Source: Pelagicoccus sp. SDUM812005 (GTDB lineage: Bacteria > Verrucomicrobiota > Verrucomicrobiia > Opitutales > Opitutaceae). Taken from it: a stretch of DNA of 64,000 nt. The stretch spans positions 620,001 to 684,000 of the forward strand of contig NZ_JARXIA010000001.1 in NCBI RefSeq assembly GCF_031127875.1, written 5' to 3'. Shown here piece after piece: positions 1 through 64,000 of the stretch; the first letter of the stretch is position 1, and each line of letters starts with the position of its first letter. The position numbers and the translations under genes were made by a program. A model generated the notes under the pieces. That model did no database searches and was not told the origin of the DNA. It saw only the letters and a list, made by a program, of their open reading frames with translations.

Positions 1-605
1 CCGCAGCATTGGAAAAGCTGGGGAATGGGGGCGTTTGATTCCTTGAGTTGGCTGGCGAGGTGGAGAAGGTCGTCTTCGGTGCCTTTGATCTCGGCGTCGG
101 GGCCGAAGATGGAGGGCCAATCCGGCAGGCGCTCTTCGCGTTCTCCGGCGACCCCTACGATATCGAGCACGCCCGATAGGCTGGCCGCGGCCGCAAAGGC
201 TTGCGGATTGGAGAGGGCGAGCTTGAAGGCTCCGTACCCTCCCATCGAAAGGCCGGCCACGAAGGTTTTGGCGGGATCTTGGGAGATGGAAAAATGTTGG
301 GCGCAGATCTCGGGAAGCTCGTGGGCGACGTAGTCGTAGTAGCGATGCCCAGCGTGGGTGTTGCGATAAAAGCTGCGGTGAACTGCGGGCATCACCACGA
401 TGACGTCGTAGTCTTCGACGTAACGTTCGATGCTGGTGCGGCGCGTCCAGGTGCTATGGTCGTCGGAAAGCCCGTGCAGCAAGTAGAGCACGGGGCTTTT
501 GTGGTCGGCGCCTTTCTGCATCTTGATGCGTTGGCTGAAGACAACTTTTATGGAGGACGAGAGGCGAAGCGTTTCGGAGAAAAAATCGAATTGGATCAAT
601 GCCAT
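1..605 (-). CDS. Esterase of the esterase D / tributyrin esterase family (partial, 3' end outside window)
   Basis: The minus-strand frame opens with ATG at 605 and stays open to the window edge, giving 201 residues that begin MALIQFDFFSETLRLSSSIK. It reads like the alpha/beta-hydrolase esterase family that includes S-formylglutathione hydrolase and EstA-type acetyl/tributyrin esterases. An oxyanion-hole region (YLLHGLSDDHSTW) is followed by the nucleophile elbow GLSMGGYGAFKLAL. The catalytic Asp and His should lie in the missing C-terminal part. There is no signal peptide, so it is probably cytoplasmic. The exact substrate cannot be told from the sequence. The gene is divergent from the HDOD gene that starts at 869. 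Confidence 0.85.
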   Translation of the reverse strand, partial: MALIQFDFFSETLRLSSSIKVVFSQRIKMQKGADHKSPVLYLLHGLSDDHSTWTRRTSIERYVEDYDVIVVMPAVHRSFYRNTHAGHRYYDYVAHELPEICAQHFSISQDPAKTFVAGLSMGGYGAFKLALSNPQAFAAAASLSGVLDIVGVAGEREERLPDWPSIFGPDAEIKGTEDDLLHLASQLKESNAPIPQLFQCC

Positions 606-754
606 GGCGTGAACCTAGGGGTGCTTTTTCGAATATCAATGGCGTTATATCGCTAGGTTTGCCAGCGCTCTGCTGGTTTTGCGCCAGCTTGCGGGGGAAC
701 GCGAACGAGGGCCCGCTTTAGGGGCTGCGCTCTAGGCTCCCTAGGTGGGCGGAC

Positions 755-784
755 TTGTCAAAAAATGCGGGCCAACCCTATTTT
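755..784 (+). promoter_or_regulatory. Possible sigma-70-like promoter of the HDOD gene
   Basis: TTGTCA at 755-760 and TATTTT at 779-784 are separated by 18 bases and sit about 85 bases ahead of the start at 869. A small hairpin (GGGTGC/GCACCC, 829-845) lies in the presumed leader. This is pattern matching only. Promoter consensus in this phylum is not well enough known to be sure. Confidence 0.25.
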
Positions 785-868
785 CACAGGGGCGATTTTA
801 TCCGATACTAGGGCGACTGCAGAAAAAGGGGTGCAAATCGCACCCTGTCGGCGGTCTCGAAAGTTCCC

Positions 869-1756
869 ATGCAATCTTTTAATAATGTAGCGGCCTCCGC
901 TGATCGACTCCCGCAACTCGAAGGTCCGGATTGGAAAAGCGCCTTTGTCGCCCGTATCGAAAAGCTTCCTACTCTGGCCGCCGGCTGCCGCGAGCTCTAC
1001 TTCTACTTGCTGCAAAGGCAGTGCACGAGCGAAGGTGCTGCCGAGCTGGTGGGGGTGGATCCCTTGCTTGCGGTGGAGGTGGTGAGGAGTTCCAAGTCCG
1101 CGGTTTACGGCTCTCGAGGAGCGAACTCGATCAAGGATGCGGTGCAGGCGATCGGCTTGGAGCGCTTGGGGCGGATCGCTCTGAGGATTTGGCTGCGCAA
1201 TCTGATTCCGAGCCACCTGGCGGTCTACAATCTCGACGGCGGCCATTTCATGCGCCGGTCCTTCGCCTGCGGGGCGGCGATGCGCTACCTTTACCAGGGC
1301 GATACGGAACAGTCGGAGACTGCCTATGCGATCGGGCTGTTGCACGGCATCGGGCGCGTGGTAGTGGCGGAGGTGGTTCGCTTAGCTGAGGACGAGGATC
1401 TGGTGTTTATGGAGCGCACTTCGCGCCGCCTCGCCGAGGCGGAATTGAGCGAGTTTGGCGTCACTCACGCGGAGGTGGGCGGTCTCGCTTTAAAGACCTG
1501 GGGCTTCTCCGAGCTGATTCATCGGCCGATCGCGGCTCAATTCAGCAAGGACGCGGCGAAGGACAAGTTCGACTGGACGCAAAGCCTCGCCATCTCACGT
1601 TTTATCGCAGACCGCGTTCAGGAATCGCTGAGCGGCGTAGCGAATCCGCTACGTGGCGAAGGCCGCGCCGTTTATCGCGGCAAGACCTTGTCGGAGCTTT
1701 TTGAATACACGCTGGCGATGGTCGAAGAAGAGGCGGGGCCGGACCAAGCGAATTGA
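869..1756 (+). CDS. HDOD domain protein
   Basis: The 295-residue protein has an HDOD domain over roughly residues 20-230, with the typical segments DPLLAVEVVRSSKSAVYG, IKDAVQAIGLERLGRIALR and AYAIGLLHGIGRVVVAEVV. HDOD domains are HD-phosphohydrolase relatives that have lost the metal site, and they usually act in signalling or regulation. Here the signature pair is H-G instead of H-D, consistent with no catalysis. No partner domain (GGDEF, EAL, receiver) is attached. It stands alone, divergent from the esterase and convergent with gcvP. A second protein of similar size and domain is encoded at 48532-49389. The target of regulation is unknown. Confidence 0.85.
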   Translation: MQSFNNVAASADRLPQLEGPDWKSAFVARIEKLPTLAAGCRELYFYLLQRQCTSEGAAELVGVDPLLAVEVVRSSKSAVYGSRGANSIKDAVQAIGLERLGRIALRIWLRNLIPSHLAVYNLDGGHFMRRSFACGAAMRYLYQGDTEQSETAYAIGLLHGIGRVVVAEVVRLAEDEDLVFMERTSRRLAEAELSEFGVTHAEVGGLALKTWGFSELIHRPIAAQFSKDAAKDKFDWTQSLAISRFIADRVQESLSGVANPLRGEGRAVYRGKTLSELFEYTLAMVEEEAGPDQAN

Positions 1757-1795
1757 TGCAGCCCGGCCCGCTCTTTTCGGTTCGTGAGGGCGTGG

Positions 1796-4723
1796 CTACT
1801 CTGCGTAGGCCTCCATGGGGAGACAGGAGCAGACGAGATTTCGGTCGCCGTAGACGTTGTCGATGCGGCTGACGGCGGGCCAATACTTGTATTCACGCGT
1901 CCATGACGCGGGGAAGGCGGCCTCTTCGCGGCTGTAGGGAGAGCTCCATTCCGCAGCGGTAACGGCTTGGCTGGTGTGCGGCGCGTTCTTGAGCGGGTTG
2001 TCGTCTTGGGGCCACTCGCCGTTGGCGATGCGGAGCATTTCGCCCTTGATGGAAATCAAGGCGTCGCAAAGGCGGTCGAGCTCGGCTTGCGATTCGCTTT
2101 CGGTGGGTTCGATCATCATGGTTCCCGGGACGGGGAAGGACATGGTGGGGGCGTGGAAGCCGTAGTCCATGAGGCGCTTCGCGACGTCCTCCACTTCTAC
2201 GCCGGACTGTTCCTTCCAGTCGCGGAAGTCGATGATGAACTCGTGGGCGACGAGACCGCTTTCGCCGCGGTAGACGATATCGAATTCGCCCTCGAGGCGC
2301 TTGGCCATGTAGTTGGCGTTCACGATCGCGATCTTGGTGGCCTCGGTGATGCCGGGGGCTCCCATCATGCGGATGTAGGCCCAAGAGATAGGCAGGATGC
2401 TGGCGCTGCCGTAAGGCGCGGCGGAGATGGCTCCGATGCGTTGCTCGCCTTCCAGGGAATCGCTGAGTCCGTGTCCGGGAAGGAAGGGGGCTAGGTGTTC
2501 GGCCACGCAGATGGGGCCGATGCCCGGGCCGCCGCCGCCGTGCGGGATGCAGAAGGTTTTATGCAGGTTGAGGTGGCAAACATCAGCCCCGATTTCGCCA
2601 GGACTGGTAAGTCCGCACTGGGCGTTCATGTTGGCCCCATCCATGTAAACTTGTCCGCGGTGCTCGTGGATGATCTTGCAGATATCTCGTATCGACGCCT
2701 CGAATACACCGTGGGTGGAAGGGTAGGTGACCATGAGGGCGGCTAGGTTGTCCGCATGCTGCTCGGCTTTGGCCCGCAGGTTTTCCACGTCGATGTTGCC
2801 CTTTTCGTCGCAGGCGACGGTGACCACCTTCAAGCCGGCCATGGCGGCGGAAGCGGGATTCGTTCCGTGGGCGGAGAGAGGGATCAGGCAGACGTTGCGC
2901 TCTGTGTCGCCTCGGCTTTCGTGGTACTTGCGGATGGCGAGCAGGCCTGCGTACTCGCCCTGGGAGCCGGCGTTGGGCTGCAGGGAAGTGGCGTGGAATC
3001 CGGTGATTTCGGAGAGCCAGTCCTCGAGCTGCTCGATGAGCTGGAGGTATCCAGTTGTTTGGGACTTGGGCGCGAAGGGGTGGACGTTGGAAAACTCGGG
3101 CCAGGTGATGGGAAGCATTTCCGCGGCGGCGTTGAGCTTCATGGTGCAGGATCCGAGCGGGATCATGGAGGTGGTGAGGGAGAGGTCCCTGTTTTCCAAG
3201 CGCTTGAGGTAGCGCAGCATTTCAGTCTCCGTGTGGTAGGAGTTGAAGACTGGGTGGCTGAGGTAGTCGATTTCGCGAGCGAGTTCGCCCGATGCGTCGC
3301 CCTCCCGCTCCTGGGCCTTGGCGACGAGGGTTTCGAGGCCGACGGAAATTCCGAAGAGGGCAAGCAAAGCGAGCAGGTCCTCGGGCGAGGTGGTCTCGTC
3401 GAGGGAGAAGCCGAGGCTGTTGTCCGCTGCGGCGCGGAGGTTGATGCCGGCCGCTTGGGCCTTGGCGAGAATCGAGGCGGCATCGTCCGCGGAGAGGTCT
3501 ACCACGATTGTGTCGAATCGGCAGCCTTCCGCGATCGCGTATCCAGAATTCTGTAGGAGCTCGACGCTGAGGGAGGTGAGCAGCTGGATGCGTTGGGCGA
3601 TGTTGCGCAGTCCGACCGGTCCATGGTAGACGGCGTAGGCGGCGGCGATGTTGGCGAGCAGGGCCTGGGCGGTGCAGATGTTGCTGGTCGCCTTGTCGCG
3701 GCGGATGTGCTGTTCGCGGGTCTGCAGGGCCAGGCGGAGAGCTGGATTGCCGGAGCGGTCCTTGGACACGCCGATGAGGCGACCGGGGATCTTGCGCTTG
3801 TAGGCGTCGCGGGTGGCGAAAAAGGCGGCGTGCGGGCCGCCGAATCCCATCGGGACGCCGAAGCGCTGGGCGCTGCCGATGGCAACGTCGGCTCCGAGGG
3901 TTTCGGGCGACTTGAGGAGGGTGAGGGCGAGCAGGTCGGTGGCGACGATGGTGAGGACCTTGTTTTCCTTGGCCTGGGCGGCGATGGCCGAGAAGTCCTT
4001 GGCGATCCCCTTGGCGTCCGGGTACTGCAGCAGTACGGCGAATACGCCTTCGAGCTCGAGCGGGGCGTCGAGGTCGACGATTTCGAAGTCGATTCCGAGC
4101 GGCTCGGCCCGAGCGGTGACGACTTCGATGGTTTGCGGGAAGCAGTCCTGGGAGATGAGGATCTTTTGCTTCTTTCCGGCGCGGCCGACTTGGGAGAAGG
4201 CTAGCCCCATGGCTTCCGCGGCAGCGGTGCCTTCGTCGAGCAGGGAGGCGTTGGCGATTTCAAGGCCGGTCAGGTCGGAGACCATGGTTTGGAAATTGAG
4301 CAAGCCTTCCATGCGGCCCTGGGAAATCTCGGCCTGGTAGGGAGTGTACTGGGTGTACCAGCCTGGATTTTCCAGGATGTTTCGCTGGATCACGGGCGGC
4401 GTGATGGTTGGGTAGTAGCCGAGGCCGATGTAGCTCTTGCTGACCGTGTTTCGGGAAGCGATGCCTTTGAGCTCCGCCAGCATGTCGTGTTCGCCGATGG
4501 GGGCGGGGAGGTTTACGAGGCCGGCGATTCGGATGGAGGCCGGAACCGCTTGGTCAACGAGGGCATCGACGGAATCGAAGCCCACGCTGCGGGCAAGTTC
4601 GTCGGCCGCGGGACCGCTCGTGCCGAGGTGGCGCGGCGCGAATTGATCGAGCTTGGCGAGCGGGTTGCTGAGGGCGAGCGCGGAGGCGCTGCGAGATGGT
4701 GTGGCCGCGGTGCTGTTTGGCAT
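1796..4723 (-). CDS. gcvP: Glycine dehydrogenase (aminomethyl-transferring), P protein of the glycine cleavage system
   Basis: This is the PLP-dependent P protein that decarboxylates glycine and passes the aminomethyl group to the lipoyl H protein. The 975-residue chain is the fused single-subunit form, with both the N-terminal half ([20 protein letters not shown]) and the C-terminal half ([12 protein letters not shown]). The PLP lysine lies in [19 protein letters not shown] chose ATG at 4723, which gives [15 protein letters not shown] longer reading from a TTG at 4753 adds ten residues. Neither start has a clear Shine-Dalgarno sequence. gcvT and gcvH are not in the window, and no glycine riboswitch is evident in the upstream gap shared with nth. 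Confidence 0.96.
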
Positions 4724-4779
4724 GGGCGGGAGAGTAGAAATCGATCTGCGCAAATCAATGCGGCAATTCGGTTAATTTT

Positions 4780-4854
4780 GTAGGGCGCGCGGAGCTTCGG
4801 CCCGCGCTTGCATGGGATTCTGCAGCGCGGTCGCGGGCTGAAGCTCCGCGCTAC
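4780..4854. repeat. REP-like inverted pair, family 1
   Basis: A copy starting GTAGGGCGCGCGGAGCTTCG at 4780 faces an inverted copy, GCGGGCTGAAGCTCCGCG at 4833-4850 continuing to CTAC at 4854, with about 25 bases between. Related copies occur near 6625-6646 (single), at 49400-49477 (pair) and as a half-copy near 57888. All are intergenic, as expected for REP elements. It lies in the divergent gap between gcvP and nth. Confidence 0.7.
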
Positions 4855-4921
4855 GTTGCTCGAACGGGTTCTTTGCGTTTTGGGGTTGAGCTTGGCGGGC
4901 AAGCTCGCTCCTTGGTTACGC

Positions 4922-5575
4922 ATGACCAAGAAGGAACGGGCGGAGTATGTGGATGTGGAATTGGAACGGCGTTACCCGAACCCGCCGATTCCCTTGGACC
5001 ATGTGGATGCGTATACGCTGCTGGTAGCGGTGCTGCTGTCGGCCCAATGTACGGACGAGCGGGTGAACAAGGTGACGCCGGAGCTTTGGAAGCTGGCGGA
5101 CAATCCCGAGGCCATGCGCATGGTGCCGGTGGATTCGATTCGGGAAGTGATCCGGCCCTGCGGGCTGTCGCCGCGGAAGTCGCAGGCGATCCGCGACCTG
5201 TCGCAGATCCTGGTGGAGAAGCACGGGGGCGAGGTGCCGGAGAGTTTCGAGGAGCTGGAGGCTTTGCCGGGGGTGGGGCACAAGACCGCTTCGGTGGTGA
5301 TGTCGCAGGCGTTCGGGCATCCGTCGTTTCCGGTGGATACCCATATCCACCGCCTCGGGCAGCGCTGGGGGCTGACCAGCGGCAAGAGCGTGGCCCAGAC
5401 GGAAGCGGACTTGAAGCGGCTGTTTCCGAAGGAACGGTGGAATCACCTGCACCTGCAGATCATCTACTACGGGCGGGAGCACTGTACGGCTCGCGGGTGC
5501 GACGGCACTGTCTGCCCGATCTGCACGACGCTCTATCCCGATCGCAAGCGGGCGAAAGTCACGCGCAAGGCGTGA
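4922..5575 (+). CDS. nth: Endonuclease III (DNA glycosylase/AP lyase)
   Basis: This is a base-excision repair glycosylase for oxidised pyrimidines with AP-lyase activity. The 217 residues match the usual length. The helix-hairpin-helix is LPGVGHKTASVV with the catalytic Lys, and the catalytic Asp lies in VDTHIHRLGQRW. Four cysteines near the C terminus (HCTARGCDGTVCPIC) suggest a [4Fe-4S] cluster, but their spacing is C-x4-C-x4-C-x2-C instead of the E. coli C-x6-C-x2-C-x5-C. ATG at 4922 (MTKKERAEYVDVE) is preferred over an upstream start at 4808, which would translate through the REP-like repeat. A terminator follows directly. Confidence 0.95.
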   Translation: MTKKERAEYVDVELERRYPNPPIPLDHVDAYTLLVAVLLSAQCTDERVNKVTPELWKLADNPEAMRMVPVDSIREVIRPCGLSPRKSQAIRDLSQILVEKHGGEVPESFEELEALPGVGHKTASVVMSQAFGHPSFPVDTHIHRLGQRWGLTSGKSVAQTEADLKRLFPKERWNHLHLQIIYYGREHCTARGCDGTVCPICTTLYPDRKRAKVTRKA

Positions 5576-5584
5576 GGGCAAAAG

Positions 5585-5614
5585 AAAACCCCAGCCGGTG
5601 AAGGCTGGGGTTTT
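5585..5614. terminator. Bidirectional rho-independent terminator
   Basis: A 12-bp perfect stem, AAAACCCCAGCC (5585-5596) with GGCTGGGGTTTT (5603-5614), has a 6-base loop. It has T-rich sides on both strands and sits between the convergent nth and prepilin genes, so it can serve both. Confidence 0.9.
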
Positions 5615-5628
5615 GGAAATGTCAGCGT

Positions 5629-6363
5629 TTATTGCTGAGTCACTGACGGTTGTCTGACGTTATCGGAATCGGGAACCGCTTGGTCGATGGAGTTCGCGGA
5701 TGTACCGTTGGTTGCAATCAGTTCGCCACTGGTTTCGGTACCTAAATCATTGTACCAGCTTACGTTGCCACCCAAAAATGCTACGTGGCCACCGTCGTTT
5801 CCGTATGGGTCGTTGCTGCCCCAAGTGTTTGAGGTAGTTGAAGTCATACGTGTGAATGCAACAGGCGTAGTCGCTGGGTCGGATGTTTGGAGGCCAGTCA
5901 CGTAAGAAAAAGAAAAATCTCCTTCGTCATAATTCCCCGGAGCCGCTCCTGTGATTTCGCTGGTTTCTTCATCTACAGTTGCGGTAAACAAACCTCCAGA
6001 ACCTTCGTTTCTAGTGGTCTCGTTCGCGCTGACCCAGGTTTTTGGGTCTGTTAGTTCCCCGCCATATGCAAGAACGGCTGCAACGTCGACGATTGTGTTA
6101 GCAGCACCTCCATCAGTTGAGGTAACGCCGCCGAGGCCTAGCGTTTGCGATGGTCCTACCAACCGCTCCCCGTTTTGTGCTGCAAACAGCTGCGAGGCTT
6201 GGACGATGTTGCGGAGGTCGCTGGAGTCGCTGCTCTTCTTGGCGAGGGTACGGAACTGGCCAACGGTCGGGAAGATGATGGCCCCGAGGATGGCGAGGAT
6301 GGCGATCACGGTGAGCAGCTCGATGAGCGTGAAGCCTCTCTTGGCGTTAAGTGGTTTGTTCAT
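5629..6363 (-). CDS. Prepilin-type protein with N-terminal methylation motif (verrucomicrobial H-X9-DG type)
   Basis: The 244-residue protein starts at ATG 6363 with MNKPLNAKRGFTLIELLTVI. This is a type IV prepilin/pseudopilin leader: cleavage is expected after the Gly in RGFTLIEL, with N-methylation of Phe and Glu at +5. One hydrophobic helix follows, and the rest is a low-complexity Thr/Asn/Gly-rich exported domain. Near the end, DGGHVAFLGGNVSWYND resembles the H-X9-DG segment common in verrucomicrobial and planctomycete pseudopilin-like proteins. Such proteins occur in many copies and their function is mostly unknown. A type II/IV secretion ATPase is encoded at 17957-19672. An upstream non-ATG start would precede the leader and is unlikely. 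Confidence 0.85.
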   Translation of the reverse strand: MNKPLNAKRGFTLIELLTVIAILAILGAIIFPTVGQFRTLAKKSSDSSDLRNIVQASQLFAAQNGERLVGPSQTLGLGGVTSTDGGAANTIVDVAAVLAYGGELTDPKTWVSANETTRNEGSGGLFTATVDEETSEITGAAPGNYDEGDFSFSYVTGLQTSDPATTPVAFTRMTSTTSNTWGSNDPYGNDGGHVAFLGGNVSWYNDLGTETSGELIATNGTSANSIDQAVPDSDNVRQPSVTQQ

Positions 6364-6723
6364 GATAATCGGTGAGTTTGTGGGTCGTTGCTTTTGGGGA
6401 GTGGGGACACAGTATTGCAACTATACCAAAGCTCAGAGCAGCGTTTCTTCAAGTTACATTAATGTATAAGGGGTATCAGCGTATTTGCTACTAGGCGGCA
6501 CTCATGGCGGACCTTAGGCCCACGTAATGGAAAACCTGATAGGGCGAGGCCGTAGCGTTGGGCAAGAGCCGGCGGGCGCTTTCTTGGTGTCTTCGAGGGC
6601 TTGGCTGACCTGTTCGCTGTGGGCGCTGGCTGAAGCTCAGCGCTACGGGGCGCTTTCGCTTTCTGGCGCGGCCGGCAATTTTTAATTGCCAGTGGGGGAG
6701 GGGCTTAGCGTTATACGCGACCT
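6364..6723. other. Gene-free interval between the prepilin gene and ilvE
   Basis: This 360-base gap lies between divergent genes and must hold both promoters. It contains one family-1 REP-like copy at 6625-6646 (GCTGGCTGAAGCTCAGCGCT then AC) and a short hairpin GGCAATT/AATTGCC at 6674-6690 close to ilvE. I see no convincing promoter, riboswitch, RNA gene or coding frame. Confidence 0.5.
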
Positions 6724-7590
6724 ATGAAAATATATTTGGACGGTGCGTTTGTTGAGAAGGAAGATGCGAAGATTTCAGTGTTCGACCATGGCTTGTTGTA
6801 TGGGGACGGGATCTTCGAGGGGATTCGGATCTACAAGAATTGCGTCTACCGTTTGGACGAGCATTTGGAGCGCTTGGAATACTCGGCCAAGGCGATATTG
6901 CTGAACATGCCGTGGTCGCGGCAGGAGCTGTCGGACTTGGTGTGCGAGTCGTGCCGGGTCAACGGGCTGAGCGACGGCTACATCCGCCTGATCGTGACGC
7001 GGGGTCCGGGCAGCTTGGGCTTGTCGCCGAATTCTTGTCCGAAGCCGTCGCTTATCATCATCGCCGACAAGATCGCCCTGTATCCGGAGGAGTGCTACAC
7101 GGAGGGTTTGAAGATCGTGACGGTGCCGACGCGTCGCACCAACGCAGCGGCCTTGAATCCGGGGGTGAAGTCCCTGAACTACTTGAACAACATCATGGCC
7201 AAGGTCGAGGCGGCCCAGGCGGGCGCCTTGGAGGGGATCCTCTTGAACGACCAGGGCAACGTGGCCGAGTGTACGGGGGATAATCTTTTTATTGTGCACA
7301 AGGGGGTTATTTTTACGCCGCACGCTTCAAATGGAGCGCTGCGCGGCATCACTCGCCAGGCGGTGATCGATCTGGCGAACGCGGCGGGCATCGAGGTGAA
7401 GGAAGTGAACCTGACCCGCTACGAGATTTGGAACGCGGACGAGTGCTTCCTGACCGGTACGGCGGCGGAGCTGATCCCGGTGGTCGGGCTCGACTCGCGG
7501 GCGATCGGTGACGGCAAGCCCGGCCCGATCACGCAGAAGCTGCACGAGGCCTTTCACCGCGAGGTGAGCACGCACGGGACCATGATTTGA
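6724..7590 (+). CDS. ilvE: Branched-chain amino acid aminotransferase (class IV)
   Basis: This PLP enzyme of fold type IV transfers amino groups between branched-chain 2-oxo acids and glutamate. The 288 residues include FDHGLLYGDGIFEGIRIY at the N terminus, the PLP lysine in NPGVKSLNYLNNIMAKVEA, then EGILLNDQGNVAECTGDN and FLTGTAAELIPV. These fit IlvE better than D-amino-acid transaminase or aminodeoxychorismate lyase, although class IV members are hard to separate by eye. The gene is monocistronic by appearance: prepilin gene divergent on the left, mcsA 265 bases to the right. Confidence 0.9.
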   Translation: MKIYLDGAFVEKEDAKISVFDHGLLYGDGIFEGIRIYKNCVYRLDEHLERLEYSAKAILLNMPWSRQELSDLVCESCRVNGLSDGYIRLIVTRGPGSLGLSPNSCPKPSLIIIADKIALYPEECYTEGLKIVTVPTRRTNAAALNPGVKSLNYLNNIMAKVEAAQAGALEGILLNDQGNVAECTGDNLFIVHKGVIFTPHASNGALRGITRQAVIDLANAAGIEVKEVNLTRYEIWNADECFLTGTAAELIPVVGLDSRAIGDGKPGPITQKLHEAFHREVSTHGTMI

Positions 7591-7855
7591 GCGGCCCGGC
7601 CTGCAAGGTGGCGAGGGGAGTTCCGCGCCGCCCTTGAGGCAATTGACGGGGCGTGCAGTAATCTGCGTCGACTTCTCGTAAAATTTAAGGAAATCGTTAG
7701 TCTTGCTTTGAGACCGAGCGATTCGTCACGCATTAATGTTGGACAGTGCGTTAAGCTTCCAGCAAACATGGCATGGCGTTTGCATTGTCATCCCCGCGTT
7801 GAGCGGAAGGCGCATTCTGCCTAGTTAACCAAACCCAACCACAATACTCTACTAA

Positions 7856-8365
7856 ATGGCGAAGCCACTGAAATGCGATGTCTGCAGCGAGCCGGCTACG
7901 GTTCACCTGACGCAGATAATCAACAATCAGATTCATAAGATCGACCTGTGCGAAAACTGCGCCGAGCAGAAGGGCATCACGGATCCCAGCGGTTACTCGT
8001 TGGCGGATTTGCTGGTGAAGCCCGAGTCGGAAGCGGCGCCGGAAGTCGCGGCCCTCTCGTGCCCTGAGTGCGGATGCACGCAGCGCGAGTTCAAGAAGAC
8101 GGGACGGCTCGGCTGCGCGGCCTGCTACGAGACTTTTGCGAGCGTGGTGAATCCCGCTCTGCTGAACATGCACAAGGGCGACTCCCACCGCGGCAAGGTG
8201 CCGCAGCGGGCCTTGGAGCGAGCGACCTTTATCGATCGCCTCGGGACCTTGGAGAACGGCTTGAAGGAAGCGATTTCAAGCGAGCGCTACGAAGACGCGG
8301 CTCGCATGCGCGACGAGATCATTGAACTGAAAAAGGCGATGGAGGCCGCGGCCCTCGAGGACTAG
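7856..8365 (+). CDS. mcsA: McsA-like zinc-binding activator of protein-arginine kinase (UVR motif)
   Basis: The 169-residue protein carries paired CxxC zinc motifs (CDVC, CENC, CPEC, CAAC) in two clusters over residues 7-85. A C-terminal UVR helix pair includes SERYEDAARMRDEIIELKKAM. This is the layout of McsA, which binds and activates the arginine kinase McsB in Bacillus. The gene lies 5 bases ahead of mcsB and begins the mcsA-mcsB-clpC operon. The order matches Firmicutes, except that no ctsR repressor gene precedes it. I saw no CtsR heptad repeat or CIRCE element in 7591-7855, so stress control must differ or act elsewhere. Confidence 0.92.
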   Translation: MAKPLKCDVCSEPATVHLTQIINNQIHKIDLCENCAEQKGITDPSGYSLADLLVKPESEAAPEVAALSCPECGCTQREFKKTGRLGCAACYETFASVVNPALLNMHKGDSHRGKVPQRALERATFIDRLGTLENGLKEAISSERYEDAARMRDEIIELKKAMEAAALED

Positions 8366-8370
8366 AATCG

Positions 8371-9501
8371 ATGTTAATCAAAAGCATATTTGGCGGTAAG
8401 TCGGAGATGACGGAAGCGGGCTCCAAGAAGTGCCCGGTCGTCTTGATGACCCGCATTCGCCTTGCCCGCAACTTGTCGGACACGCCGTTTCCGGGGTGGG
8501 CCAAAGAGTCGCGCCGCAAGGAAGTCCTTGAGACATGTTTGCCCTCCGTGGCGTCGCTAGGACAGATGAAGCGCGGCATCAGCGCGGAAATTTCTTCCCT
8601 GTCGGACTTGGAGCGGCAGATCCTGGTGGAGCGCCACCTGATCAGCCGCGAGCTTTCGAGCAACGCGGACGCGGCAGGGGTGGTGATCAGCAAGGACCAG
8701 TCGATTTCGGTCATGATTAACGAGGAGGACCACTTGCGCATCCAGGTGATCAAGTCCGGCTATCGTTTCAAGAGCGCTTGGGGCGTGATCGACGCCATCG
8801 ACACGGCCTTGGAGGAGCAGCTCGATTTCGCCTTTTCGCAGAAGCTCGGCTACCTGACCGCCTGCCCGACCAACGTGGGCACGGGGATGCGGGCGTCGAC
8901 CATGATGCACTTGCCGGCCCTGGTGATTTCCAGCCAGATGGAGAAGGTGGTGCGAGCGGTCAACCAGCTCGGAATCGCGGTGCGCGGCTTGTTCGGCGAA
9001 GGCTCGGACGCGAGCGGCAGCATTTTCCAGATTTCGAATCAGACCACGCTGGGCGAGTCGGAGGAGGAGATCGTGAAGCGGCTTTCCTCGGTCCTGCGTA
9101 CTATCATCGACCAGGAGATGAACGCTCGCGAAAAGATCTTGGAGAAGGATCCGAACAAGCTCTACGACAAGATCGGACGAGCGTACGGGATCCTGCAGAA
9201 CAGCCATTTGCTCACCTCCTCGGAGTGCATGAACTTGGCCTCGCTGGTGCGTTTCGGCGTCGATCTGGAGATGTTTCCGGAGAAGACGCGGAACATCGTG
9301 GACCGAATGTTCATCGAATGTCAGCCGGGGCACGTCCAGTACCATGCGGGCGACGAGATCGAATCCGGCGCTCGCGACGAGTTCCGGGCGGCCTACATGC
9401 GCAAGCAATTCGAAAACGTGGCGCGTCCCTTATTTAATCTTCACGAAACGTCCACTGAGGACGATACCCCAAAATCAGATCCCGAACAGGAGGCAGAATA
9501 A
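8371..9501 (+). CDS. mcsB: Protein-arginine kinase McsB
   Basis: The 376-residue protein has a phosphagen (ATP:guanido) kinase fold. It phosphorylates arginine side chains and thereby marks proteins for ClpC. Visible motifs are TRIRLARN near the start, CPTNVGTGMRAS with Cys165 as the active-site equivalent, and GLFGEGSDASGSIFQISNQT. RDEFRA at residues 335-340 matches the RDxxRA phospho-arginine-binding allosteric motif of Firmicute McsB. All core motifs are intact, so activity is likely. It sits between mcsA (5-base gap) and clpC (6-base gap), which supports a working McsAB-ClpC quality-control unit. Confidence 0.95.
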   Translation: MLIKSIFGGKSEMTEAGSKKCPVVLMTRIRLARNLSDTPFPGWAKESRRKEVLETCLPSVASLGQMKRGISAEISSLSDLERQILVERHLISRELSSNADAAGVVISKDQSISVMINEEDHLRIQVIKSGYRFKSAWGVIDAIDTALEEQLDFAFSQKLGYLTACPTNVGTGMRASTMMHLPALVISSQMEKVVRAVNQLGIAVRGLFGEGSDASGSIFQISNQTTLGESEEEIVKRLSSVLRTIIDQEMNAREKILEKDPNKLYDKIGRAYGILQNSHLLTSSECMNLASLVRFGVDLEMFPEKTRNIVDRMFIECQPGHVQYHAGDEIESGARDEFRAAYMRKQFENVARPLFNLHETSTEDDTPKSDPEQEAE

Positions 9502-9507
9502 CGCTTT

Positions 9508-12012
9508 ATGGAACCAATGAACAATTTCACTCCGCGCGCCCAGCAAGTCCTTGCCCTGGCCCGTAAGGAGGCAGATCGCTTTCACCACAACTACGTCGGC
9601 ACGGAGCACATCTTGCTCGGCTTGATCAAGCTCGGCCAGGGCGTAGCGGTAAGCGTTTTGCAAAAGATGGGTCTCGATCTCGAGACGGTGCGCAGCGCGG
9701 TAGAGAAGCAGGTTGGCTCCGGGCCGGAAGGCAAGGCGGCTGGCAGCATTCCCTACACGCCCCGCGTGAAGAAGGTTTTGGCGCTCGCCGGCAAGGAGGC
9801 GAAGGCCCTGAACCATAGCTACGTGGGCACGGAGCACATCCTGCTCGGACTCCTGCGCGAAGGCGAAGGCGTGGCAGCCCGCGTATTGAAGTCGCTCGAC
9901 GTCGATATCGAGCGCACCCGCAACGAGATCCTCCGCGAGCTCGATCCCCAGTTTTCCGGCGAGACCGAAGAAGCGGTCGCTCCCGGCCGCAGCCAAAACC
10001 AGGAAGAGAAGAAGGAGGCCAAGACGCCTGCTCTCAAGGCTTTCGGTCGCGACTTGACGGAGCTCGCTCGCAAGGGCGACCTCGATCCGGTGATCGGCCG
10101 CAAGTCGGAGATCCGTCGCGTCATCCAGATCCTTTGCCGCCGCACCAAGAACAATCCGGTGCTGATCGGCGAAGCGGGCGTGGGCAAGACCGCTATCGTG
10201 GAAGGCCTCGCTTTGGAGATTTCCAGCGGCGTGGTGCCGGAGATCCTCTTGGACAAGAAGGTCATCACCTTGGACCTCGCTCTCATGGTGGCCGGTACCA
10301 AGTACCGCGGCCAGTTCGAAGAGCGCATCAAGGCGGTGATGGACGAGATCAAGCGGGCCGGTAACGTAATCATTTTCATCGACGAGCTGCACACCATCGT
10401 GGGCGCCGGAGCGGCGGAAGGCGCTATGGACGCGTCCAACATCTTCAAGCCGGCGCTTTCCCGCGGCGAGCTGCAGTGTATCGGCGCCACGACGCTGAAC
10501 GAGTACCGCAAGTTCATCGAGAAGGACAGCGCCCTCGATCGCCGCTTCCAGAGCGTCAAGGTCGAGGCTCCGAGCATCGAAGACACGGTGCTCATCCTGA
10601 AGGGGATCCGCGGCAAGTACGAGGAGCACCACAAGGCCGTCTTCACAGACGAATCGTTGGTGGCCGCGGCCAAGCTTTCCGAGCGCTACATCACTTCCCG
10701 CTTCCTGCCGGACAAGGCCATCGACGTGATGGACGAAGCCGGTTCGCGGGCCCGTATCGCCTCCCTCAACCGTCCGCCGGAGATCGAGACTTTGGCCAAG
10801 GAAGTGGACGAGGTCTGCGCCAAGAAGGAAGACGCGATCAGCAAGCAACATTTCGAAGAAGCGGCTAAGTTCCGCGACGAGGAAAAGCGTCTCCGCAAGC
10901 AGCAGGAAGACGTGCTCGAGGCATGGAAGACCAGCCGCGAGGAGAACCGCATCACCATTGACGAGGAGGACATGCTGAAGGTCGTTTCCGACTGGACCGG
11001 CGTGCCGCTGCAGCGTCTCGAAAAGAAGGAGACCGAGCGTCTTCTCCAGCTCGAGAAGGAGTTGCAGGAAACGGTTATCGGCCAGGACGAAGCCTGTGTG
11101 GCGATCTCCAAGGCCTTGCGCCGCAGCCGCGCGGACCTGAAGGATCCGAAGCGTCCGATTGGTTCGTTCATGTTCCTTGGGCCGACCGGTGTCGGCAAGA
11201 CCTTCCTGGCTCGCACGCTGGCCGAGAAGATGTTTGGCGACCGGGATGCGATCATCCAGGTGGACATGTCCGAGTACATGGAGAAGTTCTCCGTATCGCG
11301 CATGATCGGCTCGCCTCCAGGCTACGTCGGTCACGAAGAGGGCGGACAGCTCTCCGAGCAAGTTCGCCGCAAGCCGTACTCGCTGGTGCTCTTCGACGAA
11401 ATTGAAAAGGCTCACCCGGACGTCGTGCAGATCATGCTGCAGATCTTCGAGGAAGGCCACCTCACGGACAGCTTGGGTCGCATCATCGACTTCCGCAACA
11501 CGATCATCATCATGACCACAAACGTGGGCGCCAGCGTGATCCAGAAGCAGACCACGATGGGCTTCGGAGCGGCGACGAACTTGTCGGACGACTTCGAAGG
11601 CACGAAGGCCAAGGTCATGGACGAGGCCAAGAAGGTGTTTAAGCCTGAATTCCTCAACCGTATCAACGACCTGATCGTCTTCCACAGCTTGGCTCGCCAC
11701 GACTTGGTGAAGATCGTCGACCTCGAAATTGCTAAGCTGCAGAAGCGTCTCGACGACAAGGACATCAAGATGACCTTGGAAGACGACGCGAAGGAGCTGC
11801 TCATCGACGAAGGTTACGACGAAAAGTACGGGGCCCGCCCGCTGCGTCGCTCGATCGAGCGATTCCTCGAGGATCCTTTGGCGGAAGCGCTGCTCGGCGG
11901 CCAAGTCGAAGAAGGAGACAACATTCTCGTGATTCGCGACGGCAAGGAGCTGAAGTTCACCAAGGCGGCTGACAGCGAAACCGAAGAGGTGCCATCCGAG
12001 TCGGAGAAGTAG
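9508..12012 (+). CDS. clpC: ClpC-type Hsp100 ATPase
   Basis: This AAA+ unfoldase feeds substrates to ClpP. The 834 residues contain two Clp-N repeats (about 5-70 and 80-145), each with a [11 protein letters not shown] motif. The first AAA domain has Walker A GEAGVGKT at 221-228. A middle domain with a UVR-like helix ([20 protein letters not shown]) marks ClpC rather than ClpA or ClpB. The second AAA domain has GPTGVGKT at 558-565, followed by the C-terminal D2-small domain. It is the last gene of the mcsAB-clpC operon, with a terminator about 30 bases downstream. clpP is not in the window. Confidence 0.97.
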
Positions 12013-12042
12013 TCCAAGCCTCGAAACTAGTTTCAACGGGAG

Positions 12043-12077
12043 ACCGCAGTACTCGAACGAGGCTGCGGTTTCCTTTT
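12043..12077 (+). terminator. Rho-independent terminator after clpC
   Basis: ACCGCAG (12043-12049) pairs with CTGCGGT (12063-12069), a 7-bp stem with a 13-base loop. A T-rich run TTTCCTTTT follows. It is placed 30 bases after the clpC stop. Confidence 0.7.
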
Positions 12078-12233
12078 GGCGAGCGAGGGCGTTTCGCAGG
12101 GGAGGGAAATCGTCTCTCGATGGCTTTGGCGCTCCGAGAATCCGCTCTTTTTTGCATACGAACCCTTTGCTCGTGCCGTAGATAGATTATATCGGGCGTC
12201 CGCTGCGAGCGGATCGCTCCGATCGAAAACAGA

Positions 12234-15200
12234 ATGAACAGCCGCCGTATCGCTCCTTTTGCCTGGGCGCTCCTGCTTGTCGGGAGCGTTGTGTGGTGGG
12301 CATGGCTGCGCGAAGCCGATCCGGAAGCGCCGGAGGGTCTCGCGAGGGAGGAAGTTTCCGCGAGCGCGCAGGGACCGGAGGTCGAGGCGGAACCGCTGGC
12401 GACGTCGCCACGCGGCGAGGATGAGCAAGCGGTTGGCAGCGTCCCGACCCTGGCTGACCTACAGGGGCTGCAGAGCCGTTGGGCAGAGCGCTATCCCGAG
12501 GCGCGGCTGGTGGAGGTTCGGGTCGTTCGCTCGGAGGAGGGCTTTTGGAGGCGACAGCATTTGCTGGAGCGAAGGGGTGCCCGCCTGCCTTGGGTGCTGT
12601 GGGAAGATAAGCTGCAGCGGGAGGCCAGCGGGGAATGGGGCAGTTCGGGCTACGTCGCCCATGTGGGAAACGTGATTTTGGTGGAGGCGGCCCCGGAGCT
12701 TGTGCCAGAGGCGGACTTGGCTGCGTTTCTGAGCGAGAACGGCTTGTTTATCGAGCGCGACTCCTCGCTTTCGGATTACCTTTGCCTTGGGTTTGGGGCG
12801 CCGTCGCTAGGGCGGATCGAAGCTTTGCAGGCGCTGTTTCGGGAACGGTTTCCAGGGGCCTTGGCTGAATTCGATACCTTGAGCTTTCCCAGCGCGACGC
12901 CGAGCGATTGGGACGCATCGCGGATGTGGGGCTTGGACCAGATTGGGGCTCGGGATGCTTGGGAATTCGAGACGGGGGCCGCTGCAGACGAAGTGGTGAT
13001 CGCCGTTATCGACACCGGCATGCAGCGAACGCATCCGGATTTGGCGGCGAACCTGTTTCGCAATCCACGCGATTCCACCAGCAACGGGGCGGACGAGGAT
13101 GGAAACGGTTTAGTGGATGACGTGAGCGGTTGGGACTTTTTCGACGACGATGCCGATCCTCAGGACGACGACGGGCACGGAACCCATGTGGCGGGAATCG
13201 CCGGGGCGGTTGGGAACAACGGCAGCGGAGCGGTAGGCGTGAGCTGGGGAGCGCGGATCCTGCCCTTGAAGGTTGGGGATGCGGATGGATTGCGAACCTC
13301 GGCAATCAACGACGCCTTAACCTATGTTCGTTTTCTCAAGCAAGCCGGTATCAATATTGTGGCTACGAACAATTCCTATGGGTCGGGCGCGGCCAACGCG
13401 TCGACTCGGAGCGAGATTCGAAAACATGAAGAGCTAGGCATCCTCTTCGTGGCGGCTTCTGGAAACGAAGGGAGAAACATAGACCTTTCGTCCGATTCCC
13501 TAGAGTATCCAGCCGGCTACGATTTGGATAATATCATTTCGGTGGGCAGTTCGAATCAGGAGGATACGCTGAACCTGTCGTCGAACTACGGAGCGGTTAG
13601 CGTGGATATTTCGGCACCCGGCAGCGATATTTATTCGACGTATCCAGATGGTGATTACGAGTTCTTGTCCGGTACCTCGATGGCGTCGCCGATGGTGGCC
13701 GGCGCCATCGCGCTGCTCGCTCAAAACCAGCCGCAGCTCACGGCGGGCGAGTTGAAGGCTCGGATTTTGGATACGGCGGATCCGGTCGGTTCCCAGAACG
13801 GGCGAACCGTGACCGGCAAGCGCTTGAACCTGTTGGCAGCCTTGAAGCCAGAGCTGGGCGGGCACTTTCTGGAAGTCAGCAACGTCCGGGATGCGATGGT
13901 GCTGGTGGAGGAAGCTGGGACGGAAGTCGTTTTTGAGTTGTCCGCTTGGGAGGACGCGATTCTGGGAGCGGAGCTGCTCTCGGGGGCTAGCGTGGGAGAA
14001 GTACGTGAAGTGGAGAAGGGCGTTTTTCGCTTTAGGACCCTGGCGAAGGGCCAGGCTCGCTTGAGGTTTACGGCGAGCTTGTCCGGGCTGGTCCGCTTCG
14101 AGGAGCGATCGGTCGTGGTGGGGGTGCGCGAGCCTGTCAGCTCCGGTCTGCAACGCCATTACGCCTTCGAAGGGAGCGGTAGCGTGGAGCCGGATTTGGC
14201 TGGCGGCAGCAACGGGTCGATCTCGGGGGCGACGCGAACGCAGGGCGAGTACGGGAGGAGTTTGGAACTGAATGCGGCGAACGAGCGGATGAGCTTCGAC
14301 GCGGCCTTCAGCGATGTGGTGACCATCGCGGCCTTGGTTCGCTCCGACGACATGAGCGTGAGTCCGCATCCTCGCATCGTGAACATGCCCTACTATTACC
14401 TCTATTTCTCGTCGGGCGAAGGCTTGGAGTATCCGGATGGCAACCGGCAAACCCTGAAGTTCTTTTCCAACTACACGAGCTTTGGCGTCTGGAACACGCC
14501 GCCGCGTTCCGTTAAGGACGATCAGTGGTATTTTCTGGTTGGTACCTACGACAGTACCGATCTTTTGAATACGCCTAGTTTGTTCGTCAACGGTCGCGAA
14601 GAGGTGGTGAGGTTGCAGCAGGCGCCGGAAGGGGCGATGGTAACGTCTCCAGGCTTGTCCTATGTCGGTAACAACGATGTTGGCGATCGCTCCTTTGAGG
14701 GCTTGATAGCGGATGTTCGCATTTACGATCGAGCCCTGGGCGCGGATGAGGTGGTGCAGCTCGGCGCTTCCTTGATGCAGGATCGCTGGAGCGGCGTTGC
14801 GATTGAGGCGCCGCAATCGGTTGTGCGGGAGGAGCTCGCGACCTTGCAGCTTTCTGGTTTGGAGAACAGTGGCGGCTTGCAGGTGGATTGGTATTTCGAT
14901 CGAGAGGGAGCTCTCGATTTTTCGGAAAGCGGCGGCCCGACCGTTGAGGTGAACTTTGCGGCAGAGGGGATTTATTTGGCGCGAGCCCAGGTGTCGGACG
15001 GGGTGGCGACTCGGGTTATCGAAAGGGAGATCGAGGTTTGGGATGGTCGATTGACGGAGGGGCACTACTTGGGGCGTTCGGACGAGGGCGGAATGGCTTG
15101 GTTGGAAGTGGATGCGTCTTTGGAGTTTGGATACGCAACGGTGTTCGATGCGGAGTCTGGCTTCTATCGGGTGCGGGAGCTGGTTCACTTCGGCGAGCGG

Positions 15201-16301
15201 GGCGAATTCGAATCGGCAGAGGAGTCTTCGGGGAAGCTGAGCGGGGTTGCCTTGAGGCAATTTAAGCTGGAGGTGCTAGGCGAGGGCCTGACGTTTGGAG
15301 GCGAGCTGCAGGCGGTTCCGAGTTCCAATTCGCCTTTTGCGGGGAGCTATGCGGGCGGAGGAATTGGGGCGCCGGGAGATTCGGCGCGCTTGGAGGTTCT
15401 TCCCGATGGAAGGACGTTTCTGTGGCGGGAAGGGCCGGATGCGGATCTGGCGTTTGGATCGCTTGGGATTGATGGCGGACTGTTGCATGTGTCCGCTTCC
15501 GGCGCGCCGGTGGAGTTGACGATCGATGCGGGCAGCGGTTCGGTCCGGGGGACTTGGGCAGGGCAACCGATGTTTTTGAAGGAAGAGGGTCTCGGTAGCT
15601 CGGCTGTTTTGAAAGGCGGCCTAGTTGGCGGCTATCCGAGCGGGAGCGGGGCGGCCGGCATGTATTCTGAGTTCTTGCAGCAGGAGGTTTTGACTTTGGA
15701 AAACCTTAGAGCGGGCGCCCTTGCGGGTGAGGCTCGTTTGCCGGCGGAGTTGGGGCCCTTCGTGCTGCTTGGTGCCAAAGGAGAGTCCTTGAGGATGGCT
15801 GGCGATAAGGGGCGGACTGCGGTGGCCGCTTCGGTGGCGGCAGCGGTCCAGTCGGGAGCCTTGAGTTTGGATGCCAAGATCGTGCGCGGAATCCGGCTGC
15901 AGACTCCCATTTCCAAGACGGGGAGCGGTTTGATCGCCTTTTCGGTTGAAGGCGAGGAGCCTTTGGAGGTTCTGGTCCGCGGCTTAGGTCCCTCTTTTTC
16001 GGTGTCCGGGGCCGAGGACCCGAAGATTTCGCTCTACCGATTGGAAGGTGGGGCGGCGGTAAGGCTGGCTCCCAACGACGATTGGCGGGACGGGGCCCTG
16101 TTTTCCGGGGAGGGCGAGAGCGCCCAGGGGGCGTTTCGAGCCTTGGCGAGCGGCTTCGAGCAGCTGGAATTATCGCCTTTGGCGGACGAGGCGAAGGATG
16201 CGGCGCAGCGCGTTTGGCTGGAAGCCGGTAACTATGTGGTGTTGATCGAGCTGGCGAATGGGGTGGCGGGAAGCGCCTTGTTGGAGGTATTGGCCCTGTA
16301 G
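12234..16301 (+). CDS. Large secreted or anchored subtilase (S8) with LamG and C-terminal repeat-type domains
   Basis: The 1355-residue protein begins with a basic and hydrophobic segment (RRIAPFAWALLLVGSVVWW), a signal peptide or signal anchor. A prodomain-like region precedes an S8 peptidase domain with the full triad: Asp260 (VIDTGMQRTHPDL), His315 (GHGTHVAGIAGAVG) and Ser482 (GTSMASPMVAGAIALLA). A laminin-G/concanavalin-like domain spans about 635-840 (RHYAFEGSGSVEPDLAGG). A PKD-like segment follows near 865-935. The C terminus (VLVRGLGPSF, NDDWRDG, AGNYVVLIELANG) resembles a module frequent in exported verrucomicrobial proteins. It probably degrades extracellular protein. The gene is monocistronic between clpC and obg. 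Confidence 0.9.
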   Translation: MNSRRIAPFAWALLLVGSVVWWAWLREADPEAPEGLAREEVSASAQGPEVEAEPLATSPRGEDEQAVGSVPTLADLQGLQSRWAERYPEARLVEVRVVRSEEGFWRRQHLLERRGARLPWVLWEDKLQREASGEWGSSGYVAHVGNVILVEAAPELVPEADLAAFLSENGLFIERDSSLSDYLCLGFGAPSLGRIEALQALFRERFPGALAEFDTLSFPSATPSDWDASRMWGLDQIGARDAWEFETGAAADEVVIAVIDTGMQRTHPDLAANLFRNPRDSTSNGADEDGNGLVDDVSGWDFFDDDADPQDDDGHGTHVAGIAGAVGNNGSGAVGVSWGARILPLKVGDADGLRTSAINDALTYVRFLKQAGINIVATNNSYGSGAANASTRSEIRKHEELGILFVAASGNEGRNIDLSSDSLEYPAGYDLDNIISVGSSNQEDTLNLSSNYGAVSVDISAPGSDIYSTYPDGDYEFLSGTSMASPMVAGAIALLAQNQPQLTAGELKARILDTADPVGSQNGRTVTGKRLNLLAALKPELGGHFLEVSNVRDAMVLVEEAGTEVVFELSAWEDAILGAELLSGASVGEVREVEKGVFRFRTLAKGQARLRFTASLSGLVRFEERSVVVGVREPVSSGLQRHYAFEGSGSVEPDLAGGSNGSISGATRTQGEYGRSLELNAANERMSFDAAFSDVVTIAALVRSDDMSVSPHPRIVNMPYYYLYFSSGEGLEYPDGNRQTLKFFSNYTSFGVWNTPPRSVKDDQWYFLVGTYDSTDLLNTPSLFVNGREEVVRLQQAPEGAMVTSPGLSYVGNNDVGDRSFEGLIADVRIYDRALGADEVVQLGASLMQDRWSGVAIEAPQSVVREELATLQLSGLENSGGLQVDWYFDREGALDFSESGGPTVEVNFAAEGIYLARAQVSDGVATRVIEREIEVWDGRLTEGHYLGRSDEGGMAWLEVDASLEFGYATVFDAESGFYRVRELVHFGERGEFESAEESSGKLSGVALRQFKLEVLGEGLTFGGELQAVPSSNSPFAGSYAGGGIGAPGDSARLEVLPDGRTFLWREGPDADLAFGSLGIDGGLLHVSASGAPVELTIDAGSGSVRGTWAGQPMFLKEEGLGSSAVLKGGLVGGYPSGSGAAGMYSEFLQQEVLTLENLRAGALAGEARLPAELGPFVLLGAKGESLRMAGDKGRTAVAASVAAAVQSGALSLDAKIVRGIRLQTPISKTGSGLIAFSVEGEEPLEVLVRGLGPSFSVSGAEDPKISLYRLEGGAAVRLAPNDDWRDGALFSGEGESAQGAFRALASGFEQLELSPLADEAKDAAQRVWLEAGNYVVLIELANGVAGSALLEVLAL

Positions 16302-16340
16302 AAAGCGCTAGCGCGGCGGTGTTGCATTCTTCGCGCTTAG

Positions 16341-17417
<1,077 letters not shown>

Positions 17418-17440
17418 TACCAGTTTCTCCCACTTAAACC

Positions 17441-17950
17441 ATGGCCAGTCTTAAGCCACTCATAATGCGTGCAAACCGCCTGCTCGGAGCGAGCTTGGTG
17501 GAGCGTGGCCTCGTTAGCATCGAGGCCCTCGACGCTGCGAATGAGCGCTTTCTCGAGCTTCTTTCGAATGCTTCGGGTGAGCTGCGCTTGAGCTTGCTAT
17601 CGATTCTGATCAACGAGAAGCAGAGCGTGCAAGAAGGCAAGCTCATGGAGCATCTCGTTGAGGAAGAAGGTCTTGGCATTATCGACGTGCGAAATATGGA
17701 GGTGCCGGAAGAATTGGTTTCCGCCACTGATCGCGCCGAATGCTGGGCCACTTGGTCTGTACCATTCGATTTGGTAGAGGACACCCGCTACATCGCGACT
17801 GCCTACTACATGAGTCCAGCCGTTCGCGCTTTTTGGGAGCAAAAGATTTCAGGCAATATCGTCTGGTTCGCCGCTCCCTTGGAGACGATTTCGGATTATC
17901 TGGAAACTCAAGAGGCAGAGGAGGCCAAGGCCGCGATGGTTGCGAGCTAG
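17441..17950 (+). CDS. Stand-alone GspE N-terminal-like (MshEN-type) domain protein
   Basis: The 169-residue protein starts MASLKPLIMRANRLLGASLV, followed by ERGLVSIEALDAANERFLEL. This resembles the type II secretion ATPase N-terminal domain, which often has the pattern LG-x-LLVERGLIS-x-EQLD. The middle and end (SVPFDLVEDTRYIATAYYM) have the flavour of a nucleotide-binding MshEN repeat that has drifted. No Walker motif is present. It ends 6 bases before the GspE-like ATPase, which carries its own N-terminal domain, so this is not simply a split gspE. It may be an assembly or regulatory partner, possibly for c-di-GMP, but that is inference. Confidence 0.6.
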   Translation: MASLKPLIMRANRLLGASLVERGLVSIEALDAANERFLELLSNASGELRLSLLSILINEKQSVQEGKLMEHLVEEEGLGIIDVRNMEVPEELVSATDRAECWATWSVPFDLVEDTRYIATAYYMSPAVRAFWEQKISGNIVWFAAPLETISDYLETQEAEEAKAAMVAS

Positions 17951-17956
17951 TCCTGA

Positions 17957-19672
17957 ATGGCGTTAGGTCGACTACAGGCAGGCATCGTAGACCATCTGCA
18001 CGAGCTCAAGTATCTCGATGCGGAGCAGTCGCAGCTGCTCAAGTCTCGCGAGGAGGAGCTCAGCGGCAGCGCCTTCGACGATCTCTTGCAGGCGGATTAC
18101 CGGATTTCGCCGCACCAATTAAACGTCGCCAAGGCAAAGACTTACGGCGTCACTCCCATCAACGTTAAGAACGTTGCCATCAACAAGGGGACTTGGGAGC
18201 TGCTCGACCAGGAATTTTGCGAAAAGAACCAGGTGGTGCCAGTCAGCGCCTACGGTCGCTACATCGCGGTCGCCTTGGCCAATCCTTTCGAACTGACGGT
18301 TACCTCGCGGATTTCCGAGATCAGCAAGAAGACGGTGGTCGCCTTGCTGGCGCCGGAAAGCGACATCAAGGAGATCCTCAAGCAGGATCAGAAGCGGGAG
18401 GAAACCCACTTCGAGGATGTGGTGGAAGCGGTCGGCATGGAGTTCGACGAGGGCGAGATCGAGGAAGACGAGGAGGGCCTCGACAGCGAGGAGTCCGCTC
18501 CGATCATCCAGCTCGCCAACCGGATCATCGAAGACGCCTACTTTGCGGGCACGTCGGATATTCACATCGAACCGCGCGAGAAGGAGCTTGTGGTTCGTTA
18601 CCGCATTGACGGAGTTTGCCAGGAGAAGCTGAAGCTGCCTCAGAAGGTGTCCGGCTCTTTGGTGGCTCGCTTGAAGATCATGTCGAACCTCGATATCGCG
18701 GAACGCCGTCTCCCGCAGGATGGCCGTATCGTCTTCAAGCAATACACCAAGAAGAACGTCGATATCGACCTCCGCGTTTCGACCGCGCCGCTCAACCATG
18801 GCGAAGGCGTGGTGATGCGTATTCTGGACAAGCAGAAGTCGACCTTGCCGATGCCGGCCCTCGGCTTCTCGGAGGAAAATCTCGCTCGCTACCGCGAAGT
18901 GATCCAGCAGCCGTACGGCATGATCTTGCACTGCGGACCGACCGGTTCGGGCAAATCCATGACTTTGTATTCGGCTCTCAACGAGATCAACGATCCCAGT
19001 TTCGTCATCCGTACTGCCGAAGACCCGATCGAGTACACGCTCAACGGGATCAACCAGATGCAGATGAACCGCCAGATCGGTCTGACCTTCGCGAGCGCCT
19101 TGCGCGCTTTCTTGCGTCAGGATCCGGACATCATTCTGGTCGGGGAAATTCGTGACCAGGAGACGGCGAACATCGCGGTGGAAGCGGCACTTACCGGTCA
19201 CTTGCTAATCAGTACCCTGCACACCAACGACGCGCCGAGCACGGTAGCTCGTCTGACGGATATGGGCATCGAGCCCTTCATGATTTCCTCGTCCTTGCTC
19301 TGCGTTTGCGCTCAGCGTCTGATGCGCCGCGTTTGCAAGACCTGTCGTATCCAGTACGAGCCGGAAGGCCGAGAGCGCGATGTGCTCGAAGCGGGCATTG
19401 GCTGGAGCGGACCCATTTTCAAGCACAACCCGAAGGGCTGTCCCCGTTGCTCGAATACGGGCTACAAGGGGCGAGTCGGTATCCACGAATTGATGACGAG
19501 CAGCGAGCAGCTGATCGAGGATATCAACAAGGGGCGGGAAACGGCTGACCTGAAACGTACCGCGGTCAAGTCGGGCATGAAGACGCTGCACCAGGATAGC
19601 CTTTTGAAGGTGAAGGACGGGATTTCAACCTTGGCGGAGGCTTTGGCTACGGTGCCGGTCGATATGTTCTAG
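17957..19672 (+). CDS. gspE: GspE/PilB-type secretion ATPase
   Basis: This hexameric ATPase energises type II secretion or type IV pilus assembly at the inner membrane. The 571 residues have an N-terminal domain (about 1-145), an acidic linker and a core with Walker A GPTGSGKS at 327-334. The Asp box and Walker B ([17 protein letters not shown]) and the His box ([20 protein letters not shown]) follow. A zinc tetracysteine has Cys460, Cys463, Cys495 and Cys498. Four-Cys zinc sites mark assembly ATPases (GspE/PilB) rather than PilT. Whether it is GspE or PilB cannot be settled without the rest of the system. No other secretion genes are adjacent, although a prepilin-like gene lies at 5629-6363. 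Confidence 0.93.
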
Positions 19673-19713
19673 GGCCTTGCCAGGCCGAAGAAATAGAATC
19701 TACTTTACCCCAC

Positions 19714-20124
19714 ATGAAGTTTTACCCCGTCGTCGCTCTCCTCGCAGCACTCTTTTTGTCAGCTTGTGGAGACGGACCAGAGCCCGAGTATATGGAGGGG
19801 GAGGAACATGCGGCGACCGTGGTCTCTAGCTTCCTGACGGCCTTGCAAGAAGGCGACGAAGAGAAGGCCAAGGCGCTGACGCATCACAAGCCAGACTACA
19901 TCATTCGAGATTTCGAGCGATGCAGGGAGTACTTTTTCGAGCGGCGTCCCACTGGGAAAACCGTTATGAAAGTCGGGCACGAGCTCTACGCTCGCGAGTG
20001 GCAAATCTTTGTGGACATGCAGATCAACTACGGATCGCAAATGAAGCAGCTCCACTTCGTGCTGGGCCCGGGAGAGGTACCGAAGGTCCGCGGAGTGACT
20101 CCGATCGTGCCGGACCTACGGTAG
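19714..20124 (+). CDS. Small lipoprotein of unknown function
   Basis: The 136-residue protein has a type II signal peptide, MKFYPVVALLAALFLSAC, with the lipobox LSAC and acylated Cys at 18. The mature part (VVSSFLTALQEGDEEKAKAL and following) looks like the helical start of an NTF2/DUF4878-like fold, seen in many small lipoproteins, but this is a weak call. It lies 41 bases after the secretion ATPase gene in the same orientation and may be cotranscribed. Confidence 0.75.
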   Translation: MKFYPVVALLAALFLSACGDGPEPEYMEGEEHAATVVSSFLTALQEGDEEKAKALTHHKPDYIIRDFERCREYFFERRPTGKTVMKVGHELYAREWQIFVDMQINYGSQMKQLHFVLGPGEVPKVRGVTPIVPDLR

Positions 20125-20150
20125 CGGTGGTAAGGGGACGCGCTTCGCTC

Positions 20151-20759
20151 CTACTCCTTAATCGCTTTCGCTGCGGCGAGGAGAAGGTCGCCTGGGATGC
20201 GATCCTTGTAGTTCGGATTTACGTAGGAGAAAGCGATTTCGTTGTCAGGCGTTACGATGAAAACGGCTGGAGCGGGCAGGCGATCCTTGTTGAGGCCGCC
20301 CGAGTTCTTGGCTAGGTCGATGCCGTAGCCCTTGTACTTGAGCAAGGTCGGCTTGTTGAGGGAAAAGTCGATGCCGAAGCCTTCGATGGCGGCGAATCCG
20401 CTATCTGAATACAAAGAGTAAGGAAGGTCTCCGTCCTTCTCGATGCTGGCGAGCATCTCAGGGGAATCCGGGCTGATGCCGATGATCTGGTAGCCGAGCT
20501 CGAGGAACTGGGACTCCGCTTCGGCAAGCTCCTGCAGGTGGGTGCTGCAGTAGGGACACCAGCCGCCGCGGTAGAATACGACGATGCTGTACTTGTCTTT
20601 CAGCAGGGAGGGAAGGAATTGCTTGGTTCCCGTTTCGTCTACGACGTCGACCTTAGGAGTCTTTTGTCCGATGAGCAGAGGAGTGACCTCGTCTGCGTTT
20701 CGCGCTTGGGCGAATGGGAGGCTTGCGATGCAGCAAAGTAGGAAGGCTAGTTTTCTCAT
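20151..20759 (-). CDS. Exported peroxiredoxin/AhpC-TSA-like thioredoxin-fold protein
   Basis: The 202-residue protein has a signal peptide (MRKLAFLLCCIASLPFAQA). A thioredoxin-fold peroxiredoxin-like domain follows, with the redox motif YRGGWCPYCSTHLQEL and the segment GYQIIGISPDSPEMLASI. The CxxC within FYRGGWCPYC is typical of the peroxiredoxin-like family, which is related to bacterioferritin comigratory protein. It is expected to reduce peroxides or disulfides in the periplasm. It is the last gene in a minus-strand series that includes speB, 85 bases upstream. Confidence 0.85.
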   Translation of the reverse strand: MRKLAFLLCCIASLPFAQARNADEVTPLLIGQKTPKVDVVDETGTKQFLPSLLKDKYSIVVFYRGGWCPYCSTHLQELAEAESQFLELGYQIIGISPDSPEMLASIEKDGDLPYSLYSDSGFAAIEGFGIDFSLNKPTLLKYKGYGIDLAKNSGGLNKDRLPAPAVFIVTPDNEIAFSYVNPNYKDRIPGDLLLAAAKAIKE

Positions 20760-20844
20760 GTCTGATAATTCTCTAGGAAGGGGAACGGTCGAAGCCCGAT
20801 TTTATTCCAAAGAAATTTCGGGCTGCGACCTTTCCGCGCGATTC

Positions 20845-21732
20845 CTAGGAGCGCAGACAGTCGAGGCGCTGGGCGATTTCCATGAATTTGTAGATCAAGT
20901 TGGCTACGAGGAAATCGGGGGCGTGCTGTCCGGCTTGCGGCGCCAGCTCCACGAAGTCCGCGCCGAGCAGCTTGCGTCCCTTCAGGGCTCGTTCCAATCC
21001 GTCGATCGCTTGGTACCAATTCAGGCCGCCGGGCACGGGGGTGCCGGTGGACGGCATGATGGAGGGATCGAGGCCGTCCACGTCGAAGGTGATGAAGACG
21101 TGTTCGGGAAAGTCGTCCGGGAGAAGTTGCTCGGGGTAGCCTTTCCAGTAGAGGTCGGCGGCGTCGAGGTAGGTGACGCCGCGTTCGATACGGCGATCCG
21201 CCTCCTCCTTGCACAGGGCGCGAACGCCGATTTGGTGGAGTGGGATGCCCAGGTCGGTACAGCGTTCCATGACGCTGGCGTGGCTGTATAAGTTTCCTTG
21301 ATACGCGTAGCGCAGGTCGGCATGGGCATCGAACTGAACGATGCCGAAGGGGATATCGAGCTCGGCGCAGGCTTGGACGGGACCAAGCGTCAGGGCGTGT
21401 TCGCCGCCGAGCAGGATGGGGCACTTGTTGATGTTGAGAGCCGCTCGGGTGGCGACTTTGATATTCTCGATGACGTTGGCTGCGGGGGCGTTGCAGTTGA
21501 CGGGATCGGCGGTGAAGATGCCGGCGTCGCCCGGGAAGGACCCGTCGAGCCAGTGCTCCAATTGCACGGAGGAGTGGAGGATAGCGTTCGGCCCATTGGC
21601 CGTACCGCCGCCGTAGGATACGCTCGTTTCCCAGGGGACGGGAATGATATGGAAGGCGGCGTCGTGCATGTTGGACGGCTCGATGTCGTCCGAATGAAAG
21701 GCGGGTGGGTTTTTGTAAAGATCGTTTGGCAT
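20845..21732 (-). CDS. speB: Agmatinase / arginase-family ureohydrolase
   Basis: This is a binuclear manganese ureohydrolase. The 295 residues carry all metal-binding segments: LLGGEHALTLGP, FDAHADLRYAYQGNLYSHAS and FDVDGLDPSIMPSTGTPVPG. The DAHAD and long SHAS spacing fit agmatinase, which releases urea and putrescine from agmatine. Arginase or formimidoylglutamase cannot be fully excluded. The context supports a polyamine role: carboxynorspermidine decarboxylase and dehydrogenase genes lie on the same strand at 22887-25357. Arginine decarboxylase, needed to make agmatine, is not in the window. Confidence 0.88.
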   Translation of the reverse strand: MPNDLYKNPPAFHSDDIEPSNMHDAAFHIIPVPWETSVSYGGGTANGPNAILHSSVQLEHWLDGSFPGDAGIFTADPVNCNAPAANVIENIKVATRAALNINKCPILLGGEHALTLGPVQACAELDIPFGIVQFDAHADLRYAYQGNLYSHASVMERCTDLGIPLHQIGVRALCKEEADRRIERGVTYLDAADLYWKGYPEQLLPDDFPEHVFITFDVDGLDPSIMPSTGTPVPGGLNWYQAIDGLERALKGRKLLGADFVELAPQAGQHAPDFLVANLIYKFMEIAQRLDCLRS

Positions 21733-21807
21733 ATGGGTGGGCTCGTTCTAACTGATCGATTCGAAACTGAGAAGCGAGGTGATCACTAGCAAAGAGAATC
21801 GACGAAA

Positions 21808-21832
21808 AAAGCCTAACTGAACGTTAGGCTTT
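21808..21832 (-). terminator. Terminator of the VPDSG-type protein gene
   Basis: AAAGCCTAAC (21808-21817) pairs with GTTAGGCTTT (21823-21832), a 10-bp perfect stem with a 5-base loop. On the minus strand it is followed by TTTTCG. It lies 28 bases past the stop of the gene at 21860-22624 and ahead of speB, so the two are probably separate transcripts. Confidence 0.85.
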
Positions 21833-21859
21833 AGTTGGTCGTAGTAGTAACTTGAGCGA

Positions 21860-22624
21860 CTACCTCCTCTTGTGGGTAAGCCGTCTGGCGGCTATCAACG
21901 AACTCAATGCGATGAGACCGAGTAACGACGTGGAGCCAGTGTCGGATACTCCTTGATTGTTAGTCTCGAAATTGTAGGTCGTGCTATTTCCGTCTTTCCA
22001 GGTCAATGTGACGTTATCGGCGAATGCGTGGTAGTCGGAACCTACCGAGGAGCCAGCTCCCACGCTAATGCCCGCGATATAGGCTGTTGGGGAGTAGATG
22101 GACTGCCATTCAGATATATCGCGATCGTATATCAATGTGGAGCCGATTCCGGCCTGGTATTGCCAAAAGTTGTCGGATCCGCCTGTGGTATACCAATCAC
22201 CTTTCGTTACGCTGCCGATAGCGTTGTAAGCGCCTTCCCAGATCAGTTCGCTTCTTTGTGCACCGTCCCACAAATGCAGTCTCAGGGCGGGCGTATAATT
22301 GAGACCGAGGCTTGAAATGCTATCTAGAGCAACGCTCCAATCGAAAGTGAAGGAGGAGAGGTTGGATAGTAACCCGAGATTAGAAGAGGGGTCATAGAAG
22401 TTTCCTAGGCCTACGAATCTGGTACGGTCCCCAAATAATTCGACCGAACCGTTTCCAGATCTAGGGCTAGTGTTTGTGATGCTCGATGAACCTCCACCTC
22501 CGTTTTCGCCAGAAGGATTGCCCCAATCTGTGGAACTTGGGGTTATGGTTACGACGACTGCTTGTAAGGTCGCGCAGGCGAAGATTGCGGCGAATGCGAG
22601 CGAAGCAATATGGGTTGTTTTCAT
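21860..22624 (-). CDS. Exported protein with VPDSG-CTERM-like sorting signal
   Basis: The 254-residue protein has a signal peptide (MKTTHIASLAFAAIFACATL) and a Ser/Gly/Asn-rich beta-type middle. Its tail starts VSDTGST at residue 226, then a hydrophobic helix (SLLGLIALSSLIAARRL) and a basic end (THKRR). This three-part tail matches the VPDSG-CTERM signal recognised by exosortase-like enzymes, with S and T in place of P and S. The mature protein would reach the cell surface or exopolysaccharide matrix. The segment after the signal (TITPSSTDWGNPSGENGGGG) resembles other verrucomicrobial exported proteins of unknown role. A perfect palindrome sits just upstream and a terminator just downstream. 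Confidence 0.8.
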   Translation of the reverse strand: MKTTHIASLAFAAIFACATLQAVVVTITPSSTDWGNPSGENGGGGSSSITNTSPRSGNGSVELFGDRTRFVGLGNFYDPSSNLGLLSNLSSFTFDWSVALDSISSLGLNYTPALRLHLWDGAQRSELIWEGAYNAIGSVTKGDWYTTGGSDNFWQYQAGIGSTLIYDRDISEWQSIYSPTAYIAGISVGAGSSVGSDYHAFADNVTLTWKDGNSTTYNFETNNQGVSDTGSTSLLGLIALSSLIAARRLTHKRR

Positions 22625-22646
22625 TCTTACTCAGTGGGTTTAGGGT

Positions 22647-22676
22647 TTTGATTCGTGCCACTTGGCACGAATCAAA
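22647..22676. promoter_or_regulatory. 13-bp perfect inverted repeat ahead of the VPDSG-type gene
   Basis: TTTGATTCGTGCC (22647-22659) and its exact complement GGCACGAATCAAA (22664-22676) flank a 4-base loop. The element lies 23 bases upstream of the start at 22624. It lacks a T-run, which argues against a terminator, and it may be an operator or leader hairpin. The half-site TGGCACG resembles a sigma-54 -24 element, but no GC is at the -12 distance on either strand. Confidence 0.55.
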
Positions 22677-22886
22677 GCAGGCAAGTGCTGCGCCAGCGGA
22701 GCGTCCCAATTCGCTGCTGTTTACGGAAGTCGCTTTGAGTGAACTTCTTCCGTTTATACCCCGTTATGCTGTACCGTAAAGCGTGTAGGAAAATAGCGTA
22801 ATCAATTGTTACGCCTGTCAGAATTATGGACGAACCTGCCCGACTTCATTCGTGTGGAGAGCGGCCGCTTCGCTCTCTAGCCGTTT

Positions 22887-24050
22887 CTAGGAGAGGCGGT
22901 TGCGGTAGTCCTCGTATCCAAATTTTCTTACGACTTTGAGTTCTTGGGCTTCTGGGTCCCAGGTCGCGATGGCGGGATGCTTGATGCCGTTGAAGGTGCT
23001 GGTCTTGACCATGGTGTAGTGGGCCATGTCGAGGAAGTAGAGGCGGTCGCCGGGGGCGAGTTCCTGGTCGAAGGAGTAGTGGCCGATCATGTCGCCCGCG
23101 AGGCAGGAAAGTCCGCCAAGGCTGTAGGTATGGGCTTTTTCGCCGGCTTCCCCGGCGTCGACGATTTCCGGGCGGTAAGGCATTTCCAGCACGTCGGGCA
23201 TGTGGCAGGTGGCGGACAGGTCCAGCACGGCGATGGGGGGAGCTTCGTCGATGACGTCGAGGACGGTGGCGACGAGCACGCCGGTGTTGATGGCCATGGC
23301 TTCGCCCGGCTCGAGGTAGACCTCGAGGTGCGGATAGCGCGCCTTGAAGGCTTTGAGGATGCGAACCAGGCGATCGCGGTCGTAGGTGGGGGAGGTGATG
23401 TGGTGGCCGCCTCCGAAATTGACCCATTTCATCTGTGAGAGCAGGTCGCCGAACTTTTCCTCGAAGTGCACGAGGGTGCGTTCGAGCGTATCCGAATTTT
23501 GCTCACACATAGTGTGGAAGTGGAGTCCTTCGACTTGGGAAAGGTCCTGACCGTCGAGAGCGGGGCGGCGGATGCCGAGGCGCGAGCCGGCGACGCAGGG
23601 ATTGTAGATATCCGTTTCGACTTCGCTGTATTCAGGATTTACGCGCAGGCCGCAGGAGACTTTTCGCTGGGCCGATCGAACGGCGGCTTGGTGCTTCTGG
23701 AACTGGGAAACGGAGTTGAAGGAGATGTGGTGAGCGAACTGCAGGACTTCCTGCATATCCTCGTCGGTGAAGGCGGGCGCGAAGCAGTGCACTTCCTTGC
23801 CGAATTCCTCGGCTCCGAGCTGCGCTTCCCACGGTCCGCTGGCGCAGACGCCGGCCACGTAGTCGCGCATGAGCGGGAAGACGCTGTGCATGGCGAAGCC
23901 TTTGAGGGCGGCGAGGATCTTGGCCCCGCTTTGCTCCTGCACGGATTTGATTAATTCCAGGTTGGAGCGAAGTCGCGCGAGGTCGACGACGTAGGCTGGC
24001 GAGGGCGTTTCCGGAGGAAGCTCCGGATCGTAGTGGATGATATGATCCAT
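22887..24050 (-). CDS. nspC: Carboxynorspermidine decarboxylase
   Basis: This is a PLP enzyme of the alanine-racemase fold that decarboxylates carboxynorspermidine or carboxyspermidine to norspermidine or spermidine. The 387 residues show the PLP lysine in ILAALKGFAMHSVFPLM, then FHTMCEQNSDTL, NFGGGHHITSPTYDRDRL and ATCHMPDVLEMPYRPEI with the active-site Cys. ATG at 24050 (MDHIIHYDPELP) is preferred over a start 11 codons further out. It follows the dehydrogenase gene (stop at 24152) by 101 bases on the same strand and completes the two-step route. Confidence 0.93.
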   Translation of the reverse strand: MDHIIHYDPELPPETPSPAYVVDLARLRSNLELIKSVQEQSGAKILAALKGFAMHSVFPLMRDYVAGVCASGPWEAQLGAEEFGKEVHCFAPAFTDEDMQEVLQFAHHISFNSVSQFQKHQAAVRSAQRKVSCGLRVNPEYSEVETDIYNPCVAGSRLGIRRPALDGQDLSQVEGLHFHTMCEQNSDTLERTLVHFEEKFGDLLSQMKWVNFGGGHHITSPTYDRDRLVRILKAFKARYPHLEVYLEPGEAMAINTGVLVATVLDVIDEAPPIAVLDLSATCHMPDVLEMPYRPEIVDAGEAGEKAHTYSLGGLSCLAGDMIGHYSFDQELAPGDRLYFLDMAHYTMVKTSTFNGIKHPAIATWDPEAQELKVVRKFGYEDYRNRLS

Positions 24051-24151
24051 GCTGGCTTTTTGTTTGAACCACAAAAGGCACAAGAATCACAAAAAGCGGA
24101 GCCGGTACGGCTCGATTTTGTGACTTTTGCGCCTCTTGTAGTAAATCCTGT

Positions 24152-25357
24152 TTAGACGAGGACTTCGGGCTTCTTGTCGAGCCACTGTTCGGTCCAGGGG
24201 AGGCCTTGGACGTTGAGTTGCTCCATGAAGGGGTCTGGGTCGAATTGCTCGACGTTGAAGACGCCTTTGCCGCGCCACTTGTCGGTGAGCATCATCTTGG
24301 CTCCGATCATGGCGGGAACGCCGGTGGTGTAGCTGATGGCTTGGGAGTTTACTTCCGCGAAGCAGGCTTCGTGGTCGCAGATGTTGTAGAGGTAGTAGTG
24401 CTTGCGCTCGCCGTTCTTGTGGCCGTCGGCCACGATTCCGATGCAGGTGCGGCCCTTGGTGGATTCGCCGAGGGATCCGGGATCGGGCAGGACTGCCTTG
24501 AGGAATTGGAGCGGGATGATTTCCTGGCCGTTGTAGATGACGGGGTCGATTCGAGTCATGCCTACGTTTTCGAGTACCTTGAGGTGGGTGAGGTACTGCT
24601 GGCCGAAGGTCATCCAGAAGCGCATGCGCTTGATGTCCGGGAAGTTCTTGGTGAGCGACTCCATTTCCTCGTGGTACATGAGGTACATGTCCTTGGGGCC
24701 GATGCCGTCCGGGAAATCGAATACGCGCTTTTCGGAGAGCGGTGGGGTTTCCTTCCATTCGCCGTTTTCGAAGTAGCGGCCGTTGGCGGTGACTTCGCGG
24801 ATGTTGATCTCCGGATTGAAGTTGGTGGCGAAGGCTTTGCCGTGGTCGCCGGCGTTGCAGTCGATGATATCGAGGGTGTCGATGGTGTCGAAGTGGTGCT
24901 TTTTGGCGTAGGCGGTGAAGATGTTGGTCACGCCGGGGTCGAAGCCGGAACCGAGCAGGGCCATGATACCGGCGTCCTTGAAGCGGTCGTGGTAGGCCCA
25001 TTGCCAGCTGTACTCGAACTTCGCTTCGTCGCGGGGCTCGTAGTTGGCTGTATCCAGATAGTCGGTACCAGTTTCCAAGCAAGCGTCCATGATGGCGAGG
25101 TCTTGGTAGGGGAGCGCGACGTTGAGAACGAGGTCGGGCTGGAAGTCCTTGATGAGGGCGACGGTCTCGGCGGTGTTGTCGGCGTCGACTTGGGCGGTAT
25201 GGATTTCGCTGTCGATCTGGTCGGCGATCTTGTCGCAGCTGCTTTTGCGGCGGCTCGCGAGGCAAATTTCGCCAAATACGTCACGGTTCATGGCGCACTT
25301 GTGGGTGACTACACTTCCGACGCCGCCGGCGCCGATGATTAGGACTTTTTTGCTCAT
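24152..25357 (-). CDS. Carboxynorspermidine dehydrogenase (saccharopine dehydrogenase family)
   Basis: The 401-residue protein has an N-terminal Rossmann motif, VLIIGAGGVGSVVTHKCAM, and family segments NVALPYQDLAIMDACLETG and DTANYEPRDEAKFEYSWQW. In the saccharopine dehydrogenase family, members beside nspC are carboxynorspermidine dehydrogenases: they condense putrescine or diaminopropane with aspartate semialdehyde using NADPH. Lysine biosynthesis is the alternative for this family, but the adjacency to nspC settles the role with good confidence. Agmatinase at 20845-21732 could supply the putrescine. Confidence 0.92.
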   Translation of the reverse strand: MSKKVLIIGAGGVGSVVTHKCAMNRDVFGEICLASRRKSSCDKIADQIDSEIHTAQVDADNTAETVALIKDFQPDLVLNVALPYQDLAIMDACLETGTDYLDTANYEPRDEAKFEYSWQWAYHDRFKDAGIMALLGSGFDPGVTNIFTAYAKKHHFDTIDTLDIIDCNAGDHGKAFATNFNPEINIREVTANGRYFENGEWKETPPLSEKRVFDFPDGIGPKDMYLMYHEEMESLTKNFPDIKRMRFWMTFGQQYLTHLKVLENVGMTRIDPVIYNGQEIIPLQFLKAVLPDPGSLGESTKGRTCIGIVADGHKNGERKHYYLYNICDHEACFAEVNSQAISYTTGVPAMIGAKMMLTDKWRGKGVFNVEQFDPDPFMEQLNVQGLPWTEQWLDKKPEVLV

Positions 25358-25665
25358 AGTAGAGGGAATGGTAGGTTGTCGCGTTACGCCTGTGGATAGC
25401 GGTGCAAAGTCGGCTCGTTTCTCAGGGAATGACGCTGAAGGATCAAGCGCTTTGTGCGATGGGATTCGCGAGGGCGGTCTGGCGGGCGCTGCGGGGGCTG
25501 GGTGGAGAGATTTCTCTAGCCGGGAGCGGATCGCCTTGGAGGAAGAAAGGTGGGCGATGTGGCCAAGGGCTCTATTTACTCTGCTTTGGCTTTCGTGATA
25601 TTCTTGAAGTTCTCAGGATCGCCCAGAGGAACTGGGAATCGCCAAGAACAACGAAAGGATCGATC
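25358..25665. other. Gene-free interval between carboxynorspermidine dehydrogenase gene and the small ORF
   Basis: This 308-base interval separates divergent reading directions. It must contain the promoter of the polyamine genes on the minus strand. I see no confident -35/-10 pair, RNA gene or repeat. Longer plus-strand frames that start here (25402 onwards) have no Shine-Dalgarno sequence and look spurious. Confidence 0.4.
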
Positions 25666-25872
25666 ATGGATTTTCCTCCTATCATTAAACTCATTAGCTC
25701 TACCTTCGACGAGTGGTTCCAGCGCAAGGCGGAGCAGTCGTCGGCGCGGGCTCCGGCTGCCGCCGTTACGGAGGCGGGCATGGGAGGTAAGTCGCAGCAG
25801 GGGACGGGTCCCGAACCTGCGGCGGCGAGGGGCAAGGAGCAGGTGGGTAGGCTTCTCGATACCTTCGCCTAG
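25666..25872 (+). CDS. Small hypothetical protein (68 residues)
   Basis: ATG at 25666 is preceded by AAAGGA at 25653-25658 with good spacing, the main reason to call this frame. The product begins MDFPPIIKLISSTFDEWFQR, then turns Ala/Gly/Gln-rich and ends GKEQVGRLLDTFA. It could be an amphipathic helix at each end with a disordered middle. There is no family match that I recognise. A good terminator follows at 25901-25934, which supports transcription in this direction. The function is unknown. Confidence 0.5.
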   Translation: MDFPPIIKLISSTFDEWFQRKAEQSSARAPAAAVTEAGMGGKSQQGTGPEPAAARGKEQVGRLLDTFA

Positions 25873-25900
25873 GGCGTGCGTTTTTTTTGTCACATAAGCG

Positions 25901-25934
25901 AGTCGCCAGCGATTATTGCTGGCGGCTCTTTTTG
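25901..25934 (+). terminator. Rho-independent terminator after the small ORF
   Basis: GAGTCGCCAGC pairs with GCTGGCGGCTC across a 7-base loop (GATTATT); the core is CGCCAGC 25904-25910 with GCTGGCG 25918-25924. CTTTTTG follows on the plus strand. It lies between the convergent small ORF and sensor kinase genes. Confidence 0.8.
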
Positions 25935-25955
25935 TGCCGGGAGTGTTGGGGGCGC

Positions 25956-28900
25956 TTAGATTTTGGGGGCGTGGGGCTGGCTTTGGGGGGAGCGCTGCAG
26001 GGCGCGCTGGATGGCGTCTTTGAGCTTGGGACGTTCCAGCGGTTTGGTGAGGAAGTCGCACATGCCGGCTTGTTGGGCGATGCTGCGGTCGGAGTCCGAC
26101 GATTTGGCGGTGACGGCGAGGATGGGCGGCGTGGCGTCGCCGTTTTCGCGGCGGAGGCGCTTGGCACATTCGACCCCGTCCATGCCGGGCATCTGGATGT
26201 CCATGAGGATGACGCGGTATTTTTTCCGGGCGACGGTTTGGCAGGCGAGTTCGCCGTTGTTGACGAGGTCGTAGCTGTAGCCGAGCCGCCGCAGCATCAT
26301 GGCGGTGACTTGTTGGTTGATGGGATTGTCTTCGACGAGCAGCACGTCCTTGGCGTCGCCGGTGATGGAGCTGTTGCCCGAATAGTTCGTGGGCTGCGGC
26401 TGGGGTGGAAGGGGGAGCGGGCCCGCGAATTGCGGGACGCTCTTTTCGAAGGCGTCGGCTTCTGCGGGAGTGGCGATCTTGGCGGCGATGGAGAAGGAGA
26501 AGGAGGAGCCTTGTCCTGGCTGGCTGGATACGGCGATATCGCCGTTCATTTGGTTGACCAGTCGTTTGCTGATGGCGAGTCCGAGTCCGGTGCCGCCGTA
26601 CTTGCGGGTGTTGGAGGAGTCGATCTGGCTGAAGGCTTTAAAGAGGCGTTCCATCTTGTCCTCCGGAATGCCGAGCCCGCTATCGACCACCGTGTACTGG
26701 AGGGCGACTTTCTGGCGGGAGCTCTGGGTGGCGAGCAGCTTGACGGAGATTTCGCCGTGCTCCGTAAACTTGAGGGCGTTGCCGATGAGGTTGATGAGGA
26801 CTTGCTTGACGCGGGTGGGGTCGCCGATGACGACTCGCGGAAGATCGGGCGAGATTTCGGTCTTCAGGAGCAGGCCTTTTTCTTCGCAGGAGCGCCGGAA
26901 TAGCTGAATGACGTCGCTCACGGTTTGGGAGGGGGAGAAGGGGATTTCTTCAAGCTCGATCTTGCCGGCCTCGATTTTGGAGAAGTCGAGGATGTCGGCG
27001 ATGATGGCCACGAGGGATTGGCCGCTGGAATGGATGGCCCGGAGCATCTCGAATTGCTCTCGCTCGAGGGGGGTGGCGAGCAGGTGGTCGGCCATGCCGA
27101 TGATGCAGTTCATCGGGGTGCGGATTTCGTGGCTGACCATTGCGAGGAACTCGCTTTTGGCGAGGTTGGCCTTTTCGGCGCGTTTCTTGAGTTCGCGTTC
27201 GCTGAGGAAGGCGCCGTGGATTTGGATGTTTTTGTCCCGGAGGGCTCGAGTTTGGATGGCTACCTTTTCTTCGAGCAGATGCTGCCGACGCATGAGCTTG
27301 GTATGCCTCAGGCGGATGAGCAGCATGACGAGGAGGACGAGGCAGGCTGCGTAGAGGAAGTAGGCGGGAAGGGTGCGGTAGATGGGATTGGCGACGGCGA
27401 TGGCGATGCTGGTGGCGGGGCTTTTCAGGCCGTTTTCGCTGATCGCTACGATTTCGAAGCGGTAGTCTCCGGCGGGGAGTCGGTCGAGGTTGACGACGGA
27501 GCTGTTGATCGGCTCGCTCCATTGCTCGCTTTCTCCGGCGAGGCGATAGCTGTACTTGATGCCTCCGGTGTTTTGGTAGTAGGGGGTGCTGAGCTGGATC
27601 TGGATGCTGTTTTGCGCCGGGTCGAGGACGCTGGGAAAGCGCAGGTCCTTGCGGGCGAAATGGTAGAGGAGCTCCCCTGTGCGGAAGTTGCTGATGGAAT
27701 TGATTTGGGGAGGCGGGATGGAGATCGCTGCCTGCGGCGAGGAATCGTCGATGCGAGCCAGCACTTTGCGGGTGATTAGCCAAGCGGTATCGCCTCCGTC
27801 CTCGAACTGGATTTCGTCGAGTTGGAGGTTGCTGAGGTGGTTGAGGGTGTGGAAGTCGGGCAGGAAGCTGCCGTCCTCCTGTTTTCTCAGAATGACGGGG
27901 TTTTCGTTGGAAATGGCCCAAAGATCCCCTTTGGGGGAGAAGGCGGGGCGGGTGAGCTTTTTGGTGTTTCGGGGGATGAGGGCGTTGATATCGGTCGCTA
28001 TTTCGAAGCGTTCCTTGGTTCGGTCGAAGCGGAGCGGTCCTTTGCGAGTAGAGAAGAGGACTTCGTCTCCGTTGCGCCAGATGGGGATCCATTGGTCGGA
28101 AGTAATGCCGGAACTGGGATCGTATTCGGTGTAGGAGTAGGTGTCGCCCGTTTTCGTGATGCGGCCGATGTTGGCGATCCCGCGTTCCAGCCAGTAGTCG
28201 CCTTGGGCGTCGTCCAGTATCTTGTTGTAGCGCCCCGTGGTTTCGACTTCGGCGACGACCCGCAGCTCGTTTCCTTCGAATTGGGTGAAGTAAGTGCGGT
28301 TGGGGTCGGCGAGGATGATCTTTTGCGGAGTGGCGAATCGGGTTGCCTGCAAGCGGTAGACGTTGGGGATGTCGAGGAGGCGGCGAGGGGGCTGGTCTTC
28401 CGCTAGCAGGTAGATGGCTCGGTTGGTCGAGGCTAGGATGGCTTTGCCGAATTGGGAGATTTCGTAGACGGTTTGACCTGCTAGGGCGGGGTAGGGCTCG
28501 AAGTGGGAAAGGTTGTTCGAGTCGTTGTAGGCGCCGCGGTACAGCTTTCCGTTCGAGCGAATAATCATGGTTTCGCCCAGCCGGGCCATGTCGAAGTAGT
28601 TGAGGGGGACGTTGAGCCGCTGGTCGATGTAGGAGACGGGGCGGGAGGCTTGGATTTGCACAACCCCGTCGGAGAGGGTGACCCATATGGACTTGTCCGG
28701 CGCGACCACGATGCTGCCGCAGTCGAGGAAGCGGTGGTCGAGCCGCTTGTTGAGGTTCAGGATGGAGCGGCCCTCTCGGTTTAGGAGGTGCAGTCCGCTC
28801 TCTACGAGGGTGACCGCTAGGGTTTCCTCGTCGATGCGCTGCATGTCGTTGGCCCAGCCGGCGCCTGTGGCGCCCTCCAGATCGTCGTCGATGTCTTCGA

Positions 28901-29672
28901 AGGTTTCTCCGTCGAAGAGCATGAGCCCGTGCAGGGTGTTGAAGACAGCCGCTCTCTGTTCGTCCCAGGGGGCGGAACGAACGTTGCGGCCCTCGTTGGC
29001 GAGCTGGGCTACGGAGTCCGGCAGGGTGACGATTCGATCGCCGTCGATTCGGTGGAAGCCGCTTTCGCTGGAGACGTAAAGGTTTCCTGCGAGCGGGAAG
29101 ATAAGGTCGATATAGTTGAGGTCGAAGAGGTGGCTGCCTTCGTTCGGGTGCCAGCGGACGAGGTGGTTGATCCCTTTGAAGTACACGTATTGGCCGACGA
29201 ATGCGATTTGGTCGAAGTATTCGATCGAGGTGGCGGCCTGTTCCTCCTGATTCGAGAAGTACTCGACTTCGTAGCGTCCTTGATCGTCGACTTGGAGGCG
29301 TCCCCAGTAGCCGAGTCCGCCGGCATAGAGCTGGCCGTCCGGGCCTTGCTCGATGGCGATGAGGTCTTCGTTGGAGCGGCGGTGGGGAGTGGAGATCCGT
29401 TTCCATTCGGTGCCGTCGAAGCTGGAGAGTTCGCCTTCGCTGGAGTAGAGGATGCGGCCGTTGGTATCGAGCGAGACGAAGCGGCTGCCGCGGGTGGTGC
29501 CGATTTCTTGGGTGGAGTGGATGCGGAAATCCGGGAGGCCGAGCTCGGTCTTGGGGCCGGGTTCAGCGCTCAGTCTTGCCGGCCCGAGGAGCAGGGCGCC
29601 GAGCGCTGCGAGCAGGGCGAGCGTTTGCCTGCCACGGCGTAGGGTGGCAATTCTGTTTATAGACGGAGGCAT
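25956..29672 (-). CDS. Hybrid sensor histidine kinase/response regulator with two-component propeller sensor
   Basis: The 1238-residue protein starts at ATG 29672 with a basic signal sequence ([20 protein letters not shown] and a hydrophobic run ending SAEP). The large periplasmic part (about 40-730) looks like Reg_prop beta-propeller repeats. A Y_Y_Y-type domain follows ([32 protein letters not shown]), then one membrane helix ([19 protein letters not shown]). The cytoplasmic kinase has its His at about 845 ([10 protein letters not shown]), an N box ([13 protein letters not shown]) and a G box ([14 protein letters not shown]). A C-terminal receiver has its Asp near 1156 ([12 protein letters not shown]). 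Unlike the Bacteroidetes hybrids there is no AraC-type output domain, so a phosphotransfer partner elsewhere is expected. A GTG start at 29711 is possible but less likely. Confidence 0.92.
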
Positions 29673-29776
29673 GCGGCGAGAGTGGATGGAACTCTGCCAA
29701 AGGTACGGCACATCCTTCGTTGATCAAGGCTAGGCTCGAATGGCTTCGGGGATACCGCGTTTTGCTGTGGAGCCGC

Positions 29777-30370
29777 TCACTCCAGCCCGAGCTTCTTGAG
29801 CTTCGGGGTGATGACGGCGCGGCAGTAGGGGTAGCTCTTGTTGAGCTCGTAGTACTCCTGGTGGTAGTCCTCCGCGACGTAGAAAGTGCTGGCGGGGCTG
29901 ATTTCGGTGACGATCGGTCGGGAAAACTTTCCGGAGGCCATCGCTTTGGCCTTGGAGGCTTCCGCGATGGCTCGTTGCTCTTCGTTTTCGTAGAAAATGG
30001 CGGAGCGGTACTGGGTGCCGACGTCGGCTCCTTGCCGGTTAAGGGTCGTGGGATCGTGGGCTTCCCAGAAGAAGTCGATGAGGGTTTCGAGATTGGTGAG
30101 CTTCGGGTCGAACTTGATTTGTACGACTTCCGCATGCCCGGTGGTGCCGGTGCAGACCGCCTTGTAGGTCGGGTTCTTGACGCTTCCGCCCATGTAGCCG
30201 CTGACGGCGGATTGGACTCCCTCGAGGCGCTGGTAGACGGCCTCGACGCACCAGAAGCAGCCGGCGCCCAGAGTGATGGTTTCAAGTTCCGCGGATTCTG
30301 AAGGATCGTTAGCCATAAGGGAGCTAGATAGAAGGTGGATGCCGAGGGCAAGGGCGAGTCGTTTAATCAT
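29777..30370 (-). CDS. msrA: Peptide methionine-S-sulfoxide reductase, exported form
   Basis: The 197-residue protein has an N-terminal signal-like segment (MIKRLALALGIHLLSSSLMA). The MsrA domain begins with TLGAGCFWCVEAVYQRLEGV, including the catalytic Cys in GCFWC. Further MsrA segments are SGYMGGSVKNPTYKAVCTGT, HAEVVQIKFDP and AEDYHQEYYEL. It repairs the S epimer of methionine sulfoxide, here probably in the periplasm. ATG at 30370 is chosen because it starts the signal peptide. It lies about 100 bases upstream of the sensor kinase on the same strand, but no functional link is evident. Confidence 0.93.
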   Translation of the reverse strand: MIKRLALALGIHLLSSSLMANDPSESAELETITLGAGCFWCVEAVYQRLEGVQSAVSGYMGGSVKNPTYKAVCTGTTGHAEVVQIKFDPKLTNLETLIDFFWEAHDPTTLNRQGADVGTQYRSAIFYENEEQRAIAEASKAKAMASGKFSRPIVTEISPASTFYVAEDYHQEYYELNKSYPYCRAVITPKLKKLGLE

Positions 30371-30533
30371 GGTGGGAAATTGGGGGTCTTGGGCTTTGTT
30401 CAAAGAGCGCGGCTGGGCCCCGTTTATTCCCGTAAAACGATTCCGAGGCGATTTTCATTGCCACAAATTCGCTCTCCGCAAGTCTCAGCGGTTCCCCGCT
30501 TTTAGGCATTAAGAGTATCTAGATTTTAACTAC

Positions 30534-31382
30534 ATGAACTTGCAGAGAATAGCCCTCGACCAAATCGACATCTACTCCGGCACGCAGACGCGCGTGGCGA
30601 CCAACGACGAAGCCGTATCCGGCTACGCGGAGGACATGAAGCAGGGGGCCCAATTTCCGCCGATCGTGCTGTATTTCGACGGGTCCAAGTACTATTTGGC
30701 CGACGGTTTCCATCGCTTCCTGGCGGCCAAGCGTATCGAGGAGCGCGACATCGAGGCGGAGGTTCGCGAAGGCTCTCGTACGGACGCCTTGGTGGCGGCG
30801 CTTGGCGCCAACGCGACCAACGGGCTCTATCGCACCAATGCGGACAAGCGCCACGCCGTCGAAATCGCCCTCGAAGAATGGACCGGCCACTCGAACGCCT
30901 ACCTGGCGGACATTTGCAAGGTTTCCATCGAGCTGGTGCGTCGGGTGCGCAAGGCCATGGGCTTGGACCATCCCGACAAGGTGATCGGCAAGGACGGCAA
31001 GAGCTATCCGACCGGCATCGAGAAGACGGCGCGTCACGGCGGGGAAGAGCGCGAGAAGAACGACGGCAGCTCCGGCGAAGGCGCGGGAGCGGGCGGCGGT
31101 GGCGGCGCTCCCTCGAAGAAAAACGCGAACTATTCCGATACCTCGGGCGGTACCCGCAACGAAATCGAGGAAGAGGCGCGTAGCATGATTCGCAACGGGG
31201 AGATGGATCCGCGCGAGCTCGACACCCTGCCGACGGCGATCCCCAACGACTACGCAGTGGCGGCGATCGGCATTCTCGACCGCATGAAAAAGGACGACCC
31301 GAAGTATCCGGCCGCCATCGAGCGGATCGAGAAATGGGTAATGCAGCGCAAGGCGGAGCTGCTGGTCGGGGCGGAATCCTAG
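30534..31382 (+). CDS. Solitary ParB-like (ParB/sulfiredoxin fold) protein
   Basis: The 282-residue protein begins with a ParB-like nuclease/sulfiredoxin fold (about 1-95): IALDQIDIYSGTQTR, PPIVLYFDGSKYYLADGFHR and HRFLAAKRIEERDIE. The nucleotide motif is DGFHR (57-61), not the GERRxRA box of chromosomal ParB. A helical section (ADKRHAVEIALEEW, LADICKVSIELVRRVRKAMG) resembles a KorB/ParB helix-turn-helix. A glycine-rich linker and a helical C terminus follow. No parA or parS-like repeat is seen nearby. It is more likely a transcription factor or phage/plasmid-type relative than the segregation protein. Confidence 0.75.
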   Translation: MNLQRIALDQIDIYSGTQTRVATNDEAVSGYAEDMKQGAQFPPIVLYFDGSKYYLADGFHRFLAAKRIEERDIEAEVREGSRTDALVAALGANATNGLYRTNADKRHAVEIALEEWTGHSNAYLADICKVSIELVRRVRKAMGLDHPDKVIGKDGKSYPTGIEKTARHGGEEREKNDGSSGEGAGAGGGGGAPSKKNANYSDTSGGTRNEIEEEARSMIRNGEMDPRELDTLPTAIPNDYAVAAIGILDRMKKDDPKYPAAIERIEKWVMQRKAELLVGAES

Positions 31383-31386
31383 CCCT

Positions 31387-31430
31387 TAACGCAAGTTTTT
31401 ATCGGTAGCTGATGCAAAGATCTTGCGTTA
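31387..31430. promoter_or_regulatory. Inverted repeat in the leader of the MerC-like gene
   Basis: TAACGCAAG (31387-31395) is exactly complementary to CTTGCGTTA (31422-31430), with 26 bases between. It lies immediately after the ParB-like gene and 29 bases before the MerC-like start. It may be a weak terminator or a binding site with widely spaced half-sites. Confidence 0.35.
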
Positions 31431-31459
31431 GCACGATTTTCGTTGGATTGGGTTAATCC

Positions 31460-31879
31460 ATGGAAGCGACAATGCAGAGCGTGGATACGAAAAAATGGGA
31501 TGTAATGGGCATCGGCCTGTCGGTGCTTTGCGCGATCCATTGTCTCTCGGTTCCTTTCTTGATGGGGGTGCTGCCGCTGGTCGGTCTCGACTTCGTGGCG
31601 GACCACGAGTTCGAGTGGGTGATGATGAGCATCATTTTTGTGGTCGCTGGCGTGAGCTACTTCAACGGTTACCGGCGCCACGGGAAGAAGGCGATTTTCG
31701 TCTTCCTAGCGATCGGAGTGGTGATCTTTGCAGGCATTCGCCCGCTTTTGGCGGAGGAGTTGCATCCTTTGGCGACCATCGTCGGCGGTGTGGTTTTCGT
31801 GCTTGGGCACTGGAAGAACTGGCACTGGCACAAGCCCACCTGCAAGAAGCCTTGCTGCGCTCACGAGACTCACGGCTAG
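31460..31879 (+). CDS. MerC-like integral membrane protein
   Basis: The 139-residue protein has four predicted membrane segments. The first contains SVLCAIHCLSVPFLMGVLP, the CxxxHC pattern typical of MerC-family transporters, which carry Hg(II) and probably other soft metals. The end (HWKNWHWHKPTCKKPCCAH) is rich in His and Cys and could bind metal. No merR, merA or merP is nearby, so this is likely a general metal-handling relative rather than mercury resistance. An ATG at 31472 has a better Shine-Dalgarno sequence (GGAAG) and may be the true start (MQSVDTKKWDVMG). Confidence 0.8.
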   Translation: MEATMQSVDTKKWDVMGIGLSVLCAIHCLSVPFLMGVLPLVGLDFVADHEFEWVMMSIIFVVAGVSYFNGYRRHGKKAIFVFLAIGVVIFAGIRPLLAEELHPLATIVGGVVFVLGHWKNWHWHKPTCKKPCCAHETHG

Positions 31880-31969
31880 GCGATTTTCGCCGCGCGTGAC
31901 TTTGCGGATATCGGAGCTTGTTGAAGGCTCCGCGGTTCCTTAGTTTAGCCCCCAGAAAAGGCTTATACT

Positions 31970-32542
31970 ATGGATTTAGTACCGCTGGATTATCGGATCG
32001 AAACGGAGCGCTTGACGCTGCGAATGTCTCAGCCGGACGAGACCGACTTTGTCTGGGATGCGACGCGCTATGCCGGCTTCAACGACGGCATGATGTGGAA
32101 CAAGCCCGAGAGCAAGGAGGAGCTGGACGCCTTCGTGGGCAACGTGCCGGAGCGTTGGCGTTCGGGGGACGGCTACTTGTTTACCTTTCGGGACAAGACG
32201 TCGGGCCAGCCGCTGGGCCGCATCGTGATCGAACGGCGCTGCGGCGGTTGGAACGCCGGCTTCTGGACCCACCCCAAGTATCAGGGAGCGGGATACGCTA
32301 GCGAGGCGCTGGCGGCGATTTTAGAGTTCGCCTTCGAGACGCTTGGCCTGAATCAGGTGAGCGCCTGTCACGCGGACTGGAATATAGCCAGCCGCACGGT
32401 GCTGGAGCGCTGCGGATTCCGTTTCAAGGTGCACATCGAAGAGGGCTTCGAAAAGGACGGCGAGTGGATAGCTCAGGATTCGCTGGCGATTACGCGCGAC
32501 CAGTGGTTGGCGAATCGTTGCAGCGAAAAGACGGCGTCCTAG
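31970..32542 (+). CDS. GNAT acetyltransferase, RimJ/RimL type
   Basis: The 190-residue protein has the ribosomal-protein/antibiotic acetyltransferase layout: RIETERLTLRMSQPDETDF at the start, GRIVIERRCGGWNAGFWTHP, then the acetyl-CoA loop QGAGYASEALAAILEFAFE. NIASRTVLERCGFRFK closes the fold. It transfers acetyl to an unknown amine, commonly a protein N terminus. The stop overlaps the stop of the convergent minus-strand gene by 3 bases. Confidence 0.88.
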   Translation: MDLVPLDYRIETERLTLRMSQPDETDFVWDATRYAGFNDGMMWNKPESKEELDAFVGNVPERWRSGDGYLFTFRDKTSGQPLGRIVIERRCGGWNAGFWTHPKYQGAGYASEALAAILEFAFETLGLNQVSACHADWNIASRTVLERCGFRFKVHIEEGFEKDGEWIAQDSLAITRDQWLANRCSEKTAS

Positions 32543-33234
32543 CGTCGATGCTTAGCGAGGATACGATCGATGATCTCGCGAATCTCGCGGGCGATGTCGG
32601 GCGATAGGTTGTCTTCGGGGATGCCGGCTTCGTCCGCGTAGCGTTTGGCCTTGGCGAGGGCGGCGAAGATTTCCTCGTCGGAGATGTTGGAGCGAAACTG
32701 CAGGTCGCGGTATTCCTCGTCGGTACCGCGGTCGAGGATGAAGGGCTCCATCAGCTCCTCGATGGCGGTATCGGGTATCCGCTCTTCGAATACTCCGTAG
32801 ATGAAGCGGCGAATGGTCAGCATGGCCGCGTCCTTTTGCTCGGGCGTGATGGAATTGCGGTCGAGCGGATCGCCTTCGGCCTGGTAGTAGCGCACGATGC
32901 TCATGGCGGGGCTCTGCTCGAGCCCCTCGATGATTTCGATGAGTTCCCTGATGGAGATCTCGCCTTGTTGGAATTGCTCCGTGAGGCGATCGATCTCCGC
33001 CTTGAGGGCGGCTTGCTGCTCTGGCGCCAGTCCTGACCTCTCAATCTCAGCGATGACTTCCTTGCGGATTTCGTCGCTGATAACGGTTTTGCCTGAAGTG
33101 AAGAGCCAATAGGCTCCGCCTGCGAGGAGCAGGGTGAAGATGGCCACGAGGCCAAAGCAGCCGATCAGGACGGGCTTGCCGAAAATGCTCTTCTTGTGAG
33201 GTTCTGCCGAATGGGAACTGAGAGGGGAGGACAT
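32539..33234 (-). CDS. Membrane-anchored protein of unknown function
   Basis: The 231-residue protein has a short cytoplasmic start (MSSPLSSHSAEPHKKSIFGK), one membrane helix (LIGCFGLVAIFTLLLAGGAYW) and a charged helical remainder with likely coiled-coil character (IRKEVIAEIERSG, AALKAEIDRLTEQFQQGE). No known domain is recognised. ATG at 33234 is chosen. It begins 13 bases after the stop of the PhoX-like gene, so the two are probably cotranscribed, which suggests but does not prove a shared envelope role. Confidence 0.75.
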   Translation of the reverse strand: MSSPLSSHSAEPHKKSIFGKPVLIGCFGLVAIFTLLLAGGAYWLFTSGKTVISDEIRKEVIAEIERSGLAPEQQAALKAEIDRLTEQFQQGEISIRELIEIIEGLEQSPAMSIVRYYQAEGDPLDRNSITPEQKDAAMLTIRRFIYGVFEERIPDTAIEELMEPFILDRGTDEEYRDLQFRSNISDEEIFAALAKAKRYADEAGIPEDNLSPDIAREIREIIDRILAKHRR

Positions 33235-33247
33235 GAAGGTTGGATTG

Positions 33248-34633
33248 TTAGGAAGGTATCGTTCTATTCCATGGACCGGTGATCGCAAGCGTTTGCCCGG
33301 GGCGTTTTTGGATATTTACGAAAAGGGTGCTGCCGTCGGGGGAGAAACAGGCGCCGGCCAGCTCGCTCTTGATGGCGACGTGCCCGATCTGGTAGAGCTC
33401 GCCCTGGGGCGTGATACCGACGATAGCACTGGATTCGTTGTCGTCCTCGACGATGACGATGTCTCCCCAAGGGGCTACGGTGAGGTTGTCGCAGGCCTGC
33501 ATGAGCTGGCTGTCGTGCGACTCCACGAAGAGCTCGAGTTCGCCGGGAAGTTCGCTCTCGCGTTCCGTTCCCTCGTAGACGCTGGGGGTGTACTTGAAGA
33601 TTTGGCCGAACTCTTGGGGGCCTCCGTTGGTGCAGGCGAAGTAGATGGATCCGTTTCCGTAGTGCATGCCTTCTCCGCGGGCGAAGCGGGCGGCTCCGGT
33701 GATGAAACCGCGGTGGCGCAGGTCGTCCTTGGGCGCGTCGATGTCTTCCAGGTCGATCCATTTTGTGGATACGGGCGTTCCGATCGGGAATTCCGGCTGA
33801 TTCTCCTTCGGCCAGTTGCGGGTGTCGCAGGAGGCCTTGTCGATAATGGCGAGGGCCTGCAGCTTGCCACCGTTGATCAGTTTGCCCGGTTCGTTGGGAA
33901 TGTAGCGGTAGATGAGGCCGTCTCCGCGGTCTTCCGTCAGGTAGACGATGCCCGACTTGGGATCGACGGCGATGGCTTCGTGGTTGAAGCGGCCCATGCC
34001 CTTGATGGGTACGGGGAGAGCGAGGCCCATTTGTTCGCTGGCTGGCACTTCGAAACAGTAGCCGTGGTCCTTTTCGAAATCGCCTCCGGCGAGAATGTTG
34101 GTCTCCTCGCAGGTGACCCAGCTGCCCCAAGGGGTGGGGCCGCCGGAACAGTTTCGTATGGTGCCGAGCAGGCTGAGGGAGTGTTGCTCGAGCTGCTGGG
34201 TTTTGGTGTTGAAAATAAGGGTAGAGGTGCCGCCGCTGCTATTGCCGGTGTCGTGGGCCGCATCGTAGTGCTTTTCTCGATACAGCTTCAGCAGTTGGGC
34301 GTCGCCCTTGAAGGGACCGTTCTCCGGATTGCCAGGGCCCATTTCGTGGTTGCGCACGAGTATGACGCGGTCGGCGTCGAGGGGGAAGGCGGCCATGCCG
34401 TCGTGGTCTCCGGGGACGAATAGCCCGTCGTCCATGAGCTCGCCGGTTTTGGAGAAGCTCGAGTAGCTGAAGCCTTTGGGAAGCTTGAGCAGCTGGTTGG
34501 GATCTTCGAGCAGCGGGCCGTAGCCGATACCGTTCGAGCGGGAGCAGCCAGCCATGTAGGTTTGCAGTCCGATGAATCCGACCGCGAGCGCGGCGTCCTT
34601 GATGAAGTCTCTACGTGTAGTGTGCGATGACAT
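33248..34633 (-). CDS. PhoX/DUF839-family Tat-exported phosphatase-like protein
   Basis: The 461-residue protein has a Tat signal: HTTRRDFIKDAALAVGFIGL, with a Cys in MAGCSRS that could also be a lipobox. The body matches the PhoX/DUF839 family, beta-propeller enzymes with Ca and Fe that hydrolyse phosphate esters. Segments include DGMAAFPLDADRVILVRNHE, GTIRNCSGGPTPWGSWVTCEE and RFNHEAIAVDPKSGIVYLTED, with the catalytic-site Cys in SWVTCEE. Several DUF839 members are not shown to be phosphatases, so substrate is uncertain. TatC is encoded at 39185-40018. ATG at 34633 places the twin arginines at residues 6-7. Confidence 0.85.
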   Translation of the reverse strand: MSSHTTRRDFIKDAALAVGFIGLQTYMAGCSRSNGIGYGPLLEDPNQLLKLPKGFSYSSFSKTGELMDDGLFVPGDHDGMAAFPLDADRVILVRNHEMGPGNPENGPFKGDAQLLKLYREKHYDAAHDTGNSSGGTSTLIFNTKTQQLEQHSLSLLGTIRNCSGGPTPWGSWVTCEETNILAGGDFEKDHGYCFEVPASEQMGLALPVPIKGMGRFNHEAIAVDPKSGIVYLTEDRGDGLIYRYIPNEPGKLINGGKLQALAIIDKASCDTRNWPKENQPEFPIGTPVSTKWIDLEDIDAPKDDLRHRGFITGAARFARGEGMHYGNGSIYFACTNGGPQEFGQIFKYTPSVYEGTERESELPGELELFVESHDSQLMQACDNLTVAPWGDIVIVEDDNESSAIVGITPQGELYQIGHVAIKSELAGACFSPDGSTLFVNIQKRPGQTLAITGPWNRTIPS

Positions 34634-34699
34634 GGGGCGTATGTAGGGAGAGGCGCGATCGGAGTCGATTTTTGTTCGGCTACGTTTTGGAGACAATTG

Positions 34700-35980
34700 T
34701 TAAGGCTTCAAAACGAATGGTTCGATGACTCCGGAAAGGGCGGGCGGGAAGATGCCTTCGATGTGAACGCCGTCGTCTTCGGTCCGTTGCTCGCGAATGC
34801 CGCCGCTGCTGTGGAGCTTGGAAATCACGTCGTAGCGCTCGTGGGGAATCAGGAGCTGGGTGGACTTGTACTTGGCGTTGAGGTGGTGGGCGATGGCGGC
34901 CTTCAGCTCGGGTACGCCTTCGCCAGTGCTGGCGCTGAGGTAGAGGGCGTCCTTGTGGGTGAAGAGGAAGCGTTCGCGGTCGCTCTGTTCCTCGAGGGCG
35001 TCGATCTTGTTGAAGACGACGAGCATGGGGTTCTTGTCGGCTTCGATTTCCTTGAGGACTTCCATGGTGGTCTCGAAGTGCTTTTCGGCGTCGGGGTTGG
35101 TGACGTCGACCACGTGTATCAGCAAATCGGCTACGACCGCTTCTTCCAGGGTCGCCTTGAAGGCTTCGACCAATCGGTGAGGCAGGCGGCGAACGAATCC
35201 GACAGTGTCGGTGACGAGAACGTGTTGGCTGTTGTCGAGCTCGAGGCGGCGGGTAGTGGGGTCGAGGGTGGCGAAGAGCTTGTCCTCGGCCAGCACGTCG
35301 GAGTCGGTGAGGGTATTGAGCAGGGACGACTTGCCGGCGTTGGTGTAGCCCACTATGGCGACGGTGGGAACGGGCTTGCGCAGGCGTTTCGCTCGCTGGA
35401 CGTGGCGGTGTTGGATGACTTCCTTGAGCTCCTTCTTGGTGACGGCGATGCGGTCGCGTACCATACGGGAGTCGGCTTCGAGCTGGGTTTCACCTTGGCC
35501 GCGAGCTCCGGTGCCGCCGCCTCGCTGGCGCGAGAGGTGGGTCCAGGCCCGGCGCAGGCGAGGGAGCGAGTACTCCATGCGGGCGAGGGCGACTTGGAGG
35601 GCGGCTTCCTTGGTGTGGGCTCGTTCGGAGAAGATATCGATGATGATCTCCTGGCGGTCGATGACGGTGATCTTGGATTCCGCTTCCCAGTTGCGTTGCT
35701 GGGCGGGGGTGAGCTCGTCGTCGAAGATGATGACGTCGGCTTCGAGTTCCTTGGCGTGGGCGATGAGCTCCTGTACCTTGCCGGTGCCGAGCAGGAAGGC
35801 GGGGTGGGCTTTGCGCAGCTTGACGACGACGCGGTCGACGGTGGGGATGTCGAGATTGGCGGTGAGCTCCTGCAGTTCGTCGAGGAGGCGTTCCGCATCC
35901 TCGCTGGACATCTTGGAGTCTTGGATGCCCACGAGCAGGGCGCGTTGGACTTTCTTTCTGTTATCTTCGAGATCGAACAT
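34700..35980 (-). CDS. hflX: HflX-type ribosome-rescuing GTPase
   Basis: The 426-residue protein has the HflX N-terminal domain with its glycine-rich linker (LSRQRGGGTGARGQGETQLE). The G domain has G1 GYTNAGKSS starting at about 211, G3 DTVGFVRRLPHRLVEAFKAT and G4 FNKIDALE. HflX splits stalled 70S ribosomes. ATG at 35980 (MFDLEDNRKKVQRALLVG) is the usual start. It lies downstream of the REP-like repeat and ppdK terminator, so it has its own promoter, probably within 35981-36020. Confidence 0.95.
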   Translation of the reverse strand: MFDLEDNRKKVQRALLVGIQDSKMSSEDAERLLDELQELTANLDIPTVDRVVVKLRKAHPAFLLGTGKVQELIAHAKELEADVIIFDDELTPAQQRNWEAESKITVIDRQEIIIDIFSERAHTKEAALQVALARMEYSLPRLRRAWTHLSRQRGGGTGARGQGETQLEADSRMVRDRIAVTKKELKEVIQHRHVQRAKRLRKPVPTVAIVGYTNAGKSSLLNTLTDSDVLAEDKLFATLDPTTRRLELDNSQHVLVTDTVGFVRRLPHRLVEAFKATLEEAVVADLLIHVVDVTNPDAEKHFETTMEVLKEIEADKNPMLVVFNKIDALEEQSDRERFLFTHKDALYLSASTGEGVPELKAAIAHHLNAKYKSTQLLIPHERYDVISKLHSSGGIREQRTEDDGVHIEGIFPPALSGVIEPFVLKP

Positions 35981-36020
35981 TCTGTCTGGGTTCCGGGTCG
36001 CGGGTGTTGGGTCCCGGGAG

Positions 36021-36078
36021 GTAGGAGCGAGCTTGCTCGCGATTTTGCATGGATTTTCGCGAGCAAGCTCGCTCCTAC
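36021..36078. repeat. REP-like inverted pair, family 2
   Basis: Two 22-bp copies in perfect inverted orientation lie at 36021-36042 (beginning GTAGGAGCGAGCTTGCTCGC) and 36057-36078, with a 14-base spacer. Degenerate relatives appear near 4895-4913, 20136-20152 and 22856-22875. The consensus strikingly resembles REP elements known from Pseudomonas. The pair sits between ppdK and hflX. A REP-associated tyrosine transposase gene is not in the window. Confidence 0.8.
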
Positions 36079-36091
36079 AAGGAAAATGAAA

Positions 36092-36122
36092 AGCCCTGCC
36101 TCCGAGTGTCGGAAGCAGGGCT
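36092..36122 (-). terminator. Terminator of ppdK
   Basis: AGCCCTGC (36092-36099) pairs with GCAGGGCT (36115-36122) around an inner TCCGA/TCGGA helix. On the minus strand TTTCATTTTCC follows. It lies about 30 bases past the ppdK stop. Confidence 0.85.
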
Positions 36123-36152
36123 GTGTAATTAGTTATTTGATACGATAATCAC

Positions 36153-38972
36153 TTACTTGGCGCGCTTCGCTTCAATCGCTGCTTGCGCGGCGGCGAGGCG
36201 AGCTACTGGTACGCGGAATGGCGAGCAGGATACGTAAGTGAGGCCCGCGTTGTGGCAGAACTTGACGGAGGCTGGATCGCCGCCGTGTTCGCCACAGATA
36301 CCGAGCTTCATGCCGGGACGAGTCTTGCGTCCCTTTTCGATCGCAGTCTCGACGAGCTGGCCAACGCCAGTTTGGTCGATCGATGCGAAGGGGTTGGCCT
36401 TGAGGATCTCGACTTCCTGGTACTTGCCGAGGAAGGAACCGGTGTCGTCGCGAGACATGCCGAGGCAGGTCTGGGTGAGGTCGTTGGTTCCGAAGGAGAA
36501 GAACTCCGCGGTTTCGGCGATCTCGTCAGCGGTGAGGGCGCCGCGTGGCACTTCGATCATGGTTCCAACGGTGTAGTCGAGCTTTACGCCCTTCTTCTCT
36601 TGGACTTCCTTGGCGACGCGGTGAACGATCTCAACCTGGATATCGAGCTCCTTCTTGAAGCCGACGAGCGGGATCATGACCTCTGGACGAGCCTTGATGC
36701 CCTTCTTCTCAACCTGGGCGGCTGCTTCGAAGATGGCGCGAGCCTGCATCTCTGCGATTTCTGGGTAGCTGATCGCGAGGCGGCAGCCACGGAAACCGAG
36801 CATCGGGTTGAATTCGTGGAGGTCGGCAACGCGCTGCATGATCTTCTCGACCTTGATGCCGAGGGTGCGAGCGAGGTCCATCTGCTGCTCCTTGGTGTGA
36901 GGAAGGAACTCGTGCAGTGGTGGGTCCAGGAGACGGATCGTCGCTGGGAGTCCCTTGAGGGCGCGGAAGATGCCCGCGAAGTCCTTGCGCTGGTAGGGAA
37001 GGAGCTTCTTGAGAGCCTTCTGGCGACCTTCGAGGGAGTCGGCGAGGATCATTTCGCGCATGGCGTCGATACGGTCGCCTTCGAAGAACATGTGCTCGGT
37101 ACGGGTGAGGCCGATGCCTTCCGCGCCGAACGCGATGGCGTTCTTAGTCTGCTCTGGTGTGTCGGCGTTGGTACGAACCTGAAGCTTGGTAGCCTTGGCG
37201 CACCACTTCATGAGCTGGACGTAGTCCTGGAACTTCTGGGTCTTTTGGGCAGCCTTCTTGCCGTTGATCAATCCGTCGATGATTTCGGATGGAGCAGCCT
37301 TGATTTCGCCTGCGTAGACTTCGCCGGTGGTTCCGTCGATGGAGAGGTAGTCGCCTTCCTTGAAGACGTTCTTGCCAACGGTGAGGGTCTTCTTGTCGTA
37401 GTCGATCTGGAGATCGGCGGCGCCGCAAACGCAGACCTTGCCCATCTGGCGGGCAACTAGGGCCGCGTGGGAGGAAACGCCACCGCGAGCGGTGAGGATG
37501 CCTTCCGCCGCGATCATGCCGCGCAGGTCTTCAGGGGAGGTTTCAACGCGAGTGAGCAGAACCTTTTCGCCGCGAGCTTCCGCGTCGACGGCGCGCTCGG
37601 CGTTGAAGTAGATCTTGCCGGAAGCGGCGCCGGGACCTGCGGGGAGGCCAGTGGCGAGTACCTTTGCCTTCTTGACTTCGTTGAGGTCGAAGATGGGGGC
37701 GAGGAGTTGGTCGAGCTGGTCGGCTGGGTTGCGGAGGACCGCAGTTTCCCAGTTGATGAGACGCTCCTTGACCATGTCGATGGAGAACTTGAGAGCGGCG
37801 GCGGCGGTGCGCTTGCCGTTACGTGTCTGCAGCATGTAGAGCTTGCCTTCCTGGATGGTGAACTCGACGTCCTGTACATCCTTGAAGTGCTTCTCGAGCT
37901 TCTTGCGAACCTTGAGGAGCTCGGCGTAGGACTTTGGCATGACGTCCTTGAGCTTGATAACAGGCTCTGGTGTACGAACGCCAGCTACCACGTCTTCGCC
38001 CTGGGCGTTGACGAGGAACTCGCCGTAGAATTCGTTTTCGCCGTTGGCTGGGTTACGCGTGAAGGCAACGCCGGAGCCGGAAGTTTCGCCAGTGTTGCCG
38101 AATACCATGGCCTGGACGTTGACGGCTGTACCCCACTCGGCGGGGATGCCGTACTTCTGGCGGTAGACGATAGCGCGGTCGTTCATCCAAGAACCGAATA
38201 CGGCGCCGGCAGCTCCGCGGAGCTGGTCCCAAGGATCGTTCGGGAAGCCCTTGCCGGTGCGGTCCTTGACGAGCTGCTTGAAGCGCTTGACGAGTTCCTG
38301 CTGGTCTTCGGCGGTGAGGGAGGAGTCGATGACGTCCTTGCCGTACTTCTCGTGCTTGAAGCTGTGGATAACGGCTTCGAAAGGCTCGACGTCTTCGTCC
38401 GGTCCGGCTTGTACGCCGAGAACGACGTCTCCGTACATCTGGATGAAGCGGCGGTAGCAGTCCCAAGCGAAGCGTGGGTTGTCGGTGGCCTTGGTGAGGG
38501 CTTCGACGGACTCGTCGTTGAGGCCGAGGTTGAGGATTGTATCCATCATTCCTGGCATGGAGTCGCGAGCGCCGGAACGAACCGCTACGAGAAGAGGCAT
38601 TCCGTCGGTGGCGCCGAACTTGGTGCCCATCTGCTTTTCCATCTTGGCGATGGCGTCTTCCATCTCAGCCTGGAGGGATGCGGGGTAGGTGCGCTCGTTG
38701 GCGTAGTAGTAGGTGCAGACTTCCGTAGTGATGGTGAAGCCTGGAGGAACTGGGAGGCCGATGTTGGCCATCTCGGCGAGGTTCGCACCCTTGCCGCCGA
38801 GCAGGTTTCTCATAGTAGCGTCGCCGTCAGTCTGTTGACCGAAGGAGTAAACGTACTTTACGTTCTTCTTTGCCGCTGCTTTGCGAGGAGCTTTCTTAGC
38901 TGCCTTTTTAGCGGGCTTACGTGCAGCCTTCTTGGCCGCTGTTGCGCGTTTCGCTGTGGTTTTGGATGCCAT
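36153..38972 (-). CDS. ppdK: Pyruvate, phosphate dikinase with lysine/alanine-rich N-terminal tail
   Basis: PPDK interconverts pyruvate, ATP and Pi with PEP, AMP and PPi. The 939 residues hold the nucleotide-binding domain ([39 protein letters not shown]), the phospho-histidine domain with His502 in [15 protein letters not shown], and the PEP/pyruvate barrel ([30 protein letters not shown]). Ahead of the fold, residues 1-37 are a histone H1-like tail rich in Lys and Ala ([18 protein letters not shown]), absent from typical PPDK of about 880 residues. No in-frame ATG lies at the end of the tail, so it appears to be translated. The role of the tail is unknown. Confidence 0.96.
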
Positions 38973-39184
38973 ACTTCGATAGCTTGGGTTATGCGATGTG
39001 GTTGAGTGAAAGACGCGGAGTTGCCTCTTCCCAGTTTCGAAAAGGGTTTCCTCATACTGATGCTACTGCGGGTGTCAACGGGAATGCTGCTTAGGCGCAC
39101 GCTCGGCTAACACCAACTCGAGGCGATTTGCGATTGCCCGCTGGGAATGACTTGCGCATTAAGGTCCGCTTTCAAGCGAATGCT

Positions 39185-40018
39185 ATGAGCGAAATCGTCC
39201 CGAAAGATTCAGATGAGGAAGTAGAAGAGGAAGACCTCGACTGGGCCGCGGATCCCAAGAAGATGGGGTTCCTCGACCACGTCGAGGAATTGCGCTGGAC
39301 GCTGATCAAGCCGCTCGCGGTCTTCTTCGTAGCTTTCGTGGTGACGGTCGTTTTCATCCAGCACGTCAAGGACGTGCTGATGTTTCCGCTCAACCAAAAC
39401 TACACGCCGGAAGACTTGGAAACCTTTAGCGGCTTGGCCACCCGCAATCCGACTGGTGTATTCACTGCGATGTTACACATCGGCTTGCTGGTGGGCGTCA
39501 CGGTCGCCTCTCCGGTCTTCCTGTACTACGTCGGCCGCTTTCTCGCTCCGGCTTTGACCAAGAAGGAGAAGAAGCTCCTGCTACCCGGCACGGCCAGCGC
39601 CTTCCTCTTGTTCGTGACGGGGGCTGCCTTCGCGTTTTTCGCTTTGTTGCCGAAGGCGATACAGGTGACGATGCAGTTCAATCGCATGATGGGCTTCCAG
39701 ATCATCTGGTCGCCGGACAGCTACTTCGGCTTTATCACTTGGATCGTTTTGGGGATGGGAGTGTCCTTCCAGTTTCCCTTGGTTGCGGTGGTGTTGGTCT
39801 ACCTCGACATCGTGAGCCTAGAAAAGCTGCGTTCTTTGCGGCGGGTTCTGATCATCGTGTTCTTTATCGCCTCGGCGGTGCTGACGCCGCCGGATCCGAT
39901 TACGCAGATCATGATGGCGGTGCCGATGATTCTGCTCTACGAACTGTCCTTGATCATCGCCGGGGTCTTGCTGCGCAAGAAGGCCAAGCGCGAAGCGGAA
40001 GAGGAAGACGAACTGTAG
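39185..40018 (+). CDS. tatC: Sec-independent translocase subunit TatC
   Basis: TatC is the receptor for twin-arginine signals in the inner membrane. The 277 residues contain the family start KKMGFLDHVEELRWTLIKPL and six membrane segments, among them FFVAFVVTVVFIQHV and LLLPGTASAFLLFVTGAAFA. The FGFITWIVLGMGVSFQFPLV and VLTPPDPITQIMMAVPMI segments are characteristic. An acidic N-terminal extension (DSDEEVEEEDLDW) precedes the fold. ATG at 39185 is preferred to a TTG at 39128. tatA/B are not seen nearby. Two Tat substrates, PhoX-like and Gfo/Idh-like, are encoded within 7 kb. Confidence 0.95.
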   Translation: MSEIVPKDSDEEVEEEDLDWAADPKKMGFLDHVEELRWTLIKPLAVFFVAFVVTVVFIQHVKDVLMFPLNQNYTPEDLETFSGLATRNPTGVFTAMLHIGLLVGVTVASPVFLYYVGRFLAPALTKKEKKLLLPGTASAFLLFVTGAAFAFFALLPKAIQVTMQFNRMMGFQIIWSPDSYFGFITWIVLGMGVSFQFPLVAVVLVYLDIVSLEKLRSLRRVLIIVFFIASAVLTPPDPITQIMMAVPMILLYELSLIIAGVLLRKKAKREAEEEDEL

Positions 40019-40078
40019 GAGCCGTTCCGAGCACTGGGGGACGTTGTTGCCAACGCTCCTTAGCTTCGAGAAGAAGAA

Positions 40079-40101
40079 AGGCTCATCCTTAGGATGAGCC
40101 T
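40079..40101 (-). terminator. Terminator of the Gfo/Idh oxidoreductase gene
   Basis: AGGCTCATCC (40079-40088) pairs with GGATGAGCCT (40092-40101), a 10-bp stem with a 3-base loop. On the minus strand TTTCTTCTTCT follows. It sits between the convergent tatC and oxidoreductase genes. Confidence 0.8.
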
Positions 40102-40136
40102 GCAGGGAGCGGAAGCTTGTGATGGAGCTTATAAGC

Positions 40137-41522
40137 TTAGCTAAGTATCCACCCCTTCGGGTATTCCTTGCTTAGGTATTGGTTGGCTTCCGGCACGTTG
40201 GTGATCTTCATGGCCTTGGCGTCGTACTCGATGCGGCGTTGGGCGCGCATGGCGACATTGCCGAGCAGGGCCATTTCGGTGAGTCCTGCCGCGTATTCGA
40301 AATTTGAACACGGGGTGAGTTCGCCTCGGATGCCGTCGGTCCAATTCTTTTGGTGCGTGCCTTTGACGCGTGGGATGCTGCGCGGGGGAAGGCTCGGCTT
40401 GAGCTCCTGGAATTTAGAGTCTGGGTAGATGCGTACGTTTTTCCCGTAAGTGTCGGAATAGATGTAGGCGTGCTCGCCGATGATCAGGGTGCCGCCGCTC
40501 TTGTCGTCGTAGACCGAGGCGTCGAGGCCGTGGGGGATGGGGGGAAGCAGTCCGCCTTCGAACCACTTGTAGGTGACGGGGGCGAACTTTCCGCGACGCG
40601 GGAACTCGAAGGTGACCACTGCTGAGCTCGGGGCGCTGTAGTCGTTGAAGCTGGTGGTTACGGCTTCCACGCTGGAGGGCATGCCGAGGTCGAGGCCCCA
40701 GTAGGCGACGTCCATGATATGGCAGGCCATGTCGCCGACGGCGCCGCAGCCGTAGTCCCACATGCCGCGCCAGTTGAAGGGGCAGATGGAGGGATCGTAA
40801 GCGCGGCGGGGGGCCACGCCTTGCCAGAGGTCCCAATTGAGGGTGGCGGGCTTGACGGGGATCATCTTGGAGTGGTCGGGGGCGGAGATGCCCTGCGGCC
40901 AGATGGGGCGGTTGGTCCAGGAAATGATCTCTTTGACTTCGCCGATGACGCCGGCTTGCAGCCATTCGCGGGCGAGGCGCTGTCCGGCGTTGGAGTGACC
41001 TTGGTTGCCCATTTGGGTAACGAGGCCGGATTTGCGGGCGGCTTCGTCGATCCATCGCGCTTCCTGCACGGTGTGCACGAGCGGCTTTTCGCAATAGACG
41101 TGGATGCCGAGGTTCAGGGCGCTGCGGGCGATGGGGTAGTGCATGTGGTCCGGGGTGGAGATGACTACGCCATCGATCTGGTCCCCCATTTCCTCGAACA
41201 TCTTGCGGTAGTCGGTGTACCACTTCGCTCCTTTGGCATTCGCTTCCGCGAGGACTTCGCCGAAGATCTTAGGCGTCCATTCGTGGGTAATGGTCCTTTC
41301 CACGTTGGCGCTGTCCACATCGCAGAGGGCCACGATATTTTCGTCCCTGAGCGGGACGATGGAGGAGGCTCCCTTTCCGCCGACGCCGACGAAGGCGAGG
41401 TTGAGCTTCCCGTTGGCGGAGGACTTTCCTTTGGCGATGGAAAAGTTTGGCAGCAGGAAGAGGCCAGCGGCTGAGCTTGCTCCTTTGACGAAGTTGCGAC
41501 GATTGATACCGGATAGTTCCAC
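40137..41522 (-). CDS. Gfo/Idh/MocA-family oxidoreductase with Tat signal
   Basis: The 461-residue protein starts with a Tat signal, NRRNFVKGASSAAGLFLLPN. An NAD(P)-binding Rossmann domain follows (LNLAFVGVGGKGASSIVPLR, ALCDVDSANVERT), with the conserved EKPLVHTVQEARWIDEAARK segment containing the catalytic Lys. The second half has the family's beta-sheet domain. Exported proteins of this type are abundant in Verrucomicrobia and Planctomycetes, where they oxidise or hydrolyse sugars with a tightly bound cofactor. The substrate is unknown. The start codon is GTG at 41522, as no ATG lies ahead of the twin arginines. Confidence 0.9.
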   Translation of the reverse strand: MELSGINRRNFVKGASSAAGLFLLPNFSIAKGKSSANGKLNLAFVGVGGKGASSIVPLRDENIVALCDVDSANVERTITHEWTPKIFGEVLAEANAKGAKWYTDYRKMFEEMGDQIDGVVISTPDHMHYPIARSALNLGIHVYCEKPLVHTVQEARWIDEAARKSGLVTQMGNQGHSNAGQRLAREWLQAGVIGEVKEIISWTNRPIWPQGISAPDHSKMIPVKPATLNWDLWQGVAPRRAYDPSICPFNWRGMWDYGCGAVGDMACHIMDVAYWGLDLGMPSSVEAVTTSFNDYSAPSSAVVTFEFPRRGKFAPVTYKWFEGGLLPPIPHGLDASVYDDKSGGTLIIGEHAYIYSDTYGKNVRIYPDSKFQELKPSLPPRSIPRVKGTHQKNWTDGIRGELTPCSNFEYAAGLTEMALLGNVAMRAQRRIEYDAKAMKITNVPEANQYLSKEYPKGWILS

Positions 41523-41646
41523 GATGATCTCTAGGGTTGGGGGTTGGCCTTGCGGCTTGCAGGGGCGTATTACGCCAACGAAGTGTCGTTGAGTATTTAC
41601 CCAATCCGTTAGCGCGAGTCGTGGAGCTATTCAACCCGTTAAGAAA

Positions 41647-41677
41647 ATAGCACCCTCATACAAAAGAAGGGTGCTAT
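41647..41677 (-). terminator. Terminator of hemL
   Basis: ATAGCACCCT (41647-41656) pairs with AGGGTGCTAT (41668-41677), a 10-bp perfect stem with an 11-base loop. TTTTCTTAAC follows on the minus strand. It lies 35 bases past the hemL stop. Confidence 0.8.
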
Positions 41678-41711
41678 CATTCTAAGATTTGTCCTATCGC
41701 GGAGCTCTGGC

Positions 41712-42989
41712 CTAGAGCTCCCGGAGCGTATCGGTGAGGATCTCGGTGGCTCGGTCGATCGCTCCTTGTTCGTGGGCGGTGGAGATGAAGTTCGCCTCGT
41801 ATTTGGAAGGGGGCAGGTAGACGCCTTTTTCGAGGCAGCGGTGGAAGTACTTGTTGAAGCGGTCCGTATCGGTGGCGATCGCGTCGTCCAAATTGGATAC
41901 GGCTTTTTCGCTGAAGTAGACGCAGAACATGGAGCCGACCTGCGGCACGGTGAGCGGCAGGCCGATCTCCTTGGCGGTGGCTTCGATGGCGGAGGCGATC
42001 TGCTTGCCCATTTGGTCGAGGGCTTGGTAGGCCTGGCCTTCCAGCAGGAGCTTGAGGGAGGCGATGCCCGCTGCCATGGCGAGCGGGTTGCCGCTGAGCG
42101 TGCCAGCTTGGTAGACCGGGCCGAGCGGGGCGAGGTGGTCCATGATCTCGGCTTTGCCGCCAAGGGCTCCCACGGGCAGGCCGCCGCCGATGATCTTGCC
42201 CAGGGTGGTAAGGTCGGGGGTGATGCCGACGTGTTCCTGTACGCCTCCTGCGGATACGCGGAACCCGGTCATGACCTCGTCGAAGATGAGCACGCTGCCG
42301 TGTTTGGTGCAGAGCTCGCGGAGGCCTTGCAGGTAGCCTGCATTTGGAAAGATGAGGCCGACGTTGGCGGGGAAGGGCTCGAGAATGATGCCCGCAATCT
42401 GGTCGCCGTAGCTGGCGAAGGCTTCTTCGACCTTGGCGAGATCGTTGAAGGGGAGGACGATGGTTTCTTGGGCCAGGCTTTCTGGGATGCCGGCCGAGTC
42501 GGGCTTGCCGAGGGTAAGGGCTCCGGAGCCAGCGGCGATGAGCAGGCTGTCGACGTGGCCATGGTAGCAGCCGGCGAACTTGATGATCTTGTTGCGTTGG
42601 GTGTAGCCGCGGGCGAGGCGGATGGCGGTCATGGTCGCTTCCGTACCCGAATTTACCATACGCACTTTTTCGACGGAGGGGACCATCTTGATGATGAGCT
42701 CCGCCATTTCGACTTCGTAGGGATTAGGGGTGCCGAAGCTGGTCCCCTTCTCGAGGGCGTGGGAGATGGCTTCGCGGATAACGGGGTGGTTGTGGCCGTG
42801 GATGGCTGGGCCCCAGGTGCAGACGAAGTCGATCATTTCCTGGTCGTCCGCGGTGGTTAGCGTGGCGCCTTGGGCGCTCTTGGTGAAGAAGGGGGCGCCG
42901 CCGACGGAGCGAAAGGCGCGAACTGGGGAATTGACGCCGCCGGGGATGAGTTCCTGGGCGCGCTTGAAGAGATCGGATGAAATGGACAT
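41712..42989 (-). CDS. hemL: Glutamate-1-semialdehyde 2,1-aminomutase
   Basis: This is the PLP enzyme that makes 5-aminolevulinate in the C5 pathway of haem synthesis. The 425 residues show the family start [20 protein letters not shown], the PLP contact region [40 protein letters not shown] and the Schiff-base Lys in [19 protein letters not shown]. The frame stays open far upstream (to 44255) in a phase unrelated to nadE. The true start is ATG at 42989, giving [13 protein letters not shown]. nadE ends 35 bases upstream, so the two may be cotranscribed. Confidence 0.96.
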
Positions 42990-43024
42990 GGAGACGTTTG
43001 GAAAGTGAGTGGTTAAAAGGGAAG

Positions 43025-44665
43025 TTACGAGACGTAGCGTTGCACGATGGGGATGCGGCGGCCAACGCCAAAGGCGAGCGGGGTGAGCTTGAGCCCGGGC
43101 GCGGCTTGCTTGCGCTTGTATTCGTTGAGGTCGACTTTGCGTATCATGTCTTTCACTACATCGGCGTCGTAGCCTTGCTCTATGAGCTCCTTGGTGGACA
43201 TGCCTTTTTCGACGTAACCTTCGAGAATGCCGTCTAGGATGTGGTAGGGCGGGAGGCTGTCTTCGTCCTTCTGGTCGGGGCGAAGCTCGGCGCTGGGCGG
43301 TTTTTCGATGGTGTTGACCGGGATGGTTGGCTTGTCGCGGTTCATGTGTCGCGACAATTCGAATACACGGGTTTTGGGCAGGTCGCTGATGACGGCGAGT
43401 CCGCCGCACATGTCGCCGTAGAGCGTGCAGTAGCCGACGGCGAGCTCGGACTTGTTGCCGGTGGTGAGCAGGAGGGCTCCGAGCTTGTTGGAAAGCGCCA
43501 TGAGCAGGAGTCCGCGGGCTCGGGCTTGGATGTTTTCCTCGGTGACGTCGCGTCCGTAGCCGGCGGTGAGCGGAGAGAGGGTGTCCTCGGCGGCGGCGAC
43601 GATGTCGGCGATGGCCACGGTGTGGAAGGCGATGCCGAGGTTCTCGGCGAGTTCCTTGGCGTCGCTCTTGGAGTGGTCGCTGGAAATGGCGGAGGGTAGG
43701 CTGACTCCGGTGACGTTTTCCGGACCGAGAGCCTTGGCGGCGAGGGCGGCGACGACGGCGGAGTCGATCCCGCCGGAGAGGCCGATAAGGGCCTTCTTGA
43801 AGCCGGACTTGTGCACGTAGTCGCGCAGGCCGAGCACGAGCGCTTGCTCGATGTTGTCCATCAGCTGCTGGCGGAAGGTGGAGGCGATTTGGGCGGAGTC
43901 CGCATCGAGGTCGACCACGGCCTGGTCGGTGGCGAAGGCGGAGAGGCCAGCGATAATTTCGCCTTGGGCGTTCGCGACCATGGAGCGGCCGTCGAAGATG
44001 AGTTCGTCGTTTCCTCCGACGGCGTTGACGTAGATGGTGGGGCAGCCGCAGGCTCTGGAGGCTCCGGAGACGAGACCTTCGCGCTGCTCGCCCTTGCCGC
44101 CCCAGTGCCATGGGCTGGCGGAGAGGTTGAGGTGCAGGTCGAGGTTTTGCTCCTTGAGGTACTCGACGGGGGCATGGGGGTAGCGCTCGCGGGAGACGTC
44201 GGTGTTGCCCCAGATGTCCTCGCAGATGGTGATGCCGAGCTTTTGGCCCTGCCACTGGAAGACGAGAGGCAGGTCGGCGGGCTCGAAGTAGCGGTCCTCG
44301 TCGAAGACGTCGTAGGTCGGCAGGAGGCTCTTGCGAGCGATCTGTTGGACCTTGCCGTCGTGGCAGAAGGCGGCGGCGTTGAAGAAGTCGCGTCCGGATT
44401 TGGAGGGATTTGGGTCGACGAATCCTATGACGGCTGGGGCGGCTCCGATTTCGCGGGCGATCTGCTGGAGGCTTTCCAGCTGGTCCGGCACGAAGCGGCG
44501 CTTGAAGAGCAGGTCGCGGGGCGGGTAGCCGCAGACGGCGAGTTCCGGAAATACCACGAGCTCAGCTCCTTGGGAGACGAGCGAGCGGTAGGCGTTGAGG
44601 ATAAGGTTCTGGTTTCCGGCGAGGTCGCCAACGGTGGTGTTTATCTGCGCGAGTCCGATCTTCAT
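43025..44665 (-). CDS. nadE: Glutamine-dependent NAD+ synthetase
   Basis: This is the last step of NAD synthesis. The 546 residues join an N-terminal nitrilase-type glutaminase with an ammonia-using synthetase. The glutaminase shows Glu in [19 protein letters not shown] and Cys in [15 protein letters not shown]. The synthetase has the P-loop [20 protein letters not shown]. The carboxyl part shows [20 protein letters not shown] and [16 protein letters not shown] at 44665 gives [18 protein letters not shown], the family's normal start. It is divergent from the SlyD-like gene. Confidence 0.97.
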
Positions 44666-44767
44666 GGGTGCAAGGCGAGAGACTTGAACAGACGGAGGGG
44701 AAAGGGCAAGCGCGGCGTCGCGTTTTTAGGGGTTGCCATGGAGCGGGAGCGGACTTTGCGTGGGGGA

Positions 44768-45382
44768 ATGTCGACACAACAAGTCATCAGCTTCAACTAC
44801 ACCTTGCGTAACAAGGCCGGCGAGGTCTTGGATCAGTCTCCAGAAGGGCGTCCACTCGAATTCCTGTCCGGCGTGGGCCAGATCATCGAAGGTCTCGAAG
44901 AAAACCTCCTGGGCATGGAAGAGGGAGCGAGCGGAGACGTGGTCGTGCGTCCCGAGAAGGGATACGGTTTCCGCGACGAGTCGCAGATCGACACCATCAA
45001 TATTTCCCAGTTGCCCGTGGACGAGGTAAAGGTAGGCGACTACTTCCAGGCCGGTCCGGATCGCCATGCGCCGATCGTTCGCGTGGTGAAGGTCGAGGGC
45101 GACCAAGTTACGCTCGACGCGAACCACCCGCTCGCGGGCGAGGACCTGATCTTTTCGGTCGATCTAGTGGCGAAGCGCGACGCGACCGAGGAGGAATTGG
45201 CCCACGGCCATGCTCACAGCGCCGGCGGTTGCTGCGGCGGTGGTGGTGGCGGCGGCTGCGGATGCAGCGGCGAAGAGCCAGCCCAAGAGGCGGTAGCGGA
45301 AGAGGGCGGTTGCTGTGGCGGCGGTCAAGATGCTGCCAAGGAGCAAGGGCATAGCCACGGCGGTTGCGGTTGCAGCCACTAG
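44768..45382 (+). CDS. SlyD-like FKBP peptidyl-prolyl isomerase with metal-binding tail
   Basis: The 204-residue protein has an FKBP/SlyD fold with insert-in-flap (ISFNYTLRNKAGEVLDQSPE, EFLSGVGQIIEGLEENLLGM, GYGFRDESQID). ANHPLAGEDLIFSVDLVAKR is a SlyD signature. From about residue 143 a His/Cys/Gly-rich tail follows (HGHAHSAGGCCGGGGG ending HSHGGCGCSH). It suggests nickel or zinc binding, as in SlyD, where it assists hydrogenase metallation. The Cys clusters are denser than in E. coli SlyD. ATG at 44768 is chosen; one at 44738 is less likely. A strong terminator follows. Confidence 0.92.
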   Translation: MSTQQVISFNYTLRNKAGEVLDQSPEGRPLEFLSGVGQIIEGLEENLLGMEEGASGDVVVRPEKGYGFRDESQIDTINISQLPVDEVKVGDYFQAGPDRHAPIVRVVKVEGDQVTLDANHPLAGEDLIFSVDLVAKRDATEEELAHGHAHSAGGCCGGGGGGGCGCSGEEPAQEAVAEEGGCCGGGQDAAKEQGHSHGGCGCSH

Positions 45383-45416
45383 GATTGGGCTACTCGCCAA
45401 AGAAGTTTCCAAAAGA

Positions 45417-45446
45417 AAAGGACCGCCGAAGTGGCGGTCCTTTTTT
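45417..45446 (+). terminator. Terminator of the SlyD-like gene
   Basis: AAAGGACCGCC (45417-45427) pairs with GGCGGTCCTTT (45433-45443), an 11-bp perfect stem with a 5-base loop, followed by TTTTTTG. Confidence 0.92.
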
Positions 45447-45530
45447 GTAGGGCTTTCGCTGGCGGCAAGCTGCGGAGCTCTCAGCCCGGGCTGGGCTGCG
45501 TGTCGCGAGCGATAGCCCTAGGAGGCGGCT

Positions 45531-46052
45531 CTACTTGAAGTCGATGAGCTCGACGTCGAAGACTAGCACGGAGTTGGGCGGGATGACCGGTGGGCTGCCG
45601 CGGAGGCCGTAGGCGATCTGGGCGGGGAGGATGAGTTTGCGCTTCTCGCCTTTTTTCATGTCGAGGAAGGCTTCGTCCCAACCTCGGATCACGCGGCCCA
45701 TGCCGACGGGGAACTGGAAGGGGGATCCGCGCTCGACGGAGCTGTCGAAGACTTCGCCGTTGAGCAGGGTGCCGTGGTAGTGGGCGGTAACGGTCTGGCC
45801 CTTCTGAGGCTTTTCGCCGGTGCCTTCCTTTTCAACGATGTAGTGCAGGCCGCTCTCCGTGGACTGGGCGGAGGGGTAGAGTTTGGCGATCTCTTCGATC
45901 TGGAAGCCGTGGGAAAGGGTGGGCTCCTGGGTTTCCAGGTAGCGTACGCGCTCTTCGAGGTCGGCGACCTTCTTGTCGTTTTGGCCGCAGCCGGCGAGCA
46001 GCGCCAGAGCGGCAGCGGTTGCTGCAAAAGTGAATTTGGAATGAATCTTCAT
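45531..46052 (-). CDS. FKBP-type peptidyl-prolyl isomerase lipoprotein
   Basis: The 173-residue protein has a lipoprotein signal (FAATAAALALLAGC, acylated Cys) and a short coiled coil (VADLEERVRYLETQE). An FKBP domain covers about 62-173 (ESGLHYIVEKEGTGEKPQKG, HYHGTLLNGEVFDSSVERGS, GMGRVIRGWDEAFLDMKKGE, GLRGSPPVIPPNSVLVFDVE). Active-site Tyr, Phe, Asp, Val, Ile, Trp and Tyr of FKBPs can be seen. It folds periplasmic proteins at the outer membrane. A terminator-like hairpin faces its own start (46089-46111). Confidence 0.94.
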   Translation of the reverse strand: MKIHSKFTFAATAAALALLAGCGQNDKKVADLEERVRYLETQEPTLSHGFQIEEIAKLYPSAQSTESGLHYIVEKEGTGEKPQKGQTVTAHYHGTLLNGEVFDSSVERGSPFQFPVGMGRVIRGWDEAFLDMKKGEKRKLILPAQIAYGLRGSPPVIPPNSVLVFDVELIDFK

Positions 46053-46082
46053 TTGATTTTCAGGGTTCTGGGACTTTGAAAT

Positions 46083-46111
46083 AAAAAACGTATCCGAAGT
46101 CTTCGGACACG
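46083..46111 (-). terminator. Terminator-like hairpin in the leader of the FKBP lipoprotein gene
   Basis: CGTATCCGAA (46089-46098) pairs with TTCGGACACG (46102-46111) with one mismatch and a 3-base loop. On the minus strand TTTTTTAT follows (A-run 46083-46088). It is oriented to stop minus-strand transcription 31 bases before the FKBP start, though no minus-strand gene lies directly upstream. Confidence 0.6.
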
Positions 46112-46121
46112 CACAAGCCCT

Positions 46122-46847
46122 ATGTCTCTATTCCGTTCCGCCAAGTTCCCTCCCGAAGCGATTCCGCTGAAGCGCAAGGACGTGGTCTTTCGGAAGCACC
46201 CGAAGGCTAAGCGCTACCTTGCCAAGGTCGATAAAGAGGGGAACATCGTTCTGACCGTGCCGCGCATCGGCACCCAGCGGGCCGCCTTGGCTTTCGCCAA
46301 CGAGAATCGCGAGTGGCTGGAAAGCCAGCGAGCCCTGGCCTTGCAAGCGCTGGAGGAGGAGCGGCGTCGGCCCGGCTTGCGGGCGGGGGACCTGATTTGG
46401 TATCGCGGGGAACAGGTTGAGCTGCGGATCGAGAAGGACTACGGCCGGCCGGTTCTGTGCTTCGCGGAGCAGCGGATTTTCATCGCGGACGAGAGCATGG
46501 ACCTTTCGCGCCCCTTGAAGGCTCACTTGCGGGAGCTGGCCAAGGCGGAATTTCCGGAGCGGGTCCACGAGTACGCCAAACGGTTTGGCGAGTCGGTGAA
46601 GAAGGTCGTGGTGCGGGACCAGAAAACGCGTTGGGGCTCCTGCTCCACCAGCGGCACGATTTCCTTGAACTGGCGTCTTGTCCTGGCGGATACGGCGACG
46701 CGGGACTACGTGATCATCCACGAGCTGATGCATATGAAGCGCTTCGACCATTCCCCCGAGTTCTGGGCGTTGGTGGAGGGCGCCTGTCCCGACTATCGCC
46801 GCCACGAAGCCTGGCTGAAGGCCCACCAAGAGGCGCTGAGCTGGTAG
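46122..46847 (+). CDS. YgjP/DUF45-family zinc metallopeptidase-like protein
   Basis: The 241-residue protein belongs to the DUF45 (YgjP/M48-related) family. Signatures are the DQKTRWGSCSTSGTISLNWR block and the zinc site HELMHMKRFDHSPEFW, where HExxH-like residues (HELMH) plus a further His bind the metal. The N-terminal half (RKHPKAKRYLAKVDKEGNI) is typical as well. The protein is probably cytoplasmic; substrates are unknown. It is divergent from the FKBP lipoprotein gene. Confidence 0.88.
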   Translation: MSLFRSAKFPPEAIPLKRKDVVFRKHPKAKRYLAKVDKEGNIVLTVPRIGTQRAALAFANENREWLESQRALALQALEEERRRPGLRAGDLIWYRGEQVELRIEKDYGRPVLCFAEQRIFIADESMDLSRPLKAHLRELAKAEFPERVHEYAKRFGESVKKVVVRDQKTRWGSCSTSGTISLNWRLVLADTATRDYVIIHELMHMKRFDHSPEFWALVEGACPDYRRHEAWLKAHQEALSW

Positions 46848-46860
46848 GCGCTCGCTTGGC

Positions 46861-47766
46861 CTAGAGGTCGACGCGGGTGATGGTGCCGGCGAGCATGTCC
46901 GGCAAGAGGAGGAAGCCTTCGGCTTCGTTGAAGTAGAAGTCGGCGGCGGATTGCAGGCCCTCGATTAGGACGGTTACCTCTTTGCTTTGGCCGTCGATTT
47001 TCCAGACCTTGGCGAACTTCCAGCTGGAGACGTAGTAGTTGCCTTGGGAGTCTTGCTCGACGGCGTCAGCACCGCGCAGGCCGTCCGCTACGACGTGCAG
47101 GTGGTCGCCGTGAGCTTCCAGCAAGTTGCCGCGGAAGAAGGCGCCGACCAGCATTTGGCCGTCCTTACCGAATCCCACGCCGTTGGGGCAGGGCATGAGG
47201 GGATTGGTGTCGAGGGCGATTTCCGCTTTGCCGGAGGCGAGGTCGATTTTGAATACGCGTCCGATCACGGGGATGTTCTTCGCCTCCTCGCTATCCAGAG
47301 GCCAGAAGCCGTCGGGCCCGAACATCTTGTCGTTGGCGCCCAAATCGGTCACGTAGAGCGCTTTTCCGTCCGGCGCGATCGCGGCGTCGTTGAGGTAGCG
47401 GATCGCGACTGGAAAATCTTTCTCGGTGGCGAATTCGCTTTTGCGTCCGTCGGCGTCGATCTTCCAAACCCTTCTGAGATCGGTGGCGTAAAGGTAGGCG
47501 CCATCGAAGGCGATGCCTTTCGGTTCGTCCATGCCGCTCGAAAAAATGGATACAGCGCCTTCGTGGATGCGGGCGATATGGGCGTCGCCGGGCTCCTTGG
47601 CGCCCATAACCGTTACGAAGTAATCCCCGTCGAAGCCTTTGGTGATGCTTTCGGGGCGCTCGCCGACGGCGAGGGTATCGGGGAAGCTGGGCGATTTGCT
47701 GGCGGGGGCGCAGCCGTTGAGGAAGAGGGCGGCACAGGCGGTGGCGAGGATCGAGGAGCGTTTCAT
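46861..47766 (-). CDS. SMP-30/NHL-like beta-propeller lipoprotein
   Basis: The 301-residue protein has a lipoprotein signal (SSILATACAALFLNGC). A six-bladed propeller of the SMP-30/strictosidine-synthase type follows, with blade signatures MDEPKGIAFDGAYLYATDLR, DAAIAPDGKALYVTDLGAND and CPNGVGFGKDGQMLVGAFFR. Such proteins bind or hydrolyse small lactones or esters, but the catalytic residues cannot be assigned with certainty. ATG at 47766 (MKRSSILAT) starts the signal peptide. It is convergent with the DUF45 gene. Confidence 0.82.
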   Translation of the reverse strand: MKRSSILATACAALFLNGCAPASKSPSFPDTLAVGERPESITKGFDGDYFVTVMGAKEPGDAHIARIHEGAVSIFSSGMDEPKGIAFDGAYLYATDLRRVWKIDADGRKSEFATEKDFPVAIRYLNDAAIAPDGKALYVTDLGANDKMFGPDGFWPLDSEEAKNIPVIGRVFKIDLASGKAEIALDTNPLMPCPNGVGFGKDGQMLVGAFFRGNLLEAHGDHLHVVADGLRGADAVEQDSQGNYYVSSWKFAKVWKIDGQSKEVTVLIEGLQSAADFYFNEAEGFLLLPDMLAGTITRVDL

Positions 47767-47874
47767 GGGGGAATTGGGATTGGAGCTTTCGAGAACGTTC
47801 GCCAAATGGATATGCGTTTCGGGCTAAGTATCAATGCCAGACTTCGAGACGCTCGAGCGCTTAGGGCACGAAAA

Positions 47875-47906
47875 AGCTCCGTTGTCGGGAGCCGACGAAC
47901 GGAGCT
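47875..47906 (-). terminator. Terminator of the 79-residue protein gene
   Basis: AGCTCCGTT (47875-47883) pairs with AACGGAGCT (47898-47906), and the inner GTCGG/CCGAC extends the stem around a 3-base loop with one bulge. TTTTTCGTG follows on the minus strand. It lies 54 bases past the stop at 47961. Confidence 0.85.
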
Positions 47907-47960
47907 GTTCGATTGTGATGCTGATATGGCGTATCGAATAAATCGATACGAAAGCGCTTT

Positions 47961-48200
47961 TTAGGTCATGCAAGCGTGCTCGCAATCGGATGCGAGCATC
48001 AGGTACTCGTCCAGGCTGACCATCGATTCGGAAACGACGCGCGGCATGTAGTCGCCGCGGATGAGTCGCTTCTTGGCGTGAAGAATGATATCCAGGACTG
48101 GGTCCATGCCGATGTGCGCGTAGCGGGGATCGTCCAGTTGAACCTTGATGTAGGTTTCAAGATCTCTCAGCGTAAGTTGCGTGTCGATGCACAGTGTCAT
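47961..48200 (-). CDS. Conserved-looking small protein of unknown function (79 residues)
   Basis: ATG at 48200 is preceded by AAGGAGG with a 5-base gap, the strongest ribosome-binding site seen in the window, which fixes this start over one 22 codons upstream. The protein starts MTLCIDTQLTLRDLETYIKV and includes DPVLDIILHAKKRLIRGDY. It is mostly helical by composition, with no signal peptide and Cys/His near the end (DCEHACMT). I do not recognise a family. It has its own terminator and a long upstream gap, so it is a well-defined single transcription unit, probably well translated. Confidence 0.75.
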   Translation of the reverse strand: MTLCIDTQLTLRDLETYIKVQLDDPRYAHIGMDPVLDIILHAKKRLIRGDYMPRVVSESMVSLDEYLMLASDCEHACMT

Positions 48201-48531
48201 GGTGTCCTCCTTGTCGTTTGTTGTGTGGGAAACTCGGTCGGTTTCGTTACCAAGAGTATCGTCCAAGTTGGCCTATTTGTTAAGTCCTTGGACAGTGAAA
48301 GAAGCGTGAAGTTCGAATTTGTATCCAGATTTTCGATCGCTGCTTACAAGGCTTTTACGAATGCGAGCCTTGTTTTGGATTCCAGAACCTTCGCTTGTTA
48401 AAGGTTTGTGAAGGAACCCCTTTTCGCAAGGCGTGGGGAGCGGTTTTCGCGGCCTTCAATTAAAAGAGGGAAGCGTTCACGAATTCGGATTTTAAGCCGA
48501 TAGTGAGCGTTAGCTCTTATTTCCATTACGC
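48201..48531. other. Gene-free interval between the 79-residue protein gene and the second HDOD gene
   Basis: The 331-base gap lies between divergent genes, so both promoters should be here. It holds the strong ribosome-binding site of the minus-strand gene at its left edge. A 7-bp inverted repeat GTCCAAG/CTTGGAC lies at 48261-48293. It is less GC-rich than the flanks. I see no RNA gene or coding frame. Confidence 0.4.
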
Positions 48532-49389
48532 ATGATCGACAAGACCTACCATATCACCCCGCTCGAAATGAAGGCCGCCATTTTGAAGATTCCCGCTTCG
48601 CCGGAAATATTCGTGAAGCTGGGTCGCATGCTCAAGGACAAGGATACGGAGATGCACGATGTCATTCGCTTGGTGGAGAAGGATCCTTCGCTGGTGGCTC
48701 GCGTTTTCCGGCTCTGCAATACGCCGTACTTTAATACAGGAGAGCCGATCGACAGCTTGGAGGTCGGGATCAATCGCATCGGATTCCAAGAGCTGCATCG
48801 GATCGTGGGCGTGGCCTCGGTGGCGGGCGTTTTCAAGTATTGGAATCTTGCCTACAAGGTTTCAGGCGCCGCGATCTGGCACAACGCCTTGGCGGTGGGC
48901 ATTTGCATGGAACAGCTGGCGGCTGCCAATGGGGAGGATCGGGCCGATGCGTATACGGCCGGTTTGCTCAAGTCGCTCGGCAAGCTGGTGATCGACAATT
49001 GCGCCAAGAGCCATTCCAAGCCGCCGATCTACGATCACGACGCGGACCTGCCCTTGCTCATGTGGGAGCAGGACGTGTTTGGAGCGACCAATTCTCAGAT
49101 GGTGGAGCAAGTGATGGAGTCTTGGGGCTTCCCGGAGCGTTTGCTGGTGGGGATTCGCTACCACTATCAGCCGGATTTGGCTCCGGATGTGAACCGCTAC
49201 GCCTACATGCTCAACCTCGCGGGCAGCATGGCGGAGAAGATCGGCAAGCCTTTGCCCGGCGAAAGCAGCTATTGGAACGAAGAGGAGGACAGCTTGGCGG
49301 CAGCGGGCATCAGCCGCGGGCAACTGAAGTCGGCCACGGGCGCCTCTTCGGAAAAGCTGAAGCAGCTGCTCAAGGCGATGGGCGAGTAG
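48532..49389 (+). CDS. HDOD domain protein (second copy)
   Basis: The 285-residue protein has an HDOD domain over about 15-215: FVKLGRMLKDKDTEMHDVIR, DPSLVARVFRLCNTPYFNTG, LEVGINRIGFQELHRIVGVA and DAYTAGLLKSLGKLVIDNCA. In this copy both HD residues are replaced (LLKSLGK), so no phosphohydrolase activity is expected. Like the copy at 869-1756 it carries no partner domain. The two are paralogous in type but differ clearly in sequence. A signalling or regulatory scaffold role is likely, with no partner shown by context. Confidence 0.85.
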   Translation: MIDKTYHITPLEMKAAILKIPASPEIFVKLGRMLKDKDTEMHDVIRLVEKDPSLVARVFRLCNTPYFNTGEPIDSLEVGINRIGFQELHRIVGVASVAGVFKYWNLAYKVSGAAIWHNALAVGICMEQLAAANGEDRADAYTAGLLKSLGKLVIDNCAKSHSKPPIYDHDADLPLLMWEQDVFGATNSQMVEQVMESWGFPERLLVGIRYHYQPDLAPDVNRYAYMLNLAGSMAEKIGKPLPGESSYWNEEEDSLAAAGISRGQLKSATGASSEKLKQLLKAMGE

Positions 49390-49399
49390 CCCCAATCCC

Positions 49400-49477
49400 G
49401 TAGCGCGGAGCTCCAGCCCGCGTCGGCAGTGCAAGATCCATTCTCCGCGGGCGCGGGCTGAAGCTCCGCGCTGCGGG
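49400..49477. repeat. REP-like inverted pair, family 1
   Basis: GTAGCGCGGAGCTCCAGCCC begins at 49400, and an inverted copy (CGCGGGCTGAAGCTCCGCGC) starts at 49452. About 30 bases separate them. The pair sits between the convergent HDOD and parC genes, where it could also act as a transcription barrier. It is the closest match in the window to the pair at 4780-4854. Confidence 0.75.
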
Positions 49478-49481
49478 ATGG

Positions 49482-51527
49482 CTACAGTTCCGTGCTGAAG
49501 AAGGTGCGGATCGTTTTGACGGCGTACTTGGTGAGCATGTTGCCTTTGCTGCCGCGGCCTTTGACCATGAGCTCGCCGAGGTCGAAGTCGAACTCCTTGA
49601 CGCGGGCGCTGCAGCTGGGCGTGAGGCGGACCTTGATGGGCTTGGACTTGCCGTCGGGGTTGGCTTTGAAGTAGTGCACCTTCGAGCCTTTGGTGCCTTT
49701 GGTGAGGTCGTACTCCTTGTCGCGGGTGACGGCGTTGACGATGAAGCGCTTCACGTAGGAAGGCCCGCGCGGTCCGTCGCGGTAGACCATGTCGTAGATG
49801 GTTTCCTCGTCGCCTTTCTTCCATGGGGCAACGTGCAGGATATCCTTGCCCATGAACACCTTGTCGGCGGCGCGGGAAACGCGGAAGGTGCCGTCGGCGC
49901 AGAAGGCGATGAGCTCGTCGAACTGGGAGGCTTCGCAGAGGAATTCGTCCTTCTTGAGGGAGAAGCCGATGAAGCCGTCCTCGCGGTTGACGTAGAGCTT
50001 TTGGGTGGGCAGGGCGACTTCGGCGGCCTTGATGGTTTCGAAGCTTTCGATCTTGGTGCGTCGCTCGCGGCCTTTGCCGTACTTTTCCTTGAGGTCTTCG
50101 AAGTAGTCGGTGGCGAATTTGGTGAGGTTCTTGAGGTTGCGCTTGGTGGCGCGCATTTCCTTCTCGGTCTTCTTGATCTCCTCGTTGGCCTTGAAGGAGT
50201 TGAACTTGGAGATGCGCTTGATGCGGATCTCGGTCAGGCGGGTGACGTCGTCGTCGGTGACTTCGCGTTTGAGCTGGGGCTTGAAGGGATCGAGTCCTTT
50301 GTGGATCTCGGAGATGACGGCGTCCCAGGTTTCGCACTCTTCGATGCGGCGGTAGATGCGTTCCTCGATGAAGATGCGCTCGAGGGAGTCGAAGTGCCAC
50401 TTCTCTTCGAGTTCGGCCAGCTTGATCTCCAGCTCGCGCTTGAGCAGGGCCTTTACGTTGTCGGTGCTGCGGCGGAGGATCTCGCTGACGCCGATGAACT
50501 GCGGCTTGTCATCTTGGATGATGCAGGCGTTCGGGGCGATGGAGACTTGGCAGTCGGTGAAGAGGTAGAGGGCGTCGATGGCGTCGTCCGCTTCGGTGCC
50601 GGGCGGCAGGGTGATGATGATCTCTGCCTTGTCGGAGGTGTTGTCCTCGATCTTCTTGATCTTGATCTTGCCTTTGGAGTTGGCGGAGATGATCGAGTCG
50701 ATGAGGGAACCGGTGGTGCAGCCGAAGGGGATCTCGCGAATGACGAGCTGGTACTTGGAGACCTTCTCGAAGACGGCGCGTACGAGGACGCGGCCGCCGC
50801 GCAGGCCGTCGTTGTAGTTGGAGAAGTCGGCGATGCCGCCGGTCTCGAAATCTGGATACAGCTCGAACTCGTCGCCGTTGAGGTGGTAGATGGCGGCGTC
50901 GATGATCTCGTTGAAGTTGTGGGGCAGGATCTTGCAGGCGAGGCCTACGGCGATGCCTTCGGCCCCTTCGGAGAGGAGAAGTGGAAACTTAACCGGAAGG
51001 TTAATCGGCTCCTTGTTGCGGCCGTCGTAGGATTGTTGCCAATGGGTGGTCTTGGGGTTGAAGACCACTTCGCGGGCGAAGGGGGAGAGGCGGGCTTCGA
51101 TGTAACGGGCGGCGGCGGCCCCGTCGCCGGTCAGGGTGTTGCCCCAGTTTCCTTGGGTGTCGATGAGCAGGTTTCGCTGGCCCATGCCGACCATGGCGGA
51201 GTAGATGGAGGCGTCGCCGTGCGGGTGGTAGCGCATGGAGTGGCCGACCACGTTGGCGACCTTGTTGTAGCGTCCGTCGTCGAGCTCGCGCAGGGAGTGC
51301 ATGATGCGGCGCTGCACGGGCTTGAGTCCGTCGAGCAGGGCGGGCACGGCGCGGTCGAGGATGACGTAGGAGGCGTACTCGAGGAACCAGTTCTGGTAGG
51401 AGCTGGCTAGCGGAGCTTTGGCATTGCCGGCTTTTTCTTCGCCTTCGGCGGGGACGAGTTCCGTGGAGGAGGGCTCGTCTTCTGGCAGGTTGTCGAAATC
51501 TAGTTGGTCTTGGGTGTCGTCGGACAT
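49482..51527 (-). CDS. parC: Topoisomerase IV subunit A (type IIA)
   Basis: The 681-residue protein has the type IIA breakage-reunion domain: SYQNWFLEYASYVILDRAVP, GLKPVQRRIMHSLRELDDGR, HPHGDASIYSAMVGMGQRNL and the catalytic Tyr142 in GAAAARYIEARLSPFA. The C-terminal part is short and no GyrA box is obvious, so decatenation (topo IV) fits better than gyrase. An acidic start (MSDDTQDQLDFDNLPEDEPS) precedes the domain. parE lies 59 bases upstream on the same strand. The type resembles the pair found in Bacteroidetes and other non-proteobacteria. Confidence 0.92.
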   Translation of the reverse strand: MSDDTQDQLDFDNLPEDEPSSTELVPAEGEEKAGNAKAPLASSYQNWFLEYASYVILDRAVPALLDGLKPVQRRIMHSLRELDDGRYNKVANVVGHSMRYHPHGDASIYSAMVGMGQRNLLIDTQGNWGNTLTGDGAAAARYIEARLSPFAREVVFNPKTTHWQQSYDGRNKEPINLPVKFPLLLSEGAEGIAVGLACKILPHNFNEIIDAAIYHLNGDEFELYPDFETGGIADFSNYNDGLRGGRVLVRAVFEKVSKYQLVIREIPFGCTTGSLIDSIISANSKGKIKIKKIEDNTSDKAEIIITLPPGTEADDAIDALYLFTDCQVSIAPNACIIQDDKPQFIGVSEILRRSTDNVKALLKRELEIKLAELEEKWHFDSLERIFIEERIYRRIEECETWDAVISEIHKGLDPFKPQLKREVTDDDVTRLTEIRIKRISKFNSFKANEEIKKTEKEMRATKRNLKNLTKFATDYFEDLKEKYGKGRERRTKIESFETIKAAEVALPTQKLYVNREDGFIGFSLKKDEFLCEASQFDELIAFCADGTFRVSRAADKVFMGKDILHVAPWKKGDEETIYDMVYRDGPRGPSYVKRFIVNAVTRDKEYDLTKGTKGSKVHYFKANPDGKSKPIKVRLTPSCSARVKEFDFDLGELMVKGRGSKGNMLTKYAVKTIRTFFSTEL

Positions 51528-51586
51528 TCGGGAGAGGGGAGATGGCGGGTGGTTTGAATCGCGTGACGAGCACGCTCCCACGGAAA

Positions 51587-53437
51587 TTAGCTGGCTTCTT
51601 CTTCGATGACGTCCTTCTCGATGTGAAGGTTGCCGATGATGAACTCTTGGCGTTTCGGCGTGTTCTTGCCCATGTAGAAGGAGAGCAGCTCGTCGATGTT
51701 GTGCAGGTGGGCCATGGTGACGGGATCGAGCTTCATGTCGGGGCCGATGAAGGTGGCGAACTCGTCGGGAGAGGCTTCGCCGAGGCCCTTGAAGCGGGTG
51801 ATCTCCGCTGCCTTGCCGAGGTTCTTGAGGGCTCGTTCCTTCTCTTGCTCGTTGTAGCAGTAGAGGGTTTTCTTCTTGTTTCGCACGCGGAAGAGCGGAG
51901 TCTGCAGGATGTAGAGGTGCCCGAGGCGTACGAGGTCGGGGAAGAACTGGAGGAAGAAGGTCAGCAGCAGCATGCGGATGTGCATGCCGTCGACGTCGGC
52001 GTCGGTGGCGATGACGACCTTGTTGTAGCGGAGGTTATCGAGTCCGTCTTCGATATCGAGGGCGGACTGGAGGCAGTTGAACTCGTCGTTTTGGTAGACG
52101 ATCTTCTTGCTCAGGCCGAAGGCGTTGAGGGGCTTGCCCTTGAGGGAGAAGACGGCCTGGGTGTTGACGTCGCGGGTCTTGGTGATGGATCCGCCCGCGG
52201 AATCGCCCTCCACGATGAAGAGGGTCGCTTCGTCGGCTTGCTTGTGCTTGGAGTTGAAGTGGGCGCGGCAGTCGCGCAGCTTCTTGTTGTGGAGGTTGAC
52301 CTTCTTGGCCTTTTCGCGGGCGAGCTTGCGGATGCCGGAGAGCTCCTTGCGCTCCTTTTCGGAGGCGACGATCTTTTGCTGGATGGCCTTGGCCGTTTCC
52401 GGGTAGCGGTGCAGGTGGTCGTCGAGCTCCTTCTTGATGAAGGTATTGACGAAGTTGCGGATGGACTGGCCTTTTGGGGAGACGTTCTGGGAGCCGAGCT
52501 TTGTCTTGGTTTGGGACTCGAAGACGGGCTCTTGGATGCGTACTGAGATCGCGGATACGATGGAGGTCCGGATGTCGGCGGGATCGTAGTTCTTGTTGAA
52601 GAACTCGCGCACGGTTTTGACGATGGCTTCGCGGAAGGCGGCTTGGTGGGTGCCTCCCATGGTGGTGTGCTGGCCGTTGACGAAGGAGAAGTAGTCTTCG
52701 CCGTAGTGGGTGCCGTGGGTGAGGGCTACCTCGATATCGTCTCCCTTGAGGTGGATGATCGGGTAGAGGATGTCGCCGGAAAGGTTGTCCTGGAGTAGGT
52801 CCTTGAGGCCGTTCTCGGACTTGAAGGTTTCGCCGTTGAGGCTGAGGGTGAGGCCGGTGTTGAGGTAGGCGTAGTTCCAGAGCATCGTCTCCACAAAGTT
52901 GAGACGGTACTTGAAGTTCTTGAAGATGGTGCGGTCGGGAACGAATTCCACGTAGGTGCCGTTCTTCTCCTCGGTCTTGAGCTGGCGGCTTTCCTCGACG
53001 AGCTCGCCGGTCTCGAAGGTGGCGCGCTTGGTCTTGCCTTCGCGGTAGGCGGCGGCGATGAAGGATTCGGAAAGGAAGTTGACGGCCTTGGTGCCGACGC
53101 CGTTGAGGCCGACGGACTTCTGGAAGGTCTCGCTGTCGTACTTGGCGCCGGTGTTGATTTCGGATACGCAGGCTACGACTTTGCCCAGCGGGATGCCGCG
53201 ACCGTAGTCTCGTACGGTGACGGTGTCATCCTGTATGGTGATGTCGATACGCTTGCCGTGACCGGAAGTGTGCTCGTCGATCGAGTTGTCGATGATCTCT
53301 TTGATCAGTACGTAAATGCCGTCGTCTGGGGAGGAGCCGTCGCCTAGCTTACCGATATACATGCCTGGGCGCAGGCGGATGTGTTCGCGGGGACTAAGGG
53401 ATTTGATGCTCGACTCGGTGTAGTTCGATTCTGCCAT
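51587..53437 (-). CDS. parE: Topoisomerase IV subunit B (type IIA)
   Basis: This is the ATPase subunit. The 616 residues show the GHKL ATP site ([51 protein letters not shown]), the transducer domain and the TOPRIM site with [20 protein letters not shown] and [20 protein letters not shown]. The length is in the ParE range rather than that of the longer GyrB forms. It forms an operon with parC. Confidence 0.93.
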
Positions 53438-53527
53438 CGCGGCAGATAGGAACGGGAGGCCAAGGGGAGATCAAGCGAGAAGTCGGAGATTTTTTTCGGC
53501 CTTGAGCCGGAGGGGCGGCGGCGAGAT

Positions 53528-54055
53528 TTACCGCTTGAGGCGTTTCACCATGGGGATTTCGTGCTCCTCGTTCTTGTCGATGGAGCAGCTCGATCCCGCG
53601 TCGAACTGGAAGCCTTGGCTGAGGTAGAAGCCGACGGCGGAACCGGTTGGCTCGGTGGAAACGAAGAGTTGTTTGGCCCCGGCGGCCTTGGCGGAGTCTT
53701 CCAGTTCGAAGTAGAGGGAGCGAGCGATTCCGCTGAGGCGGTATTCAGCGCTCACGTACATGGCGATGATCTGGTCGACGCCGGGGCGGATGCCGTGCTT
53801 GATGATGGCGATGCCGGTAAGCGTGTCCCCGTCGAAGGCTCCGAAGGCTTCGGCGCCCTCCTTCAACTCGGTCTTCCACCAGCCCAGCAGCTTCTTCCAG
53901 AAGGCGGGATCGGAGGACACTTCGACGGAATCGTCGTAGGCTTCCAGTTCTTCGCCGGAAGGGCGGTACATGGTGTCGACGCTTTCGGAGCGATCGATTT
54001 GGTAGACCTGTTCCAGGTCGCTGCTCGAGAGTTTCTTGAATTCGATATCGAACAT
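53528..54055 (-). CDS. GNAT acetyltransferase
   Basis: The 175-residue protein is a small GNAT enzyme. The acetyl-CoA site is IIAMYVSAEYRLSGIARSLY, with an R-x-x-G-x-A variant of the usual Q/R-x-x-G-x-G/A loop. The C-terminal part TEPTGSAVGFYLSQGFQFDA is typical. ATG at 54055 is chosen over a TTG at 54100. The substrate is unknown. It lies 90 bases upstream of parE on the same strand and is divergent from the HTH-MBL gene. Confidence 0.83.
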   Translation of the reverse strand: MFDIEFKKLSSSDLEQVYQIDRSESVDTMYRPSGEELEAYDDSVEVSSDPAFWKKLLGWWKTELKEGAEAFGAFDGDTLTGIAIIKHGIRPGVDQIIAMYVSAEYRLSGIARSLYFELEDSAKAAGAKQLFVSTEPTGSAVGFYLSQGFQFDAGSSCSIDKNEEHEIPMVKRLKR

Positions 54056-54129
54056 AGGGGCGATGCGGCAGAGGAGATGCAGCTCGCTCGGTGCTTGCAA
54101 GAAGATTAACCCCGCGGTAACGCAGGGCC

Positions 54130-54954
54130 ATGATTCTTCCGGTAGAAGACGAATTTAGCGACGTATTGAGCAAGGCCCAGAAGGGGCAGGGCTTGAGCAC
54201 GGAGGTCCTGGCCGCGCGCTCGGGCGTGCCGGAAAACGAGGTCCGCGCCGCTCGGAGGGGGGAGTTCGACGCGAAGGCGGTGGAGGCTCTGGGGAAGGAG
54301 CTGGGCTTGAATGTGCCCGCCTTGCTCGAGCTGGGCCGGGGGAGCTGGCGCCCGGCCGAGGTGCCGCCCATGGAGGGCTTCGCTCAGGTTTGCAGCCCTT
54401 TCTACGATTGGCAGGTGAACGCCTTTGCCCTGTGGGATGGCGAGCTCAAGCAGGCGATCGTTTTCGATACGGGCACCACGGCGGCGCCTTTGATCGAGCT
54501 GCTGGAGGCGAAGGGCCTGGAGCTGCGGGCCTTGGTCTTGACGCACGCCCACTGGGACCATTTCGACGGGGCGCCGGAGCTGCTGCGTCGTTGGCCGGAC
54601 GCCCGCGTGTTCCTGGGGGCCAAGGACGGGCAGGTTTCGGTGCCGACGGAGGCGATCGAGGAGGGCTTCGCCTTCGAGCTGGGGAAGCTGAAGGTGCGCG
54701 GGTTCGACACGCCGGGGCATACCCGGGGAGGCATGAGTTTCGAGGTGGACGGGCTGGAGCGAAGGATCGCGATCGTGGGCGACGCCTTGTTTGCCGGATC
54801 CATGGGCGGGGCGAACGTTTCCTACGAGGATGGCCTCGCTTCGGTACAGCGAATTCTGAGCTTGGAGGCGGACACGGTGCTGGCTCCGGGACACGGTCCG
54901 CTCACCACGGTCGAGCAGGAGCGCCGCATGAATTGCTTCGCCAAGGTGGACTGA
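54130..54954 (+). CDS. HTH (XRE-like) and metallo-beta-lactamase fusion protein
   Basis: The 274-residue protein has an N-terminal helix-turn-helix of XRE type (about 13-68: STEVLAARSGVPENEVRAAR and ALGKELGLNVPALLELG). A metallo-beta-lactamase fold follows. The MBL part has the metal motif LTHAHWDHFDGAPELL, the second His in FDTPGHTRGGMSF, an Asp in AIVGDALFAGSMGG and a third His in VLAPGHGPLTTVEQ. The glyoxalase-II-like set of ligands suggests a working hydrolase. XRE fused to an MBL domain is uncommon. It might sense and hydrolyse a ligand, or the HTH may simply mediate dimerisation. Confidence 0.8.
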   Translation: MILPVEDEFSDVLSKAQKGQGLSTEVLAARSGVPENEVRAARRGEFDAKAVEALGKELGLNVPALLELGRGSWRPAEVPPMEGFAQVCSPFYDWQVNAFALWDGELKQAIVFDTGTTAAPLIELLEAKGLELRALVLTHAHWDHFDGAPELLRRWPDARVFLGAKDGQVSVPTEAIEEGFAFELGKLKVRGFDTPGHTRGGMSFEVDGLERRIAIVGDALFAGSMGGANVSYEDGLASVQRILSLEADTVLAPGHGPLTTVEQERRMNCFAKVD

Positions 54955-54984
54955 GCACGGGGCCTCGGGGGACCGCGATGGCTG

Positions 54985-55680
54985 CTAGGCTTTGGCGATG
55001 TGCAGGGCGACCATGCCGCCGGTCATGGGAATGGCTTGGATGTCGCGGAAGCCGGCGCGGCGTAGTTCTTCGGTGATGCCTTCCTTGGGCGGAAAGGCTT
55101 CGATGGAGTCGCTCAGGTATTGGTAGGCGCTGACGTCTCCGGTGAGGGCTCCGGCGATGTTGGGCAGGAGGGTTTTGAGGTAGAAGTAGTAGAGGGGGCG
55201 GATCGCTTTGAGCGGCTGGGAGAACTCTAATATATAAAGGTATCCGCTTTCGGGGCGGAGGATGCGCCGCATTTCCAGCAGGCCTTGGTGGCGGTCTGCC
55301 AGGTTTCGGTAGCCGAAGGAGATGGTAACCGCATCGGTGCAGGCGTCGGGCAGGGGAAGGGCGAGGCAGTCGCCGACGGCGAAGCTCATGTTTTGGAAGC
55401 CGGCTTTGGCTTGCTTCTTGCGGGCTTCTGCGAGCATGGGCTCGCAGAAGTCGAGTCCGTCGATGCGGATGTCGGTATCGAACTCCTTGCGGAGCTCGAA
55501 GGCGACGTCGCCGCTGCCGGTCGCCAGGTCGGTGATGTGGCTAGGGTTGCGCAGCCAGACTTCGTCGACCAGCCGATCGCGCCAGAGGGTATCGATGCCG
55601 AGGCTGAGGGCGCGGTTGGCGAGGTCGTACTTGGCCGCGATGCGGCTGAACATGGAGTTTACTTTGTCTGGGTCCGGCAT
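54985..55680 (-). CDS. ubiE: Demethylmenaquinone/ubiquinone methyltransferase
   Basis: This is an SAM-dependent C-methyltransferase of quinone synthesis. The 231 residues show VNSMFSRIAAKYDLANRALS, the SAM motif TDLATGSGDVAFELRK and the UbiE/MenG signatures DAVTISFGYRNLADRHQGLL and FSQPLKAIRPLYYFYLKTLL. In this phylum the substrate is probably demethylmenaquinone, but the sequence cannot exclude ubiquinone precursors. No other quinone gene is nearby. It starts 57 bases past the stop of the ClpX-like gene on the same strand and may be cotranscribed. Confidence 0.94.
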   Translation of the reverse strand: MPDPDKVNSMFSRIAAKYDLANRALSLGIDTLWRDRLVDEVWLRNPSHITDLATGSGDVAFELRKEFDTDIRIDGLDFCEPMLAEARKKQAKAGFQNMSFAVGDCLALPLPDACTDAVTISFGYRNLADRHQGLLEMRRILRPESGYLYILEFSQPLKAIRPLYYFYLKTLLPNIAGALTGDVSAYQYLSDSIEAFPPKEGITEELRRAGFRDIQAIPMTGGMVALHIAKA

Positions 55681-55737
55681 GTGGAAGGGTAAAAGGTGAA
55701 AAAGGAAGGCTGAAAGGGAAGGCTAGAATTTCCCTGT

Positions 55738-57360
55738 TTAGTCTTCGTTGCTCGCTTTTTCCTTTTGGTAGCTGGCGACGACCCAGTTGGAGAGAGCCTT
55801 TTCGGCGTCCTGGATGACGCTTGCGTCGATGGTGAACGCCTTTTGCCCCGTGTTGCGGCCGATGAGGGTGAGACCGTGGTTGAAGTCGTGGAACTTGCGC
55901 TCGCAGAGGCCGCGAATGGTCTTGTCGGTCTCGAGCGACTCCTCGATGAGGGCGAAGATGGCGTCTTCGGTGAAGTCGAGCTTGAATCCGTACTGAGTTT
56001 CGAAGCGATCGGCGAACTCCTGTATCTCCTTTTTCAATACATCGTGCTGGTTCGAGAGGTTGTCGCGCAGGAGCTGCTTGAGGTGCTTGTCCGGATCCTC
56101 GATCGTTGCCTTGTCGACCTTGAGGGTTTTGATGCTGGTGGAGGGGAGCTCGAACTTGAAGCCGCGGAAGGCGCGTTCGAGGATGGTCATGAGCCCGCGG
56201 GCGCCGGTCTTTTCCTTGTAGGCGCGTTGGGCGACTTCCTGGAGGGAGGGGTTGTCCATCTCGAGGGTGATGCCGTAGCCTTCGAAGTCGGAGATGTACT
56301 GTCGCAGGACGCTGCCTTCGGAGGTGGTCATGATCTTGAAGAGGTCGTCCGGCTTGAGGGGCTGGCAGGCGACGCGTACCGGGAGTCGGCCGACGAATTC
56401 GGGCTCGAAGCCGTAGTCGATGAAGTCGCGGGTTTCGACCCTGTCCAGGAAGTTGACGTCTTCGTCGTCGTCCGAGGCATGGTGGGCGCCGAAGCCCATG
56501 GAGGTGTTGGTAAGGCGCTTCTTGATGGACTGGTCCATTTGGTCGAAGGCGCCGCTGACGATGAAGAGTATGTGCTTGGTGGATACGGTGCGTTTACGCT
56601 TCTTGCCGCTTTGCAGGTCCATCATGGCCTGCATCTGGCCCATCATGTCGGTCTGGCTCTGCAGGTTGACTTCGGTGTCTTCCATGAGCTTGAGCAGGTT
56701 GATCTGCACGCCGCGGCCGGATACGTCGCGGCCGCCCCCGCCGTTAGCCTTGTTGGCGATCTTGTCGATTTCGTCGATGTAGATAATGCCGTACTGGGCC
56801 AGCTCGGTGTCGCCGTTGGCGGCTTTGACGAGGTCGCGCACGAGGTCTTCCACGTCGCCGCCGATGTAGCCGGTTTCGGAGAACTTGGTGGCGTCGGCCT
56901 TGACGAAGGGCACGCCGACCAGCTTGGCGACGTTGCGCATGAGGTAGGTTTTGCCGACGCCGGTCGGTCCGAGCAGGATGATGTTTTGCTTGGCGTAGTC
57001 CAAGTCAGCCAGGTCCGGCCGCTCGAGGCAGCGTCGCACGTGGTTGAAGTGGTCGCAGATGGCGACGGAGATGACCTTCTTGGCTTCGTTTTGCTGGATG
57101 ACGTAGCGGTCGAGGTAGTCGCGGATCTCGCGGGGCTTCAGGTTGAAGGCTTCGATGCGTTTGAGGGCTTCGGCGCGCTCGGCGTCTTCCTCCTCTTGGG
57201 CTTTGGAAGGGTCGGTCGGGCCGCCGGCAGAGGAAGCGACGCCGCTTGGTCCCCCCATGGGGCCGCCGAAGGGCATGAATGCTTTTCCCTGCTTGAAGAG
57301 GTCCTGCAGGTTCTTCTGCAATTCTTCCATTGGGTCTTTGGGCTTATCGTCTTTGCTCAT
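55738..57360 (-). CDS. ClpX-like AAA+ ATPase lacking the zinc-binding domain
   Basis: The 540-residue protein carries a ClpX-type AAA+ core: Walker [21 protein letters not shown], pore loop FSETGYIGGDVEDLVRDLVK, Walker B YGIIYIDEIDKIANKANGGG and sensor-2 region KTGARGLMTILERAFRG. The N terminus is a Gly/Pro/Ser-rich stretch, not the four-Cys zinc domain of normal ClpX, and the C terminus is about 90 residues longer. The ClpP-docking loop reads MGF at 288-290 where ClpX has IGF, followed by an acidic stretch. It may be a ClpX paralogue specialised in substrates or a stand-alone unfoldase. ATG at 57360 is chosen. The canonical ClpX is not in the window. Confidence 0.88.
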   Translation of the reverse strand: MSKDDKPKDPMEELQKNLQDLFKQGKAFMPFGGPMGGPSGVASSAGGPTDPSKAQEEEDAERAEALKRIEAFNLKPREIRDYLDRYVIQQNEAKKVISVAICDHFNHVRRCLERPDLADLDYAKQNIILLGPTGVGKTYLMRNVAKLVGVPFVKADATKFSETGYIGGDVEDLVRDLVKAANGDTELAQYGIIYIDEIDKIANKANGGGGRDVSGRGVQINLLKLMEDTEVNLQSQTDMMGQMQAMMDLQSGKKRKRTVSTKHILFIVSGAFDQMDQSIKKRLTNTSMGFGAHHASDDDEDVNFLDRVETRDFIDYGFEPEFVGRLPVRVACQPLKPDDLFKIMTTSEGSVLRQYISDFEGYGITLEMDNPSLQEVAQRAYKEKTGARGLMTILERAFRGFKFELPSTSIKTLKVDKATIEDPDKHLKQLLRDNLSNQHDVLKKEIQEFADRFETQYGFKLDFTEDAIFALIEESLETDKTIRGLCERKFHDFNHGLTLIGRNTGQKAFTIDASVIQDAEKALSNWVVASYQKEKASNED

Positions 57361-57459
57361 TGGGTGCGGATATTTGATGGCTTTGAGGTTGACGCAACCT
57401 AAACTGTGGAAGTAGCTTACCCTCAACTATGTAACGAGTTTTCAACTCCAATTGCCGCC

Positions 57460-57774
57460 ATGTCCAACAACCTCACTAAACGCGATATCGTTCTTCGGAT
57501 TTTTGAAAAGACGAAGGACATTCCTCAAAGCAAAATTCAGGACACTGTTCAGATGACTCTGGATATTATCTTGGATGCCTTGGCAGAGGGGCGAAATGTG
57601 GAGCTCCGTAACTTCGGCGTATTCGAGGTGCAGAAGCGCAAGGCTCGCGTAGGGCGCAACCCGAACCGTCCGGAAACCGATGTGGTGATCCCGACCCGAG
57701 CGGTGGTGAAGTTCAAGGCGGGCAAGGTCCTGAAGGCGAAGATCAAGGACATCGACTTGGATGCCTTGGATTGA
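57460..57774 (+). CDS. HU/IHF-family DNA-binding protein
   Basis: The 104-residue protein starts MSNNLTKRDIVLRIFEKTKD and contains VELRNFGVFEVQKRKARVGR with the DNA-intercalating Pro region NPNRPETDVVIPTRAVVKFK. It is closer to IHF-like chromosomal proteins than to classical HU. ATG at 57460 is chosen. It is divergent from the ClpX-like gene with a 99-base gap between the starts. A good terminator follows. Confidence 0.93.
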   Translation: MSNNLTKRDIVLRIFEKTKDIPQSKIQDTVQMTLDIILDALAEGRNVELRNFGVFEVQKRKARVGRNPNRPETDVVIPTRAVVKFKAGKVLKAKIKDIDLDALD

Positions 57775-57805
57775 GCGCGGCGTTCGCAGGCAGCAATCCT
57801 TTTGG

Positions 57806-57835
57806 CGGTTCCTCTGATGGGGAACCGTTTTTTTT
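57806..57835 (+). terminator. Terminator of the HU/IHF gene
   Basis: CGGTTCC (57806-57812) pairs with GGAACCG (57821-57827) across an 8-base loop, followed by a run of eight T residues. Confidence 0.9.
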
Positions 57836-57956
57836 ATATCCGGTTTTGGGGATGCATTGGCTTGGGTGATCCTTGCTTAGCGGTCTCGGGCTGAAGCTTA
57901 TTGTTGCCTTCGCAATCGGGGCTTGGGCATAGTCCCGCGTTTTAGATTTTAGAGAC

Positions 57957-59279
57957 ATGGCCACTTTTAATACATTGCCCGGATTTCGTGAATTCTACCC
58001 TGAGGACTACGCTCAGCGTAAGCACATCTTCCAGATTTGGAGGCAGGTCGCGCGTCGCTTTGCGTTCCAGGAATTCGACGGTCCGATCCTCGAGTCGCTC
58101 GAGCTGTTCACTACCAAGTCCGGTCCGGAAATCGAGAGCCAGCTCTTTTGCTTCGAGGACAAGGGCGGGCGGCAGGTGTCGCTGCGTCCGGAGTTGACGC
58201 CTTCCTTGGCTCGCATGGTGGCGGCCCGGGCCAATGGGCTGAAGCGTCCGATCAAGTGGTTCAGCATCGGCGACAATTTTCGCTACGAGCGCATGCAGAA
58301 GGGGCGTTTGCGTTGCTTCACCCAGCTCAATGTCGACTTGCTCGGCGAGCAGGGGCCCAGTGCGGAGGTAGAGCTGATCGGCCTGCTGGTGCAGACTTTG
58401 ATCGGCTTTGGGCTGACGGAGGAAGACTTCTTCGTGCGCCTGAGCGACCGGAATCTTTGGATGCTCTACCTTGCCGCCCACGGCTACGAGGGGGAGGCGA
58501 TCGGCTCGATCTTGGGAGTGGTCGACAAGTGGGAGCGCATGCCGGAGGACAAGCTGCTCGCTCAGTTGCAAGAAGTCGCAGGCGAGAAGGCCGCTGAGCT
58601 GAAGGCTGCGGTGGATACCTTTTTGAAGCTCGATTCGCTGGAGGCGATCCGCGATTGCTTCGCCGGCTTGGCCGCCGAAGAGGCTGCGACGGAAGAATTG
58701 TCGGCTCGTTTGGTGGATTGGAAAGTGGTCTTGGATGGACTGGGAGCGATGGGCTTCGGCGGGTTCGTGAAAATCGACCTGAGCATCGTGCGCGGCTTGG
58801 CCTACTACACGGGTTTCGTCTTCGAGGCCTTCGACAAGAAGGGCGAATTTCGCGCCTTGGCCGGGGGCGGTCGCTACGACGCTCTGGTGAAGAAGATGGG
58901 CGGTCCGGACATGCCAGCGGTCGGTTTCGGCATGGGCGACGTCGTTTTGGGCGAGTTGCTCAAGGCTCGCGGCAAGATGCCGGAGTTCGTGGATACGGTG
59001 GACTTTTTTGCGGTGACCGGCGGCGATGACGAGAAGTTGGCAGCCCTTTCGGATGTCGCGTTGCTGCGCCAGGCCGGTTATTCGGTGGAGTACCAGCTGA
59101 AGGCTCAGGCGTTCGGCAAGCAGATGAAGGCCGCGGTTTCCTCGGGCGCTCGCTTTTCCCTGATCTACGGGTCGGAGGAGCTGGAGAAGGGCGTGGTGAA
59201 GCTGCGCAATTTGGCGGATCGCAGCGAGCAGGACATTCCGCGCGGGCAATTGTTGGAGGCGGTACGCGAGCTCGTTTAG
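57957..59279 (+). CDS. hisS: Histidyl-tRNA synthetase
   Basis: This class II synthetase charges tRNA-His. The 440 residues show motif 2 (FSIGDNFRYERMQKGRLRCF followed by TQLNVDLLG), the histidine motif IVRGLAYYTGFVFEAFD and motif 3 region VGFGMGDVVLGELL. A C-terminal anticodon-binding domain follows (about 340-440). The domain is intact, so it is a synthetase rather than the regulatory HisZ paralogue, which lacks it. ATG at 57957 begins MATFNTLPGFREFYP. The alpha/beta hydrolase gene follows after 17 bases. Confidence 0.93.
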   Translation: MATFNTLPGFREFYPEDYAQRKHIFQIWRQVARRFAFQEFDGPILESLELFTTKSGPEIESQLFCFEDKGGRQVSLRPELTPSLARMVAARANGLKRPIKWFSIGDNFRYERMQKGRLRCFTQLNVDLLGEQGPSAEVELIGLLVQTLIGFGLTEEDFFVRLSDRNLWMLYLAAHGYEGEAIGSILGVVDKWERMPEDKLLAQLQEVAGEKAAELKAAVDTFLKLDSLEAIRDCFAGLAAEEAATEELSARLVDWKVVLDGLGAMGFGGFVKIDLSIVRGLAYYTGFVFEAFDKKGEFRALAGGGRYDALVKKMGGPDMPAVGFGMGDVVLGELLKARGKMPEFVDTVDFFAVTGGDDEKLAALSDVALLRQAGYSVEYQLKAQAFGKQMKAAVSSGARFSLIYGSEELEKGVVKLRNLADRSEQDIPRGQLLEAVRELV

Positions 59280-59296
59280 CTGCGGGTTAAAGGGCG

Positions 59297-60094
59297 ATGA
59301 GGGAGCGAGAGCGAAAGAACGGCTTCAATACCTTGCTGGTGTTGATCTCGGTTTGCGTGCTCTTTTTCTTTCTCTTCGCCCAAGTCGTGACCAAGCAGTT
59401 GCTCTTCCGGCCGGGGCCGGCCAGCTACGAGGCGGACGAGTCGATCCGCTTTGTGCAGTCTGAAGACGATACGCGACTAGCGGTGTTTTGGGGACCGGTT
59501 CCCGGGGCGAGCAAGACGGTCTTTTACTTCCATGGGAACGGCGAGGACTTGGGCCAAACGGGCTTCGTGCTGAACAATTATCGTTTGCAGGGGGTGAACG
59601 TGCTGAGCTTCGACTACCGTGGATACGGCCTGTCGGAGGGGAGTCCTAGCGAGAAGAATTGCTACAAGGACGCCAGGACGGTTCTCGACTATGCGGTGGC
59701 GAATCTCGGCGTGGACGCGAAGCGGGTGGTGTTTCACGGACGATCCTTGGGGGGCGGTATCGCGATGGAGCTCGCTACCACGCGACCGGCTATGGGCTTG
59801 ATCATGGAGTCCGCCTTCCTGAGCGCGTACCAGGTGTACCTGCCCTTAACTTGGGTGCCGGGGGACAAGTTCGCCAATTCCAAGAAGGCAGGGAAAGTGT
59901 CCTGTCCGACTTTGGTGATCCATGGCAAGGAGGACCAGGTGGTCGGCTTTTTCCATGGCGAGGAGCTCGCGGAGCGGCTTCCGTCCGAGCTGACGAAGAC
60001 GTTCTGGGTGGAGGGAGTCGGTCACAACGACCTCGTAGACCGAGCGAGCTCGCGCTACTGGGCTTCGATTCGCAGCTTTTTAGGTGGTTTGTAG
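59297..60094 (+). CDS. Membrane-anchored alpha/beta hydrolase (Bem46-like)
   Basis: The 265-residue protein has an N-terminal membrane segment (FNTLLVLISVCVLFFFLFA). A serine alpha/beta hydrolase domain follows: FYFHGNGEDLGQTGFVLNNY, FDYRGYGLSEGSPSEKNCYK, the nucleophile elbow VVFHGRSLGGGIAMELA, Asp in LVIHGKEDQVVG and His in VEGVGHNDLVDRASSR. This matches the Bem46/YfhR-type family of unclear substrate. A Shine-Dalgarno-like AAAGGG precedes ATG 59297. It lies 17 bases behind hisS, so cotranscription is likely, without an obvious functional link. Confidence 0.88.
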   Translation: MRERERKNGFNTLLVLISVCVLFFFLFAQVVTKQLLFRPGPASYEADESIRFVQSEDDTRLAVFWGPVPGASKTVFYFHGNGEDLGQTGFVLNNYRLQGVNVLSFDYRGYGLSEGSPSEKNCYKDARTVLDYAVANLGVDAKRVVFHGRSLGGGIAMELATTRPAMGLIMESAFLSAYQVYLPLTWVPGDKFANSKKAGKVSCPTLVIHGKEDQVVGFFHGEELAERLPSELTKTFWVEGVGHNDLVDRASSRYWASIRSFLGGL

Positions 60095-60202
60095 GCGGAT
60101 TCTCCGGCGGGGCGGAGCTTTCTGGCAAGGGTTTGGAAGCTTACCTATTCTATATTTGCTTTTTGAAAGGCATCACTTTTGATGGGCACTCTTTTTTTTC
60201 CG

Positions 60203-61801
60203 ATGAAAATCCTAGTAGCAGACAAAATCTCGTCAATTGGAGTCGACTTCCTGAAGCAGCAGGAAGGGTTTGAAGTCGTAGAAGCCTACGGCACCTTCAA
60301 GGAAGACTATTCCAAATTCCTCGAGCTCGCTAAGGGCGCGGCCGCAATCATCGTGCGCAGCGATTCCAAGGTAAATCGGGAAGTCTTCGAAGCGGCGGCC
60401 CCGACCCTCAAGGCCGTTGGCCGCGCCGGCGTAGGCGTGGACAACATCGACTCGGAAGCGGCTACCGACTTCGGCGTGGTCGTCATGAACACTCCGGGCG
60501 GCAATACCATCGCTACGGCGGAACTCACTTTCACCCACATGCTCTGCGGAGCGCGTCCAGTGCCTCAAGCAGCCCAGTCGATGCGTGAAGGCCGCTGGGA
60601 TCGCAAGATCTACGGCGGCAGCGAGCTCTTCAAGAAGACGCTCGGCATCTGCGGCATGGGCCGTATCGGCGCCGAAGTGGCCAAGCGCGCCAAGGCCTTC
60701 GGCATGACGGTGCTCGCCTACGACCCTTACCTCTCCGGCAGCAAGGCGGAAGCCATGGGCGTGAAGCAGGTCGAGCTCGATAAGCTTTTCCGCGAGTCGG
60801 ACTATATTACAGTACACATGCCGCTCACCGACGCGACGCGCGGCATGATCAACAAGAAGTCGATCGCCACCATGAAAGACGGCGTCCGCCTTTTCAATTG
60901 CGCCCGTGGCGGCATCATCGACGAAGACGCCCTGCTCGAAGCCTTGGAAAGCGGCAAGGTCGCGGCAGCCGGTCTGGACGTATATACCAGCGAACCGCCT
61001 CCCGAAGACCATCCTTTCCGCAAGCAGAAGAACCTCATCCTGACGCCTCACCTCGGCGCTTCGACCGAGGAAGCTCAGGAAAGCGTGGGACTGGAAATCG
61101 CGGAAAGCGTCACCAGCGTCTTGCGCGGCGGCGGCATTCGCAACGCGATCAACATGCCTTCCCTCGACGAGCAAACGCTCAAGACAGTCGGCCCTTACCT
61201 CGAGCTTTGCTCGGCTTTGGGTTCGCTCGTGCAGCAGCTCGCTCTGGAGAAGGTCGAGAAGGTAAAGATCACTTACTCCGGCAAGGTCGTCGACATCGAC
61301 GCCAACTCTTTGACCCGCGGCATCCTGAAGGGCTTCCTCAAGGACGTCAGCAGCAACGTCAACTTCGTCAACGCGCTCGTCATCATGGAGCGTCTCGGCC
61401 TGCAGGTCGACGTCCTCAAGTCCTCGGAAGAGACCGACTACACCGAGCTCATCAAGGTTGAAGCGGTTTGCGTGAACGGCGAAAACGTATCGGCCGAGGG
61501 TACCTTGATCGGCAAGGGCAACTCGCCGCGCATCGTTTCGATCAACGGCCGCGAAGTCGAAGTCGAGCCGCATGGCTGCATGCTCGTAATCGCGAACAGC
61601 GACGAGCTCGGCATCGTGGGCAAGGTCGGCAGCATCATCGGCAAGGACGGCGTCAACATCGCCGCCATGTCCCTCAGCCGCAACGAAGTAGGCGGAGTCG
61701 CTCTCAACATCGCTTGCTTGGATAGCGAGCCGAGCGAGGCTGCCCTGGCAGAAATCAAGTCCATCGAGGCGGTCAAGCAGGCGAAGATCGTCCACTTGTA
61801 G
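60203..61801 (+). CDS. serA: D-3-phosphoglycerate dehydrogenase (long form with ACT domain)
   Basis: This is the first step of serine synthesis. The 532 residues have the substrate/NAD domain (AVGRAGVGVDNIDSEAATDF, LGICGMGRIGAEVAKRAKAF, FNCARGGIIDEDALLEALES, LTPHLGASTEEAQESVGLEI). An ASB domain and a C-terminal ACT domain (about 455-532) follow, the latter suggesting serine feedback. ATG at 60203 (MKILVADKISSIG) is preferred over one at 60179. The plsY gene follows after 20 bases. Confidence 0.96.
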   Translation: MKILVADKISSIGVDFLKQQEGFEVVEAYGTFKEDYSKFLELAKGAAAIIVRSDSKVNREVFEAAAPTLKAVGRAGVGVDNIDSEAATDFGVVVMNTPGGNTIATAELTFTHMLCGARPVPQAAQSMREGRWDRKIYGGSELFKKTLGICGMGRIGAEVAKRAKAFGMTVLAYDPYLSGSKAEAMGVKQVELDKLFRESDYITVHMPLTDATRGMINKKSIATMKDGVRLFNCARGGIIDEDALLEALESGKVAAAGLDVYTSEPPPEDHPFRKQKNLILTPHLGASTEEAQESVGLEIAESVTSVLRGGGIRNAINMPSLDEQTLKTVGPYLELCSALGSLVQQLALEKVEKVKITYSGKVVDIDANSLTRGILKGFLKDVSSNVNFVNALVIMERLGLQVDVLKSSEETDYTELIKVEAVCVNGENVSAEGTLIGKGNSPRIVSINGREVEVEPHGCMLVIANSDELGIVGKVGSIIGKDGVNIAAMSLSRNEVGGVALNIACLDSEPSEAALAEIKSIEAVKQAKIVHL

Positions 61802-61821
61802 TCGTTTCGTGGATATAGAGA

Positions 61822-62424
61822 ATGTCTATCGATTTGATAGTCGCACTTAGTGCCGCAGGAGCAGGGTACCTTATCGGTTCCCTGCCTTTTGGCTATTTGG
61901 TGGCGAAGGCGAACGGCGTTGATATCTTCAGCGTCGGCAGCAAGAACCCCGGCGCCACGAACGTGAAGCGCTGCGTGGGCAAAAAGGCGGGCAACCTCGT
62001 TTTCTTGCTCGATGCGGTAAAGGGCTTCGCCGCCACTGCGTGGCCGATCCTGCTGGCCGACCAGACGTTTCACTATGGTTTGGTGGGCCTTGTATTCGCC
62101 GTTCTAGGACATTCTTTTTCGCTCTTCACGAAGTTTCGTGGAGGCAAGGGAGTCGCGACCATGCTCGGAGGAGTGGTCGCCTTGATGTACGTAGCCGCTT
62201 TGGTGGGCGTACTGGTTTGGCTCGCCGTCTTTTATGCCTCCCGTTACGTGTCGCTGGCATCGATATGCCTAGCGATCAGCTTGCCGATTACGAACCTCGT
62301 TATCGGGGCTCCGGCGACCCTCACTTGGGTATCGCTCGCTCTCGGGGCGTTGGTCGTGGTGCGACACAAGGATAACATCGTTCGCCTGATGCGAGGCGAA
62401 GAGAATAAATTTGCAAGGAAGTAG
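61822..62424 (+). CDS. plsY: Glycerol-3-phosphate acyltransferase (acyl phosphate dependent)
   Basis: This integral membrane enzyme adds the first acyl chain in phospholipid synthesis from acyl phosphate. The 200 residues have several membrane helices and the PlsY motifs GSLPFGYLVAKANGVDI, GSKNPGATNVKRCVGKKAGN and GHSFSLFTKFRGGKGVATML. Its stop is followed directly by the ATG of hom, so translation is probably coupled. Confidence 0.96.
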   Translation: MSIDLIVALSAAGAGYLIGSLPFGYLVAKANGVDIFSVGSKNPGATNVKRCVGKKAGNLVFLLDAVKGFAATAWPILLADQTFHYGLVGLVFAVLGHSFSLFTKFRGGKGVATMLGGVVALMYVAALVGVLVWLAVFYASRYVSLASICLAISLPITNLVIGAPATLTWVSLALGALVVVRHKDNIVRLMRGEENKFARK

Positions 62425-63744
62425 ATGAGTGACCGCGTGATAAAGGTAGGCCTGTGCGGCTTTGGTGTCGTAGGGCAGGGGGTGTTCAATCACCTGCAAA
62501 AACGCGAGGATGCATTGAGCGACCAGCTTGGCGCTCGCGTAAAGGTAACGCGTATCGCTGTTCGTGATACCAGCAAGAAGCGCGATTTCGATTTCGACGC
62601 GTCGATGCTGACGACCGATCCTGTTTCGATCGCCACCGATCCGGAAGTGGACGTCGTTTGCGAGCTTATGGGCGGAACGGAGTTGGCTCTCGAAGTGACG
62701 CTTGCTGCCTTGAAGGCGGGCAAGATCGTCGTTTCGGCCAACAAGGCCCTGATTTGCGACCATGGGGAAACCCTGTTTGCAGCGGCGAAGGAGGGCAACG
62801 GACAGTTGCTTTTCGAAGCGAGCGTGGCGGGCGGCATCCCGGTCATCAAGGCGATCAAGGACAGCTTGGTGGTCAATCGCTTCAATAGCATTTACGGCAT
62901 CCTCAACGGTACCAGCAACTACATCCTGACTCGCATGACCAACGAAGGCGCGGGGTATCAGGAGATCCTAGCGGAAGCGAAAGCCCTCGGTTACGCGGAG
63001 GCGGACGAATCCTTCGACGTGGACGGCATCGATGCGGCCCACAAGGCCGTGGTCCTCGCTTACCTCGCCTATGGACGTTGGGTGCCGTTCAAGGATTTGC
63101 TGGTGCAAGGTATCGCCGAGGTCACGCAGGCCGACATCGCTTTTGCCAAGGAAAATGGATACGCGATCAAGCTGTTGGCGGTCATCGACGTTGCCCATGC
63201 TTCCGGCAAGCTGTACATTTCGATTCTCCCGACCTTGGTATCCAAAAAGTACGTACTCGGCAGCATCGATGGCGTATTCAATGCGGTTTCCGTTCACGGC
63301 GACGTGGTAGGGGAAACCGTTTACATCGGTCCGGGCGCGGGACGGGATGCGACTGCCAGCGCCGTGATCGCCGATATCGTGGACGCGGCCAAGCTGATCG
63401 TGAACGGCGGCGCGGGACGCTTCATCGACCCGGCCCCTCGCGGTGGCGACCAGATCGAATTGGCCGAGCCCGAGGAGATCAAGTCCCGCTACTACGTGCG
63501 TTTGCAGGTGGCCGACAAGCCTGGCGTGATGGCGGAGGTGACTTCGCTGCTCGCCAAGCACGAGGTTAGCCTCGCCAGCGTGACGCAGAAGGAAGTCGAG
63601 GAAGACGCGACGAGCGCGACCTTGATCGTGACGACCCATGTCACCACTGAACAAGCGATTCTTGAAGCCGTGAAGGCCCTCGAGGAAAGCTCCTGCGTGG
63701 AGGGCAAGCCTTTCACGATGCCTATCAGCAGCTTCGAAGGTTAA
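62425..63744 (+). CDS. hom: Homoserine dehydrogenase
   Basis: This enzyme reduces aspartate semialdehyde to homoserine for threonine and methionine. The 439 residues show the Rossmann start VGLCGFGVVGQGVFNHLQKR, the substrate region YGILNGTSNYILTRMTNEGA and SFDVDGIDAAHKAVVLAYLA. A C-terminal ACT domain begins around 355 (YYVRLQVADKPGVMAEVTSL). It starts immediately after plsY and lies 30 bases upstream of lysC, so aspartate-family steps are adjacent. Confidence 0.96.
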   Translation: MSDRVIKVGLCGFGVVGQGVFNHLQKREDALSDQLGARVKVTRIAVRDTSKKRDFDFDASMLTTDPVSIATDPEVDVVCELMGGTELALEVTLAALKAGKIVVSANKALICDHGETLFAAAKEGNGQLLFEASVAGGIPVIKAIKDSLVVNRFNSIYGILNGTSNYILTRMTNEGAGYQEILAEAKALGYAEADESFDVDGIDAAHKAVVLAYLAYGRWVPFKDLLVQGIAEVTQADIAFAKENGYAIKLLAVIDVAHASGKLYISILPTLVSKKYVLGSIDGVFNAVSVHGDVVGETVYIGPGAGRDATASAVIADIVDAAKLIVNGGAGRFIDPAPRGGDQIELAEPEEIKSRYYVRLQVADKPGVMAEVTSLLAKHEVSLASVTQKEVEEDATSATLIVTTHVTTEQAILEAVKALEESSCVEGKPFTMPISSFEG

Positions 63745-63774
63745 GCTGTATTCAATTTTTGGAAGCAAAACGCA

Positions 63775-64000
63775 ATGGCTCGTATAGTTAAAAAATTTGG
63801 CGGCACCTCGGTGGGCGATGTCGATCGCATCAAGAACGTAGCGAACATCATCAAGCAGGATGTCGAGCAAGGGCATCAAGTCGCGGTGGTCGTTTCGGCT
63901 CGCTCGGGCGTGACCAACGAGCTCATCGCTCGCGCGAAGGCGATCAATGAGCAGCCCGACGATCGCGAGATGGACGTGCTGCTCGCGGTAGGCGAGCAGG
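63775..64000 (+). CDS. lysC: Aspartate kinase (partial, 5' end only)
   Basis: ATG at 63775 begins MARIVKKFGGTSVGDVDRIK, with the kinase motif KFGGTSVG and, further on, QVAVVVSARSGVTNELI. The 75 complete codons run off the window edge. LysC phosphorylates aspartate at the head of the lysine, threonine and methionine pathway. Its adjacency to hom supports the call over other amino-acid kinases. Confidence 0.93.
   Translation, partial: MARIVKKFGGTSVGDVDRIKNVANIIKQDVEQGHQVAVVVSARSGVTNELIARAKAINEQPDDREMDVLLAVGEQ

Follow-up and report, generated by a model that had tools for sequence, protein, structure and literature searches.

A predicted disordered, Lys/Ala-rich N-terminal tail on the pyruvate phosphate dikinase of Pelagicoccus and its relatives in Verrucomicrobiota

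The pyruvate phosphate dikinase (PPDK) gene of Pelagicoccus sp. SDUM812005, which lies in the 64,000-nucleotide stretch of DNA analysed here (the window), encodes an ordinary enzyme preceded by a Lys/Ala-rich N-terminal tail of about 38 residues. The tail is predicted to be disordered, and substitution patterns indicate that it is translated and kept by purifying selection within the genus. It may serve as an electrostatic tether to a polyanion, a reading that we favour tentatively. The features concerned are these:

36153..38972, (-) strand: PPDK gene, 939 aa (open reading frame, TIGR01828 and Pfam domains)
36156..38858, (-) strand: catalytic PPDK core, residues 39-939 (Pfam, TIGR01828, PDB alignment and a confident model)
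37467..37469, (-) strand: His502, invariant in 57 aligned sequences
38859..38972, (-) strand: Lys/Ala-rich N-terminal tail, residues 1-38 (enzyme starting at residue 39, disorder and pN/pS)
38970..38972, (-) strand: start codon ATG, the sole start in the open frame ahead of Met54 (codon scan and substitution pattern)
38811..38813, (-) strand: Met54, the next in-frame start, within the conserved core and nearly invariant in the alignment
38973..39062, (-) strand: upstream stretch, open in frame, with no start codon and with non-coding evolution (codon phases measured on the 60 bases adjoining the ATG)

From residue 39 onward the open reading frame is, by homology, an ordinary PPDK. The TIGR01828 equivalog matches residues 39-933 with 1307.9 bits (cut-off 843.45), covering model positions 2-865 of 865, and Pfam places PPDK_N, PEP-utilizers and PEP-utilizers_C along the chain (E ≤ 0.001); the first-pass annotation, which had called the core canonical, is borne out by this score and these three domains. 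In the 11 full-length PPDKs among the PDB sequences listed, their own residues 2-5 align with residue 39 of the query, and the alignment continues to residue 934. The GGVSSHA motif is invariant in the 57 aligned sequences and contains His502, presumably the catalytic phosphohistidine by homology. The enzyme thus shares with TIGR01828 and with PDB entries 1dik/1kbl, which we take to be the PPDK of Clostridium symbiosum, the same core (residues 39-934), three domains and invariant His motif, whereas the tail has no counterpart in the 11 full-length PDB sequences. Since both TIGR01828 and the PDB enzymes begin at residue 39, the tail represents an addition of about 38 residues.

The three PPDK_N pieces of the genome all fall inside this reading frame, and a single PPDK_N locus was found (genome 99.5% complete). 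Two pyruvate kinase loci are present in addition to PPDK; one of these kinases (L279) starts MYQDSHRIPRRTK and has no Lys/Ala tail of the PPDK type there. PF03618 is the classical PPDK/PEPS regulator, a kinase/phosphatase, and a domain search found no gene for it in this genome. The genes around PPDK encode HflX, PhoX, TatC and GFO/IDH/MocA. Between the start of hflX and the stop of PPDK (window 36021-36078) lies a perfect 22-nt inverted repeat with 14 nt between its arms, which resembles a palindromic repeat element of small size.

Of residues 1-37, 12 are Lys, 14 are Ala and none is acidic, which gives a net charge of +15. These residues had been likened in the first reading of the sequence to the tails of H1/Hc1/AlgP-type proteins, and both the composition and the predicted disorder agree with that description; in Pfam, no histone-type family matches the reading frame at E ≤ 0.001, where only the PPDK domains are found. 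AlphaFold2, given 57 sequences, predicts the tail to be intrinsically disordered, with pLDDT below 50 and no secondary structure over residues 1-35, and models most of the core with confidence (whole-model mean pLDDT 85.6, pTM 0.80). By eye, the tail has no hydrophobic stretch. In a survey of N-terminal charge over 464 kb of the same contig, which includes the PPDK gene and amounts to about 7% of the genome (346 reading frames kept), PPDK ties for the highest value (+15 in 37 aa). It is the only one of the 25 most basic N termini listed with more than seven Lys (12, against seven in the next), several of the others being Arg-rich.

Substitution patterns suggest that translation begins at the annotated ATG. 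This codon and Met54 are the only ATG, GTG or TTG codons in the open frame before GGKG, and Met54 is implausible as a start because it lies inside the conserved core. The earlier statement that no start codon at the end of the tail would remove it therefore holds, and the codon scan finds none upstream either. Among equal-length pairs of six congeners (L004-L009), differences in the tail are distributed over codon phases 1/2/3 as 0/7/42, so that third positions hold 42 of the 49. The 60 bases upstream of the ATG, read in the same frame in these six congeners as a negative control, give 57/45/55 and a pN/pS of 1.19. This contrast indicates that coding-type evolution begins at the ATG. Pooled over the 21 pairs of the seven congeners that carry this PPDK lineage (L004-L010) with a Nei-Gojobori type count, pN/pS is 0.126 for the tail and 0.130 for the catalytic core, and this equality argues that within the genus purifying selection acts on the peptide as strongly as on the enzyme. 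Crude pathway counting lowers the own-genus tail value to 0.076; between genera the same crude counting gives 0.42 over 307 pairs, on an uncertain alignment. The Lys and Ala codons of the tail are mixed, which argues against recent slippage as its source.

As far as comparison of sequences can establish it, then, the tail is genuine, coding from the annotated ATG and under purifying selection within the genus. A mis-called start was considered and rejected, as there is no other start codon and coding-type substitution is confined to the region downstream of the ATG; a slippage product or neutral tail was likewise rejected within the genus on the pN/pS and the codon phases. A neutral test of K to R against K to E replacement gave a weak contrast (AGR 30, GAR 16), and we rely on composition and pN/pS instead. 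Codons vary at many of tail positions 11-31 and are invariant at positions 1-10 (with one exception) and 32-39 (in four genomes). Some nucleotide-level constraint near the translation start is therefore possible besides selection on the peptide. A search of positions 38700-39300 for an RNA element at the 5' end of the gene found no Rfam match.

We next consider how far the tail extends among relatives, counting as a basic tail one of at least 15 aa with a net charge of at least +5. N termini were taken from the ATG nearest the core, ignoring GTG and TTG starts; 235 loci were tried, five gave no N terminus (L072, L109, L112, L120 and L229) and the core start is uncertain in two (L052 and L053). 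The genomes and pairs in all of our counts share history. A protein search matched PPDK in 56 of the 57 relatives' genomes, with a distant relative only in G038 and the C-terminal part only in G045. N termini were obtained for 54 of the 57, the own genome being counted in the family figure. Basic tails occur in 36 of 37 members of the own family, the present genome included, and in 11 of the 17 relatives that belong to the order's other families, or 47 of the 54 relatives read. Compared in this way across Verrucomicrobiota, as the first-pass annotation had proposed, PPDK N termini reveal a widespread tail and not a quirk of a single genome. The possibility it had raised, that close relatives are tailless and a sequencing error lies behind the tail here, fails against these 47 of 54, though the family member G015 is without one.

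At wider range the tail becomes less regular. In a sample of the class, 60 genomes picked by hand from the 157 with a match (roughly one to a few from each family, chosen before N termini were read), a basic tail is found in 30, and the N terminus carries a net charge above zero in 58. Outside the class, among 40 loci chosen manually in the same way from the matches listed, three of the 39 read have a basic tail and 36 do not. A further 80 named loci are those that best match the entire query, its tail included, and this set is thus biased toward tailed relatives; of these, 76 were read and 56 have a basic tail. Their labels include Opitutaceae, Akkermansiaceae, Verrucomicrobiaceae and Chthoniobacterales, and the tailed loci among them include six labelled Planctomycetota, two Acidobacteriota and one Pseudomonadota, although most of these named loci come from metagenome bins and certain labels must be wrong (such as L132, Klebsiella pneumoniae). 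The PPDK of Zavarzinella formosa (Planctomycetota) has just MAK ahead of the core, and the loci labelled Limisphaerales/Limisphaera that were checked (L069, L070 and L090) have N termini of only 6-9 residues.

Several individual cases illustrate the variation. Tail charges within the genus range from +9 to +17. The PPDK of the congener G004 (L038) belongs to a different lineage; it is 67% identical and has a 26-aa tail of +9. In the family member G015 the PPDK, 63% identical, lacks the tail and starts MK-YSYDFG. G003, also of the genus, has a second, distant PPDK (L053), only 49% identical. In L172 and L173, from two genomes of one genus (G091 and G211), presumably Akkermansia, a neutral Cys/Ser-rich start, MSTNSCA(C/S)SAS(T/P)DK, replaces the basic tail.

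On a FastTree phylogeny of 94 full-length cores, from which the tail was excluded, 77 rows are labelled long, 12 short (3-10 residues, spread across the tree) and five in between are left uncounted; the long/short label needs seven changes. In a table of groups the long label takes 10 changes and the short label seven, and in 500 shuffles the number never fell as low. These few changes suggest that the tail is an inherited trait that has been shortened or extended repeatedly, gain and loss being indistinguishable on an unrooted tree. The class half without a basic tail, together with the 12 short rows among 94, indicates that PPDK as such can do without the tail.

What persists across this diversity is charge. 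Among 226 distinct N termini, mostly from Verrucomicrobiota, the tail reaches 15 aa or more in 137; 132 of these carry at least +5 and 120 are free of Asp and Glu. The 3912 residues of the 137 tails are 33.5% Lys, 24.4% Ala, 11.4% Ser, 7.2% Thr, 6.8% Pro, 3.8% Arg, 0.4% Glu and 0.2% Asp, so that Asp plus Glu amount to 0.6% and Lys to 33.5%, against 12.1% and 7.3% in the core. Five tails fall below +5: L048, L050 and the paralogue L053 (0 each), L246 (+3) and L169 (+4). Asp or Glu is involved in just six of 3056 tail replacements over 324 pairs whose identity at the core start is 88% or more, pairs that are not independent. Lengths span 2-114 aa. The longest tail is an APAKKT repeat on a PPDK outside the class (L248, from G249); this AlgP-like tail is possibly a separate expansion. 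Length and sequence thus drift across wide distances while charge persists, and this pattern is that of a disordered region selected for charge.

Similar stretches elsewhere in the genome give a hint as to the partner of such a region. A DNA-pattern search of the whole genome for KKAxKKA gave 18 matches in eight reading frames, PPDK among them, and none in a reversed control. By Pfam domain, three of the seven other frames encode nucleic-acid proteins: Rho, with the motif near the N terminus, topoisomerase I, at the C terminus, and a ribbon-helix-helix protein, in a long C-tail. The remainder are an isochorismatase-like protein (C-tail) and three frames of 118, 212 and 197 aa for which Pfam gives no match; in the 197-aa frame the motif lies in a KKARKKA stretch and not in a tail. 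The pattern misses tails of other make-up, for example that of a 191-aa frame (G000:C31:241927-242502, + strand) whose C-tail has 21 Lys in its last 37 residues. When the tail itself was searched against the own genome, only PPDK was returned, low-complexity matches being perhaps filtered.

Some of these proteins are unusual in themselves. The ribbon-helix-helix protein (L273:1377-2003, - strand, in G000:C42) is of CopG type with a long H1-like Lys/Ala C-tail, and its gene lies tail-to-tail with a double-PPK2 gene (reading frame ending at L273:1278, + strand), 98 bp apart. The reading frame at L263:1077-1715 (- strand) has no Pfam match; in it a long stretch is followed by a short C-terminal domain that by eye resembles a starch-binding or AMPK-type module. 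In the isochorismatase-like hydrolase (L269:316-1605, + strand) a long linker rich in Arg and Glu is combined with a KKAAKK C-tail, an unusual fusion in a metabolic hydrolase.

The reading that we place first, and hold with some reserve, is that the tail acts as a disordered polycationic tether to a polyanion. Closely spaced Lys and Arg on a flexible Ala/Ser/Pro spacer would bind the polyanion, most probably a nucleic acid, which might be nucleoid DNA or ribosomal or other RNA. Of the partners suggested in the first reading of the sequence (DNA, RNA, polyphosphate or a membrane), nucleic acid is preferred solely because similar stretches occur on Rho, topoisomerase I and the ribbon-helix-helix protein. 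The tether would hold part of the PPDK pool at the polyanion and leave its chemistry unchanged, so that the consequence may lie in localisation or in local turnover of AMP, PPi and ATP, and not in catalysis. Against this count the mixed company of the motif (three frames without a Pfam match and one isochorismatase-like protein), the neutral starts of L172 and L173, the bare MK of G015, the half of the class sample that lacks a basic tail, the 12 short rows of the tree and the failure of any histone-type Pfam family to match.

A more specific form of the tether, to which we give little credence, would make PPDK a nucleoid- or RNA-tethered recycler of ATP at sites of translation or transcription. 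PPDK can convert PEP, AMP and PPi to pyruvate, ATP and Pi; aminoacyl-tRNA synthetases release AMP and PPi, and polymerases release PPi. The tail would then place the enzyme at these sites, where it could clear PPi and regenerate ATP locally. Such a role would explain why PPDK is kept beside two pyruvate kinase loci, as well as the likeness of its tail to the stretches on Rho and topoisomerase I.

Among the alternatives to a tether, the one that survives best, though we regard it as rather unlikely, is a bristle without a specific partner that serves a bulk property such as solubility, charge buffering, folding or expression, with selection acting on charge and disorder only. It would account for a composition that is preserved as length (2-114 aa) and sequence vary, and for the basic character of short N termini as well (58 of 60 in the class sample above zero). 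It sits less easily with the strictness of selection within the genus, where the amino acid sequence of the tail is as strictly kept as that of the core, with the differences concentrated at third positions, and few other proteins in the parts of the genome searched carry such a tail.

Docking to an acidic protein partner or an anionic membrane, or use of the tail as a platform for lysine acetylation, seems improbable. The many Lys of the tail would suit it, and the apparent lack of a PF03618 regulator leaves room for another form of control, but neither a hydrophobic stretch nor a predicted helix is present, conservation over long distances is at the level of composition and not of a motif, and the neighbouring genes hint at no partner.

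It also appears improbable that the tail binds polyphosphate and so couples PPDK, an enzyme of Pi and PPi, to that polymer. The H1-like AlgP associates with polyphosphate granules, according to PMC9239181, and the genome has five PPK2-domain matches at four places, one of them the double-PPK2 gene beside the H1-like ribbon-helix-helix gene. The PPK1 domain, however, was found in none of the eight genomes of the genus, whose tails carry +9 to +17; across the class, a domain search matches it in 150 of 188 genomes. Tail charge does not differ between 32 relatives with PPK1 (median +9) and 22 without (median +10; p = 0.31), and 30 of the 32 and 19 of the 22 have a tail of 15 aa or more. The failure to find PPK1 in the genus and the lack of a charge difference leave a version based on PPK1 polyphosphate unsupported, and the polyphosphate reading is weakened, with the PPK2 domains remaining.

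That the tail arose neutrally by slippage in repeated Lys and Ala codons, or that its start is wrongly annotated, is very unlikely: variable lengths, repeats such as APAKKT in L248 and a between-genera pN/pS above the within-genus value speak for it, but the low within-genus ratio, the codon phases set against those upstream, the mixed Lys/Ala codons and the near exclusion of acidic residues speak against it.

Returning to the polycationic tether, partial precedents exist. The C-terminal KPAA domain of AlgP and PhaF in Pseudomonas is disordered, Lys/Ala/Pro-rich and H1-like, fragments of AlgP bind DNA, and AlgP localises to polyphosphate granules, as described in PMC9239181. On that account the likeness is one in kind: both regions are Lys/Ala-rich and H1-like, but that of AlgP is C-terminal, much longer (154 aa of repeats) and part of a nucleoid-type protein instead of a metabolic enzyme. 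HBHA of Mycobacterium tuberculosis carries Lys/Ala-rich repeats and in this resembles the PPDK tail in kind, but it has no place among the enzymes of central metabolism; PMC10665949 describes it as a nucleoid-associated protein. Among enzymes, the closest precedent in function is eukaryotic LysRS, which bears an appended N-terminal RNA-interaction domain (PMC6213541). That appendix is disordered, as the PPDK tail is predicted to be, and N-terminal on an enzyme, and it interacts with RNA; LysRS differs in being eukaryotic, in having tRNA as its substrate and in belonging to another enzyme family.

The first-pass annotation knew of no such tail on PPDK, and in the full-text literature searched, where subscription papers are thinly covered, we likewise found no description of one. 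PPDK and H1/AlgP-like tails are both known kinds, and within that literature their fusion appears to be undescribed. Discussion of disordered Lys/Ala tails usually concerns DNA-binding proteins, and here one is found on a core metabolic enzyme. For structural or enzymological work on the PPDK of this group, use of the full-length protein is advisable. If the tail does tether PPDK to nucleic acid, it would be a simple and testable case in which energy metabolism is coupled in space to information processing.
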